From positions 9,461,482-9,525,481 of the forward strand of contig NC_060028.1 of assembly GCF_021134715.1 (NCBI RefSeq): 64,000 bases of DNA. The letters are read 5' to 3'. The notes beneath the pieces were generated by a model. The model saw nothing but the letters and a program-made list of their open reading frames with translations, did not search any database and had not been told where the DNA came from. Source of the stretch: Daphnia pulex. Taxonomy: Eukaryota; Arthropoda; Branchiopoda; Diplostraca; Daphniidae. Below are positions 1 through 64,000 of the stretch, piece after piece. Every line of letters begins with the position of its first letter. The stretch's first letter is position 1. Made by a program: the position numbers and the translations under genes.

Positions 1-3000
1 CTTCTTTGGCACGACGGAGCCAAAAGAAAGTTCACATCTCGAAATCCCCAAAAGTTTCACAACTTGGACTTGCGTCGCTCGTTTCCTCGGTGATTTGGCG
101 GAGGAGGAGTGATGCGAGGAGGGGATCGGTGAGTCGGTTAACAACAACAACAACACCCCTGGCAGCAGCAGCAGCAGCAGTCTCAGCGCCTACACGGGGA
201 GCGCCGAAGAAATTGCGAGGCGGAAGACCTTGCCATCCAACGGTGTTGCTGTCAAAGACTCTGTGTGACGACGGAGCAACCAACAACAACTTACATCGCG
301 ATTTGTTGTTGTGATTCTGGACAGTGGCGGCGGCGGCGGCCGGTGATTTGTTGACAGCCGAACGCGGCAACGGGTTGAAGTTTGACAACTTCATCCGGCT
401 GTCTTGTCTCTGCCTACGCTGCGTAGTGCGCGGAATTGTGGGAAATTTTGGTCGGCCTGGCCCCACGGATATACAACAACAAGACACACAAACCCGGCGC
501 AGACAACAACAACAACCGGAATACACGGGCGCTGGCCAATTGGCGAATTTCAATCGAAATGAAAGCGAGCGGCCATGTGCGGCAGACGCATTGTTGTGTA
601 ATATCTAATTTTGCTGTTGTGTAATAATAACCGCACACACACACACACAGACACACACAACACCGACACACACAGCTGCTGGCTCCTATCTCTCTCTTAT
701 TAGGAGCCGCCCCGGAAGGGTAAAATAAAACAATTCACAAGGCGGAAAAGCAAAAGCCGCGTACCGTACCGGTCGGCGGTACCCGATCCAGTGCCCAGTT
801 CCTTCCTAACTTGTTCTCCCCCTCACTCTCTGGTTCCTTCACGTTTACACACATGCACACGCCCCGGGAGCGCCCGAGCAATAGAAAAAGGGGCCCATGC
901 GCGGATCGACGGTTGGGAGTCTCTCCTAGCTCCCAAATGTATACACGTCTACACTAGACATGGAGGACTATCATAGAGAGATCCTTGAAGGAAGAGATGG
1001 ATGGCAGGGAATCAAATGGAAGAAGAAAAAAGAAGAAATCCTAAAATGAGACTAAGGAGCCTGAAGCCATTGACTCTCTTATGTCGACTAGCAGAAAAAA
1101 GAAAAAGTGATCCGATTGCGTTTGTTTTGTAAGTTTGGCCTCCACCAAAAACCGCCACGCTGGTTAGTTAGTTTGTTAGTTAGTTACTCTTCTTTTGTTC
1201 TTTTGGCCTTCTGGCTCCTGAAATCCTCTTTGCTTCTCCTTTCACAGCCTCCAAGGAGCCAAACAGTCGAGAAATCCGTTACTACACAAGTCGAACGGGC
1301 GACTCATTGCCGTTGACGATGCGAAAATCCCATCAGTCAAATTTTCTTTTTGGTGTTTGTCTTTCATTCAACCTGCCACTCTCTCTCTCGTCTTACCATT
1401 TGCAAAATTTACAGCGAATATACATAAGTCTCTCAGTGGCAGAGTTTTTCCTTCTTTTTTCTTCTTCTTCTTCTTATACCCGGGCACCCCACCATCGCTG
1501 GGTGATGATGAAGAGCCTTACGTACGGATGACTTGATTTTCCTATCCTATCTCATCCGCCTCGACTGTGGGAGAGAGAGAAGAGAGCTGAAAGGCCGACG
1601 AGGAAGAGCTAGGAAAAAATGGGAGACGGGCCTGAATAACGGACTAGACGTCACAAGTCAAAACTTGAAAGGGTTTCCAGCTTAATGGAGCAAAAGTAAA
1701 CTGGGAACCAAAAGAAAGAGGCCCCCCCCCCTCACCACCATACACAAGCAGCAACATACCACGTCCATGTGTACTGCTACAGCACACAAGACTACAACAT
1801 TGTTGAAAATTGCACGCATGGAAATTTTGCCCCTCAATCCTACCCGGCCGCCGCCCGCCCGTTCCACCATTTCCACCTAATCCCGAAAAGGCTCTCTCCT
1901 GCCTTTCCTTGATGTGTGAGTGAAACTTTTTTTCATTTTTACCAACGGGGAAGGGAAAAAGAAGAGAAACGCAAATCCACTTTTTAGTAGAGCATATATA
2001 GTATACCACACCCAGTCCCGAAATGGGAAACATATTTGAATATAAAAAAGAAAAAGGAACGATTGATCAAACAGAGGGGGCAACAACAAATCTCCGAATC
2101 CTTATTTATTTATTCATTAAACGAATTGAATAAATAAAGAAAGGAAATGGGGAACCAAAAAAGCCTATAGATAGCCACCGCCGTCGTGTTAGTTAGTTTA
2201 TAGGAGAGAATCGGATTTCCCTTGCCATTTGTACACCGGCGTGTGTCTCCAATGGCGCGAGCCCAGACTGTCAACGCTCGGAAGTGGAGGAGCTTCGAGC
2301 GTCAACAAATTAGTCGCAATCGTGACTTTGGGTGTGAAGAAACCCCGTGCCTCCACCGAGCTATCGCCCATCAACAAGAGGAGTCCAAGAAAACGAAACT
2401 AACAAAGGGATGACGACACACTCATACTTGAATCGATATCATTAGCAACGTCGTGTCAGACAGGGGGGAAACCCAGGCAAAGAGAGAAGGAGGGCTTATA
2501 TGTTGACGTTAGGTCATTATAGAATTGGGGGATCAAAGTCCTTTTACATAATTTTTATTTATATAAAAACATATTTCCCCCCTTTTTTTGTTTTGTTTTT
2601 CGACTTTCACGAAAGAGCGAACAAACAAACACACACACAAAATAAATAAATCATCGAAAAGTATAGAGACACCCCGGACTTCCTCCGGTTGTTGTGTGTG
2701 ACACAACAACAACAACAACAACACAGCGAGTAATTAAATGGCGACGAAAGAGGAGAAGTGGCGGAGGGGGGCTAAGTATAGAGCTCGGCTGCTGAACTGC
2801 CCGCCTTCCGCTGGCAGTGCGCGGAATAAATCAACGAGCGGAGGGGGGAAAAGCGAACTTTTCCGCCAAGGAGAGCGTTTTTTTGTATTATTTTTCTCTC
2901 TCTTTTGCGCTGGATATTTTATTTTCCAGAGAGGCCTGGAAGTGGAGACAGCGGAGAGAATGGAACGCTGATGGAAGCCGACACGCAAACATTGCTTGTA

Positions 3001-3303
3001 TGGTAATCGTGAAGGGGGTATAGTAGTGGGCTAGAGCTACTACCAGAGAGACGGCCGCCCGTTTCGTGACGTGAGATTTATGACGGCCGCCTCACCAATC
3101 AAAATCCCGGGGCCCTGTCGTCTTTCTCCGTCTGCCCTTTTAACTCATTCTCCTTTGGTCCCAATTGAGTAACCACACATAGACACAACAATGTGGAAAG
3201 AGACTGGGTGCGGGTGCGGGGGACCGGACCACATTTCCATATAAGCAATCCTGTTACCCCAACTCTACAAGGATCAACTAACTCTTGGAGGAATATGACA
3301 AAC
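1..3303. other. Non-coding, repeat-rich region
   Basis: No convincing coding exon is seen on either strand. The first 600 bases are GC-rich with CAA and GCA triplet runs and resemble a 5' untranslated exon; a donor-like GTGAGT follows at 129. The rest holds an (AC)n run near 632-660, an (ACA)n run at 2701-2724 and pyrimidine-rich stretches. If the small exon at 3304-3484 is real, this DNA would be its downstream intron on the minus strand. Confidence 0.5.
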
Positions 3304-3484
3304 CTGATGGTGACTGCTTGACGCCAACTGCGCAAGAAGAGTCGGCATCGTCCTGCGAGGATTGCCGGGAACAGGAGGGCTGACTCTCGACCATCTTGTT
3401 CTCAATGGCTCCTTGATGTTCTCCTCCAGTGCTGGTGCTAGTGCTGCTGCTGCTACCCTGCTGCTGCTGCTGGATTAGATTCAT
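3304..3484 (-). CDS. Candidate first coding exon of an unrecognised Gln/Ser-rich protein (partial)
   Basis: An ATG at 3484 opens a 60-codon reading frame starting MNLIQQQQQGSSSS, followed by a Ser/Thr/Gly-rich stretch and an acidic, Ser-rich end (SQDDADSS). It runs to a GT donor just below 3304, read on the minus strand. A pyrimidine-rich tract and AG near 3561 would make an acceptor in the 5' leader. The composition resembles the disordered N-terminus of a nuclear regulator, but I do not recognise the protein and no following exon is visible before the window edge. It could be chance open sequence. Confidence 0.35.
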
Positions 3485-6400
3485 GTTTCGCAACGATATA
3501 GTATAACTTCTTCTTAGTTGTGTATCACGCCATCTTCTTCCAGCGACGCTCCATCTAGTCTGGAAACAATGTCAGACATCAACAACATGAATACAACCTA
3601 CTACAATATGAATCGATAAGAAATGGCTGCCAACAACATTCCCCTCTTCTTTTTCTCCTTTTTTTGAAAAAAAAAAGTGGGGAAATAATAATAATAAAAT
3701 AAAACCCCCCTCTTCCACCCCATTTTGGGAGAGTTGGGGGGGAATGACAGTTGTGCGGCCATCAAACTACAGTAGCCAAAAATATAATAAAAAGAAAAAG
3801 AAAGAAGGCTTCCACACAAGCAGACACACACGAAAGGAGCGTGATCTCTTGACTTCGATTTTTCTGCTCTGGGGGGCTCAAGTCAGTTAGTTCTCTCTTC
3901 TTGGGCACGAACGTTTCCTTTTCTTATTTCTTATTTCTTTTTCTTGCCCTTCGTTTCAATCAATTTGATGGGCTAAGAAACCCTACACTTCCATCGACCG
4001 GAATATATACAGAGAGGCCAATGTTCAGTAGTAGACGAGATAGATAGACACACACACACTCTATAGAGGAATCAATCGCGTTAACACACACACACACACA
4101 CTTGTTCTCTCTCTCTCTCTTTGGCCCCCCAACTTCCTTACGGAACGGAACAGGAGCGGCAACAAAAAAACGAATCGAGGAACTCGTTGGCGAAACTTTT
4201 TTCCCTTGTAGAGGAGAAGTGAACCTGGCAGGACGGACAACAAGGTCGGGGTAAAGAAAAAAAAAGTGATCCTATTGTCTTTTTTTAGCAGTTGCCTCCT
4301 ATATCTTTTCTGCCCGGCAGTCGTTGTTGATGATGCCCAGTCCCGATACCAAATAGGAAAGAAAAAAAAGAAAGTGGATCCTGAGAGCAGTGGCCGGTTC
4401 GTTTGTGTGTAAAAAAGTACCGAAAGGAGAAATAAAGAAAAAAGGGAAAGAGAGAGCAGACAGACACACACACACACACGCGATTCGAAAATAGATTGAT
4501 ACATACGAGGTTGTGTGTGTGTGATATAGAGGCAGAGTGCCAGAGCATCAAGCTTAAGCTACTTGTCCATAAAAGATGGTTGGGCCAAATAATAAAAACA
4601 GCCTAGGTCGAGATTCGTGTAGTAGTTGCACTTGAAGAGAAAAACAAACAAAAGAAGGAAAACCCCAAAGACAAAAGAGAGAGAGCGATAATCTTTTGGG
4701 GAAATAATATCCGTCCATTTTTGGGTTGGGAGCGCTGGGCCGATATCACCTGTCAAGATCTGGTTGACTGCGTTCTTTATGTTCCTTCAGGGGGGCCGGA
4801 GCCAACGAGGAAAACACCCACACACATGCATTGAATAAGGTTATATCATTTAAGGACTCTCGGTCGGTGGCCACTTGATTTGGGGGAAAATCTCAACGCT
4901 AAAGTAGTTGCGACGTATTTATTAGTGTGTGTGTGTCTGTGTGTGAAAAGTCTATTCAGGAGGGATTATGGCCGTTTGGCTAATCCCCATTGATTATTGG
5001 CCTATCTATTTTAACCGGATCCCCCCACCCCCGATCGATGAGGCTCTCTAGCTGCTCACCGTCGTCGAGCTGGTGTGTGGCTACCAAGTTCCATCTACAG
5101 TATACACACTCACTCTATATTGGAGAGAAACAGGCGAGACAGAGAGAGTCGTTGGAGTAGTATAGTAGCTAGTTGGTCGAGTTAATGCAATTAACGGGCG
5201 GAGCAGCAGCTGAGTAAGACGACGTCAGCAGCAGCAGCAGGATAGCAGAAGCAACTCTTCCAACTTTTTTACGGACACGAGAGTAAAACAGAGCCAGTAA
5301 AAGAGCCTCACACTTAGATACTATAACAACACGGTTTATACAGGGCTCGCCGGCTAGAAACGACCTATCACACGTTCCTGTAAGCGATTCCACGGCCAGT
5401 GTTGAGTGGAGGATAACATGATCGATAAGCATGTAAGCACGAGTCGAAAACCGTGAGTAGGCCATAGTCTAGTGCATATACAACGAGACCGCCAACAACA
5501 ACCCCCCGACAAAAAAATCCAAATTTTCCTATCTCTTTTTCCCTTTCGTGCAGGAACTACTGAAGTAAATAAATAATGCGCCGTGAAATAACGATTTATG
5601 GGGCCCGAGGTCGTGCTGACGGGCTTCACCGTTCACAGCATCCAATTAGAATCTTCAATGTGAGCCCAAGTGATGACACATTTGAAGGAGCCACTAGCTT
5701 CCTTGCACACAGAGTTTGGAGATTTAAAGTCAGGAAGTCTGTGATCTCAGGTTGAACTGAACAAAAACCAAGTTACCCAGGAACGATTTATCCACCACCA
5801 ACCAAACCAAACAATACATTATGATTAGGTACCCCATGACAATGCTTTTAAGTAAAGATCAGCTTATTCTTAATTAAGAAATGTTTTCTCACTGCTGGTG
5901 TTCATGATTAGAACTTCGACCCAAGGAAACCTATCCAGCTTTGGCTCGCAGACAGTTGTGGCAACCGGAATGAAACTTATTCTTACCTGCTGATATGTTG
6001 GGATGGATTAATTGCACAGTGCACTAGAATAAAGTGTTCTCTTTTCAACAGATGAGTCGATTTGAAAAAAAAAAACTTTGTCTCGTCTACTCGTCTCGGC
6101 GACCAAACAGGCGGTGAATCGATCCACGTCTGTGAATACGAAATTATTTTCAGCCCACTCCCAGCATTCCTACTACAAAGACGAGGGCCACACAACACTG
6201 GAAAAAAAATAAGGTTCTATTTCTAACGGCTAAAAAGATCACACGCTCCACTTTTTTTGTTTCGGTATTCTACTCTTTTTTATACACTCGTCTTATCGAC
6301 TGACAGATCAAGTAGGAATAAAATAGTAAATACACGTTGCGATTACAGCGCCTAAAACAGGAACTAGCGGCCAACGACGCAATCACCAACGACAGACAGA

Positions 6401-7641
6401 GTAAATCAATAGTAGTAGATTCAGAATTCTATCCTTGTCTTGACGTTTCCTTTTTTTTTTGTTCTTCAATTTAGTCATATCTTTCAGCCATTTTCAATGA
6501 CATGGACTTTTCACTTCTCGGTATATACAAGTCTAAAAACGGATTTGTGGAAGTAAAGGAACCATGTTCCCAGTTCGACAGCAGGATCGATGGAGCGTAT
6601 TTTCCCCGGTCGACCCGGAAAAACGAACACAAGAAGAAGCGCGTACGAAGCATGCATGAATGAACGATTGGGGATGATTGAATTCTTTCTCTTTTCCTTC
6701 TTTTAGTTTCCAGCGGAGCGAGGGAGGTGAAAATTATTCCATTCGTGTCGTACCAAAAGTTGAGCAACTCTACTATATAAAAAAACTCTCGGAAATAAAA
6801 GTTATATCAGGCAGATCTCGATTCGTCACCATTTATGGGTAACATGGACATGGGGTCCGACATGGCATCACGCTCATATCTTTTTGGGTTAACAACTTCT
6901 TGCCCGCCGACTGTCTCTAGCTCTCCCTTTTTTCCCTACCAACATTTCGCTTCTGGCTCACCCTTCACAAACGAAGAGGATAGAAAACAAGCAACTCAAG
7001 TGACAGCCACGGTGGAGGCTCAGTTACTCATCCCTAATGTAATGTGCACAGACACAAAAAAAAACTGGGTAAATCAAAACATGTAACATATAAATCACGC
7101 GCACAAACAGAGAGAGAAAAAGAGAGAGAGAGAACGCGAACTGCTAATCCAAGCAGTAACAACGCAATCCAGTCAAGACGACTATTCTGTGGATATTTTT
7201 TTTCTTTTTTTGGGGGTAGGGGGAGAAGGGGGTTAATTTCGCTCTCTGCGCACTAACAATGATATAGATGGGAAGGAAAAATAATTCCGACGACGTACTC
7301 AACACTCAACACGGATGAAAAAAAATAAAAGGAAGAGAAAAGAAGTAGATGAGAGAAGTACAAGCTTTTGAATATTAAACTAAACAGAATTTTGATCCTG
7401 GATGAAAGAAACTTAACAGACAGAGCTACTTTTCCCATTAGCAGGATTCATCCACTCTCTCGCACCGCTCAGCAGATGCAACAACGACATCGACCTAAGT
7501 ATAAGACAGACTAACAAAGATCTTTCTTCTTTTTTTTTCTTCTTTCGGACGAGTAGTAAGTGATGGGTTAATCATGAAGAGGAGAAATAGAATTGGAGAC
7601 GAGTTTCTTCATCTTCCAACGAAAATGAATCGTCCGTTTCT
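3485..7641. other. Non-coding region upstream of the 3.4 kb exon and downstream of AP-2 mu
   Basis: This holds homopolymer and dinucleotide runs, for example (AC)n at 4085-4101 followed by (CT)n to about 4121. Open frames here (for instance minus 5169-5465) lack conserved domains and codon regularity. The part next to 7641 must include the AP-2 mu 3' untranslated region, but I could not place its polyadenylation signal. Confidence 0.5.
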
Positions 7642-10445
<2,804 letters not shown>

Positions 10446-13400
10446 TTAATTTCCGTTTTGTGGATTGCTATTACCGCCCTCAGAGGAGGATGCACCACGC
10501 ATAGCATCAATCTTGGCGCAAATCTTCAATGCCGGCCCAAGTTTCATCGACATGGCAGACATCAAATGATCGGCTTTCAATAACATGAGCGCTTGGCCAT
10601 CAATTTCCTGCAATGCGAAATCTTCGGCATAATCTGCACATCCAGTTAAACTTCGCACGAAATCCGCGACCTCGGTAACCTGAATGAATAGAAGTCTTAA
10701 TTATCAGTGCAATCTAAGTCGTAACAATAAATAACTTACACTCCACTTGGCTGGATTAGTTTTCGGCTCAGGTTTGAGCTGGTGAGTTGGTGTTTGAGAT
10801 AGTGAGGCTGTGGGAGAACGCAATTGCTGAGCAGCCAGAGCACACAACTCTGCATCCAAGCTGATATCTTCTTTATCTCCAGAGGGAGCAAAGCTCGTTG
10901 GAGGAGTTGGGCCCTGAGGAATTGTCACGGCCGTTGGAGAAGCCAATTTGTTGTTGGCTTCGGCTGTTGTTGAAGCAGCAGCGGGTGAGTGAGTGGTTGA
11001 CGTCGCAGTGGTCAGTAGCCCACCACCACCGCCAACGGCTGCTTTTACTCCCTGACCGTTGACACAAGTCGTTGTCGAGACAGTTTCCTGCTGCTGCTGC
11101 TGCTGTTGATTCGGCTGAACGGGTCCAACTGCTGGCGAAGCATTTATGTTAGACCTATTTCAAAAGTAAACAAACACGGTTAAAATTAAAAGAGTCAAAA
11201 GATAAATGGGTTAATGACATACTTTTTCGAGCAGGCTGTGGAACAAAAGCGTTTTGAACGACGAAATTTGGAAATGAAATCCATTTTTCCACATCCCTCG
11301 CATGTGGCCATGGTAGCTCCTTTAGGCGTCGACATCTGCTGAAGATCGTTAGTTGTTGTGGTGGTAGGCGGCGCAGGCGGGGGTGCCAGAGGTGGAGATT
11401 GATGGGTCACTGTAGGTTGTTCCATATGTAATTTTTTCTCTGTTTAAGGGAGGGGGGAATTTGGGTCATGAGTAAACCAAACTTTGGCAAAACTAAATAC
11501 ATGCAATCAAACAAAACATCAATTATTTGAAAAAATAATCTTACTCGGAGGTTCTCCATCCAATTTGAAACTGTGATCTTGATTCCGTTGTCCGTTGCAG
11601 CGCGTCAGAGATTCATTCGGATGGAAACGGCCGACTGGGAAAGGTTCCGATGACTCTTGGATCACAAAGTCACCCAATACGTGGGTCAATATCTGAGGCC
11701 GTACAACTGCTTGAGGCAAATTGGGGTCTTTTTTCTCGCGGATAGCTGGCGAATGACTAACCATGTGATGATCTCCTTGATTTCCTCCTATTCCGTTCAT
11801 CTGAGGCGTTTCTTTCTTTTCGGTAGACGGTTCCTCTACAGCAGGAGTTGTTGTCGTAGGGGCCGAAGGGGTTTGAGAGTCGGTTACTGCATTGCGAGGA
11901 GATGGTTTCGGCTCTTCTACTTTTTCGGTAGTACTGGGCAGCGGTGTTGTTGATGGCTGTGTCCGAGCCGGAGAAGGTAGAGGAAATTGAGGTGCTGGGG
12001 AAGCTGAGACAGTAACTGTTACTGGCTGTAAAGTCGACATAGCCATTCGTGGTCCCTGAGTGGAAATGGTGATTGGCGACGAAGATGGAGGTACTGCGTG
12101 CGTCATATTGGCCATGGCGGATAATGGCGCAGCCGGTCCAACGGTAATCAATCCGCCACCTAATGGAGTGGGCATTCGAGCTGATGAGGTCACGGCCGGA
12201 TTTGTAATGAAGCAAGTCGTATTCGATTGACTGCTGGACATTGGCATATGAATGTTTAATTGTCCGTGTTGGTGCTGGCTAAGATCGCCATTCATGTTTT
12301 GAAAATTATTCATGGGAGTTGCAGAACGTATGTTGTGCGTTCCCGTCATTCCAATCGGGTAGACTGCGGATCCGACAGGGATCGTCAAAATCTGTGGATG
12401 CTGTTGGTCCGTTTTATCGTTAGATGAAACATTGACTTGGTGTGGATGAGGAGCCATTGCAAGCAAATTTGGAGGTTGATTTGGTTGGTGTTGTTGCTGC
12501 TGTTGTTGTGGAGGAGCGGGGGCAATGGGTTTGTAGCTGGAGCGAACAGCATGAGTAGTGGTTGTGGTGGTAGTGGTCACCGGCCCAAATGATGCAGAGG
12601 AAATACACGGTGGCATTTGCATCATTCCCTGTTGTTGCTGCGATTGCTGTGGAATTACAACCTGCTGGAGTGTAGGGGCAACGTTTTGCATTGGTTGCTG
12701 GGATGGCATTTGAGCAGGCGACAACATGTGCTGTTGTTGTTGTTGGGGAGCGCTCTGCGTCGTCGTGGTTACGTTGTTCGATGCAGCTAATGACGTAGCT
12801 GCTGATGAGGCAACTGCCATAACAGGCCTGAAAGAAGACAATTGCGAATATTAACTAAATGATCCTGAATCCACTTAAAAAAACAGAATTTACTTGTTCA
12901 TTTGATATTGCAGCTGGAGTTGATGTTGCTGATGTTGTTGTTGCTGATGTTGTTGCTGCTGATGTTGTTGTTGGGCTTGCTGCTGATCGTTGATAGCTTG
13001 CTGCAATTGGGCTTGTTGATTGGCGTCCAGCGTTTGCTGAGCCACTTGCTGGAAAGCCGGAAGTGACATGAGTGTCGGCTGTTGTTGCTGTTGATACTGC
13101 TGAATTTGGAACGGATGCTGCTGCATCTGAAACTATTGGATCGATGGTTAAATATATCCTAGGCGACAATCAATAGAATTTCTTACCTGTTGAGCAATGA
13201 GTTGCTGAGATACGGCATGCAGTTGTTGATTCTGTTGTTGCTGTTGGAGCTGAATCTGCTGCTGCTGCTGTTGTTGTTGTTGCTGCTGCTGCTGTTGTTG
13301 TTGCTGTACCGGCTGTAAAAGAGTTTGCTGGCCTTGCACGACTGACGGTGCCACTGGTCGCTGTTGATTTTGTGGAGGCCGTCCAACTTTCTTTGTCTTA

Positions 13401-14190
13401 CCCTAATCGAACAAATATTGATTATAGAAATCCTTATGTATAGCTGCTGAAAGAATAGATTTGCGTACGGCAGGTCTAGGGTTTCCAGTTTGAGTATTTG
13501 TGACCACTCCGCCTGCAAATGTCTGATTGGACATGGACGAGGCTGGCCGAATCGGTGTTGGTGCTGTCGAAGCTCCCGATGATGAAGGCAATATCGTTGA
13601 TAACGGGCGGGTTCCGCTTGCTTTCGATGGAGTCTCAGCTCTAGGTTTAATGGCAGCAGTAAGGGGAGGCACTGGTTGTGGTGCTGATTTCAATTGGAAA
13701 ATAAAAATTAGCTATTGAAATTGAAGATAGTATTCTGAAAAGCAACTCACCCGGTTGCGCAGCGATAGTTGGCTGAGGTGCCGCCTGGAAAAACATTCCG
13801 TCGGGTTGCCCATGTTGTCTGATTATGATGGGGCCTTGCTGACCTCCAAACTGATAAAAGTTTGGAGGTAGTTGAAATCCTAAAGACTGGCCCATTTGGT
13901 TACCCTTTTAAGTCAAAACAAGGATACATTAGAAAAAAAAAATCAATACCAAATAATAACAAAACTACACTACCTGCATTTGACTTATGATCTGCATTGG
14001 TTGCATGGAACCACCAAGTTGCATGGGTGCAGAATTTGCTTGAGAAGTGACAATCTGAGGTTGTGACAACATATTGGTTGCCTGACTGACGTTAACACCT
14101 GTACCAGCCATGTTGCCCTTATTTCCAACAGCAGATGTCATGACTGGGGACTTTGGAGGCATCCCAGCATTCACAACTTGATAATAAGGT

Positions 14191-14222
<32 letters not shown>

Positions 14223-16544
14223 TTGTTGCTGCTGTTGTTGCTGCTGCTGTGCCTAATGATACAATTCAAAATTTATTTTAACGAAACACATTCAATATGG
14301 GACATTCAAATCTTCAACACACCTTATTCATTTCAATGGGCTTTCCTTGTGGACCTTGTTGATTATAATTTCCAGCTTGATTTGTGATCAGCGGTCCAGC
14401 AATGACCAACGTCTGATTATTGGATGTTGGAATACATCCATTGTTCCTTGCATTGTTGAAAAATTGAAGAATGGCATTGTTATCTGTAAAAAATTAACAT
14501 TATTGAGAAGGTGACACTTTGGATTACCAAGAATATCATGCTATACCATTTTGATGACCCTTAAGCATATTGTTGCCGGTTATTTGAAGATGTGGTGTCA
14601 ATTGTCCAGGTTGAAATGTTTTGCCAGCAGCAATAACCTAAAGATAGATAACAAATTTGTCTAATTTTATTCCATGTTTTAGTTCCCTTTGTGAAAATAC
14701 ATGACAAATCAATTTAGATCAATGTGACCATTCGTAACGTTTGAGGGAAGCAAGAACACACACCTGAATAGGTTGTCCGAAATTGGTCGACTGAATGAGA
14801 AAGACAAAAGAAACTCGTCAAATTCCGCAATCAAAAACAAACGTGGTCTATCAGTACGAATTATTATTGATATTTTGTCCTAAATATCTTGTCATTGGAG
14901 TAAAACAAAAATGCTCTTCAACCGTAGGTTTCAAATCATTTGTGTTAAAAAACAAAAGTGCTCTTCAAACGTGGGTTTGAAATCATGCTCCGCTAGATGG
15001 CATTCAAAACATCAACTGTTTTGTTTTTGACTTTTTGTTCCGTTACCTCCTCCGTAAATTGGTTGCCATATTTATTTTATACTTTTGCCACATTCCGTTT
15101 TCCAAATTTAATTTTAATTTTAAAATATACAATAGAAGGTAAAAAAGATACCTGTATCGTTTGATTAACACCGTTTGGCTGCAACGAAATATTTCCTGGC
15201 ATGATGAATTGCTGACCCTGGGCATTACTGTATAATTGCTGCAAGTACGGAATCTGTTGCTGGATTACTTGAACCTGCACGTCAATATTCACCAAGTATG
15301 TTTAAGGGAGATATTTGACGACTGTCAAAAATTATGTTTGTCAATCAAACCTGAGGCATCCCTCCAGAAGACATGACAGGATGGCCCATCGATTGCTGGA
15401 AACCGGCAGCGTTCATACTGGCCATCGTCATTCCGGCCATTCCGTTGTTAGCCAAAGAAGGCATCATCGAGTTCATAGCCGACATATTGATCGTATTCAT
15501 GGCTGACGGATTCATCGCCATTGCTGCATTCATGCCGCCATTCATCGGAGAAGGGTTGCCTCCACCTCCGTTAGGTTGCTGCGTTTGAGAACCACCAGGA
15601 GATGGTCCAGGTGTGTTTCCTGCCTGTTGTTGTTGCTGAGGGCTGGCCATCAGCTGCTGCTGCTGCTGTTGTTGTTGAGGGCTAGCCATTATTTGCTGCT
15701 GGAACACGAACTAGAGGAGGAAACAACGACATTTTACTCGGATGAATTAACGTTGGTTGCAAGCCCTCTAAAAAATGTTGGACTATAAATTTAATTCAAG
15801 GGGTTTCATGTAAATTTGACTGTCCCCCCCCCCGGGTGACCCATGTGTCCATGTTCCGAGCCCCATGTTTGAACAGAATGTGAAATTCTTTTTTCATCTT
15901 CCTTCAACCTACTCGACTGATCAAACATTCAAACTACCCCCGCCACCCATGTAATATTGAAAACACGGACGAATGCGAGGAGGGTATCAGATATGGACAC
16001 AATGGACGATGGTATATAAAGTTTAGTCGGGTGTCATGTGGATCCGTTCTCAGATAGGATTCAGTCGGGGCGAGCGCGCTATAGCGTAGCAGAGTACAGG
16101 GCGTGCTAAGCGTACTCAATATAGCTAGTCGCTGCTGTGGTTCTCTCTCGTTCGACACAAAAAGAGGGGTGCATAAATGTGCACCGAGGGATGAAGAGGG
16201 GAGAGAAAAAATTGGTTGGTAGGGGGCGCTAAAGCCATTGTGTGCCGTGCAGGCTTCGAGAGAGAGAGCGTGTGTGTGCGCTTATAGGAAGAAGAGGAGA
16301 GAAAAAAGGCCGTTTCTTCTATGTTATTTATGATACATACTACTACTTCTCTACTATATACTTGAGTAGGGATTTGCGTTGGACCCATGGGCGATTGCAT
16401 GGCCTCGACAACGGAAGATGGCGCAGACGGGGCGGAACTTTGATTCGATCCAGGACCGACAGGCACCACCGTCGGGGTTCCGCCGCTCTGCACAGCCGTC
16501 GTCGTCGATGAAGATTCCGACTCGTTCTTGGTCGATTCGCTCAT
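10446..16544 (-). CDS. ph: Polyhomeotic-like Polycomb protein (PRC1 subunit)
   Basis: Fifteen coding exons give about 1398 residues: 16362-16544, 15351-15710, 15152-15274, 14764-14790, 14547-14637, 14323-14483, 13974-14252, 13751-13904, 13469-13683, 13187-13402, 12894-13132, 11545-12827, 11223-11439, 10740-11154, 10446-10679. Three conserved blocks identify it: an HD1-like segment near residues 1053-1085 (RPQILTHVLGDFVIQ), an FCS zinc finger near 1155-1183 (CEGCGKMDF then FCSTACSKK), and a C-terminal SAM domain near 1319-1385 (EIDGQALMLLKADHLMSAM). Polyhomeotic joins PRC1 in the nucleus, and its SAM domain polymerises to help compact silenced chromatin. The first two thirds are disordered and Gln/Met/Ser-rich with long poly-Gln runs. 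Exon 4 is only 27 nt. An AG at 16582-16583 shows that the leader is spliced as well. The family is certain; the polyQ exon borders are slightly less so. Confidence 0.93.
13247..13314 (-). repeat. Second CAG/CAA poly-Gln tract in PHC
   Basis: Mixed CTG/TTG triplets on plus encode a run of about 17 glutamines in PHC exon 10, followed by more Gln-rich sequence. A third, His/Gln-mixed tract lies at 12915-12985 in exon 11. Confidence 0.8.
14194..14252 (-). repeat. CAG/CAA tract encoding poly-Gln in PHC
   Basis: An almost uninterrupted mix of CTG and TTG on plus reads as CAG and CAA on minus, giving about 19 consecutive glutamines at the start of PHC exon 7. Mixed codons slow slippage, but the tract is still likely to vary between individuals. 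Confidence 0.85.
14990..15001 (+). promoter_or_regulatory. CTCF-like motif in a PHC intron
   Basis: CCGCTAGATGGC matches the CTCF core CCASYAGRKGGC at 11 of 12 positions. It lies in the intron between PHC exons 3 and 4. This is a sequence match only. Confidence 0.3.
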
Positions 16545-18402
16545 TTTTATCCTTCCCTCTTCTCATCAGTCATTCAGGAGTCCTGTTGGGAAAAAATCAA
16601 AAACCAAACACAAAAGAAAAATATAGAAAACCAAACATAAAATATCGATGAGTTTCGGCAACTACATGTTAGGTCGAGGTTGCCGAACCCGACATGTTCC
16701 GAGTCCCTGTGGGGTGGGAAGCGGCTCGTCAGAGGCACTCATGCCTTTCCCGCATATAGCCGCAAGGGCGAAAGGTAAAGCAAAGCAGAGACGGATGATG
16801 AATGCATGTGTACAAAGAGAAAAGCAAGAACCCAAAAACTCCACACAACACAGGAGGGAAAAGCTATGGGAGGGAGGGAGTTGGATTGAGGCCACCATTC
16901 GGGACAAGAAAGGGACAAGAGACCCCCCCGACTGGAGGCCTTTTCAAATCGGGCCCAACCAATCACAAGCGAGAAGGGGTGGGCTAAAATTGCAGATGGC
17001 GCTGCGGTAGTGGCGCGTCTGCGAAGCGCAGACAAAAGAAAGAGCCGTAAAAAAGGAGAGACGAGAGAAAAAAGTTCGATCAATAGAGAGACGGGCCAAT
17101 GACAGGCCATGCAAGGGGCGGTCATTTTTTCCCCCTTCATATCTCTCCTGTCATCCCCCCCCCACCGCATTCTATCCTCTTCACTGCAGCACGCACAGAT
17201 TTTTATGAATGCTATTAAAAAAACGGCTTTTTTTTCTCTTCTTTTCTTGTGTGAATAAAAATATTGCCGAGATCCCAACAGCTGCGACGTTGGCCCTCCC
17301 TCGACCCGAGGCCAAAAGAAAAAGTGATCGGTGTGAAGACAAAATAAAAGAAATGACGGGAGATAAAAGATATAAGTCCATCCTCAAAACTTGACGGCTT
17401 GAAAGAAAAAGTCGGAATAACTTTATTTGAAATGCAGAAAAGTAGAAGAAATGGTGGCTCACAAAAAGATAAATGTTTTTTTCCCGTCTTCTCTTTTCTT
17501 TTGTGTATATATTGCTACAAAAAGGAATAAAGAAGAAGGGAGGATGAAAAGAAGGAAGAAGAGAGGTAAAAAGAAACCCCCTTGGGAGAAGCCGGAATAA
17601 GAAGGGAAAAAGGAAAACATCCATAGTGAAAAAGAGGAGCTCTCCCTCCTATTGGCTTGATTGCACTAACACACACGCGCGCTGTTTTCCTCGCTCGCAG
17701 CTACACCACGCGCCGAGGCTACTTTTGTGCCATGTTGGAATTATTTTTAACTAGATGGCTCTGAAGTTAATTTCAATAACATTAATTCGAAGGGGGCATC
17801 AGTGACGATCAATACAAGACAAAAAGCCAAGTAAACAAGCACGATATGTTGAATAACTCGGCGGTGCAGATGCACTGATTCAATTTGAAAGTAGATAGCA
17901 AAACAAAGTGGCGTTGTTTGTAACTAGCCAACTGTTGACACAAAACGTCGCTTTTCTTTCTTTTTTTTTCCAGAAATTTACCTTGTTTACTTGTAGTTAT
18001 CCGAATAGAATGATTATCCAGTAGTATTTTTCCAATTAGGGTAGACTTGAAGAGGAAAATTAACTCAACGGTCCAATAAATAGTGCACTGAAATTGATTG
18101 CAATTTCGTCTTGATTCGTAGTATCACTAAGCTCTGCGTTGTAGCAGCAGCGGTGGCGTCCGGAAACTTTTCTATTTTCAAGTTGACTGACACACACACA
18201 CACTCGCTGCACCGTCAACACGCACAAGCAAACTCACACACACACTCACAAACTTGGGATTCGACTGTAGCTGGGGGGGGGCTGGCTGTGCTCCCTGCTC
18301 TTCGGGGCCAAATGACTGTCTGACGGCCTTCAACGAACGCAGCGGCGCTAGTGTCGTTGCGCGCAGGGAAAAAGCGGCTGGATTCTGGTCGCCGCAGCCG
18401 AA
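16545..18402. other. PHC 5' leader and upstream region
   Basis: An acceptor (TTTTTTCCCAACAG on minus) at about 16582 marks the start of the PHC leader exon that carries the ATG. Beyond it the DNA is non-coding, with further single CCAAT or ATTGG boxes near 16958, 17096 and 17651, (AC)n runs near 18190-18250 and no supported coding exon. Confidence 0.5.
16652..16689. repeat. Inverted repeat built on GGTTGCCGAACC
   Basis: GTTTCGGCAAC at 16652-16662 and GGTTGCCGAACC at 16678-16689 are imperfect reverse complements separated by 15 bases. The second arm recurs exactly at 57230-57241 and, reversed, at 62099-62110. Confidence 0.6.
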
Positions 18403-18469
18403 AGCCAATGAGCGATCTCCTTTGCTCGTCTCTCATTGGCTCATGTCCATTCGACCGCCCGCCCATTGG
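18403..18469. promoter_or_regulatory. Array of three CCAAT boxes, probable promoter
   Basis: CCAAT at 18405-18409, ATTGG at 18435-18439 and ATTGG at 18465-18469 are spaced exactly 30 bp centre to centre. The first two form a perfect 10-base inverted repeat (AGCCAATGAG and CTCATTGGCT). Regular spacing near 30 bp is typical of NF-Y-driven promoters. The nearest gene is PHC, whose spliced leader opens toward this side. Confidence 0.5.
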
Positions 18470-21007
18470 AAAGGGGGGAACTGGGAAACGATTACCAACA
18501 GCGGGGCGTGGTCTGTACAACAGCCAAATGTAATAAAAGATTTTCTTTTTCTCTTCTTTTTTCTTTTCTCCTTTACAAGTTTTTATTTTCCGTTGCTCGT
18601 TCGTGTCTGTCTGCCATCGGGGTGCTGCCTTTCTTCCCTCTTCGAATGAGAAATGGGTTTTAAGGGCCGTGGGATTACGATGGCGTTGTCTGGAATAGGA
18701 AGGAAGAGGGGCCGGGCTATAATATCCAAACCATCTTCTTATATATATATGGCTTCTTATGGACTACTCACAAAGAGAACCCCTGTGGCTTTTTTAAAAC
18801 AATCGTTGCGTTTCTTATCTAGTTTATACATCTCTAAAGGTGTTGGTTTGTCTTTACCCATCTTCCGAGAATAATCACCGAGGAAGCCATAAAATCGTTT
18901 TTTCCTTTTTTTTTAAATAAATTAGACGCCGATATTTGATACTTCCCATTTTTTTTTCAAGCATGCATAATAGGCTCGAATTTGATTGTCGGAGTAACGT
19001 GACACTTTTTTTTTAAGGTGGATGGCATCATAGAGCTGAATTGGTGAGGGGTTGCAGGGTTGAGGGGTGAGAAAAGAGGTGGTATTCAATGCATACATGA
19101 AAAGAATCCAATAAGTCCTAGTTTTGGAGTGGCCCTGCTATTAAATGTGGGAGGGAGAAACCTTCTATGGCTCATGCTCTCTCTTCTTTTCTTTGCGTTT
19201 CCCCCCTCCATATTTCAATGGTTGGCAACCAATTATTTACCAACGGCCAATCATAGGGCGACAGATGGGCCTGGAATACGTTGCCTAGCAACCTTGTCGA
19301 AACCAATTTTTTACGAAGGCAAACTTGTTTTCGTATTCTTTCAAATGGAAGACAAGTCTTGCAAATTTTCTACTTTCAAAAGAACATCATGAATCTTGCA
19401 TTTTTTCTGAATCTAATCAAATTGGGAAAATTCTAAAAATGGGTTTTCAAGAAGAGGCGATTTTCGAGAAAAATTGAAAATACCTAACTGGCAGCACCAT
19501 CTAGCGGTAGATATTACATTACTGTGGACGTGCATTTGTTTAACATATTAAAGATGTTCATTTGAGAACACTAATTTAAATTATCATAAAATAACGAAAG
19601 GAAATTAAAACAAGTTAATTTTAATGCTAGAATTCCCACCATTTGCAGCATGCATGGCAAAAATCAGTAATATTTTAACATGCAAGTAACATAAGGTTTT
19701 CACCAGTAACGGTAATCCAATTAAAGGATCTGTCACAATTTTACTTAAAAATAATTTTAAATAATGATGCATAAAACGACAAATTAAAACAAATCGGTAA
19801 CATACAGGTAAACTTAAAAATACTTAGAAAAGTAATTAACTTACATCTGGAAGCAGCATCCAATGTTAACACTTGTGGGTAGATGGCATTCAGTCAAAAT
19901 GGAGTCTGCTTCCCTTTGTTTGTGGATTCAAAGCTGCTTAACCGCACTCGCAATATGGACCAAATAATAAACAATCTAGGAAAAATAAAGACAGTATTGG
20001 TCTCACATCATTACGTCCCTTCTCAGTGAAAGACAAGAAATTAAGATAAGAGGTCTTTACCCAAAGTACAAGTGTTATCTACAAAATCAAATTATTAGGC
20101 CTACAATTTCTTTTAGTCGTCCACGCCAAATATCTAAATAAATAGCTTAAAGAACCGAAGGTCATCTTTTTTCTAATAAAAATAAATTAAAACGTCAGTC
20201 AAAACTCAATTAAAAAAAGATAACGAGGACGATTTCCGCTTCTGCTACTCAGCTACTGTAATCGAGCACAGCGATGTCTTCTCTAATTACAGATGGACCT
20301 CACTATTCTCAATATCATTCTAATGGCTTTTGAGATGAAAAAAAAATCCCCTTAGATAAAACTGTCTCATAACTCTACAACTCATTCATTAGACCGCGTT
20401 TTACATTTTGAAAACAGCCATTCCCGCTACTAAAATTCAAAAACAACAACTTCGGAATTCAAAATTAAATGATTCGCAGTTTCTTCGTTATCATGCTGTT
20501 GGGTGGTAAGGGTTGATAAGCTCGATTCTATTTGAATTGGAATTGTTGTATTATGTTCTTGAAAAAATTCTTTGAAAAAATGGCGGGGAAATCGGATCTC
20601 GAAACATCGATTTATTGTCGGTAATATATCGATCGTCAAGCGTCTACTGTCAAATACCCCAAGGGCTATTAAACACAGCAGGCCCCGCCTTGCAACGCGT
20701 CCTATTGGCTCATTTATTAAAAGGCGAAGAGAAAAAATACGAAACGTGGTTTGTTCCACCGGGTTTTTATTAATGAGCTCGAGTCGTCCCCTTCTCGCCT
20801 AGACGAATGAATAACTTAGTATAAATCGTGTCAGGAATGAAATTCTATCTGAAGCGTGACGACGAATACCGACTGCGATAACAGCATTCCATCACGTACT
20901 TCTTTTTTCCCCCAAAAATTTCACTCACTAAATTTGCATTAAATGGACATCCGATAGCGATATACTATTCTTGGTATGATCAGACATCGATCAGTTCTCC
21001 GTCAAAG
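18470..21007. other. Intergenic region between PHC and CNT-A
   Basis: AT-rich DNA without supported exons. It includes a CTCF-like match at 19496-19507, another ATTGGCTCAT near 20704, and two ATCGAT sites near 20606 and 20630. The final 200 bases should hold the CNT-A promoter and leader, but no TATA box stands out. Confidence 0.5.
19496..19507 (-). promoter_or_regulatory. CTCF-like motif
   Basis: On the minus strand this reads CCGCTAGATGGT, a match to CCASYAGRKGGC at 10 of 12 positions, differing from the 14990 site only in its last base. Confidence 0.25.
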
Positions 21008-23765
21008 ATGGATTTGGAATCTCCTCAAAATGAAAGTAAATCTGCTGGTGACTTCGTTGAAGGATTCTGGAGTTACGTTGGAAACTTTGCAGAGAAAAAC
21101 AGATTTAAAATTACAGTATTCTTGCGAATTTTTGCAGCAATCTCATACAATTGCTATTTCGTTGCGGCTGTCTACAATGCCCATCTCAAACAAATCGACA
21201 TTGATTGGTGTGGAGGTGTCGGGATGCTGATTATCCTCACTGTTATTGTCTACTGTGGCCTTTTCTACTACAAGGTTTTCAAACCTCATTGGGGCGATAG
21301 CGCATACTCCAGAGTGATCCTTCCCCTAACCCTTATCTTGGAACGATGCTGGAGCTATCGGTAAGCAAGCCTATCATTTATTGATCGACGAAAATGGACG
21401 CTTAATATCTCAAACGCTCATTTGCATACAACCAATGAGATTGGGGTACAAATAGCCGCCAGAGTGCGCAGAATCGCCCAGATTCCTCCTATCCCATTGC
21501 GCAGACTCAAAACTAGGCTTTTTTTAATCGTTTGTTGTTGATGTTATCCATTATAGTTGATCCATATCTTTTTTAATCTCCCTCATCTGGCACCAAGTCT
21601 TAATTACAATAGTTTGTAATTAAGAATCAGAATAGATTCCGAGAATCTTGCCCGAGGCCCCGAGCTAACGACGTAGAATGAAATGGAGGAATCTCGAGAA
21701 TGTCCATAAATCTAATTACACCCTGGTGCTAAATTACAACCTACATTTCCCCATTCCAATTTAAAATTAGTTTTGACTAAACCGATTCATCCATTGAAAC
21801 CTTTCTTTTCAAAAACTCAACTTGAAACGGATCAGGTTGATAAACTGACTAACAGATGGCGTTGAACGTGGATACTTTACTAAAATTATCTTACTAAAAA
21901 AATTTAAATTGAATCAAGATTTCTACGCTTACTGGTGATGGCTGGCGGGGTCGCGGGTTTCACTGTGGGGTTGGTATTGGACACGGCAGGTGACAGAGAT
22001 AGATTATACTCGCTCATCGGTCTGGCCGTCTTTCTCCTTTTTGGCTGGATCTTCTCGAAACATCCATCCCAAGTAAACCTCAACTTCCCATAGTTGCATA
22101 ATTAAATCAAACAAAATAATTCATTTGGTTTAGATAAAGTGGACACAAGTGATTTGGGGAATGATCTTACAGTTTCTCTTCGGTTTGATGGTTCTTCGCT
22201 GGAAAACCGGGCAGCAGGTTTTTGCCTGTCTCGGCGATCGCGTTTCCATCTTTTTGAAGTACACCGATGCAGGCTCAGGATTAGTCTATGGTCATTTAGT
22301 CACTGATCAAAATGCTTCCGGAATTCCGCTTGGCACCATTTTCGCCTTTAAAGTACCTACAGTGACAAAATAAAACTGAATTGCAACTGAATAATGTTAT
22401 TGTTAATTTTCAAGGCCTTGTCAGTCATTTTCTTATTCAGTTTCATGGTCAACATTCTTTACTATTACGGAGTCATGCAACTGATCGTACAGAAAGTCGG
22501 TTGGTTTCTTCAAGTATCAGTAGGAACCACTGCGACCGAATCAATCAACTGCGCTGCCAACATTTTTCTTGGACAAGTATACAATTCACACCAGATCTAC
22601 AAAACATTTGATTCTACAACGATTTGATGCCCTTAGACGGAAGCTCCTTTAGCTATCAAACCACTTTTACCGTTATTGACGAAATCGGAACTGCATACGG
22701 TTATGACGAGCGGCTTTGCTACAATTTCGGGTTTTGCTTTTACATATAAATACTGGTATAAACAAGTTGACATCTTCTAATATTTCTTAGGGTCAGTTTT
22801 GTCGGCATACATAAGCTTTGGAATAAGCGCTTCGCATTTGCTGAGTGCATCTGTGATGTCTGCACCAGCCGCTTTATCCTTTGCTAAATTGTTTTACCCC
22901 GAGACAGAAGAATCGCAAACTAAAGCAGAGGACATTAAAGTGCCAAAAGGGTCTACAAATTTACTGACTTTTTAACGCACCAAAAACTTGAGTCTAATCA
23001 AATTTTTACAACATTAATCATACAGGAAAGAGGCCAACGCTTTAGATGCAGCGGCACAAGGGGCTTCTAATGCAGTCTTTATGGTCATTAATATTTGCGC
23101 TAATCTAATCGCATTTCTAGCCTTTATTGCTTTTCTCAATGGAATCATTTCATGGATGGGAGGACTTTTAGGAGCACCTTATATTACATTTGAAGTAAGC
23201 CATTCATACCTTTTTTTAGGATGTTGAAAACAAGGGCTGTCTGCTTGTGTTAGTATCTAGTAGGGAAGTGTTTTATTCCACTGGCCTGGATAATGGGGAT
23301 TCCTGCAGAAGAGTGCGATCAAATAGGACATGTGGTAGCGCTAAAGACCATCGTCAACGAATTTGTTGCCTATAGGCAACTATCAGAATATATGGCTAAA
23401 GGACTAGTTTCGGTAAAAAATTTAGTTCAAATTGTTTACCTGTTTTCTATGTAGCAATTGGTTTCATGGCCATAACTAATTCTGCCAATAGAAACGATCG
23501 GAAACGATCGCTACCTTTGCGTTGTGTGGCTTCTCGAATCCAGGGTCAATAGGCATCCAAATAGCTGCCCTGGGGTCAATGGCTCCATCCAGACAAACCG
23601 ATTTGGCTCAAGTGGCTTTCCGAGCATTTGTTTCAGGAAGTATTGCTTGCTTCATGACAGCCTGTGTAGCTGGTAAATATATAAATTCTAAAAGTATGCA
23701 TTAACCATTCTTAAAACACGTGATTTAAAAAAACAGGAACGTTGATTCCATCTTCTTCGTTGTAA
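21008..23765 (+). CDS. Concentrative nucleoside transporter CNT-A (SLC28 family)
   Basis: Ten exons (21008-21360, 21919-22072, 22134-22352, 22415-22576, 22637-22730, 22791-22950, 23026-23194, 23254-23412, 23492-23672, 23737-23765) encode 559 residues of a multi-pass sodium- or proton-coupled nucleoside importer of the plasma membrane. Family marks are GQTEAPL across the exon 4/5 border, the CNT signature [12 protein letters not shown] in exon 8, and [12 protein letters not shown] in exon 9. The N-terminus is short (MDLESPQNES), about 70-80 residues less than in its three paralogues here, and the C-terminus is cut to GTLIPSSSL. It also reads ESINCAANIF where the others have ESMNAA(S/G)NIF next to the binding site. 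It is the most divergent copy and may differ in substrate choice. Its 3' end converges on the RacGAP-like gene. Confidence 0.93.
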
Positions 23766-24309
23766 ACGCATTTTGTTCGTCTGTAGAGCAAGAAGCCAAG
23801 GATTTGATTCGCTAGGAAAATCAATTTACCTAAAACAACGGCGATTATTTACTTACTAATAACTGTGTTGGGTTGTGTAAAATGAATCAGTGGAGTAACT
23901 TGAAAGAATGGAGAATTCTATTTAACATGTTAACCGTTAAAATAGTTGTTACCAAATTGAAGAAAATTTTGTTAAAAAAAAAACATTCCGAATTAAACCA
24001 CAAAAATCTACTTGGATTTAATAGTCTGCTGGATCACTTTTGCAGGATTACTATAAAGAACCGAAAATTTCACTTAACATGTTAACCTTTAAAATGGTTC
24101 TTAGTTCTTACTCAAAAGAAAAAAAATAAATGTAAAGTTGTAAAAAAAACAAAGAAACATTCTGAATCAAAAATCCACAAAAATCTACTACTTGGGTTTT
24201 AGGGTCTGCATCACTTTTTCGTCGACGGCGAATCGAAGAAACGCAAAACTTTCCTGTTATAATTAGTTATGAGAAAGGAAATAAAAAGTGTACAATATAA
24301 TTAGTAAAT
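23766..24309. other. Convergent 3' region of CNT-A and the RacGAP-like gene
   Basis: AT-rich DNA with two similar blocks: runs of A followed by CATTC(C/T)GAAT and CACAAAAATCTACT near 23980-24012 and 24150-24190, suggesting a small local duplication. An AATAAA near 24125-24130 could serve CNT-A. Confidence 0.45.
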
Positions 24310-25587
24310 TCACTTTTTCGGTGTAGCCACTTCAAGGCGCTTCTCGGTTTCATTTTTGGAGGTTTGGGGATCACAAGATCTTGGCAACAATGACTCGCAA
24401 TTAATGTGACAATTCATGCCGCAATCGATACACTTCAACGCAGATTTGCCAAACTTGATCCTGATAAAAAAATTTAAAAAAAATACTTAATCCACAGTGA
24501 AATAAAAATAAAAACAATATATGTACCGAAGGCCACATGGATTGCAGGTCTCAATTTGATGGATAACTACTTGCCGTTTCAGACGATGTTTTCTTATGAC
24601 AGTTGTGTTTTGAGTGCATTCATCACTGCTGCTTGATCCCGGATAACCTTCGATCACAGAACTGACTACAGTTGAACCAGTTTGCATTGAAAAAGAAACA
24701 GTTGTGGTTGCCACAATGCATTGGTCGAGTACGCCAACTTCTGTTGCAGTCTAAAAACATTGAACTGATCAAAATGACTCGGTATATAATTGCAAGTTAC
24801 TTACGCTTCCATCTGTTACGCGTTTATTAGATGTTTGATGCTCCCCATCGGGCACCAGTTCAGAAAATTGCTTATTCAAGCGATGAAGATCTCGGTAAGA
24901 ACGAACGGTACCCGAGAGTTCGAGGTCTTCATCAGACGGTTCGCTACTGGATACGCTGCACCGCTCACTTGATGCCATAACCGAATCCAATTCGGCGCTG
25001 TTTACTTCAGTGATGGTCTCCAATTTGTCTACATGGCGAGCATTTGTATTATTTACGAGATGCGGAAAGCGTCTGGGACCGAGGCTGTTCAGTTTCTCTA
25101 TGAGTTCGTCCTTAAGATAAGTTTCACTCGACAGACAATCACGGACCATATCAAATTGCGTATGCTGCATCAAAACTGTGTTAATACATTTTCAAGGATA
25201 AGTCCACTTTAAGTAACTTACATATTCACGAATTTCTTCTTGGATGGAACTCCTTACTTTCACCTCATCTTTCAACAGCATTGTTACATGATGATTTAGT
25301 AATTCCAATTTAGATGTCATTTTGTTTGCCTCATTAATTTTACTTTGAATGACCTCTAACTCTTTCTCAGCCGCTAACCACTTCTTTTGGCAATCCTCTT
25401 GTCCTAAAGTGAATTCCAAGAATTCTGTAACAGAAAAAATGAATTATGATAAATATTTTGCACACAAACTTTATTTTATCATTCAAGTGATATTCTACTG
25501 ACCATGATCACATCCATGAAAATCAAATCCACTCCTGCATGCACTGTCATATTGGGCTAATAACGAAACATGGGAATTTATCTCCAT
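24310..25587 (-). CDS. RacGAP1-like paralogue lacking the RhoGAP domain
   Basis: Five exons (25503-25587, 25222-25424, 24805-25164, 24527-24750, 24310-24460) give an open 340-residue frame with canonical splice sites. It parallels the adjacent RacGAP1: exon 2 is 203 nt in both, and the coiled-coil shares patterns such as LKDEVKVRSSIQEE against LKNEVKVRTHLQEE. Exons 4-5 encode a C1-type zinc finger (CNPCGLRIKFGKSALKC, then CIDCGMNCHINC and a final C). Its first His-Cys gap appears one residue longer than in RacGAP1. The protein stops 17 residues after the last zinc cysteine (ending EVATPKK), with no RhoGAP domain. It could bind centralspindlin partners through the coiled coil without GAP activity; that is inference. 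No internal stop marks it as a pseudogene. Confidence 0.88.
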
Positions 25588-26429
25588 CCCGTAACCTTAA
25601 AAAAAAATAGACATGCACATTACAAACCTAGATGAAGAATTATTATCACAGCTTTAGTGTAAGTGATGAATTTCACGGTTAAGGCAAATAACATTTTGCT
25701 TGTTCTTATTCTTACCTATAATCTGGCTGGTCAGTAGAACTAAATACAACAGTTTATGTGATGTTTAAATGTCGAATGTTTCGAGTCTTACGACAAACGT
25801 TTCAAGTTGGGACATGCGGTTACCCACTATTAGTGAAAAGAGAGTCCCACGTGTACTGAAGCAGCACGCTCTTGTTTGCAACTAACCCTTTCCCTCCGAA
25901 AACCTCGAGGGACCAAATACATGAGGCTGCATGAGTCCAGTTTTTAATATTAAAATTAAAAATACTCGCATTAAAAAATTGTGTTGAAAAATAAACATTT
26001 TAAAATACAATTATTTTATTAAGCACTAGTTTAAATAATATTTTAATTATTTGCTCACAGTTTTTGTGAATTCGTGGCATTCAGCATTAGGAGGTAGGGT
26101 CACCTATTTTTATGTCACCTTACAGTAGCAGTCGGTAAGCAAACAGATTGGAAGCAAAAAGTCAAAAACTGCTAAAGTGGTGGGGAGTCGATAATACGAA
26201 GTAAGTGTTAAATGCTTACTCTTCATTTTATTATAAAATTCTAGAGCAATTATTTTATTTATGATGAATTTGCTATCATGACCACATGTCCACTAGTGAA
26301 AACGTCTTTCTAAGACGTTGTTGTGATGTGCTATCGTTCTAGTCAGCCTTTAAATAATGTGCACGATTAAACTATTATATTAAAATCTAGATTACGCTTG
26401 AAAAAGGGTTTTCTTAACCCGGACCTCAG
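25588..26429. other. Shared head-to-head upstream region of the RacGAP pair
   Basis: The two ATGs lie 842 bp apart on opposite strands, so the paralogues share a bidirectional upstream region. It is AT-rich, contains leader sequence for both genes, and shows no TATA box that I would defend. Confidence 0.5.
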
Positions 26430-28712
26430 ATGGAAAGCTCTGCTCAAATTTCCATCCTTGCTAGGCAATTTGATGACCTATGCAAAGGTTTCAACAACCT
26501 CATTGAAGGTTATACTTTAGTAGTTTTTAAAAGTATCTAAATTGCTTAATATATCGATGCTTATTCTAATTTTAGATTTTAGAAGGTATGCTGTGAATCA
26601 AGAAAACTGCCAAATCAAATGGCTTGAGGCTGAGGATGAAGTGAGGCACCTGAAGAATCAACTAAATGATGCCAATCAGGTGAATTCAAAGCTGCAGGCT
26701 CAGTACCATCAAACAACTGTCCTTTTGAAAAATGAAGTTAAAGTTCGAACTCATCTCCAGGAGGAGAAGAAAACTCTGGTAGATATATCCACACTCTATG
26801 AAGGTTTAAGACTTAAAACAATACATTTGAATAGGAAAAGAAGCTCAAATCATCAAAAGAAAGGACTGGCACAGCTGAAAACAATGCTGAACCTCCCAGA
26901 AGAAATCGTCACTCAATGCCAGGGATGTGTCCGCCGTCTCGAGATTGGTTGTGCAACGAAAATGTCAGCGATTCAAACAGCATGGGGACATCGTCAATCG
27001 CCTCTGAAATTATTAATGAGGAAACGAATCGCGATAGTGAGCTGCCACCCTCTAGTGCACGATCAAGTCGAATTTCAACCCGTTCGAACCGTCCATCAGG
27101 TTTTGACTCGTACCTCACGACTGATGGGGGTTTCAAACGCAGATCTCGACGTGACGTGAGTAATATCACAATTAAAATTTACTTCTGGTTTTGTAATTCC
27201 TTTTATTTTCCTAGGGAGTCCTTGATACATCATGTAGTGAGCGTCTCATCGCCACGACTACAGTATCGATTCCCATAAAAGGAGGTCCTATCACAGCTAC
27301 TTCAGTTATTGAAACAAGTCCTGAAACATGTGAAATGACAGAGGAAATCAATTCTTCTTTCGGTAAGAAACGAAGAGTGCGTATCGACAGCCATCAGCAG
27401 TTGGAGAATGAGCCCGATATAGCTCCTAGTGCCCCTTCACAAAGTAAAGAATATAATCTGAGCCTATTTTAAAGCTTAAACATTCTGTGACCCTTTTTAT
27501 AGGTTTGTTGGAGCCACCCAAAAATCGATTTATCATGAGTGAAACATCTCCTACAGTAAATGGTAGAAGGAGTACCAGTGTGCCGGCAACGGCTCGCCTT
27601 TCCGAAGGGCAGGGGGCAGCTTATCTACGACCTGTGGCATCTGGAGGGCGGCTTTCTCTCAATCAGCGCCGACACAATTTCAGTCAAAAGACTATTATTA
27701 AGTCGGAAAATTGCCTTCCGTGCGGGAACAGGTCAGTGACTGTATATCTTTCACCGTCAAAGACACATCTAATGCTTAATGGGTCTCTCAAAACAGAATT
27801 AAGTTTGGAAAGCTGGCTTTCAAATGCTCTGATTGTCGCGCTACTTGTCATGTGGACTGCAAGACTCGTATGCCTCAAATATGTGTCCCAACGACACAAG
27901 CTTCCATCAGTAGAGGATTAGCCGGAACTTTGGCTGACTTTGCACCGTCGACAGTCCCCATGATACCCAGTCTGATTGTCCACTGTGTGAATGAAGTTGA
28001 GCGCAGAGGAATGAAAGAAGTGGCTCTTTATCGCGTCAATGGTTCCGAAAAAGAAATAACAGATTTAAAGGTTGGTTCATTCCCTTTTTAGTAAAATCTC
28101 GTTGAACTTGACAGTGTGACAACTTCATTTTACAGGAAGAAATGGTGCGAGGCAAGATGCAGCCTCAACGCCTAGCGCAAGTGAATATTCATGTCGTGAC
28201 TGGTGCATTAAAGTTGTTTTTACGTACACTTAAGGAACCCCTCATCACTTTCACGTTATGGAAAAGCTTTGCTGGCATATGCGATCTTGATGAAGAGATG
28301 GATGTCCAAACAGCATTGTACGCTCTTATACCAGAGCTTCCGCGCCCCAATCGGGATACGCTCGCTTATCTTATTCTTCACATTCAAAAGTAACCCCCCT
28401 GCCAGTCGTAATGCAATTAAGGTCATCGATTAACCTTGTTCTATGTAGGGTGGCTGATACTCCCGAGTGTAAAATGCTCGCATCTAGTTTGGCTAGGGTG
28501 TTTGGTCCAATTATTATAGGCCATTCTCGCCCTAATCCGGATGTCGAGTTAACTTTGAAGGAAACCAAAAAACAAGCTTGCGTAAGTCTACTCATTGCCA
28601 TATCATTATTGAGACATGTTAATTAATCATTGCGTTTTGGTTGTAGATCACGGAGAAATTGTTGCAGATTCCGAGTGATTATTGGTGTCGCTTCATCATG
28701 ACGGACCATTAG
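26430..28712 (+). CDS. RACGAP1: Rac GTPase-activating protein 1 (MgcRacGAP / tumbleweed / CYK-4)
   Basis: Nine exons (26430-26508, 26576-26778, 26835-27155, 27215-27443, 27503-27731, 27797-28070, 28136-28389, 28449-28581, 28647-28712) give 595 residues. In order: an N-terminal coiled coil (about 27-110) that in this family binds the kinesin MKLP1 to form centralspindlin; a Ser/Arg-rich linker with a basic KKRRVR patch; a C1 zinc finger near 340-385 (H-x12-C-x2-C, then KCSDCRATCHVDC); and a RhoGAP domain near 395-580. The catalytic arginine finger is R433 in ALYRVNG, and the family motif LKEPLITF follows. Centralspindlin organises the spindle midzone and drives RhoA-dependent cytokinesis. Start and stop agree with family ends. 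It is divergently paired with the truncated paralogue. Confidence 0.96.
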
Positions 28713-30653
28713 TGCTCAACTTCTGCATCTCCGTTCGTGTAGTGCTTATCTTTGTGTTAAGACTTGATAAGTTTGCAGTTTACAACAATTTTCAAGGTAA
28801 CTGCATGCTTCAAACTTTGTTATTCGAACGGTTAAACTGCATTGAAGTTTCCCCTTCCCTGTTTTACAATCAAGTTGCAATGTTCACCCCCATCAAGTTA
28901 AACCTTTGATATGTAACTAGACATGACTACATGTTTAGGGACGTTGACCAAAAACCATTTTACCGCAAACAATTATTTGACGAGTGATTAGGAATGGTGT
29001 TGACCCAAAAACAATGTACGTTCGCATTACGCGGAAAATTAAACGCATGGCTGTTAGTTCCCTATCAAATTGATTTCATTTTGTCGCTTTCCGCTTGGAG
29101 AGAGTTTCATTTACGTCAGTATAAGTTCAGTTTATGCAGTGAACTGGCTTATCTGATTGTCATGTTGTCATCCTTTTTGAATTGCATACGTGGTATTATT
29201 ACTTTCCTTGTCCCAAATTCACCACAACATCTTGTTTTCATTGTTTTTAACACCCAACGTTTTTTTTTTTACCGTAATATAATCTTGTCCTGAATTTGTT
29301 GGCTAAGAAATTTACGTAACATAATGGGTTTTGCAGAACATTTTAAGCGTTCTAGGGCGTGTCCTTTTACTTCGCAAATCAACTGGGAATAACATTCCTG
29401 TTTATGGTTTGATCAAAGTCTCGAAAGATGCCTTTGTGTCGTCCTTGAGAAGAAAATAGCTAGACCTATAAGGTAGCGCCCTGGGCAATAACCTATGGTG
29501 AATGTTATGACGTTTGCAGTCGCATACTCAACATGCTCAATCGTTTTTACTATTTAGCCAAAAGGCAATTTACTTTTTACTGACTATACAGCATATTGCC
29601 AGGGGAAATCCATGCATTACAAAGGAAAAAACACAACTTTTGTTGCTGACGTCACTGCGCGTAGTATCAACAGTAGTGCTTTGGTGCTGCCTGTCAACAG
29701 TCTGATGTTTGAACGTGGTGGGACAACATCCGGCTCCGCAAAACTCATTATTTTCCGGCGACAGCGGATACTGGCGACAACTCAAACGTCTAAACAGTGA
29801 CTGGATCACCAGTCTGTTGAAGGTAAATAAATTCAAAATTCTATTTTCCATTTATTGACAATGATGTGTGTGTGTGTGGCAAGTGTTTTGTGGCGGCAGG
29901 AAGTGTTCAGTTCATAATTCCGTTATGGCTCGAGCTGCGGTAGGAAATGCAATTCAAACAACTTTTTTGTTGTTGTCATTGCCGAACGAATGGAAAGATT
30001 CAATTCCAGATTGGACTAAGACACCGTAGAGAAACGTAGTTGTGTAATGGTAGGGCAAGTGCGAGGTTAGTGACGACCCCTTTCACTTTTTTACGTTTTA
30101 ACCTTGAAACGTGTTCATTGTGTGTCTTGGGTACAATCTTTCACACGAGGGAGCTGATTAATGGTCTTCCCCTTTTCTAGACATTGCAAAATAGTTAAAC
30201 CCAAGTCAACATGAAAGAGGCGTTGGCTGGGCGTTTTCTCCCCTAATTCAACGAAAGCTGTTTCTTTAAGTATTGAATAAATCCAATTAAAACTCTTGAT
30301 AAAAAAGTGAGATCTTTACAGCTCGAAAAAAAGATAAGCTCAGTAATTTAAAAAAATTCTTTTCCATGCCATATAAACTTCGTATCGTAAGGCAAATAAA
30401 TTGTAGGTGATTCTGTTAAGCCGTTGTTTACTGCATTATCGTACCATGTTGGCATAGAAATAGGATGTGTTCGTTAAGGATAAAAAATACTAAAATTTAG
30501 AAATATTCGTTCTGCTGCTAGTGATAGACGTGTATTTTTACTGCTATTCTAAGGTATACTCTATAATTGTGAAAAAAAGACCAAAGGGGAAAGTTGCGAT
30601 GTCATTGTAAAGCGGATATCTTGCTCCAGGCGGTATTATTACCAAGTTAGTCG
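28713..30653. other. Intergenic region downstream of RacGAP1
   Basis: It contains the RacGAP1 3' untranslated region, a (TG)n run near 29866, and no supported exon. Short open frames around 29514-29851 on both strands overlap each other and have no recognisable content. Confidence 0.45.
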
Positions 30654-31066
30654 TTAACCTCTGCAGCATCGTCCTCCGTTGCAGGTCTTGTGGATTAGAT
30701 TGCTTGAACACTGGGTACTGTTGCTGCAAGAGGCTGCAATCATACAAAGAAATAATTCACCCTTAATAACTAAATTCTTCTATTCCGCCTTAGAAAGTCA
30801 CGTAAAATGTTTAAAATTCTATAAATTTGTCGTAAACTCAGTGAACTTTTAACTTACTAAACCATCTGCAGTAGAATAAGAACTGATCACTCTCCTCGCC
30901 AGTTGCTTCATCATCAGAAGTGGGCGCAGAGTTAGTGTAGACGACAGCCATCACAGCCAAGATGCAGGCAAAGAGCTTATTTGCGCAAAAACAAATGAAT
31001 GTGAAATTACCCAATAAGTAAAACAAGAATGTAAAAGTATAAACTTACGAACAATTTCTGGAACAT
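30654..31066 (-). CDS. Small secreted cysteine-rich peptide, copy 1
   Basis: Three exons (31049-31066, 30858-30975, 30654-30733) encode 71 residues. Exon 1 holds just six codons (MFQKLF); exon 2 completes a hydrophobic signal peptide (FACILAVMAVVYTNS) and an acidic stretch; exon 3 carries most cysteines. The predicted mature part has six cysteines spaced C-x5-C-x5-C-x8-C-x4-CC, plus an NST glycosylation sequon between cysteines 2 and 3. Splice phases agree with the other two copies. The C-terminus is shorter and more basic (GGRCCRG). I do not recognise the family. Six cysteines and an acidic pro-region suggest a disulfide-stabilised extracellular peptide, either defensive or signalling. It is divergent to CNT-B. 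Confidence 0.82.
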
Positions 31067-31468
31067 TTTTAATTTGGTTTGAATTACTGGACGATTGGTG
31101 TGACTAACTGAGCGATATCCTTAGCCTTTTATACTGTTCGAAATCATTAGTGTCGTCCCCATTTACTGACTAATCAGGTTTGAACAGGTGGTTCCAGGGT
31201 ATGGCTAGACAAATTGAACAGTATGGAAGCTTATCCCAAATTCTAGTTTATGTTGACTTAAGTGTTATTAACTATGGCGCCCTATATTACTGACCAATGA
31301 GCTACATTACTTGTTTGCTATGAGTAACGTGTCCTAATTGAACACCTTTCTGCATCCCGGATCTAGTTCATGTTGACATAAGAAAATGTTCGTGTTTAAC
31401 CAATGGAGCTTATAAATGTTTATATAACTGATTTAATTAATTTTTTTTTTTTGCCACAGTGAGCTTCA
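31067..31468. other. Divergent upstream region between peptide 1 and CNT-B
   Basis: About 400 bp shared by the two divergent genes. On the peptide side a TATA box is clear. On the CNT-B side a T-run and AG at about 31441-31460 look like a splice acceptor just before the ATG at 31469, so CNT-B probably has a spliced leader. Confidence 0.5.
31125..31133 (-). promoter_or_regulatory. TATA box of peptide copy 1
   Basis: TATAAAAGG on the minus strand, about 60 bp upstream of the ATG at 31066. The same element sits at the same distance in copies 2 and 3, so the leaders should be short and unspliced. Confidence 0.7.
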
Positions 31469-34008
31469 ATGGAACTAGGAAAAGTGAATGGCGGGTATGA
31501 TATCCAAGTAGAAATAAACCTCCCGGAGGACCCGCAAGAATCGAATTACGGCACATTACAAATTTCACAGTTGAAGGCTCGAGAAGAAAGCGTCAATGGA
31601 AGTCTTTCAAAAAAGAAACGAAGGAAATCCAAGACATCCCCGACAGAACCCGAAGAAGGAACAGAAGAGGTGAATCCGTCATGTTCGTTCCTCGGCAACG
31701 CACTGGAAAAATTCTGGGCTCACTTGAGCGACTTTGCTGTTCAAAGAAAGTCGTTGGTTCGCTGGCTTGTCTATATTATCCTAGCCCTTCTTTACAACGC
31801 CTATTTCATAGCCAGCATTTACTATTCAATTCATAATGGCATCCCGATGGATTGGTGCAACGGTGTCGGCTTGCTCATCATTATTACTGTCATCACCTAC
31901 GTCAGCCTTTTCTACTTCCAAGTTGTGAAAAAGTTTTGGGGGAAATCCATTGATCGAGCCGTTTTAAAACCAATCAGGGCGCATTTTGATCGCGTTTGGA
32001 AATTCCGGTTAGTGAATAATTCTAATTATTATTCTCTTAATTGATAATTGATTGAGCTACATTTTTTGTGTATTTACAGATTGGTCCAGTATGGTGTTTA
32101 CTTGGTGATTGTCGCTGCCTTGATCACATTCCTTGTTATCGATACAAAGGACGAACGATATCGACTCGTCTCTTTCTTTGGTTTACTTGTTTTCGTGCTT
32201 CTCGGTTGGATTTTTTCCAAGCATCCGTCCAAAGTAAGCTAAATTACTTGTACATCTGTCATTAGATCACTGTTATTAATCTGAACGCTTTCAATCTGTT
32301 TACAGGTCAAGTGGAGTCATGTAACCTGGGGTGTGGGACTTCAGTTTATTTTCGGATTAATCGTCTTGCGATGGGAATTGGGTCGCCAGGTTATCCAGTG
32401 CCTCGGCGACAAAATCACCAAATTCCTCGATTATTCCAACGAAGGATCGGGCTTCGTTTATGGCTATTTGGTTACCGATAAAAACATGGCAGGAATCGTT
32501 CTCGGATCTGTTTTTGCCTTCAAGGTAATATTAAGCAGAAAATTATTGTGTCATTCGAAATGCTAATGAGCTTCATTAATGTGTAGATACTTTCAGTCAT
32601 CTTCTTCTTCAGCTTCTTCGTTAGCATCCTTTACTACTATGGCATTATGCAGTGGGTCGTCCAGAAAATCGGATGGCTGTTGCAAATATCCATCGGTACC
32701 ACGGCCGCCGAGTCTATGAATGCAGCTGGGAATATCTTTTTAGGCCAAGTAAAGTCAAATAATTTATTCTCATGCTGATTGATATGATGGCTAACTGTTA
32801 TTTACAGACCGAGGCCCCTTTGTTAATTAGACCCCTTCTTCCTAAAATGACCAAGTCTGAGCTTCACGCCGTAATGACGGGTGGATTCGCCACCATAGCA
32901 GGTTTGTAAGCTGTACATAATTTATGTTGTTGAATTAATTGATTGAATAAAAATTGGAATTTCAGGCGGAGTTCTGGCAGCATTCATCAGTTTTGGTATC
33001 AGTGCATCCCATTTGTTATCGGCATCCGTCATGTCTGCACCGGCCGCTCTAGCCTTTTCCAAACTCTTTTATCCGGAATCGGAGAAATCACAAACTAAAG
33101 CTGGAGACGTGAAAATTCCTAAAGGGTAATCCTTCCGCTTTTCAGTCTGTTGTATCGAGGCACAATGGAATCGTTTTATTGCGTGTTTCTACAGGACGGA
33201 ATCCAACGCTCTCGATGCAGCCGCCCAAGGAGCAGCTAATGCCGTCTTTTTGGTACTGAATATCATCGCCAATTTAATCGCCTTTTTAGCTTTCATCGCC
33301 TTCCTCAATGGAATCATCTCCTGGTTTGGTGGTCTTCTAGGAGCTCCATACGTCACGTTTGAAGTAAGAAATCTATTGTCCATCCAATGACTAATCTAAT
33401 TCAAGTAAATTGATTTGCAACAGTACATCATGGGCAAGATATTCATCCCTGTTGCTTGGTTGATGGGCGTGCCCGCAGCCGAGTGTGATCTAGTGGCCAA
33501 TCTTGTGGCTCTCAAGACTATCGTCAATGAGTTTGCAGCTTACAGCAAGCTATCGGAATACGTGGCACAAGGAATCATTTCGGTATATCAATAGTGAATC
33601 CTTCTTGTTGCAGTGTTATGCTATATGGCTAAAATATTTTGGCTTCCTTGGAACGTGTGTAGAAACGAGCTGAAACCATCGCTACCTACGCTCTTTGTGG
33701 CTTCTCCAATCCCGGGTCGATTGGTACCCAGATAGCCGCTCTTTCCACCATGGCACCCGAACGGCAGAGCGACTTGGCCCAGGTGGCCTTTCGAGCATTT
33801 GTAGCGGGCAGTGCAGCCTGCTTTATGACTGCGTGTATCGCAGGTAAGAGAGATTTCGTTAAGAGCTACTGTTTTTATTAGATTACATATATGTCTTTAT
33901 TATTGGGAAATAGGCACTCTAATATCATCCGTCTCTGACACACCAATATCCACTACCTTTGCACCTTCAACTTTTTCTTTCACTCCCAATATGACAGCCG
34001 TGTTCTAA
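31469..34008 (+). CDS. Concentrative nucleoside transporter CNT-B (SLC28 family)
   Basis: Ten exons (31469-32007, 32080-32233, 32306-32524, 32587-32748, 32808-32901, 32966-33125, 33195-33363, 33424-33582, 33663-33843, 33914-34008) encode 643 residues. A cytosolic N-terminus of about 100 residues, with a basic KKKRRKS patch, precedes the membrane core. CNT marks are [11 protein letters not shown] at the exon 4/5 join, [12 protein letters not shown] (Asn534) in exon 8 and [12 protein letters not shown] in exon 9. The protein should import nucleosides against their gradient using sodium or protons. Exons 2-9 measure 154, 219, 162, 94, 160, 169, 159 and 181 nt, identical in all four paralogues. 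The C-terminus is a Thr/Ser-rich tail with an NMT sequon. Its substrate preference cannot be read from sequence alone. Confidence 0.95.
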
Positions 34009-34319
34009 AGTTGTTGTTTGTTTTTTTTTTAATTCCTATCATAGTTTTAACGTTTTCAACGACAGCATTGTTTAAATTATGTGTCATCATCTATCGCATC
34101 ATCATAATATTAGTTATCCTTTCGTGCGGGACTATAATAGAACTGTATTTTCCGAAACCAATCAGAGATTTGTGCCGTCAAACACATAAAGTTCATTTAA
34201 AAAAAAAGAACAAAATTAAAATGGGCAATTTCGTGCAATGGAGTATGAATTCAAAATGAATCCATAGGGTCTTATGTATCCTGGGACTCGATTTTCAGTT
34301 AGTTAGTTGTTTTCTTGGT
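34009..34319. other. CNT-B 3' untranslated region, facing peptide 2
   Basis: AT-rich sequence with an ATTAAA near 34214. CNT-B transcripts ending at the AATAAA at 34324-34329 would overlap the 3' end of the oppositely oriented peptide 2 gene. Confidence 0.5.
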
Positions 34320-34694
34320 TTAAAATAAACAGCACTGTTTATTTCCAAAGAGATTTGCGCGGCAAGTCTTGTAGATAAGATTGCTGGAACAGTCGGTGCT
34401 GTTGGTGCATGAAGCTGCGGATCATTAAAAAACAAATTGTATTATGTAATTGATAAATAAGATTTAGGCACGCTCCCGTAGTAAACTGTTAAAGCTTACA
34501 AAATGGTTTGCAGAAAGTCTGGTCAGTTTCTTCACCCTCTTCAGCAGTGGGCAGAGAGTTGGTGTAGACGATGGCCATCATAGCCAAGAGAACGGCGAAG
34601 AGCTAAATTAATGGACACAGACAATAGAATAAGAATAATCGTTGAATTACTTTGCACCGAGCATTAGTCTACTTACGAAAAATTTCTGGTACAT
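34320..34694 (-). CDS. Small secreted cysteine-rich peptide, copy 2
   Basis: Three exons (34677-34694, 34500-34602, 34320-34414) encode 71 residues. The six-codon first exon (MYQKFF) leads into a hydrophobic signal segment (LFAVLLAMMAIVYTNS), then an acidic piece (PTAEEGEETDQTF) and six cysteines spaced C-x5-C-x5-C-x8-C-x9-CC. The NST sequon between cysteines 2 and 3 is kept. Codon phases at both introns match copies 1 and 3. It ends CCLF just at the stop. The acidic part is 5 residues shorter than in copy 1 and nearly identical to copy 3. Family unrecognised; secretion is well supported, function is not. Confidence 0.87.
34324..34329 (+). terminator. Candidate AATAAA for CNT-B, inside the peptide 2 final codons
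   Basis: AATAAA on plus about 315 bp after the CNT-B stop. It lies within the last codons of the minus-strand peptide 2 gene, so the two mRNAs may overlap tail to tail. Confidence 0.35.
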
Positions 34695-34754
34695 TTTTTG
34701 TTATGTTTGCAAGGACTGCTAGATGAAGAATGATATTTTCATGAAAAAGAACGG

Positions 34755-34763
34755 CTTTTTATA
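34755..34763 (-). promoter_or_regulatory. TATA box of peptide copy 2
   Basis: TATAAAAAG on minus, about 61 bp upstream of the ATG at 34694, followed by CCG as in copy 3. Confidence 0.7.
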
Positions 34764-34861
34764 CAAGTTTTTCTCCATGCCTATGCTCTGATAACACCAA
34801 CGAATATTAGTCTATCATTGTACATTTACAGTCCTTGAACGAATTATTCGATTGTTCAGAT

Positions 34862-34891
34862 GGTTGACAGCTGCTGTATCCACAGCTGAAT
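34862..34891 (+). repeat. Double-CAGCTG element, left copy
   Basis: GGTTGACAGCTG and CCACAGCTGAAT lie 6 bases apart. A near copy in the same orientation lies at 39400-39433, on the other side of the ionotropic receptor gene. Confidence 0.5.
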
Positions 34892-35044
34892 ATTCTAATG
34901 ATAAATATGGCTTCATATCAAAATAAGTCTAGTCATAACTAATCGTAACACGACCGCTGATTGGTCGTCATTTGTCGATAGCCAGTCGTGTGTGTGTCGT
35001 GAGACTATAGAGAGAATAGAATTGTCAATAAACACATATCTCAT

Positions 35045-35050
35045 TTTATT
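35045..35050 (-). terminator. Polyadenylation signal of the ionotropic receptor
   Basis: AATAAA on minus, about 55 bp beyond the stop codon at 35103. Confidence 0.6.
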
Positions 35051-35102
35051 TATGTCCCCTCTCTCACTCCGAACTGGGCATATGTTAATTTGTGGTTATT
35101 TT

Positions 35103-38007
35103 TTAAAAACAAATTCGACAAAGAGAGCGAAAGAAATAGGGAGTAAAACACTCGAATAAGAAGATGAGAGAAGCTATTCCGGATCCGATAGCTAAAATGA
35201 TGAAAGCGCCTTGTAAATCCGCCAGGCTGAGACTTTTGGGCCCCGTATCGGATTGCTTCACTTTTCCGCATTTACCACCGGTCGGTGCCCCATAAAGTTT
35301 CTTCCAATAAATATCAAGACCTGCTTCCATCATTTGTAAAATTCTATCAAAAATAGGGAATAAATGTCGTAAATGTCCAATCAGCTTTATTTAGAGACCG
35401 TTTTATACTTTTCGTCCATGAATGGTTTAAGAGCACTATTTTTCGAGAAGGCGAATGCCACATTGACTTTAAAGAATTCTTGCTGGGCAATGCTGAGACG
35501 ACAGGTGCCCGTTCGAAGATAATCGTCGTAGAGCGATGACTCTAAATTTGATTTACCCTGAATTAAAACGATAAATGGATTCTAGTTTTCTTGAAAATAA
35601 AATGAATCAATGATGTATACCGCGAGATAAGCATAACCGCCGTTAGCGACGAGATTGATACCATCTAAATGAACATCAATTAAAGCTCCACGCTGCTGCT
35701 TCAATAAGCCATCTGTTAATATAATCAGGGAATATTTAATAGCAATCAGCTTTATCGTTTAAATGGCTTAACCTCCGATAGTTTTGTAAATTCCGGCTGT
35801 AGAATCCTGTAGAGAAAATTGAATTAAAGTGATAAGTGAATTCTTGTTCAGCTTACATAAACGACACATACGAGAAAGAGCGAATCCAGAGCGGTTCCTC
35901 GTAGGGCAACCCACTTGAGGTGGGATTCAGGTAATTCTTCCAGTCGATTGATGACGGGCAACAGTTTGGGAAATCGCAGAAAGGACATGAGAATTCCCAC
36001 GTAAGCACTTGCGAAAACGACAGCACTCAAACACCAAATGGCTGCGAGTAATTGAAGTGAACACCGCGAAGACAACTTTCGTCCAGCTATACAGCAAGGA
36101 GAAATGTTAAAATTTTGACAGCACAGAAATTAATTAGTGCAGCAGCTACTCACACTGGCCAATAAGAACTCCAAGGATGAACAAATATTGGTCCCCCAAT
36201 GTCAGACATTTTTCCCGGTAGTGAATCAAATAAAACTTTGAATGTTGCCAAAGAATGACGGGTAGAATAGTCGCAAACAGCATCAAGGTAAGCCAAGTCT
36301 GTTTTAACACGACATTATTTTTCATTTCATTCCAATTCAAGTAATGTATGCGATTGACTAACCTCCAAACGGAATGGCTTGGTGCAAGCTGATAAACGGT
36401 TCTCTTCCGCCGGTGGCGGGATCAGAATTGCGTTGCCATCCTCGTAGAATGCGACGGAAAAGTCAACCGCCTTCGACCGGGAATGTGTGACTGAAAATGG
36501 GCCAAGGCCAATATCAACCCGCTGTACAGATCGATAAAGATTAATTTAATTTTCAAATGCAATTTCAGTTTGTATTACTTTGGCCACGACCATTCCAATC
36601 ATGCCGTTCCAACTGCCATCGGGCAACTCTTTCCCAAAGGCATTATCGCTGGGTAAAATGATCTCATAACTGTCAATTAACAAATACTAATAAATATGTC
36701 AATAAATCAGGTGAATGATAACCTACGTGAAATTGTACTGCTGTTGGAGTATGCGAACGATTTCGTAGCAATATCCTTTGTATCCCACGACAGTTCCATT
36801 TGGATCACGGTCGAAAATCACAAAAGGTGGTTCCTTCATTTTAAAATCAGATATGATGCAATGAAACGCCCACGCATTAAAATTTATAGTAAAGACGTTG
36901 TTGTATTACTTCCAGTAAAGTCAGTCGCAACATTTTTCCGTCAAATTCTTTATGCCAATCGATCCTTTTCGATTCGAAAACATCGCCGACTGCCGAGCGT
37001 CCAGATTGGCTCCATTGAAAATCATCTAATTGAGCGCATTCTTGCAGTTCTCTAATCACGCTGGTTCACATGTTTTGGAACCAATTAAAGGAAAGCCATC
37101 ATCTATAACAAGGCCATTCAAGCAAAGTCATATCGGCGCATCTTGCCTGAACAACGGCGATCCATTGTCTAGCAGGGTCCTCCGAGTTCCATTGTCCACC
37201 GACGACAAGCAGATTCGCTCTTCCAGCCATTTGATTATTGCGAAACTGCCACAGAAATCTCGGCCGGTTTCCTTAATATAGGGAAAAATCGCAATTTCAA
37301 AATGTTATGCGTACATGTATTGATGAAAAGAGCTCGGTCCAAATTGATGTTGTCTAAAATGACTTGCGTTGAGACGGTAAAGTTGCAAACGTTCGGCTTT
37401 TAATCCAGGCAGTGATGGAGGGCAGAATAAGAATTCCAGACGGAGCACCGGTGTCATTGTCGACGACACAATGGCCTCAATGACGTCAGCGACCCGGCAT
37501 TGAGTTGCCGCTAGCACCACACCCTCGAATTGATCCATTTGAGCAGCTAATAAAGAGAGAAAATCGATCGCCAAATTCGTGTGCATCAGCCGACAACAAT
37601 GAGAGCGAATACTAAGGTCTTTTACCAATCTGTTGGGCCTCGAACAGCAAGACCTCGCTCGACGGTATTTCGATCGTCGTGAAATTGATCATCGACGCTG
37701 GGCAATGAACGAGGCTACCAGCGTCGTCGAGCAGAGCAGTTATCAATAGCTCAATGTTGGGTCGTCGGAGTAGTAGGTCGTCATCGTGAACGAAAGCTGC
37801 AGATGAGGAAAAATGATTAATGGGAGACGGAACTGGATAGGGTTGGTTCAAAACGCTATAGCAAATAAATGTATTTCCCATATTGTAGCTAAAAGAAAAA
37901 TATAAGAAACAGGATTATATTATACCGAGTTTGAAGCAATAGATATCCATCACGCCGCTGGCGATGAGACAGAACATCACCAGCGCACGACATAATGATG
38001 GATGCAT
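35103..38007 (-). CDS. Ionotropic receptor (divergent ionotropic glutamate receptor family)
   Basis: Fourteen exons give about 631 residues: 37926-38007, 37626-37796, 37364-37546, 37200-37271, 36910-37049, 36727-36833, 36579-36669, 36363-36521, 36154-36298, 35857-36086, 35773-35806, 35621-35712, 35409-35557, 35103-35343. The ligand-binding S1 half starts near residue 217 (EPPFVIFDRD, GYKGYCYEIV, SWNGMIGMV). The arginine that contacts ligand in glutamate receptors is kept (SVTHSRSKAVDFS). M1 begins near 336, a pore loop and M3 follow (FASAYVGILMSFL), then S2 and a final helix (LQGAFIILAIGSGIASL). The acidic ligand residue after YAFL in glutamate receptors is replaced (YAYLAGKS), as is common in IRs. 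Such proteins are chemosensory cation channels. The joins of exons 3-5 use weaker splice sites and are less certain. Confidence 0.87.
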
Positions 38008-39380
38008 AAGATAAATAAATATAGCTCCTATATAGGAAACAGAACTAAGATGGATCCAGTCGGAGGAATAGACGGTGTCGAACTAATGAAGACTTGTTGT
38101 TCAGTGTCATCGGTTATTTTAAAACACAGCAGAAAAATGGCGGAAATGCGCTGGATGGAAAGACTGTAACTTCTTTGCACATGTGTGTACACCGATGAAA
38201 AGGGAAAACGTCAACTCATCTTCTTTTATATTTATAAGAATATTATTTGCAGAACGTCTGCTCCATTTCCCATGTAATTGCATATTTCTATGTTTTTTTT
38301 TTTTCTTTTTCTTTTGCCGGAGACGTGAAATCAATAAAGGCTGTGGACACTATACTATATAAGTGACGTAACATATAGTACTGATGAGGGGGACTGAACC
38401 CTCAAAAGGGGGAGAGTTTTGCTCCATCGGCGGTCCCCATCAAAATAATTCCCAGGGGGTAATCCATTATTTACTAGAGTCCCATTGTAAAGAATACAGA
38501 AAATATGTACCCCTTGCAGACATAGGACAGACGAGGGCTCTGTAAGAGGGGGATCGTTATTGTGGGTATATCCAGAATATATAGACCCAGCAAACGCTCT
38601 TTGACGTATAGAGGGGAAAAAATTGCTTTCAACATAGTCGTTCATTTTTTATTTGCCATTTTACTCTTATGGCCCATACTTTCTAAGAAAAAAATATCGC
38701 ATCCTGCTATTTTGAAACAATTAGATTCAAACAAGAATGGCTATATCATTTGTGATTCTAAATATTTGGTTGTAATGATGGATCGAGTTGGGGAAAAAAT
38801 GCGTTTGATTAATAAACACGAAAAATATCTTTCTATCGATCGAATAAGATTTTTAGATTGTGTCGCACATATATGGGGGGGGGGGGAAATGAAGATCCGG
38901 TACAATCCTGGATTCCCGGAATGTTTTTTTATTATTTAAAGAAGTTCATTCATCAAAATCAAGGAATAGTTTCCAAGCTCGTGTTCCAAGTTCCAATCCT
39001 TTTGGCCTTATTTATTTTCAGTTTGCCTCTATAAACGTGCGCCATATTTACTCATGTGATTATATAGACCCGTTGCGTGTTCAACTAATGCCAACCCGAC
39101 ACTAGATCGATACTGGGGATGACAGGGTATGAATACGAAGCTCAAATGTGGCACCACATCCAAGTCCGGGATTCAAGCCAGACGTCCGGGAATGCCAAGT
39201 GTGTTACTGACATTATTGCGCGTCCGTGATATACTCTTAATGCAGAAAGCGTTAAGAATTCTTTTCTAGCAATATCTCTTCCGGATTAACATGGAAAGAT
39301 CAAGTTTAATTATCCTTTCTGTATTGTCGCTGTTAATAACCCAGAAACTATTATAGTCAACATTGACGAGCAACTATAAC

Positions 39381-39386
39381 TTTATT
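39381..39386 (-). terminator. Polyadenylation signal of CNT-C
   Basis: AATAAA on minus about 245 bp past the CNT-C stop codon. Confidence 0.55.
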
Positions 39387-39399
39387 TACAGTTCAAAAC

Positions 39400-39433
39400 G
39401 GTTGGCAGCTGTCCTATAGACCCACAGCTGAAT
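39400..39433 (+). repeat. Double-CAGCTG element, right copy
   Basis: GGTTGGCAGCTG and CCCACAGCTGAAT match the 34862-34891 element apart from one substitution in the first half, with a longer spacer. Together they flank the receptor gene as direct repeats. Confidence 0.45.
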
Positions 39434-39627
39434 CTACTGTCGAGTGAGCCGGATATTGTATTATTGGCGTAAAGCCCACACACATGCTATCAAAGTAAAT
39501 ACAACAGGCCTGCCAACTACGAAAATACTAATAATTAGACACGAGCCGAAAAATACCAGTTTTAGCTCGTTCAAAATAGGATTCAATTTGTCTTCAAGGG
39601 GTGTTGTACAGCATATACGATAGGTGG

Positions 39628-42600
39628 CTAGAAATAGGAGCCCATTAAGGTAGTCATGTTGGGCGCATAAGTAGTCGATGGGGGCACCACCTCAGAGACG
39701 GTCGAAATCAGAGTACCTGTGGTGTCCACAAATTTACTTGAATCAATTAATGGGACGAATGATGATGTATTATTCTAAAGTGGAATAACCAACCAGCAAC
39801 GCAAGCGTTCATAAAATTGGCCATGCTCCCGGCAATAAATGCGCGGAAGGCAACTTTGGCAAAGTCGGATTGTCGATCCGGCGCCATCGCGGAGAGCGTT
39901 CCTATTTGAGCACCGATAGAGCCGGGATTAGCATATCCACACAAGGCGAATGTAGCGATGGTTTCAGCTCGTTTCTGTCACAGTCGTTGTCCCAACAAGA
40001 CCACAATTAATTTTGACGTATTATACAATTTGTGAAACAGTTCCTACCGATATAACTCCCTGTGCAATGTATTCGGACAGTTTGCCGTAAGCGGCAAACT
40101 CATTAACGATCGTCTTAATAGCCACCAAATTGGCGACGAGATCACATTCAGATGGCGGCACTCCCATCAGGAAAGCTACTGGGATGAAGATTTTACTCAA
40201 AATCCACTTTAAAAAAAAATGAAATAGTAATTACATTCCTTGTCAGGTTTCAACAATATACAAAAGAAATACTTCGAATGTTATATAAGGCGCTCCCAGG
40301 AGATTGCCGTACCAGGAAATGACTCCATTGAGGAAGGCGATGAATGCTAAAAAGGCGATTAAATTAGCGATTACGTGAGCGACCATTAGCACGGCATTTG
40401 CAGCTCCTTGGGCTGCAGCATCCAAAGCGTTGGCTTCGGTTCTATTTTGGTTTAAAATCAGTTGACATTGTTATAAAAATTTACAGAATCAATGTTGGTA
40501 ATCTAACCCTTTAGGAACTTGAATATCTCCGGCCTTTGTTTGAGATTTCTCCGTTTCAGGATAAAGCAATTTGGCTATGGCCAGAGAAGCCGGAGCGGCC
40601 ATCACGGATGCGCTGAGTAACTGGGAGGCACTAATGCCGAATCCAGTATACGCCGCCAAATCAGATCCTGCGGTTCCGGGTGCGGTTCATCACAATATAT
40701 TGTATTAAGACAACTATAACGTTGAATAACAAAACCTGCAATGGTGGCAAATCCTGCAGTGAAAACAGCGTGAATTTCCGATTTAGTCATTTGAGAAAGA
40801 AACGGCTTGATAAGTAACGGAGCTTCAGTCTGTCAATTTAAATTTAATACAGTTTGATTTAATTTAAATGTCTGTGCTCGATGGAATACCTGTCCTAAAA
40901 AGATGTTGGACGCAGCGTTCATCGACTCGGCGGCCGTTGTGCCGACTGAAACTTGCAGAAGCCATCCGAGTTTCTGGACTGTCCATTGCATAGCGCCATA
41001 ATAGTAGAGGAGGTTAATCAGAAAACTGAAAAAATAGATGACCGACAAAATCTAATAATAAGCCAATAAATCATACATAAGACGAGATTAATTAATTTGT
41101 AAAAATAAAAAGCAGTCGTACTTACTCTGAAAGCAAATATGGTGCCCAAAGCTATTCCAGCAGTGTTTTCATCATTAGCCAGATAGCCAAAGACAAACTC
41201 TGATCCGGCAACTGAATAATCCAGCAGAAGAGAGAATTTATTACCCAGACACTCGAAAGCTCTTCTACCAAAATCCCATCGTAAAACGATTAAGCCAAAA
41301 ATCAACTGCAAGGCTATGCCCCAAGACACATGTCTCCATTTCACCTGTTGAGAGAAGAAAAAAGAAAATTTGCCGAGTGAACGCAATGTGTAAAACAATT
41401 TCAAGTATAAAATTACCCTGGATGGATATTTAGAAAAGATCCAGCCGAGCAGCAGGAAGACGAGTAGACCACCGAAGGATTGCAATCTCACTCGTTCGTC
41501 AGCCGTGTCGATAATTAGAAAAATCAGCAATCCCAAAATAAGACAGAGGTAAAATCCATATCGAGCTAATCTGAATCAATTTTTAAATAATCAGAATTAA
41601 ATTTCTGTACTCAACAAAGTATTGATTCCCTCTTGGCTCGATTTTTAATCTATCGATATCTTAACTTTTAAAAGCATGGCTAATTGAAGATTAGTGTCGT
41701 CTGCTTTCCATTTGATTAAAACTTTCGAAAAAGAGACGAAGTTAAAATAATAAAGAAAAGGAAACGATATTTTTTTGGAAAACGTACGTGGCCATACAAA
41801 AAACAGTACTTAACTAATAAAATTACAAAAATTTCATTGCCATGTTAACTCTGGTGTCGCTGCTCTCCATGCTCTCCACGACTCGACCATGCTATTTGGC
41901 AGGTAATTAAAACTTAAGGAATTAAGAATACAAATATAATTGTTATGGTATAGTTTAACTAGAAGAGAAACCTTTTCCAAATGTGTCAAATATAAGTTCC
42001 TGATTAACATTTATCATGTAAGCCCCCTGTCAATGGGGGCAGTTTGTTTGCACTGTAACCCGGTCTCTCCTTTGTGCAGTTTTGAGGCCTGCTGAGCCAG
42101 CCATCACATAACATGCTATGCAAGTTATGCTTGTGCTGATATTGACAGTGTCAACAATCAGCAACAACCTATCCATTATAGCTAGGATAATGATTTGTGC
42201 TACTTTTATTCCTGCGGCCTGCTAGTTATTTTAAAGATGACTTGTAGAAATGCAGTGTACATATGGAAACCTTGAATTCTCCCATTTATCAAAAATTAAA
42301 GTTTACCCACTTTCTCATTTTCAACTTTTCCTGACTTGTTGTTTCTGCTAATATTTTTGTAACCCATTTTTTTTTATTTAGAAAAACAGCATCCTGTCCA
42401 TTGGAGAAACTACTGCAGTCGATCAAGTTATGGATCTCTTCTTTCCCTTTCTTCAATTTCCTCGTGTACACCCATGTGAGTGTGGGTGTATTCACGAGGA
42501 TCCCCTTTTCCTTATCCCGACTGGTGGATTCAACTTCTCTGCGGATGGATGGAGCACGTGAGGATGCCTGGCCGTTTTTCCCAGGCTTAAAGGTAGGACA

Positions 42601-43430
42601 CAATTTATCTATCTTCTTCTTTTTGACTATTTGTGGGGGGCGTTGATTATGAATCGTTACAAAGTATGGAGTACGATTATTCCTGAGCTAGGTGGTTGAG
42701 TAGAATTCTTTTTCTTTTTGTTGACTCAGCAGCGTTTTTTAAACATCTCTTTTATAGAACGACTACAGATCAGGCTTGTTTTTGTATCTCCCAACTTTGT
42801 TTGTGGATAAACACTCTTATTCGAAAATATTCTAGCTTTCTAAAAGCAAAGTGCATCTAGAAAATATTTTGATTAAGATGCCGACCCCTCCTTGTTGAAA
42901 TTTTGTCGAATTGAAACTGACCTGTACTTCCAAACTTTTTCAAAAGCATTTCCTATTGGTTTGAGAACGTTTTGATGAATGGGTTCACCCCAGAACTTTT
43001 TGACAACTTGAAAATAGAAGAGGCCAAAGTAAATGATGCTCGTCAGGACAATGAGGAAACCCACTCCGTCGCACCAATCCATCGGGATTCCATTGTGAAT
43101 GGAGTAGTAGAGGCTGGCGATGAAGTAGGCATTGTAAAGAACGGCCAGGAGAATGTAGAGACTACTGAGAGCGACCGTTGATCTTTGCGAGAAGAATTCC
43201 CCCGTCGCTTTCCAAAATGTTTCCAGCGCGTTGCCAATGAACTCACAGGATTGGTCGATTGCTTTGTCATCACCATCGCCCTCATCATTCGACTGCGAGT
43301 CAATGTTTGATAACGAATCATCCTTTGCGGTTGGAGTTGACAAATCCTCAGTGCCGATCGATTTCTTTTGATCCGAGCCCTCACTTTCAGTTCCGACATG
43401 TTTGCTGGCTTTATCGATTTCCCGCTCCAT
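39628..43430 (-). CDS. Concentrative nucleoside transporter CNT-C (SLC28 family)
   Basis: Ten exons (42922-43430, 41417-41570, 41126-41344, 40890-41051, 40736-40829, 40508-40667, 40273-40441, 40048-40206, 39794-39974, 39628-39716) encode 631 residues. I chose the ATG at 43430 because MEREID aligns with MERGID of CNT-D; an in-frame ATG lies further up at 43517. The N-terminal cytosolic part is acidic ([10 protein letters not shown]). Core marks are GQTEAP at the exon 4/5 join, [12 protein letters not shown] in exon 8 and [12 protein letters not shown] in exon 9. It should be a plasma-membrane nucleoside importer. Intron 1 is unusually long (1.35 kb) and holds a strong hairpin. Several exons are almost identical to CNT-D. 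Confidence 0.94.
42460..42499. repeat. Strong short hairpin in CNT-C intron 1
   Basis: CCTCGTGTACACCC and GGGTGTATTCACGAGG form a 14-pair stem with one 2-base bulge and a 10-base loop (42474-42483). The stem is short for a microRNA precursor and does not extend well outside. Confidence 0.6.
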
Positions 43431-44320
43431 TTGATTGATCCTTACTGACAGAAATGGGGACTTGTTACAAATCAATTTTTTATCTTGACATATATTTATA
43501 GTATATGAGCTTTGCATTACCTATCATGTGAACCGTGACTACTCGCAACAGTTTTTAGGACACAAGTCATTAAAAGCACTTGAAATCTGTACTACGGCTG
43601 ATTGAATAGAATGTAATACTAATATTAAACCTCGTATGTCTATTAGTCCTAAACTACGTGTTGAGAAATAGCGCCCCAAAAATTGTTTCCTTAAATTAAT
43701 TAAGCGCACAAATAATAGTAATCAAATTAAAATTTAAAAAAACCATGGGTCAAAGTCGTCTAAGAAATTGAGTGAAAAAATGTCATCGTTTAAAGATGAT
43801 TACCTTTGCGTTAGGGGAAATGGTATTAACGTCAGCACCGGTAACCGTCTCGGGCCACTCTGTTGTCAAGTCGCGGATTATCTTAAGGATCGATCCCGAA
43901 ATTAACCGATCGAGAATAGGAAGACGATATCAGGAATCAAATGGCCAAACGACAATCTAGAAATTAATACAGCACTTTGTCACAGAGTCTTATCAGATAC
44001 GATCAGATACCATAACTAAAAGCTTAATCTTGCTGACTATGTCATGCATTTTCATTTTGTTCTTGTCGATTTGCTTGGAAACAATAAATCAGGGTAAACC
44101 TTAATTATATGCTTAAGAATGGATTTTTATTTTCTGATATAAACGACAAGTTTTTAAATTGAGATAGGTGTATGAGACCTAACTAAAGATTTGACTTGTC
44201 TTAGGCATAGATGGAAAGAAAACAAAAGTAGAAAGGTCGGTAAACGTGATCTTGCTCTTAAATCTTGGGTCGTCGTGATGCCAGTAATAAGTTAAATAAC
44301 ATCTCAGGACAATGAATCGT
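43431..44320. other. CNT-C upstream region and peptide 3 3' end
   Basis: No coding signal. It holds the CNT-C promoter side and, near 44126-44131, an AATAAA on minus that could end peptide 3 transcripts about 190 bp after their stop codon. Confidence 0.5.
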
Positions 44321-44697
44321 TTACAAGCAGCACTGCAGACTGCCAACGAGATTGGTGCGGCAGGTCTTGTAGATGAGGTTGCTGGCACAGTCGGTGCTGT
44401 TGACGCAGGTAGCTGTAGATCACATCCAACAAAATACATTTGATAAAATATTACAGGTTTAAAAGTATTGTTATAAATTCATTTTAAACAATCGACTTAC
44501 AGAAGAGTTTGCAGAAAGTTTGGTCAACGGCTTCACCCTCTTCAGCAGTGGGCATGGAGTTGGTGAAGACGATGGCCATCATGGCGATGATAACGGCGAA
44601 CATCTGGAATAGACATTTTAATCATAACCACAATCAGTCACAGCCAAAAATTTAGGCTCCATTACTAAAAAAGACTTACAAAGAATTTCTGGAACAT
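44321..44697 (-). CDS. Small secreted cysteine-rich peptide, copy 3
   Basis: Three exons (44680-44697, 44501-44603, 44321-44412) encode 70 residues. Exon 1 is MFQKFF; exon 2 gives the signal segment (MFAVIIAMMAIVFTNS), acidic PTAEEGEAVDQTF and the first cysteine; exon 3 gives the rest, spaced C-x5-C-x5-C-x8-C-x9-CC and ending CCL. The NST sequon is kept, as is SNLIYKTCR, which copy 2 shares exactly. Exon 2 is 103 nt in copies 2 and 3. Selection for a secreted disulfide peptide is clear from preserved phases, cysteines and signal sequence. Function is unknown to me; an antimicrobial or signalling role is a guess. Confidence 0.87.
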
Positions 44698-44758
44698 TTT
44701 TGGGGTTGTTGTAGAGTTGCTGATAGGCAATGTGATGTATTCGGTGAGAAAAAGTCGG

Positions 44759-44767
44759 CTTTATATA
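44759..44767 (-). promoter_or_regulatory. TATA box of peptide copy 3
   Basis: TATATAAAG on minus, about 62 bp upstream of the ATG at 44697, in the same context (followed by CCGAC) as copy 2. Confidence 0.7.
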
Positions 44768-45300
44768 GTGAGTATATACTAGTACTAGTTATTTGGAACA
44801 CGGATGCGACTTATTAGGACAGCAGACAGCTACGTGTCGTTCAGTCTGTGTTGACGCTATAGGATGCAGGTTGCTACAAAAGCAAATAATTATCTCCAAT
44901 AATGACGGCAATTTGTTAGTCAATAGCTGTTCGAGGTGGCCTGGTACACACGTCTGTTTAGAGACACGGCAATCCGTATGCAGGAACGATGTAAACACTC
45001 ATCCGACATATTTACCTGTATCGTTCGTGTCATATGTATGTGGAAATTATGACGGCTCATTTTCGTTAGTTTACCAAGCCACCAGCCCAACCTCGATTAA
45101 AATAGTCCCCCATCTCCATTGGGAGAAAATGTGCGGTATTGGTCATATACAAATGTTGATCAGGCAGACCCGCTCACCTGTATTACTCATAATTACAAAT
45201 GTGTGAGCTATAGAAGTTTTTTTTTTATTCCTTAGTCGACTGTTAGACTAGGAATCTGTGACTAGCTGTAAATTTTGTTGAATCTTACAACAACAAGCTG

Positions 45301-45306
45301 TTTATT
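45301..45306 (-). terminator. Polyadenylation signal of CNT-D
   Basis: AATAAA on minus 44 bp beyond the CNT-D stop codon. Confidence 0.55.
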
Positions 45307-45349
45307 TCTCCTTTTTTTTTGTTCGAATTTAATTGCACATGAAAGTTGA

Positions 45350-48049
45350 CTAAAAATTGGAACCCATTATGGCGGTAATGTTTGGCGTGAAACTGAGCGT
45401 TGAAGGTGCGTAGGTCGTCGATAGGGGCACACTTGAGACCGTCGAAATCAAGGTACCTAATGAATTATTTCAAATCAATTTAGCGCTTGATTAATATATA
45501 ATTGTGTAGAATTATAGACTGACCAGCAACGCAAGCGTTCATGAACGATGCCGTGCTGCCGGCAATAAAAGCTCGGAAGGCAACTTGTGCCAGATCGCTC
45601 TGTCGATCGGGGGCCATGGTGGCCAGTGCGGCGATTTGGGTACCAATCGACCCAGGATTGGCGAATCCGCACAGCGCAAAGGTAGCGATCGTTTCCGATC
45701 GTTTCTATTGGCCCATCAACAGACGAGAGAGAAAGTAAAAAATCAATCAATCAAAAATTTGAATATTGTTTTAGGTTATACCGAAATAATGCCCTGTGCA
45801 ATGTATTCCGAAAGTTTGCTGTAAGCGGCAAACTCGTTGACTATTGTCTTCAGGGCCACCAAATTGGCAACGAGGTAACATTCAGATGGCTGAACTCCCA
45901 TCAGGAAAGCTACTGGGATGAATACTTTCCCCATAATCCACTGAAAAATGGAAAGATAATCAAATTCCTTGTCGGGTTTTCACTATAGATTTTTCAACCG
46001 AAATACTTCGAATGTTATGTAGGGCGCTCCCAGGAGATTGCCGTACCAGGAAATGACTCCATTGAGGAAGGCGATGAATGCTAAAAAGGCGATTAAATTG
46101 GCGATGATATTGGCCACCAAAAACACGGCATTCGCAGCTCCTTGGGCGGCAGCATCCAAAGCATTCGCTTCGGTTCTGTAATTTGTTTTAGTTTTTTTTT
46201 TTTTTTAACAATTAAATTTTTAAAAAAGGGCAAATGTTTCCAACCCTTTAGGAACTTTAATATCTCCAGCCTTTGTCTGAGATTTCTCCGTCTCTGGGTA
46301 AAACAATTTGGCTAGGGCCAGAGCAGCGGGAGCGGCCATCACGGATGCGCTGAGTAACTGGGAGGCGCTTATTCCAAAGCTTATGTAAGCGGCCAATACG
46401 GATCCTGGTCGATTTGGTGTATAATTTCATGCCATTTCAAATGCGTTAAAGCTAGCAAAAATATGCTGAGAGAGAGGGCCAGTAAATCAACCTGCTATGG
46501 TGGCAAATCCGCCAACCATGACGGCGTGAATCTCCGATTTCGTCATTTTAGGAAGGAACGGCCTGATAAGCAGCGGCGCTTCAGTCTGTCAAATCAAATA
46601 AGAATCGATAGAGTCGAATGGAATCCGTCAATATGTATAATTAGACTTCAGACCTGTCCTAAAAAGATGTTGGCGGCCGCGTTCATCGATTCGGCCGCCG
46701 TAGTGCCGACCGAGACTTGCAGGAGCCATCCGAGCTTCTGGACGACCCATTGCATCACGCCGTAATAGTAGAGAATGTTGACGAAGAAACTGAAAAAGAA
46801 GATGACCGACAGAATCTATTTTTACAGTTAAAAGAAAAATAATTGTCGTTTAGTATAGACTGATGGGAGGGAGATTAAATCTTTTGTATCAGTCCAGCAG
46901 CATATCAGATAACTTACTTTGAAGGCAAATATGGTTCCCAAGGCTATGCCCGACGTGTTTTGATCGGTCACCAAGTAACCGTAGACGAAACTTGATCCTG
47001 CGTTGGTGTAATCGAGAAAAGTTGTGACTTTCTGACCCAGACATTCGAAAACTCTTCGACCAAAGTCCCATCGCAAGACGATTAGACCGAATATCAACTG
47101 CAGCGTCATGCCCCACATCACATGTCTCCATATCACCTTGTTGGTAACAAAAGAAGGAAATCGTGAGCTTATTTGACAACTCACAAAAAAAGAAAAGAAA
47201 CGAAATGTTATTTACCCTGGACGGATATTTAGAAAAGATCCAGCCGAGCAGCAGGAAGACGAGTAGGCCACCGAAGGATTGCAATCTCACTCGCTCGTCG
47301 GCCGTATCGATAATCAGAAATGTGAGCAAACCGGCAATAAGGACGAGGTAAAATCCATATCGGAACCAACTGGATCAAATATAAATCAATAGAGAGAGAG
47401 TACAACCGGTATTAATATACTTTGTATGTGTTTTTATTGCTTTGATCCACTTGCGTCAGTCGATATCAAAAGTTATACTACTCTACAGCTATCATAATAA
47501 CAATTCTAATAAAAAGAAAAGTAGAACTGACCTGTACTTCCAGACTTTGTCGAAAGCTTTTCCGAACGGCTTGAGCACTGCCCGATTAATAGCTTTGCCC
47601 CAGAACTTTTTGACAATTTGGAAGTAGAACAGGCCCAAGTAAATGAGGCCCGTCAGGACAATGAGGAAACCCACTCCGTCGCACCAATCCATCGCGATTC
47701 CATTGTGTATCGAATAATAGACGCTGGCGATAAAGTAGGCATTGTACAGAACGGCCAGGAGAATGTAGATGACACTGCGGGCCGCCGCCGATCTTTCCGA
47801 GAAAAATTCGCCCAGGGTTTTCCAAAAATTTTCCAGGGCGTTGCCGATGAATTCGCAGGATTGGTCGGTCGGCTCGTCGTCATCATCGTCGCTGCCGGGC
47901 CCTTCATTTGAATTCGAATCACTTTTAGAGGAGGCTAAATCCATGTCCTTAACGGCGAGGGTTGACAAATCCTCAATGCGGATCGATCTTTTATCCAGGC
48001 CACTTTCCATCTCAACATCCGCGCCAGCGTTATCGATTCCTCGTTCCAT
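45350..48049 (-). CDS. Concentrative nucleoside transporter CNT-D (SLC28 family)
   Basis: Ten exons (47532-48049, 47216-47369, 46918-47136, 46654-46815, 46492-46585, 46245-46404, 46007-46175, 45782-45940, 45524-45704, 45350-45456) encode 640 residues. The start MERGIDNAG is the first ATG of the frame and is followed by an acidic cytosolic stretch ([10 protein letters not shown]). The CNT core keeps [23 protein letters not shown] and [12 protein letters not shown]. The tail ends with a Thr/Ser-rich segment containing an NIT sequon. It is the closest relative of CNT-C, both in sequence and in acidic N-terminus, so the two arose from a late tandem duplication on this strand. Peptide copy 3 lies between them. 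Confidence 0.95.
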
Positions 48050-50214
48050 CTCGGCTCGGGTCTTTCTCTTTTTCTCCTATATAATATTGACAGGATTGGG
48101 ACGAGCTGTTAGAGTCGACAAATTCCCCAAATCATGGCACTCAAACAAACAAAGCGCACTATCCATCTTGACAGTTTGTCCAATTGAAACGGGGAGAAAA
48201 GTACAAAAGTCAACCCCGGACGACGGGCGTTCTATTAGATTAGAAATTAAGATAATCAAGTACGGATGTTTTTCAAATCTCAATGGCGCGCTGGGGGGAT
48301 TTCAAAATCGATTCCCATTTGAGACTCTGAAATGTCTCGCCCGTTAAAAGATACACAATGGGCACGCAATTCCATGCATTAGCTCTAAAAGGAACTGTCA
48401 GTTGGATTTGCGAAACAGTTAAAAGGGGGGAAACAAAGTGATTAACATCCATCCGATATTCTTTTATTTTATTTTATTTTTGTACAGGGAGAGAGAGAGT
48501 TGGGATGCAACGGAACACTGATGGATTCTCCCAATAATAATAAGATGCGACGGGTTTCTATCGACAAATAGAAAAGAAAAAGAGAAAATGCTATCAATAA
48601 AGTTGATTACCTTTTTTCGATGGGGTGTAGCAGAGCGGTGTAGAAACCGTCTGGTCGGTACAAACCTTGGGCCGCTACTTAAACTCTCTGCTCGTTTAGA
48701 GATGCAATATCGAGAAAAAGAAACAAAACAACAAACACACTTGAAGCACACAATCACGAAACTAGCTTATTGAAATTGCTGGCGAGATATCAGTTACGCT
48801 CCAGCATCTATCTATCTATATATATAAGGACCCCCCTCTTCCCCATCACAAGAGATGAGTCTTTTTTATCAGCAGACATTGGATAGATTGAAAAAGAAAA
48901 AAAAAAAACCCGGATCGAATGTCATTGTTTATGGTTGGACAGGTAAAAAGATCGTAGCTCAACGTGATGGATAGTTTGTAATGCCGAGTCAGAACGTTGT
49001 TTCAAAACTGAATGCCGGGGGTTCTTATCAATCGACTGATGCCCACCTTTCAACATCGCTGAACATGAGCATTACACACACACACACATCGACATTTCTT
49101 ATCGAGTTGAAATCACATTCAGCCGAGCGAGAGAGTGATTACAATTAGGTTACACACGAGCCGGTTTTTTTTTGGGGGGTGAAACCCTTAGGTGAAATTG
49201 AATTACTTATGCGCGCATTATGCAACAACTTGAGCCGTTATTCCCCAATTAGCTAGTTTATTTGCGGCTGTACACAGAAAAGACAATGGAGATTTTGGTT
49301 CTTGGTAGGGGAGCAATTATTTACGGCCCAGCGACTCGTTTGAATAGAGGAACGCGCCAGGGAACGCAAATGGGGTCGCCGTAGAATATCAAAGTGAATT
49401 TACATTTTTACCTGACGAATTTAAAAGCGGCCGAAAGGTGAAAGTGTGTGTGTTCCAGAGTGTTCCGTTTCTCGCCTTTACCGAGGTTCTTCACCCAAAT
49501 AAAGTACAAAAACAAAACACTAAACTGAAATTGAATGTAAAATTCACTATCGATCCGTTTGAGCACTTAATTCTGTTATTACAAAAAATCTAACCTTCAG
49601 CCGATCCGTTCGTTCGCCGCGGAACTTTATTATATCACTGGCGAGGCAAACCTGAAGCAACCCCTACTTCAGTCTTCAAACTGGTTCCAGAGCCAGCAAC
49701 CAATTTCCCTCCAGCCCAAAACGTGTCTGTTCGAGTCTTATATTTTTAAAAGAAAAGAAAGTGTTTTTGTTCCTCTCTCTCGTCGACTTTCTCTTTCCTC
49801 AGTCGCTGGACCTTTTCTTTTTCGTGCGGGGTTTTTCGGAGAGTCGAAGAAAAAATCTCTCTTCTGAAATTAAGTCATTGGTCAATATTTATTCGAGGTG
49901 TTTCTATCATTTAAAAAGAAAATAGCTTGGGGGGAAATTCGATCGCCTCAAGCTGCTTTTGAAAAACAATCAAAACGGATGTATCTTCATTCTATTGTCC
50001 AATTATCAATTGTCGACCAACGCTAACGGGATACATCCTCTTCCGGCGTGAAATTCACTTCCGGTATCCGTTGCGTGCCGCCGCAAGATGAAAGATTTAT
50101 ATTGAGCGGCGGCGGCCTATGGGGCGGTTTGTCATCACCTATCCCCACTAATTATTTTCCACCTTGTTTTTTCTTGCGTGTGTTGTTTCCGTTTATACCT
50201 TGTTAGCGGGTGCT

Positions 50215-50226
50215 GTCACCTAGTGG
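50215..50226 (-). promoter_or_regulatory. CTCF-like motif
   Basis: On minus CCACTAGGTGAC, matching CCASYAGRKGGC at 11 of 12 positions. Confidence 0.27.
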
Positions 50227-53200
50227 CCGAAATGCTCAACCATCCTATTGATCCCCCGGGTAATAATAAAAAAAAATTTCTTTCAAAAAACAGAAAAGAG
50301 AAAACACGCAATTTATATGTTTTGAATAAAAGTTGAATGCTGTGAGACTGCTGCCCATTGCGGGTGCGCGTGTATTTATCATGATCTCGGCCTGAACGGG
50401 AAATCCTGATGACTGTGCGTGATAGTCTCTTATGACATATCCAAGGCTGCAGTGCATAAACTCCCAAAAAAAAACAAAGTGCTAGATGCGTCTACACGTA
50501 TACGTATGTAGCGCTGAGCAATCCCCCAACGACGAACAGGGGACCCTGACCGGATAAAATAAAAGAGAAAAAAAAAATTCTGAAAACTAAGCAGAAAAGT
50601 CAAGCAGCAGGGATTCCATAAGACATACAAGGGAAATCTAGGACACGGGATGAAAGAACCAACCAAAGGATAACACACATGAGAAGGGAAAAAAACATGT
50701 CCCTATATCGATCGGCTGTGTGTATAGTATGGCGCGCGAGAACTACAAACTTCTTGATGTGTCATCCAATCCATCCACTTTCAGTTTCTGCTGCTGCTGG
50801 ATGGATGGATGGATCGATAATCCAAATGTACCAAAATCCAGAAATTTTTTTTTTTTCTGGGAGACAAGTCGTCGTGTCAAGAAAAACGATCAAGTCACAC
50901 ACACACAACGATCTGCACAATCAACGATCGAGTCAATGTGATCAAAACAGGTTTATTTTGATTCCTTACACACAAAATGATCAAATAGAAAAAAAAAAGG
51001 TTTAACCGGATACGGTCGTTCATATCCAGAAAAGGACAGCAAGCTCAGTTATAAATAAATATATTCTTCGCACACACAGTCAGCCCCAGCTAGTCAGCCA
51101 ACTTGATATGTGTTGTTCATTCTTCATAGCGACCTGAATCATCCTCTGTTTACAAAATCAGATATCGATGGTTATATTTTCCCATGGTTCTTGTACGTAC
51201 GAGTATATAACATTCTTTGGTGTGTCAGATCGAGTAAATATTCGCGCAGCTCGTGGAGTTTTTTATCTTTTTTGGGTGGCGGCGGCGGTGGTGGCGGAGT
51301 TGTGACGTCCAGGCCAGCGCAGGAATTAGAGACGCTAATGAACCGTGGAGGGAAACTCTGCGCAGAAGGTTCTTCGGTTAATTGGATTGCTAAATTGAAC
51401 GTCTGGACGAGGCCAGCATAATATAATCTTAAACCCCAAACTCGTTTTATTTTTTTGGCCTTTTTTTACGAGGCTTATTATGACTATTTCAGCCTAGACG
51501 TAATAATGCCATTGGATCCAGGCGGATTTACGATCCATGACACACACACAGCCCCGGAAAAGATTTTTTTGTTTTTTCCTCTTTAGTTTTGAACTGCCTG
51601 TTAATTTCGCGGTCAACAATAAGGAAAAAAGTAACAACATGTCGGACCCACCCGTTTTGAAATGAGTCCCGCAATTAAATGAGCTGCAGTTGGGGAGCGG
51701 CTTTTATAATGCACCCAAAGTGTATATAAGACTTGACTTTGATTGCTTATCCCCATCACACACACAGAAAAAATAATTCCAAAATCTTGTCGTTGTTTTG
51801 TGTTAAAATTTAAAAAAAGGAAAACAGCTGGACACGAGTTGAGTCGAGTTATTGAGCCCTGGAGCGGAATTGCCGCTAGACGTCCGCGATTCACTGATTC
51901 TTTAAGATCGTGTGTATAACTCGTATATACGTATATAGTACCACTACTACCTATATACCAAGTTGAGGAGAACATGTATATGTACGCGCTTGATCGATTA
52001 GGAACGCTCTCTCTCTCTCCTGAGCTGCTGGCCAGCATCTCGCTATGTACATGCTGTCGTCAAGTCAAGATGGGAAGGAATATCTAATTTCTGGTTGAAA
52101 CTGCCCAAGTTGTCGTCGTTTCAACGTGCCTAGAAAGTACAAATGGAGGCCAGGACAAACGAAATCTATGGGTGTGTGTGTTAAATTCGATGCTGTGCTC
52201 AGTACAATGAACACATCCGCCGATTCCCGGAAGAGACGAAAGAGCTTGGTTCGTGTAACTTATGATAGAGACGTATGCTAACAACACCGTCATTGCTTCG
52301 GATGAATATAATCAAGAGATTATCTCGAAATCAATTAGTTACGATCGGTCAGCGCCATCGTTGTGGAGTTAAAAAAGAAACGAGTCCGTGTGTCCATCGG
52401 CCTGGCTGAGCTGTTGTGTCTAAATTATCGTGAAAGTTGAACGATTTCTCTTGGGTTGGATGACGCCATTCATCATGTTCGAAACTCTCGCCATTTCGTT
52501 TCACTTGTTAGCCAGAGAAAGTCTTGCAGTCTTTTGTTATAGACGCTCGCCTATTGTAAATATGTAAGCAGTTGATTATACAAAGATGAGGCGAGCTATT
52601 TTCTTTATTCTTTGCGATTCTATTCAAACGATCAATATTCGTTTTTGACGATTCCCAATGATAAATAAAAGATATGGGCAGCCAGCGCATATTCTCTGCT
52701 GTCGAGTCTATAAAAGCAGTTGGCAATGAATCGAATATTTTACAATCGAAAAAGAGCCCATTCGTGCCGTGGTTTACCACCCGTTTTCATTTACAATCCA
52801 ATTTCCAGTCGTCAGATTGTTGACTGAATTTCAATAAAAAATCGATTAGACCGAACACACACAGCAGCTAGCAGCTATAGCAGTATTCAGCGCGTGCCTA
52901 TCTGGAGAAGAAATGTGTGTCGGGAGCAGCTTGTTAGATGCGTGCTAGCTGCTGCTGCCGTTTCAAACGCTGTAGTACATAATGAAAGAAAGAAAAAATC
53001 CCGTTTGACTTGTGTGCGTTCTGTGTGGGTTGAAATGCTGTCGTTTCTTCTTCTTCTTTTTATTTATTATCACTGTATATATCCACTCCCGCATGAACAT
53101 CCAACCTGGCCATCTTCTTCCAAGGTCGTGTTGCTCGTCAAGTTCAAGGCACCACACCGGGGCCATTTTGTTTATCGCCTCCCCCTTATTTGCCTATATA

Positions 53201-54287
53201 TCTCCTCTCCTATTTACTATACTACGCGACTACTACTAGCTACAACAACAACAACAACTTCCAAGGGGAAACATTTATTTTTTCGTTTTACTATCCGTCA
53301 AAATGGCCGCCGGGCATTTCTCCGCTTGCAACACGCAAAACGTGTTATTACACAATCAGCTCCGACAACTTCCGACTCTTGTACTACGTTGCGTATCTAT
53401 ATATGTAAAGTGTGTCGTATACTTTATTCGGCTTCACTTAAAACGAAAGAGATGGGGGTTGAAGAAGAAGAGAGAAATTTCAATAGATCCACCGGAAATG
53501 ATCCCCCACTTAAACCGGAAGGGGTTGTATATGTATTCACCCTCTTCTTCCTTCTTCCTAAATAGCTCCACCCTTATAGTATAAATACACACAACACTCA
53601 ACCATCGGTCAAAACAAGGGGGAGAAACTATACCGACAACAACAACAGACGCAACAACCCCCGAAACGTGTGTTGGCCATACAAGGATCGCCCACAGTCG
53701 CCGACACACACACGAACATAAAGTTTTGAACTTTATCCTGAGCCATAAAAGAAGAAGAAGCCACCATGTTTTTTGGGGACCACCGAAAAAAATAAAATAA
53801 AAAAAATAAAATAAGATGACTGTTAAGTGTTAACTGCGGCTCGTTATTATACGACCGCCTTTTTGTTATAGTGGGGTCCAGCAGCAAAGCTCTTTTTGTT
53901 TTGTTATTTTCTCTCCTAAAAGGGGCCTATAGAGCTATTTGGGGATATGGCTGTTCTGCTAGATTCTTCTTATTATTATTATTGTATATAGCGCGACTTT
54001 TGAATGGCGTACGCAAACATATAAAGCAGCTCGATGACTCTCTTTTTCTTCTTAGCTCGAAAACAGCATCTGTCGGGCCTTAAATTATATTCTAGGAGGA
54101 TGTTTTTACTTCTTCTTTTGTTTGTTCTGGTCAAAAATAGACATTTGGACGAGGGAATTTATATTTGGTGAAAAGGGGACAACAATTTTGTGTGATAAGG
54201 TTCAAAACTGTATACTACTTGCACGTTTCTGCCGTGTGTGTGGGTATCAATTGTCGAAAAAGGCCTGGGGGATCGTCGGCAACCAGC

Positions 54288-54299
54288 ACCACCTAGCGG
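54288..54299 (-). promoter_or_regulatory. CTCF-like motif
   Basis: On minus CCGCTAGGTGGT, 10 of 12 to the core. It lies a few bases from a partial copy (TCGGCAACC, 54276-54284) of the recurring 12-base motif. Confidence 0.27.
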
Positions 54300-57229
54300 C
54301 TTAGAAAATTATACACACACACCCCGAAAATGAAAAAAAGTCCGCTAGGGCCCGCCCCCTTTTCTCCTCGTGTGTGTCTGTTCCTTTAACTTTTTTTCCT
54401 TTTTCAAAAATGTGTTCAGTCTCCCATTCGACTTGGTGGCCGACACAACGTCACACTCTCAAATTAAAACGTGAAAACCCACAAAATTTTTTGTTATTTG
54501 CACGAACCATTTTTTGACCTACCGACGAATAAAACTTGTGTGATTTTGATCGATTGACAGACATTTGTGTGCAGAATAATTTCAGTTGCTCTGTGGTGTG
54601 TGTGTGTGAATCACGTGGTTGGCCCAAACGTTTGTCTGTGTGCCCACACGATGGTGGCCTACCCGCCATTAAAAAAGCCCGCGATCTTCTCCAGACTTGG
54701 ATACGACTGTGCTGCTGCTGCAGTGACATCACGAAAAATTCCAACGTAATTGCGTTCTGCACAACAGGTTAGTAGTGAGTTATCATTTTTTTTCGGAGAA
54801 AGAGAAACGTGTTGATCACCGGAATGGAGTAATAATGCACGGTGCAACCGAATAACACGCGTGTGTTGTGTTGACTCGTTAAGACCCTCGAGCTTTTTTA
54901 ATGGCGTAACAGGAGAATTTCCTCAAATTTTTGTGAGTGCCATTTTGTTATTTCTTCGTGTAGTACACACGATTTTTATCACTTGAATTGCGTCATGAGG
55001 ATGGCAAAATCGGCTTAAGAATGTCGTCACCATGTCGCCACACTTTTGGACTAAGAAATTTTCCCGTTAGGTTCTTTTTATTTTATTTACAATTTGATCT
55101 CTTTTTTTTCTTCCGTCATCTTAACGACACGGCGAAGATGATTGGGGTTGAAACGATATAGAGCCCTCTATTCGCTTGACTGCGCCAACACAACAACCGT
55201 CCCGTCAATAGAGCGTGAGAAGTTGGCCATGTTTTTTCCCGCGCGCTGCTGACTCTGATCGCGTCGAGCCGTTCGTTCAAAAGAGAAAAAAACTTTTTTA
55301 CACACACACACATTCGAAGAAAAGATATATTTTTGCGGCAACCAACTATTACAGAATGAAACACAATGGGAACATCAACACGCCAGAAAAGAGAGAAAAA
55401 CCGGTCACCCGAGTGGCGGCCTAAATTTCGGTCGGGAATTATTATTATTATTATTTATATTTTCTTGTTCTTTCTCCCCTTGACTGAGTTATGAAGCCAG
55501 CGAAAATATAAGAGGCCGTTGGCATGACCTGCAGGCATGTACACACAATTTCCAATGCGGATCCTTCAGCTGTCAAGGGGGAAAACGTATCTAAAGCAAC
55601 ACACAGGTGTTATTTCTTCTTCTTATCTCTTCAAAGCTTAGCCGCAACCAGTACACACATCATCATTATCAGTTGACACAGATATGTAGCATTGTTAAGG
55701 TTCTTTTTGAGGTGGAAGGGGGGATGTGTGTTACCGTTTCTTTTTTCCCCCCCGCTGTGGTTATCATCGGTTTCACGATAGATAAAAAAAAAGATGGGCA
55801 CGTCATGTGTTTCGGTGGTCATTCTTTTTTTCCCTCCCGCAATTCTCGTCACCATTTCCGCTCTACTTGGGAGTCGTTCGTATACGTTATAACGGCGCTG
55901 GAAGAGAGAGAAATAATAATAATCAAATGATTGGTTATGGTGTTTCGTCGAAAAAATCAGGTCGCCGCAAAAATGTGTTGTCGTATTCTCTCACCAATCA
56001 ATTTCGACGAATGACTTTCTGAGAAGCCATTATTATTATTTATTTCTCTGTGGCGACAATTTCTATACCTGTTTCAACTAGTTTGGGTGTTGTTTAGATG
56101 AGAGAACGGCCCCTGCTAATTTCTAGTGAGAGACAAGTATAACGGTGGATGTGGGATGATAACAAACAACAACACACACGAGCTTAAACCAGTTCTCGAT
56201 TGACCTCTAACGAATTTAGCCTTTACTTTTTTTGTTGAAAATTCAGCTCACTTTTAAGGACATCTGGAGATGGTCACGAGTTTCTTTTGGGGAATGTTGG
56301 ACTCTGTAAAAGTTGGTCAATTATTTCCTCTTAATTGACGGTGAACTTGGCCTCAACTTGAAATCAAGTTGTAGTTTTACCAAATCACCGAAACTTTTCT
56401 TTCGTCTCACACAATGGAAGAGAGCTTTTTGATTTTTGCACAAAATCGAAATTCTTTTTTCTCAATTTTTCTTTAATTCGAGGTTGGCGACCGTCAATGG
56501 CCAGTTGGTCATTCGAGTCACGTAGTCGCATTCGTTGGTTTCATGTTGTGTAGCTCCGAAACGCGCGTATGCCAGAGAGAAATCTATAAAAGGTCTAGTA
56601 GAGAGAGACCTCGACACAGGTGGAAAATAATAATTTTTAAAAAAATATTTTAGCAGTTTTTTTTTCTTCAATCGAGTTTTGCAGTCGGTTTGTAAACCGC
56701 GCTGGAACCAGTTTGGAACCGCCAGGAGAAACTGTAGACATTCCTCAACTTACTACGACTACTACTACTACTATACTACTACTACTACGAGATGATGTTA
56801 CAACTGGTCAAACAGGGCCGACAGAATCTCTCTCACATGGTAGAAGTGAAAGTCCCATCAAAACTGAGAGAGAACTTTCATCTCGTGAAATCCTTTTTTT
56901 TTGGGAGAGAGGGAGAGATAGAAAAACCCTTTCTCTCTATTACTCGCGGCTGACTGGCCATTGTGAAAATGTGGAGACCCCCTTTGGCCCGTCTTTCTTC
57001 TCTTTTGTTTACATCGAGTTGTAAAAGGGCCCCTCTGGTTCTCTTTTTTTCTGTCGGGGACTTTTAAATTGGTTGCCGCAACTTGACTGGGATTTGTGTC
57101 CAATTTAATTATCTTTTCCGGGCCAATGGGAAACTTTCAAAGGGGATCCTATTGTTGCGAATCGAGACGACATTCAATCTGCCGTGTCTCCGCAAGGATT
57201 CTTCTTTGGCAATGGGGCACAAATCATAT

Positions 57230-57241
57230 GGTTGCCGAACC
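57230..57241 (+). repeat. GGTTGCCGAACC motif, single copy
   Basis: Exact copy of the 12-mer also found at 16678-16689 and, reversed, at 62099-62110. No second arm is seen nearby. Confidence 0.6.
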
Positions 57242-58475
57242 GTAGATAGGCGCGCGCGCGTGTTACCTTGACTCTCCTTTTTTCAACTATGATTATTATT
57301 ATATACTCTTCCACCTTTCCTTTCCCTACAGGGGCCCCACCTTTCTCTCTTTTGCAGTCGACACATACACAGAGAGAGAGAATGTGCGCGTTAAGCTTTT
57401 TTAGCCTCATTTGCATCTACTGCGGACTCGCAGCATTACGTAAGTGTCCCCCCAATGGGCATCAGTCACGCTCTCTCTCACCAAACCTCACACACACGTG
57501 AACTGATTCGTTGGGTTTAGATTTCGTCGTCGGGAAATTCCAGATCGTTATCCTTTTTTTTGGTAATTACCTTTAACCAATTGGCAATTACTTAATGATA
57601 GCCTCGTGGGAATCGTTCAAACACGATCGGATCAGCAGTTTTCTCTCCTTTTAATAGTCATCAATGGATGATGTAAGCTCATAGGAGGCAAACTGATATC
57701 CATCGTTAAGAGATTTTCCTTTTTTTTGTTGTGTTGTGTCTCGTTAATGAGCATCACATCCCCACCAACCAAGTTTGGTGGTTGGGTTGGAAAAGAGTAA
57801 GGCGAGAACAGGAAATGGATGGGGAGCGGCGGTCACAGGCAAGAGTCGAATATCGGTGCGGATGATCACCAAAAAATAAAAGGAGATTGGGGATAGACGG
57901 ATGGTAGAGTACCCCTTGACTTTTTAGCGTGTGAAACCTGGCAACGGCAGCACTACACACAGGACACACGAAACGGTTTAGTGCACTACACACTATCCAT
58001 GTCGTTCATCATCCTCATTACGACACAGACAAAAAAATACAGGGGCAGTAGCAGTAGCTCTTGAAATTCTATCAACACGACATGCACAAAAACGTCGACA
58101 TTTTTATTTTCCTCCCCCCTCCTAGCCGAATACTAAAAACAGGATGATGATGATGATGATGACATTTTTTGTCCCCTCCCGCCGGAATTCCGCCCGGCTG
58201 ATTTCTTCCTCCTTTTTTTGATGTTTTTTGTTCCATTGAAAAAATAAGTAAAAATTGATTTTCCAATGTGATGTATGCTGAATAATTTGATCTATTTTTG
58301 TTTCTCTCTCTTTTTTTTCCTCGTACTACAGGGCGTGGTGACTGACTATACCGGAGGCGCTTGGTGGGATTAAAATAAATAGTCACGAAAGAGCGGAGCC
58401 GGAATTTTCTCTTCATTCCGGAAGAAGAAAGAAAGAAGGTGAAAAGGAGAGAAAGTGAAAGAAGTGGCAGGTCGA

Positions 58476-61400
58476 ATGGTTGCCAACGAGATTGCTGGGT
58501 CTGGACAGGTGGATGTCTTCCTCGGAGGCGGTAGCAGGTGGACGACATCATCTACTACAGGAATAACTTCCGTGACATGCCAGGCCAGTAGACTGTCGGG
58601 GGTAACGACAACAACAGGAGAAAGAGGGGGCGTAGTAGGGACGGCGTCGGCGCCAACGACGACGCCACCCGGTGGCGATGCGGTCAACTTGAGCCAACGC
58701 TACGGACCTCACTCGACTGCGGACAGACATCGCACCACGGCCGCCGCCGCTCAGGGGTGGGCGGATACGCGCCAACCGTCGCCCGACATTGGACCGTCAG
58801 AGACGGACGAGAAAGGTCTTCCACCTCCGCAGTCTCCTCGGCGAAACTCGTCGTCATCCGTCGACGATTTGGACCGCGTCCAACAGCAGCAACAAAAACG
58901 TTCAGTTGGCAACTCTTGTCTGGATTCCGGTAGCAGCAGCAGTGCAAGTGGCGCAGTGCATTATCGTGTGGTTTCCTCCTCCAGCGACGGAAGCGGATTG
59001 CGGATTAATAACAAGAGCAGTGCAACTGTCGGCGGCTCCACTGGAGGACAGTCGGATGGGGAGGATTCAGTGATTGAGGCGGAAGAAGAGCAGCAACCGA
59101 GTCGAAAGTCCATCAACATCATCCACGCTGGTGTCGTTAATGATGCCCTGGATGCTCCGCAGAAGTCGGACGATCAGCAGCACGACGACAAGATGCCGCG
59201 CCAGTCGCACTACGATTCCGGCTCGGTACAACATCAACAACAACAACACGCACAATGGCAGACGCAAGGAGGAGGAGATTGTGATGAAATCAACAACACG
59301 AGTCTTTCTTCATCTTCTTCTTCTTCCGGCGGAGGAGGAGGAGGAGTCCCGCTCAAATCGGCGCTAAAGAGGCCAACGGCTGGACGCTGCGGCGGAGTGG
59401 CCGGAACGTTGCAGCAGCTGCAATCGTTGCGCAAAAAGGCCCGGGTCCGGTTCAACGAGGCGCTCAACACTTTCCTCGAGTGCGATTACGTCATTTACGT
59501 TGACGACGACGAGTACGACCTGCTCTACCACTTGGATGCCGTGGCAGCAGCAGCTGCTGCGGCGGCCGCCGCTCAGGCGGAAGCCGAATTAGCCGATCCA
59601 GCCAATGTTTCCCCAGCAGCTTCTCTTGTGATTACGACGACGGAACAGCCTCAATTAGTCAACGTTCGCTCGTTTGAACTGCAGTTGCCCGAAACGTCGA
59701 CTTGTGTCAGTCACGGACCCGTCACGGGATCAGCAGCGCCGGCTGTTGTAGCCTCGACGGGCGAGGCCGGGACGTTGAGTCCTCCCGACGGTTACAAGGA
59801 CGCGGCCGCTTTCTACGCCGCCGCCGCTGCCCTGGTCGATCTGGAAAACCACGTCCATCTTTCCGGCAAGTGGCATTATTATTTTCCTCTTGTCCTTTTT
59901 TTGTCTTTCATTATTATTTTTGACAAACAACTGCGCCTTTCTAAATTATTCAAATTTCCATCGCGCTTTTCTTTTCTTTCCTGGTCGGTTGTTGGCTAAA
60001 CAACTCGAGGCTGAGACAGAGAGATTTCCATCCATATCTAATAACTTTTTTTCCGCATGCTAGATTCTATTATCTCTACATCGCTCCAGCCGCCGCCGGT
60101 ATCGGTACCAGTTAGTCGTTTTGGGTTCGGTTTTTTTTATTTCATTTCAGGACTTGATGATGGCAGTCGTGTACTCAAGGAAGTCGGGAGGAATTTCTAG
60201 TGATGAAACAGGAACGTTGCGGGTTGTTGTGTGTTGTTCTTTTCCCCCCCACTCACCAAATGTCGAATGACAAGATAAAAATGGAAACGAGTCCAAGGTC
60301 TAGGCTCCTTGTTTTTCTTTTCTTTGTCAATATCTAAATGAATATTTCGTGTGGTGGCCCTTTTTGTTTGGCATTTAATGAACCTTATCGTCGAATCAAA
60401 ATGCGAGTCTATAGTGGGTTTGTTTTCCCCTTTGACGTACAAGGCTGGTGCGCCGTTGGCCTCTCTCATTAGGTCGCCGCCATCCTCCAAATCAAGTCCG
60501 ACTCTTTTTCCTCGTCGCTTTTCGCCTCCCACTTACTTTGGGCTTAAAAGGGGAAAATAGGAAATCCGCCAGCGGTGGTGGTGGATGGATGGATGGATGC
60601 ACACACGTAGGGAAAATCGTGTGGTGATTGGCAGTGTGTGGGAGGCAGCAAAGTTGATAGGATTCGCGCGCTACACAACAAAATCAAGTTCTTCTTCTTC
60701 TTTTTATTTTGACGTCGGCCGCGTCCATCTGGCCGAGTGCCGATCGATAGCGCCGCCCCGCAGAGCAGCAACTCCCGAGGAGGAGATCCGTCACTGTATC
60801 GTTATACTCTTGTTTCTCTCTCCTATGGATGTAACGCGCATTTAGATGGTGGAAGGATGGAAGACAGGGGGTTGTTTTGTTGTTGGGGGAGGGGGGAAGG
60901 CATTGTTTCTTTCTCGACCCGATTGGACTCACTCAACAGATGGCGGTTGCTTATTTTTATTTTGTCGTTTCCATTGATTCCTCACCATCCGAAATCCGGG
61001 CGTCTATTTCTTTTTCCGGTTGCGTTTGATAAATCCGACGTGTCCGGATGAATGTGCGTCTTTTTTGTTTACCGTGCATAGAGTGAGAGATTGAGGAGAG
61101 TTTTTTCGTCCAGGGGGATTGCGGCCCAGTTGAAAAGAGGAGGCAAACGTGGATAGATCCTTGCATTATTGCCGGCCATCTTTGTGATGTTCTCGTTGAA
61201 ATAGTCTTCACTCCACCGCCGCCGCTCCTTTACAGAAGGAAAAGGAAAAAGAAAAAAGGAGGAGACTGGAGAGAGAGAGACGATGGAGCGGCGTCAGCGG
61301 ATGAGAATCGCTTATATATATACACACACACACACAAGAAGAGTCTAGAAATAAGAGAGAGAGAACCTTGTGCCATCGATCGATACTTGGGCTCTCTCTC

Positions 61401-63827
61401 TCTCTCTCTGTCAGCCACGCAATTCGCCGTGAGTGGGTGTGGGTGGAGGAAAGGAGAAGGGCAAAAGGCGGATGAAAATGTGGAAGAAGAAGAAGAAGAA
61501 GGACATCTTCTTATAGAATTGGATAGATTTGATGTATCTAGAGAAATACATCTAGTGTGTGTGTTTTTACATCATCAACACTTGACCGTACTGCTCTATT
61601 GATTGTGTTTTTCTGGTGATTCTATTCCGCCGGAAGCCCCGTAGTATACAATAGGGCATCAGCTCCCCTCCTTTTTTTTGTATGCGTGTGCAGTTGTTTC
61701 CCAGGTTGAGATCATTACATGTTTTGTTGGCGATTGGAATCTGGTCTTCCCGCCCACTGATGGAAATGTGATGGACACCTGATCAAATTGACTCGAGTCT
61801 TATCGTCGTCGTCATCATCAGACCGCGTCCTGTGTTGTTCGTACGTCGCACATTTGCAGTATAACAGAAAGCCAATCCTTTTTTCGGACGAGGGGGGGGG
61901 TTGTACACTAGTTGTACACAGTCCCCGGGACCTATTGTGCTCTCCGACTGATGCTCACTCCCTCTCTTCTTCTTCTTATTTCTTATTTCTTTCCCTCCTT
62001 TTTTGCACAGCTCGACAGGATTATAACGTAGGAGGGGAGAGAGTCAGAGTAAGGAGAGAGAGAGGATGGAAAAGGGGATCAATATTTTGGTATCATGGGG
62101 TTCGGCAACCCATTGAGGATCCATTGTCGAGTGGTTGCCGAAACCTATTTTGAAAACGCCCTTTTCATATAGACACAATCCCTACCCTCCTCCCCACTAG
62201 TCCTCCAAAGTAATAATGTGCAGTGCAACACACTGTTCCGGGGAAGGAGAGAAAAAAATTGTTTGAAGAAGGAGCTTGTTTTGATAGTTTAGTAGACTAC
62301 TTTCAAAAGTTCTCTCCTCTAGTACATATATATAAAAGTTGTTTGCTTTGAAACCCTTTTTCCTGTTGTCTGTGCGAAAAAGAAGAAATCACTAGGCAAG
62401 TGAAAAAGTAAAAAAAGGGTAATGAAATTCCAGTCCCGTTTTCGACACGACTCGTAGACTTTTTCTCCCTGACGGATATTTGATCGGTATCCGAAAACTA
62501 GAAGGATATACAATTGCAGTTTCCCCAGCTGCAGGTGACGATGACGGAAATATACATTTTTCTTTTTAGTAGTAGGTTGAAAAAAAGTTGGACTCGATCT
62601 CTTTTTTTTTTCCCCCACACACACACACTGGTAGGGTGGTATCCCATATTATGTGGTTAGGAGACTCTGAAAAGAAGTGGGCGATGCCGCGCCACCCGAT
62701 CCCTTTTTCCTCGTTCCGTCTTCTCTTTCATCTGAGAGTCTTTGAAAATTGTGACAACTCCTGGGAAAAGCCTCCCCCCCCCCCCAGAAGAAAGTCGACA
62801 ATCGGAATATGTTTTTCAGTGGAGGTTGGGTTATATAGACTGGTGGACTACACTAGCACGCCCCCCTTCGTTATGGTCTTGTCGAGAGTTAAAAGCGGAA
62901 TCTCGGCAGCACTGCGCCAGCAGCAAGCAAGACTTGGATTGATGAATACCCGTCTGATTTTTATTTTTTTCTTTTTTTTCTCTTTGCTGATTTTTATTTA
63001 TAGGCTTCGCCGACGATGGAGTGGATCCATGGGAGTCTGAAGACTATGATGATGAAGAGGGCATGGCCGACGAAGCGGAAGCGCTCGACAACGGCTGGAT
63101 GGATTCTCAGTTGTCGGAGGAATCGCCAAAAAGCCACGCAAATCGGCAACAACAACAGCAACAACTGCAGCAGCAGCAGACGCCTCAGCAACAGCAGCCA
63201 GTGAGTGACGGCCCTGCAGTTGGCGATCTCGTTCCTTTGCCGGATCCTCCCCGTACGGGCATTCTCAAAGGAGGCAAATTATGGCGAGGAGCCGTCAATA
63301 ACAACAACAACAGCAGCAGCAACAACGACAGTAGTCAGAACAACAGCTCTTCAACGTCGTCTTCAGCCGGCGCTTCATCCGCCAGTGGAGAAGAGGCCAC
63401 TTTGTCACGTCACGGTGAAAAATCGCCAGCTGTCCGTTTCATCCATCTCAACGATGCTCAGGGTGGAGGAGATTCAGAGGATGGAGCCAGCAACGCGACT
63501 GCAGCCAACTGCAATACAACCGGCGGCCCGCCCAGCGGCGGAGGACAGTCTCAAAGAAGTGGAGGCGGCACTGGTACTGGTCATCATCACAACTCGGCCT
63601 TCCAGCAGCTGTTCCCACGAGCTAGAAAGCTTCTCCAAGAATTGCCAGAGGCCGAAATCCAGCGGTTGACCACAGCCGCTCGAGCCAATAATGCTCCGTC
63701 GTCCGTCTCGTCCGTGTCCTCGTTCGCCTCTTCTTCTTCTTCCAGGACCGGCGTCACGTCCCTTCTTGGCCATTCGACCGACTCGGCCATCACCACCGAC
63801 ACTACCGACGCATCCGACCTCAAGTAA
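58476..63827 (+). CDS. Unrecognised disordered Gln/Ser/Asn-rich protein with an RVRF motif
   Basis: Two exons (58476-59865 and 63004-63827) give 737 residues. I chose the ATG at 58476 (MVANEIAGSG); an in-frame GTG upstream is not a likely start. Most of the protein is low complexity: Gly/Thr, Ser, poly-Gln, poly-Ala and poly-Asn. Two conserved-looking blocks stand out. One is PLKSALKRP followed by KKARVRFNEALNTF and ECDYVIYVDDDEYDLL; RVRF fits the protein phosphatase 1 docking consensus. The other, in exon 2, is PRTGILKGGKLWRG with a nearby acidic WESEDYDDEEG. A helix-like QQLFPRARKLLQELPEAEI lies near the C-terminus. I cannot name the family; a nuclear or cytoplasmic regulatory scaffold is only a guess. 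The 3.1 kb intron appears to use a GC donor. Confidence 0.72.
59866..63003 (+). other. GC-AG intron of 3.1 kb
   Basis: Exon 1 ends TCCG before GCAAGT, and the next exon follows TTTATTTATAG. Joining there keeps the frame (a Gly codon split G/GC). The nearest GT donor, two bases inside the following codon, would shift the frame into an early stop. The intron holds (CT)n and (CA)n runs near 61320-61410, the inverted repeat at 62099-62145 and no supported exon, though a skipped small exon cannot be ruled out. Confidence 0.6.
62099..62145. repeat. Inverted repeat built on GGTTGCCGAACC, intronic copy
   Basis: GGTTCGGCAACC at 62099-62110 and GGTTGCCGAAACC at 62133-62145 are reverse complements except for one extra A, separated by 22 bases. 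The layout matches that at 16652-16689. Confidence 0.65.
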
Positions 63828-64000
63828 TTGAACAAACATTATTTTCCTTCGTTCCGCTAGACGCCCAGGCCCCTCGTGTGGTCGTCATTTTTCCAGTAAA
63901 AAGATGAGAAAAAATGTGTAGCCATTCCACATTTTTTTCCCCCCACAATTTTTGTTTTGTGGGGGGGAATTGGAAACGGAATCGAATGGAATGTGTGTGT
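63828..64000. other. 3' flank of the RVRF protein gene
   Basis: Short T-, C- and G-run-rich sequence after the stop codon, up to the window edge. No AATAAA is seen, so the 3' untranslated region continues beyond the window. Confidence 0.5.

What the first reader, a model, noticed from the sequence alone, without database searches (positions are those of the whole stretch)
30654..44697. A three-member family of tiny secreted six-cysteine peptides hidden among nucleoside transporter genes
Three genes (30654-31066, 34320-34694, 44321-44697, all minus) share an 18-nt first coding exon, a signal peptide, an acidic stretch, an NST sequon and a C-x5-C-x5-C-x8-C-x4/9-CC framework. Each is only 70-71 codons over three exons, so simple gene finding would miss them. 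Conserved phases and cysteines with divergent loops indicate functional selection. I do not recognise the family. Roles in defence or signalling are possible but unproven.
Basis: partly seen in the sequence, partly recalled or inferred. Interest (0 to 1): 0.88.

Follow-up and report, generated by a model that had tools for sequence, protein, structure and literature searches.

The report
Water-flea family of six-cysteine secreted peptides
A crustacean genome, probably that of the water flea Daphnia pulex, carries a one-chromosome family of tiny, apparently secreted peptides whose six cysteines are spaced much as in animal beta-defensins; they look like real, selected genes of unknown job, possibly defence.

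Summary
They are not a three-member family: searches of the genome gave 12 loci on one chromosome, 11 with intact frames and one pseudogene. All 11 share an 18-nt first coding exon, a phase-0 and a phase-1 intron, a hydrophobic leader, an acidic segment and C-x5-C-x5-C-x8-C-x4/9-CC; 10 have a TATA box about 70 nt before the ATG. Selection is clear between old copies: two genes 8.5 Mb apart encode the same 35-residue cysteine region through 15 synonymous codon differences. The NST sequon is lost in two of 11; only S-T is invariant. Seven of 11 fit a published beta-defensin framework completely; four miss one loop. But loops are no closer to panusin or a beta-defensin 1 chain than shuffled loops, and Pfam and PDB give no significant match, so I do not file it as a beta-defensin. 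Best guess: secreted three-disulfide peptides, most likely defence effectors (about 0.4), a signalling ligand close behind. No transcript, fold or activity was tested.

The parts
31049..31066 (-). gene A (win1) coding exon 1, 18 nt (MFQKLF), donor GTAAGT, phase 0
30858..30975 (-). gene A exon 2: rest of hydrophobic leader, acidic segment (net -6), Cys1; phase-1 donor
30654..30733 (-). gene A exon 3: Cys2-Cys6, ends CCRG-stop; short form 5-5-8-4-0
31128..31133 (-). gene A TATA box, 67 nt before the ATG
34677..34694 (-). gene B (win2) coding exon 1 (MYQKFF)
34500..34602 (-). gene B exon 2: leader, acidic segment (net -5), Cys1
34320..34414 (-). gene B exon 3: Cys2-Cys6, long form 5-5-8-9-0; cysteine region identical over 35 residues to that of copy D at C12:1.034 Mb (B has one extra C-terminal residue)
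34758..34763 (-). gene B TATA box, 69 nt before the ATG
44680..44697 (-). gene C (win3) coding exon 1 (MFQKFF)
44501..44603 (-). gene C exon 2: leader, acidic segment (net -4), Cys1
44321..44412 (-). gene C exon 3: Cys2-Cys6, long form 5-5-8-9-0
44760..44765 (-). gene C TATA box, 70 nt before the ATG

Best explanation
A single-chromosome family of small secreted disulfide peptides: 11 intact genes plus one pseudogene. Each precursor has a hydrophobic leader, an acidic segment (net -3 to -6) and a basic 31-36-residue domain (net +2 to +4) with six cysteines. The leader is presumably removed on secretion. The six cysteines presumably form three disulfides in the beta-defensin arrangement (1-5, 2-4, 3-6). 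The acidic segment would mask or solubilise the basic domain. The most likely job is a host-defence effector acting at the gut, body surface or in haemolymph, built like a beta-defensin but not shown to descend from one. SHOWN: gene models with splice signals, copy number, framework, charge split, purifying selection between old copies. INFERRED: transcription, secretion, disulfide pairing, fold, processing, defence role.
For: Eleven intact loci with the same phases and cysteine order. Splice sites GT-AG in 11 of 11; TATA box 67-76 nt before the ATG in 10 of 11. Exons more alike than introns, e.g. B vs D: exons 14/18, 86/104, 78/95; introns 56/97, 51/91. dN/dS 0.05-0.58 in the 33 of 55 pairs with finite dS above 0.5; synonymous excess at p<0.001 in 6 of 7 pairs tested. 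Divergent member L keeps 6/6 cysteines but only 7-9 of 25-26 other residues of that region, in four comparisons. Charge split in 11 of 11. Seven of 11 fit every interval of the beta-defensin consensus in PMC9604261 Table 3; given a terminal CC and 22 loop residues, 10 of 1330 spacings (0.8%) would. The phase-1 intron near the start of the Cys region recalls beta- and big-defensin genes (passages of PMC7203481). hhalign against a three-row panusin/beta-defensin alignment gives P 0.004 over 15 columns around C4-CC, but probability only 8%.
Against: Loops are no more like panusin or the PDB beta-defensin 1 chain 2plz than Cys-fixed shuffles (12 comparisons, 6 members by 2 targets, p 0.12-0.64), while panusin against 2plz gives p=0.003. 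Pfam Defensin_beta gives 6 sub-cut-off places in the genome, none at a family locus. No promoter motif enriched: two kappaB patterns 1 of 7 promoters each (p 0.12, 0.29), GATA 2 of 7 against 3.3 in shuffles. No K/R in 10 of 11 acidic segments, so no classical cleavage site to free a basic peptide; uncleaved, 10 of 11 chains are net -2 (sums). Full identity of the B and D cysteine regions fits a conserved ligand as well as a defence peptide. The intron lies after Cys1. The 0.8% was computed after the match was seen.
Confidence: 0.4

Rival explanations
1. Extracellular signalling ligands (cytokine- or hormone-like): a conserved knot is kept by a receptor, and paralogues differ in where or when they are made.
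For: Genes B and D encode the same 35 residues through 15 synonymous codon differences, which fits receptor constraint. Six of 11 (A, E, F, G, H, J) end CC(R/K)G, a possible amidation substrate (inference). Small genes, TATA box in 10 of 11.
Against: No dibasic site in the acidic segment of any of 11. Copy number and recent near-identical duplicates are unusual for a hormone (general knowledge). No match to the crab trissin framework C-x2-C-x3-C-x3-C-x7-CC (sequence from PMC8449533): shuffle p 0.61-0.92 in 6 comparisons, hhalign p 0.46. Other hormone families were not compared.
Confidence: 0.3
2. Structural or inhibitory secreted peptides (cuticle, gut lining, ephippium or egg coat, protease inhibition) without direct signalling or antimicrobial action.
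For: Strong constraint on a small disulfide scaffold; uncleaved chains net -2 in 10 of 11. In Daphnia similoides a transcript labelled by Pfam 'Defensin propeptide' is among the top 30 up in sexual females (PMC5037449, section 26), but no link to this family could be made: none of the 9 precursors scanned hit that Pfam model.
Against: No Pfam inhibitor or cuticle family matches the 9 of 11 precursors scanned.
Confidence: 0.22
3. Chance open frames or decayed gene remnants rather than working genes.
For: No transcript data could be examined. One of 12 loci is clearly broken. Among the five youngest copies the counts do not show constraint: in 3 of 10 pairs there are 0 synonymous and 2-5 nonsynonymous changes.
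Against: Conserved frames, splice sites, TATA boxes and strong synonymous excess between old copies.
Confidence: 0.03

Closest known systems
Vertebrate beta-defensins (framework CX5-7CX3-5CX8-11CX4-6CC, bonds 1-5, 2-4, 3-6; PMC9604261 Table 3)
   Same: Six cysteines with terminal CC; all loop lengths in range in 7 of 11 members; leader plus basic domain; phase-1 intron near the Cys region.
   Different: C4-C5 loop of 9 in 4 of 11; loop residues unrelated to the one chain compared; no Gly two residues before C4 in 11 of 11 (that this is a beta-defensin trait is recalled); extra 18-nt exon; intron after Cys1; acidic segment without cleavage site.
Panusin (PaD) of the spiny lobster Panulirus argus
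   Same: A crustacean beta-defensin-type array (C-x6-C-x4-C-x9-C-x5-CC, sequence in PMC10301333); net +4; C-terminal amide versus a possible amidation end in six members.
   Different: All four loops differ by one residue from the short form (6-4-9-5 against 5-5-8-4); no residue similarity above Cys-fixed shuffles (p 0.20-0.64 in 6 comparisons).
Big defensins (horseshoe crab, molluscs)
   Same: Beta-defensin-type domain; mostly three-exon genes with a phase-1 intron; a phase-0 extra intron in horseshoe crabs (PMC7203481 passages).
   Different: No hydrophobic N-terminal domain between leader and cysteines; precursor only 68-72 residues; sequences were not compared here.
Arthropod CS-alpha-beta defensins (database sequences reported, uncharacterised, in D. 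pulex by PMC5116183, passage)
   Same: Small, six cysteines.
   Different: Needs C-x3-C and C-x-C (PMC9604261 Table 3); the family has C-x5-C and CC.
Aphid BCR peptides (PMC9604261)
   Same: Lineage-restricted cysteine-rich secreted peptides; BCR4 has 1-5, 2-4, 3-6 bonding.
   Different: None of the four BCR frameworks of Table 3 fits.

Membership tests
Beta-defensin | Cysteine order and spacing CX5-7CX3-5CX8-11CX4-6CC | tested here: inconclusive
   7 of 11 members fit all intervals; 4 of 11 have a 9-residue C4-C5 loop
Beta-defensin | Match to the Pfam profile PF00711 | tested here: not met
   6 sub-cut-off places in the genome, none a family locus (exon by exon); 0 of 9 spliced precursors scanned hit it. 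Panusin itself scores below the cut-off (E 0.1), so the test is weak
Beta-defensin | Loop residues more similar than expected at fixed cysteines | tested here: not met
   p 0.12-0.64 in 12 comparisons; positive control p 0.003
Beta-defensin | Disulfides 1-5, 2-4, 3-6 and three-stranded sheet | not testable with these tools
Beta-defensin / big defensin | Phase-1 intron at the 5' end of the Cys-rich exon | tested here: inconclusive
   phase 1 in 11 of 11, but after Cys1; definition from PMC7203481
Beta-defensin | Antimicrobial activity | not testable with these tools
   bench assay needed
CS-alpha-beta defensin | C-x3-C and C-x-C motifs | tested here: not met
   C2-C3 loop is 5 and C5-C6 adjacent in 11 of 11
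Trissin | C-x2-C-x3-C-x3-C-x7-CC | tested here: not met
   spacing differs in 11 of 11; loops p 0.61-0.92 in 6 comparisons
Panusin family | Residue similarity to PaD beyond cysteines | tested here: not met
   p 0.20-0.64 in 6 comparisons; hhalign probability 8%, P 0.004 over 15 columns, a weak result the other way

The most novel reading that the evidence does not exclude
These are the beta-defensin-type effectors of a water flea, in a species where a genome survey could not recover antimicrobial peptides: a third ecdysozoan origin or survival of the beta-defensin array besides horseshoe-crab big defensins and decapod panusins, found only by splicing three tiny exons.
Probability: 0.28. Interest if true: 0.72.

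Novelty: new variant of a known kind. Interest (0 to 1): 0.52.

Why it matters
The 2009 survey of the D. [quoted passage not shown] pulex (PMC5116183 passage). [quoted passage not shown] A family that comes close to that array in a model crustacean would make the question 'which peptides does Daphnia use against microbes?' directly testable. Even if the job is signalling, peptides kept identical across synonymously diverged paralogues point to a conserved, unstudied ligand.

Tried and rejected
Profile searches: Pfam gives only a sub-cut-off AtDEF-like hit over leader, acidic stretch and first cysteines for 2 of 3 window peptides (E 0.0047 and 0.012) and nothing for 6 further members; F and J were not scanned. 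NCBIfam gives sub-cut-off noise for 3 of 4. PDB sequence search: 0 hits in three runs and, in the fourth, a 12-residue match to two peptidoglycan-recognition-protein sequences at E 1.3, read as chance.

Homology to panusin: first suggested by a recalled motif (note) that the printed sequence showed to be wrong; tested, not supported.

Immune promoter idea: seven patterns (two kappaB, GATA, Dsx, E-box, MRE, HRE) over up to 600 nt upstream of 7 representatives against mononucleotide shuffles: none enriched (p 0.12-1.0; the MRE-like pattern in 3 of 7, p 0.16).

Relatives elsewhere: none confirmed in prokaryote genome contigs (36 pattern stretches) or viral contigs (93). No crustacean collection was on hand, so absence says nothing about other species. 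Literature: four peptide fragments occur in 0 papers; I saw no description of such a Daphnia family in the titles and abstract starts listed, or in the passages opened. That covers open-licence PubMed Central papers only.

Tree: 11 precursors give no starred branch, 7 of 8 inner branches open (only B+C drawn, at 86/90), so branching order is not claimed.

Full report
WHAT IS THERE. The genes at 30654-31066, 34320-34694 and 44321-44697 (minus strand) splice into open precursors of 71, 71 and 70 residues. Each has an 18-nt first coding exon followed by GTAAGT, a phase-0 intron of 73-76 nt, a second exon with the rest of the leader, an acidic segment and Cys1, a phase-1 intron of 85-124 nt, and a third exon with Cys2-Cys6. 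A TATA box stands 67-70 nt before each ATG.

WHOSE GENOME. The window is on contig C12 of a 133,188,837-base, 13-contig assembly. D. pulex is given as 133.2 Mb, with KAP4 as its assembly (passages of PMC12926508); the same paper's abstract start puts the related D. obtusa on 12 chromosomes (listing). So D. pulex is likely; this rests on size, not on a name in the data.

FAMILY SIZE. DNA, exon and joined-protein queries and an exon-1 pattern give 12 loci, all on C12: 1.034 (D), 1.037 (E), 1.150 (F), 1.189 (G), 1.905 (H), 2.356 (I), 2.369 (J), 7.293 (L), 7.331 (K), 9.492 (A), 9.496 (B) and 9.506 (C) Mb. Eleven have intact frames. Locus I is a pseudogene: exon 1 lacks two bases and exon 3 is cut short beside an inverted repeat. 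The exon-1 pattern has 10 exact hits, all members, plus 2 two-mismatch hits elsewhere, with 4 hits for the reversed control; L was found through exon 3 (E 0.08) and then read out in full. The last two joined queries gave one off-chromosome hit each, E 0.14 and 1.5, read as chance and not followed up. The tool warns that its counts are lower bounds.

TWO FORMS. Short (5-5-8-4-0): A in the window, five near-identical copies E, F, G, H, J at 1.0-2.4 Mb, and the divergent L; 7 of 11. Long (5-5-8-9-0): B and C in the window, D and K; 4 of 11. The near-identical copies lie in longer duplicated stretches, for example 95.6% over 3.4 kb for F and G.

SELECTION. Pairwise dN/dS (Nei-Gojobori, own script) is 0.05-0.58 in the 33 of 55 pairs with finite dS above 0.5; 12 pairs are saturated at synonymous sites, and 10 are recent pairs with dS of at most 0.05. 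The excess of synonymous change has p<0.001 in 6 of 7 pairs tested and p=0.085 for A-B. B and D, 8.5 Mb apart, agree in 35 of 35 residues compared from the residue before Cys1, with 15 synonymous codon differences. In the recent group the numbers are small and do not show constraint: three of 10 pairs have no synonymous and 2-5 nonsynonymous changes, and one has a ratio of 1.27. L keeps 6 of 6 cysteines and only 7-9 of 25-26 other residues in the cysteine region, in comparisons with four members.

PRECURSOR BUILD. Acidic segment net -3 to -6, cysteine domain net +2 to +4, in 11 of 11; no K or R in the acidic segment in 10 of 11. So the leader-acid-basic plan of many defence peptides is there, but no classical site to release the basic part; uncleaved, 10 of 11 chains are net -2 and L is +1. 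The segment borders are my own cut, not a predictor's. The N of N-S-T is replaced in K (A-S-T) and L (S-S-T), while S-T is invariant in 11 of 11, so the sequon is probably incidental.

WHAT IT RESEMBLES. A published table gives beta-defensins CX5-7CX3-5CX8-11CX4-6CC (PMC9604261, section 27 read). Seven of 11 members fit every interval; four fail one loop. With 22 loop residues and a terminal CC, 10 of 1330 spacings would fit (0.8%); this was computed after the resemblance was seen and is not a corrected probability. The phase-1 intron near the Cys region also recalls beta- and big-defensin genes (PMC7203481 passages), though here it lies behind Cys1. Against descent: with cysteines fixed, loop similarity to panusin and to the PDB beta-defensin 1 chain 2plz is at shuffle level in 12 of 12 comparisons (p 0.12-0.64), while those two against each other give p=0.003 and three within-family comparisons p 0.0005-0.0015. 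hhalign against an alignment of panusin and two beta-defensin 1 chain fragments gives 8% probability with P 0.004 over 15 columns; against trissin P is 0.46. Pfam and PDB give nothing significant. So 'works like a beta-defensin' is possible; 'is a beta-defensin' is not shown.

FUNCTION. Defence is my first choice for three reasons: the leader-acid-basic build, the copy number, and a published failure to recover antimicrobial peptides in D. pulex (PMC2685406 abstract passage; a later survey, with Daphnia among its species, searched for the main Drosophila AMP domains and found only Defensin2, in Ixodes and Mesobuthus, PMC4833078 passages). Against it: no kappaB enrichment, and identity across old paralogues, which suits a receptor ligand. 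A D. magna-Pasteuria transcriptome paper has one passage on antimicrobial peptides, about another host (PMC4551569).

NEIGHBOURS. Four copies of a concentrative nucleoside transporter lie in the window: two with PF01773, the others by similarity. No transporter exon was found in the sequence held around the other copies (roughly 1.5-5 kb each side), so no functional link is suggested.

LIMITS. One genome, paralogues only, no transcripts, no crustacean collection, no fold. Mature ends, secretion and disulfides are inferred.

Noticed in passing
window 42040-42880: A dispersed repeat of about 840 bp: 43 matches from the 40 scored of 701 first-look candidates, on 10 of the 13 contigs, the long ones at 71-77% identity besides the window itself. 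It holds a strong hairpin (z -5.6) and reaches no Rfam cut-off (two sub-cut-off matches). Related stretches lie beside three short-form copies (E, H, J).
   Followed up: partly
C12:2.3558-2.3562 Mb (locus L007): A pseudogene copy: exon 1 lacks two bases and exon 3 ends at a short inverted repeat, as if broken by a small rearrangement or insertion.
   Followed up: partly
window about 20882-22352 (+), 31463-32524 (+), 43520-41018 (-), 48076-46828 (-): Four clustered, diverged concentrative nucleoside transporter copies; three of them are 43-83% identical to the fourth in one N-terminal segment; PF01773 matched two of the ORFs given.
   Followed up: partly
window 8281-8712 (-): Adaptor complex medium subunit exon (PF00928, E 3.3e-42).
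   Followed up: no
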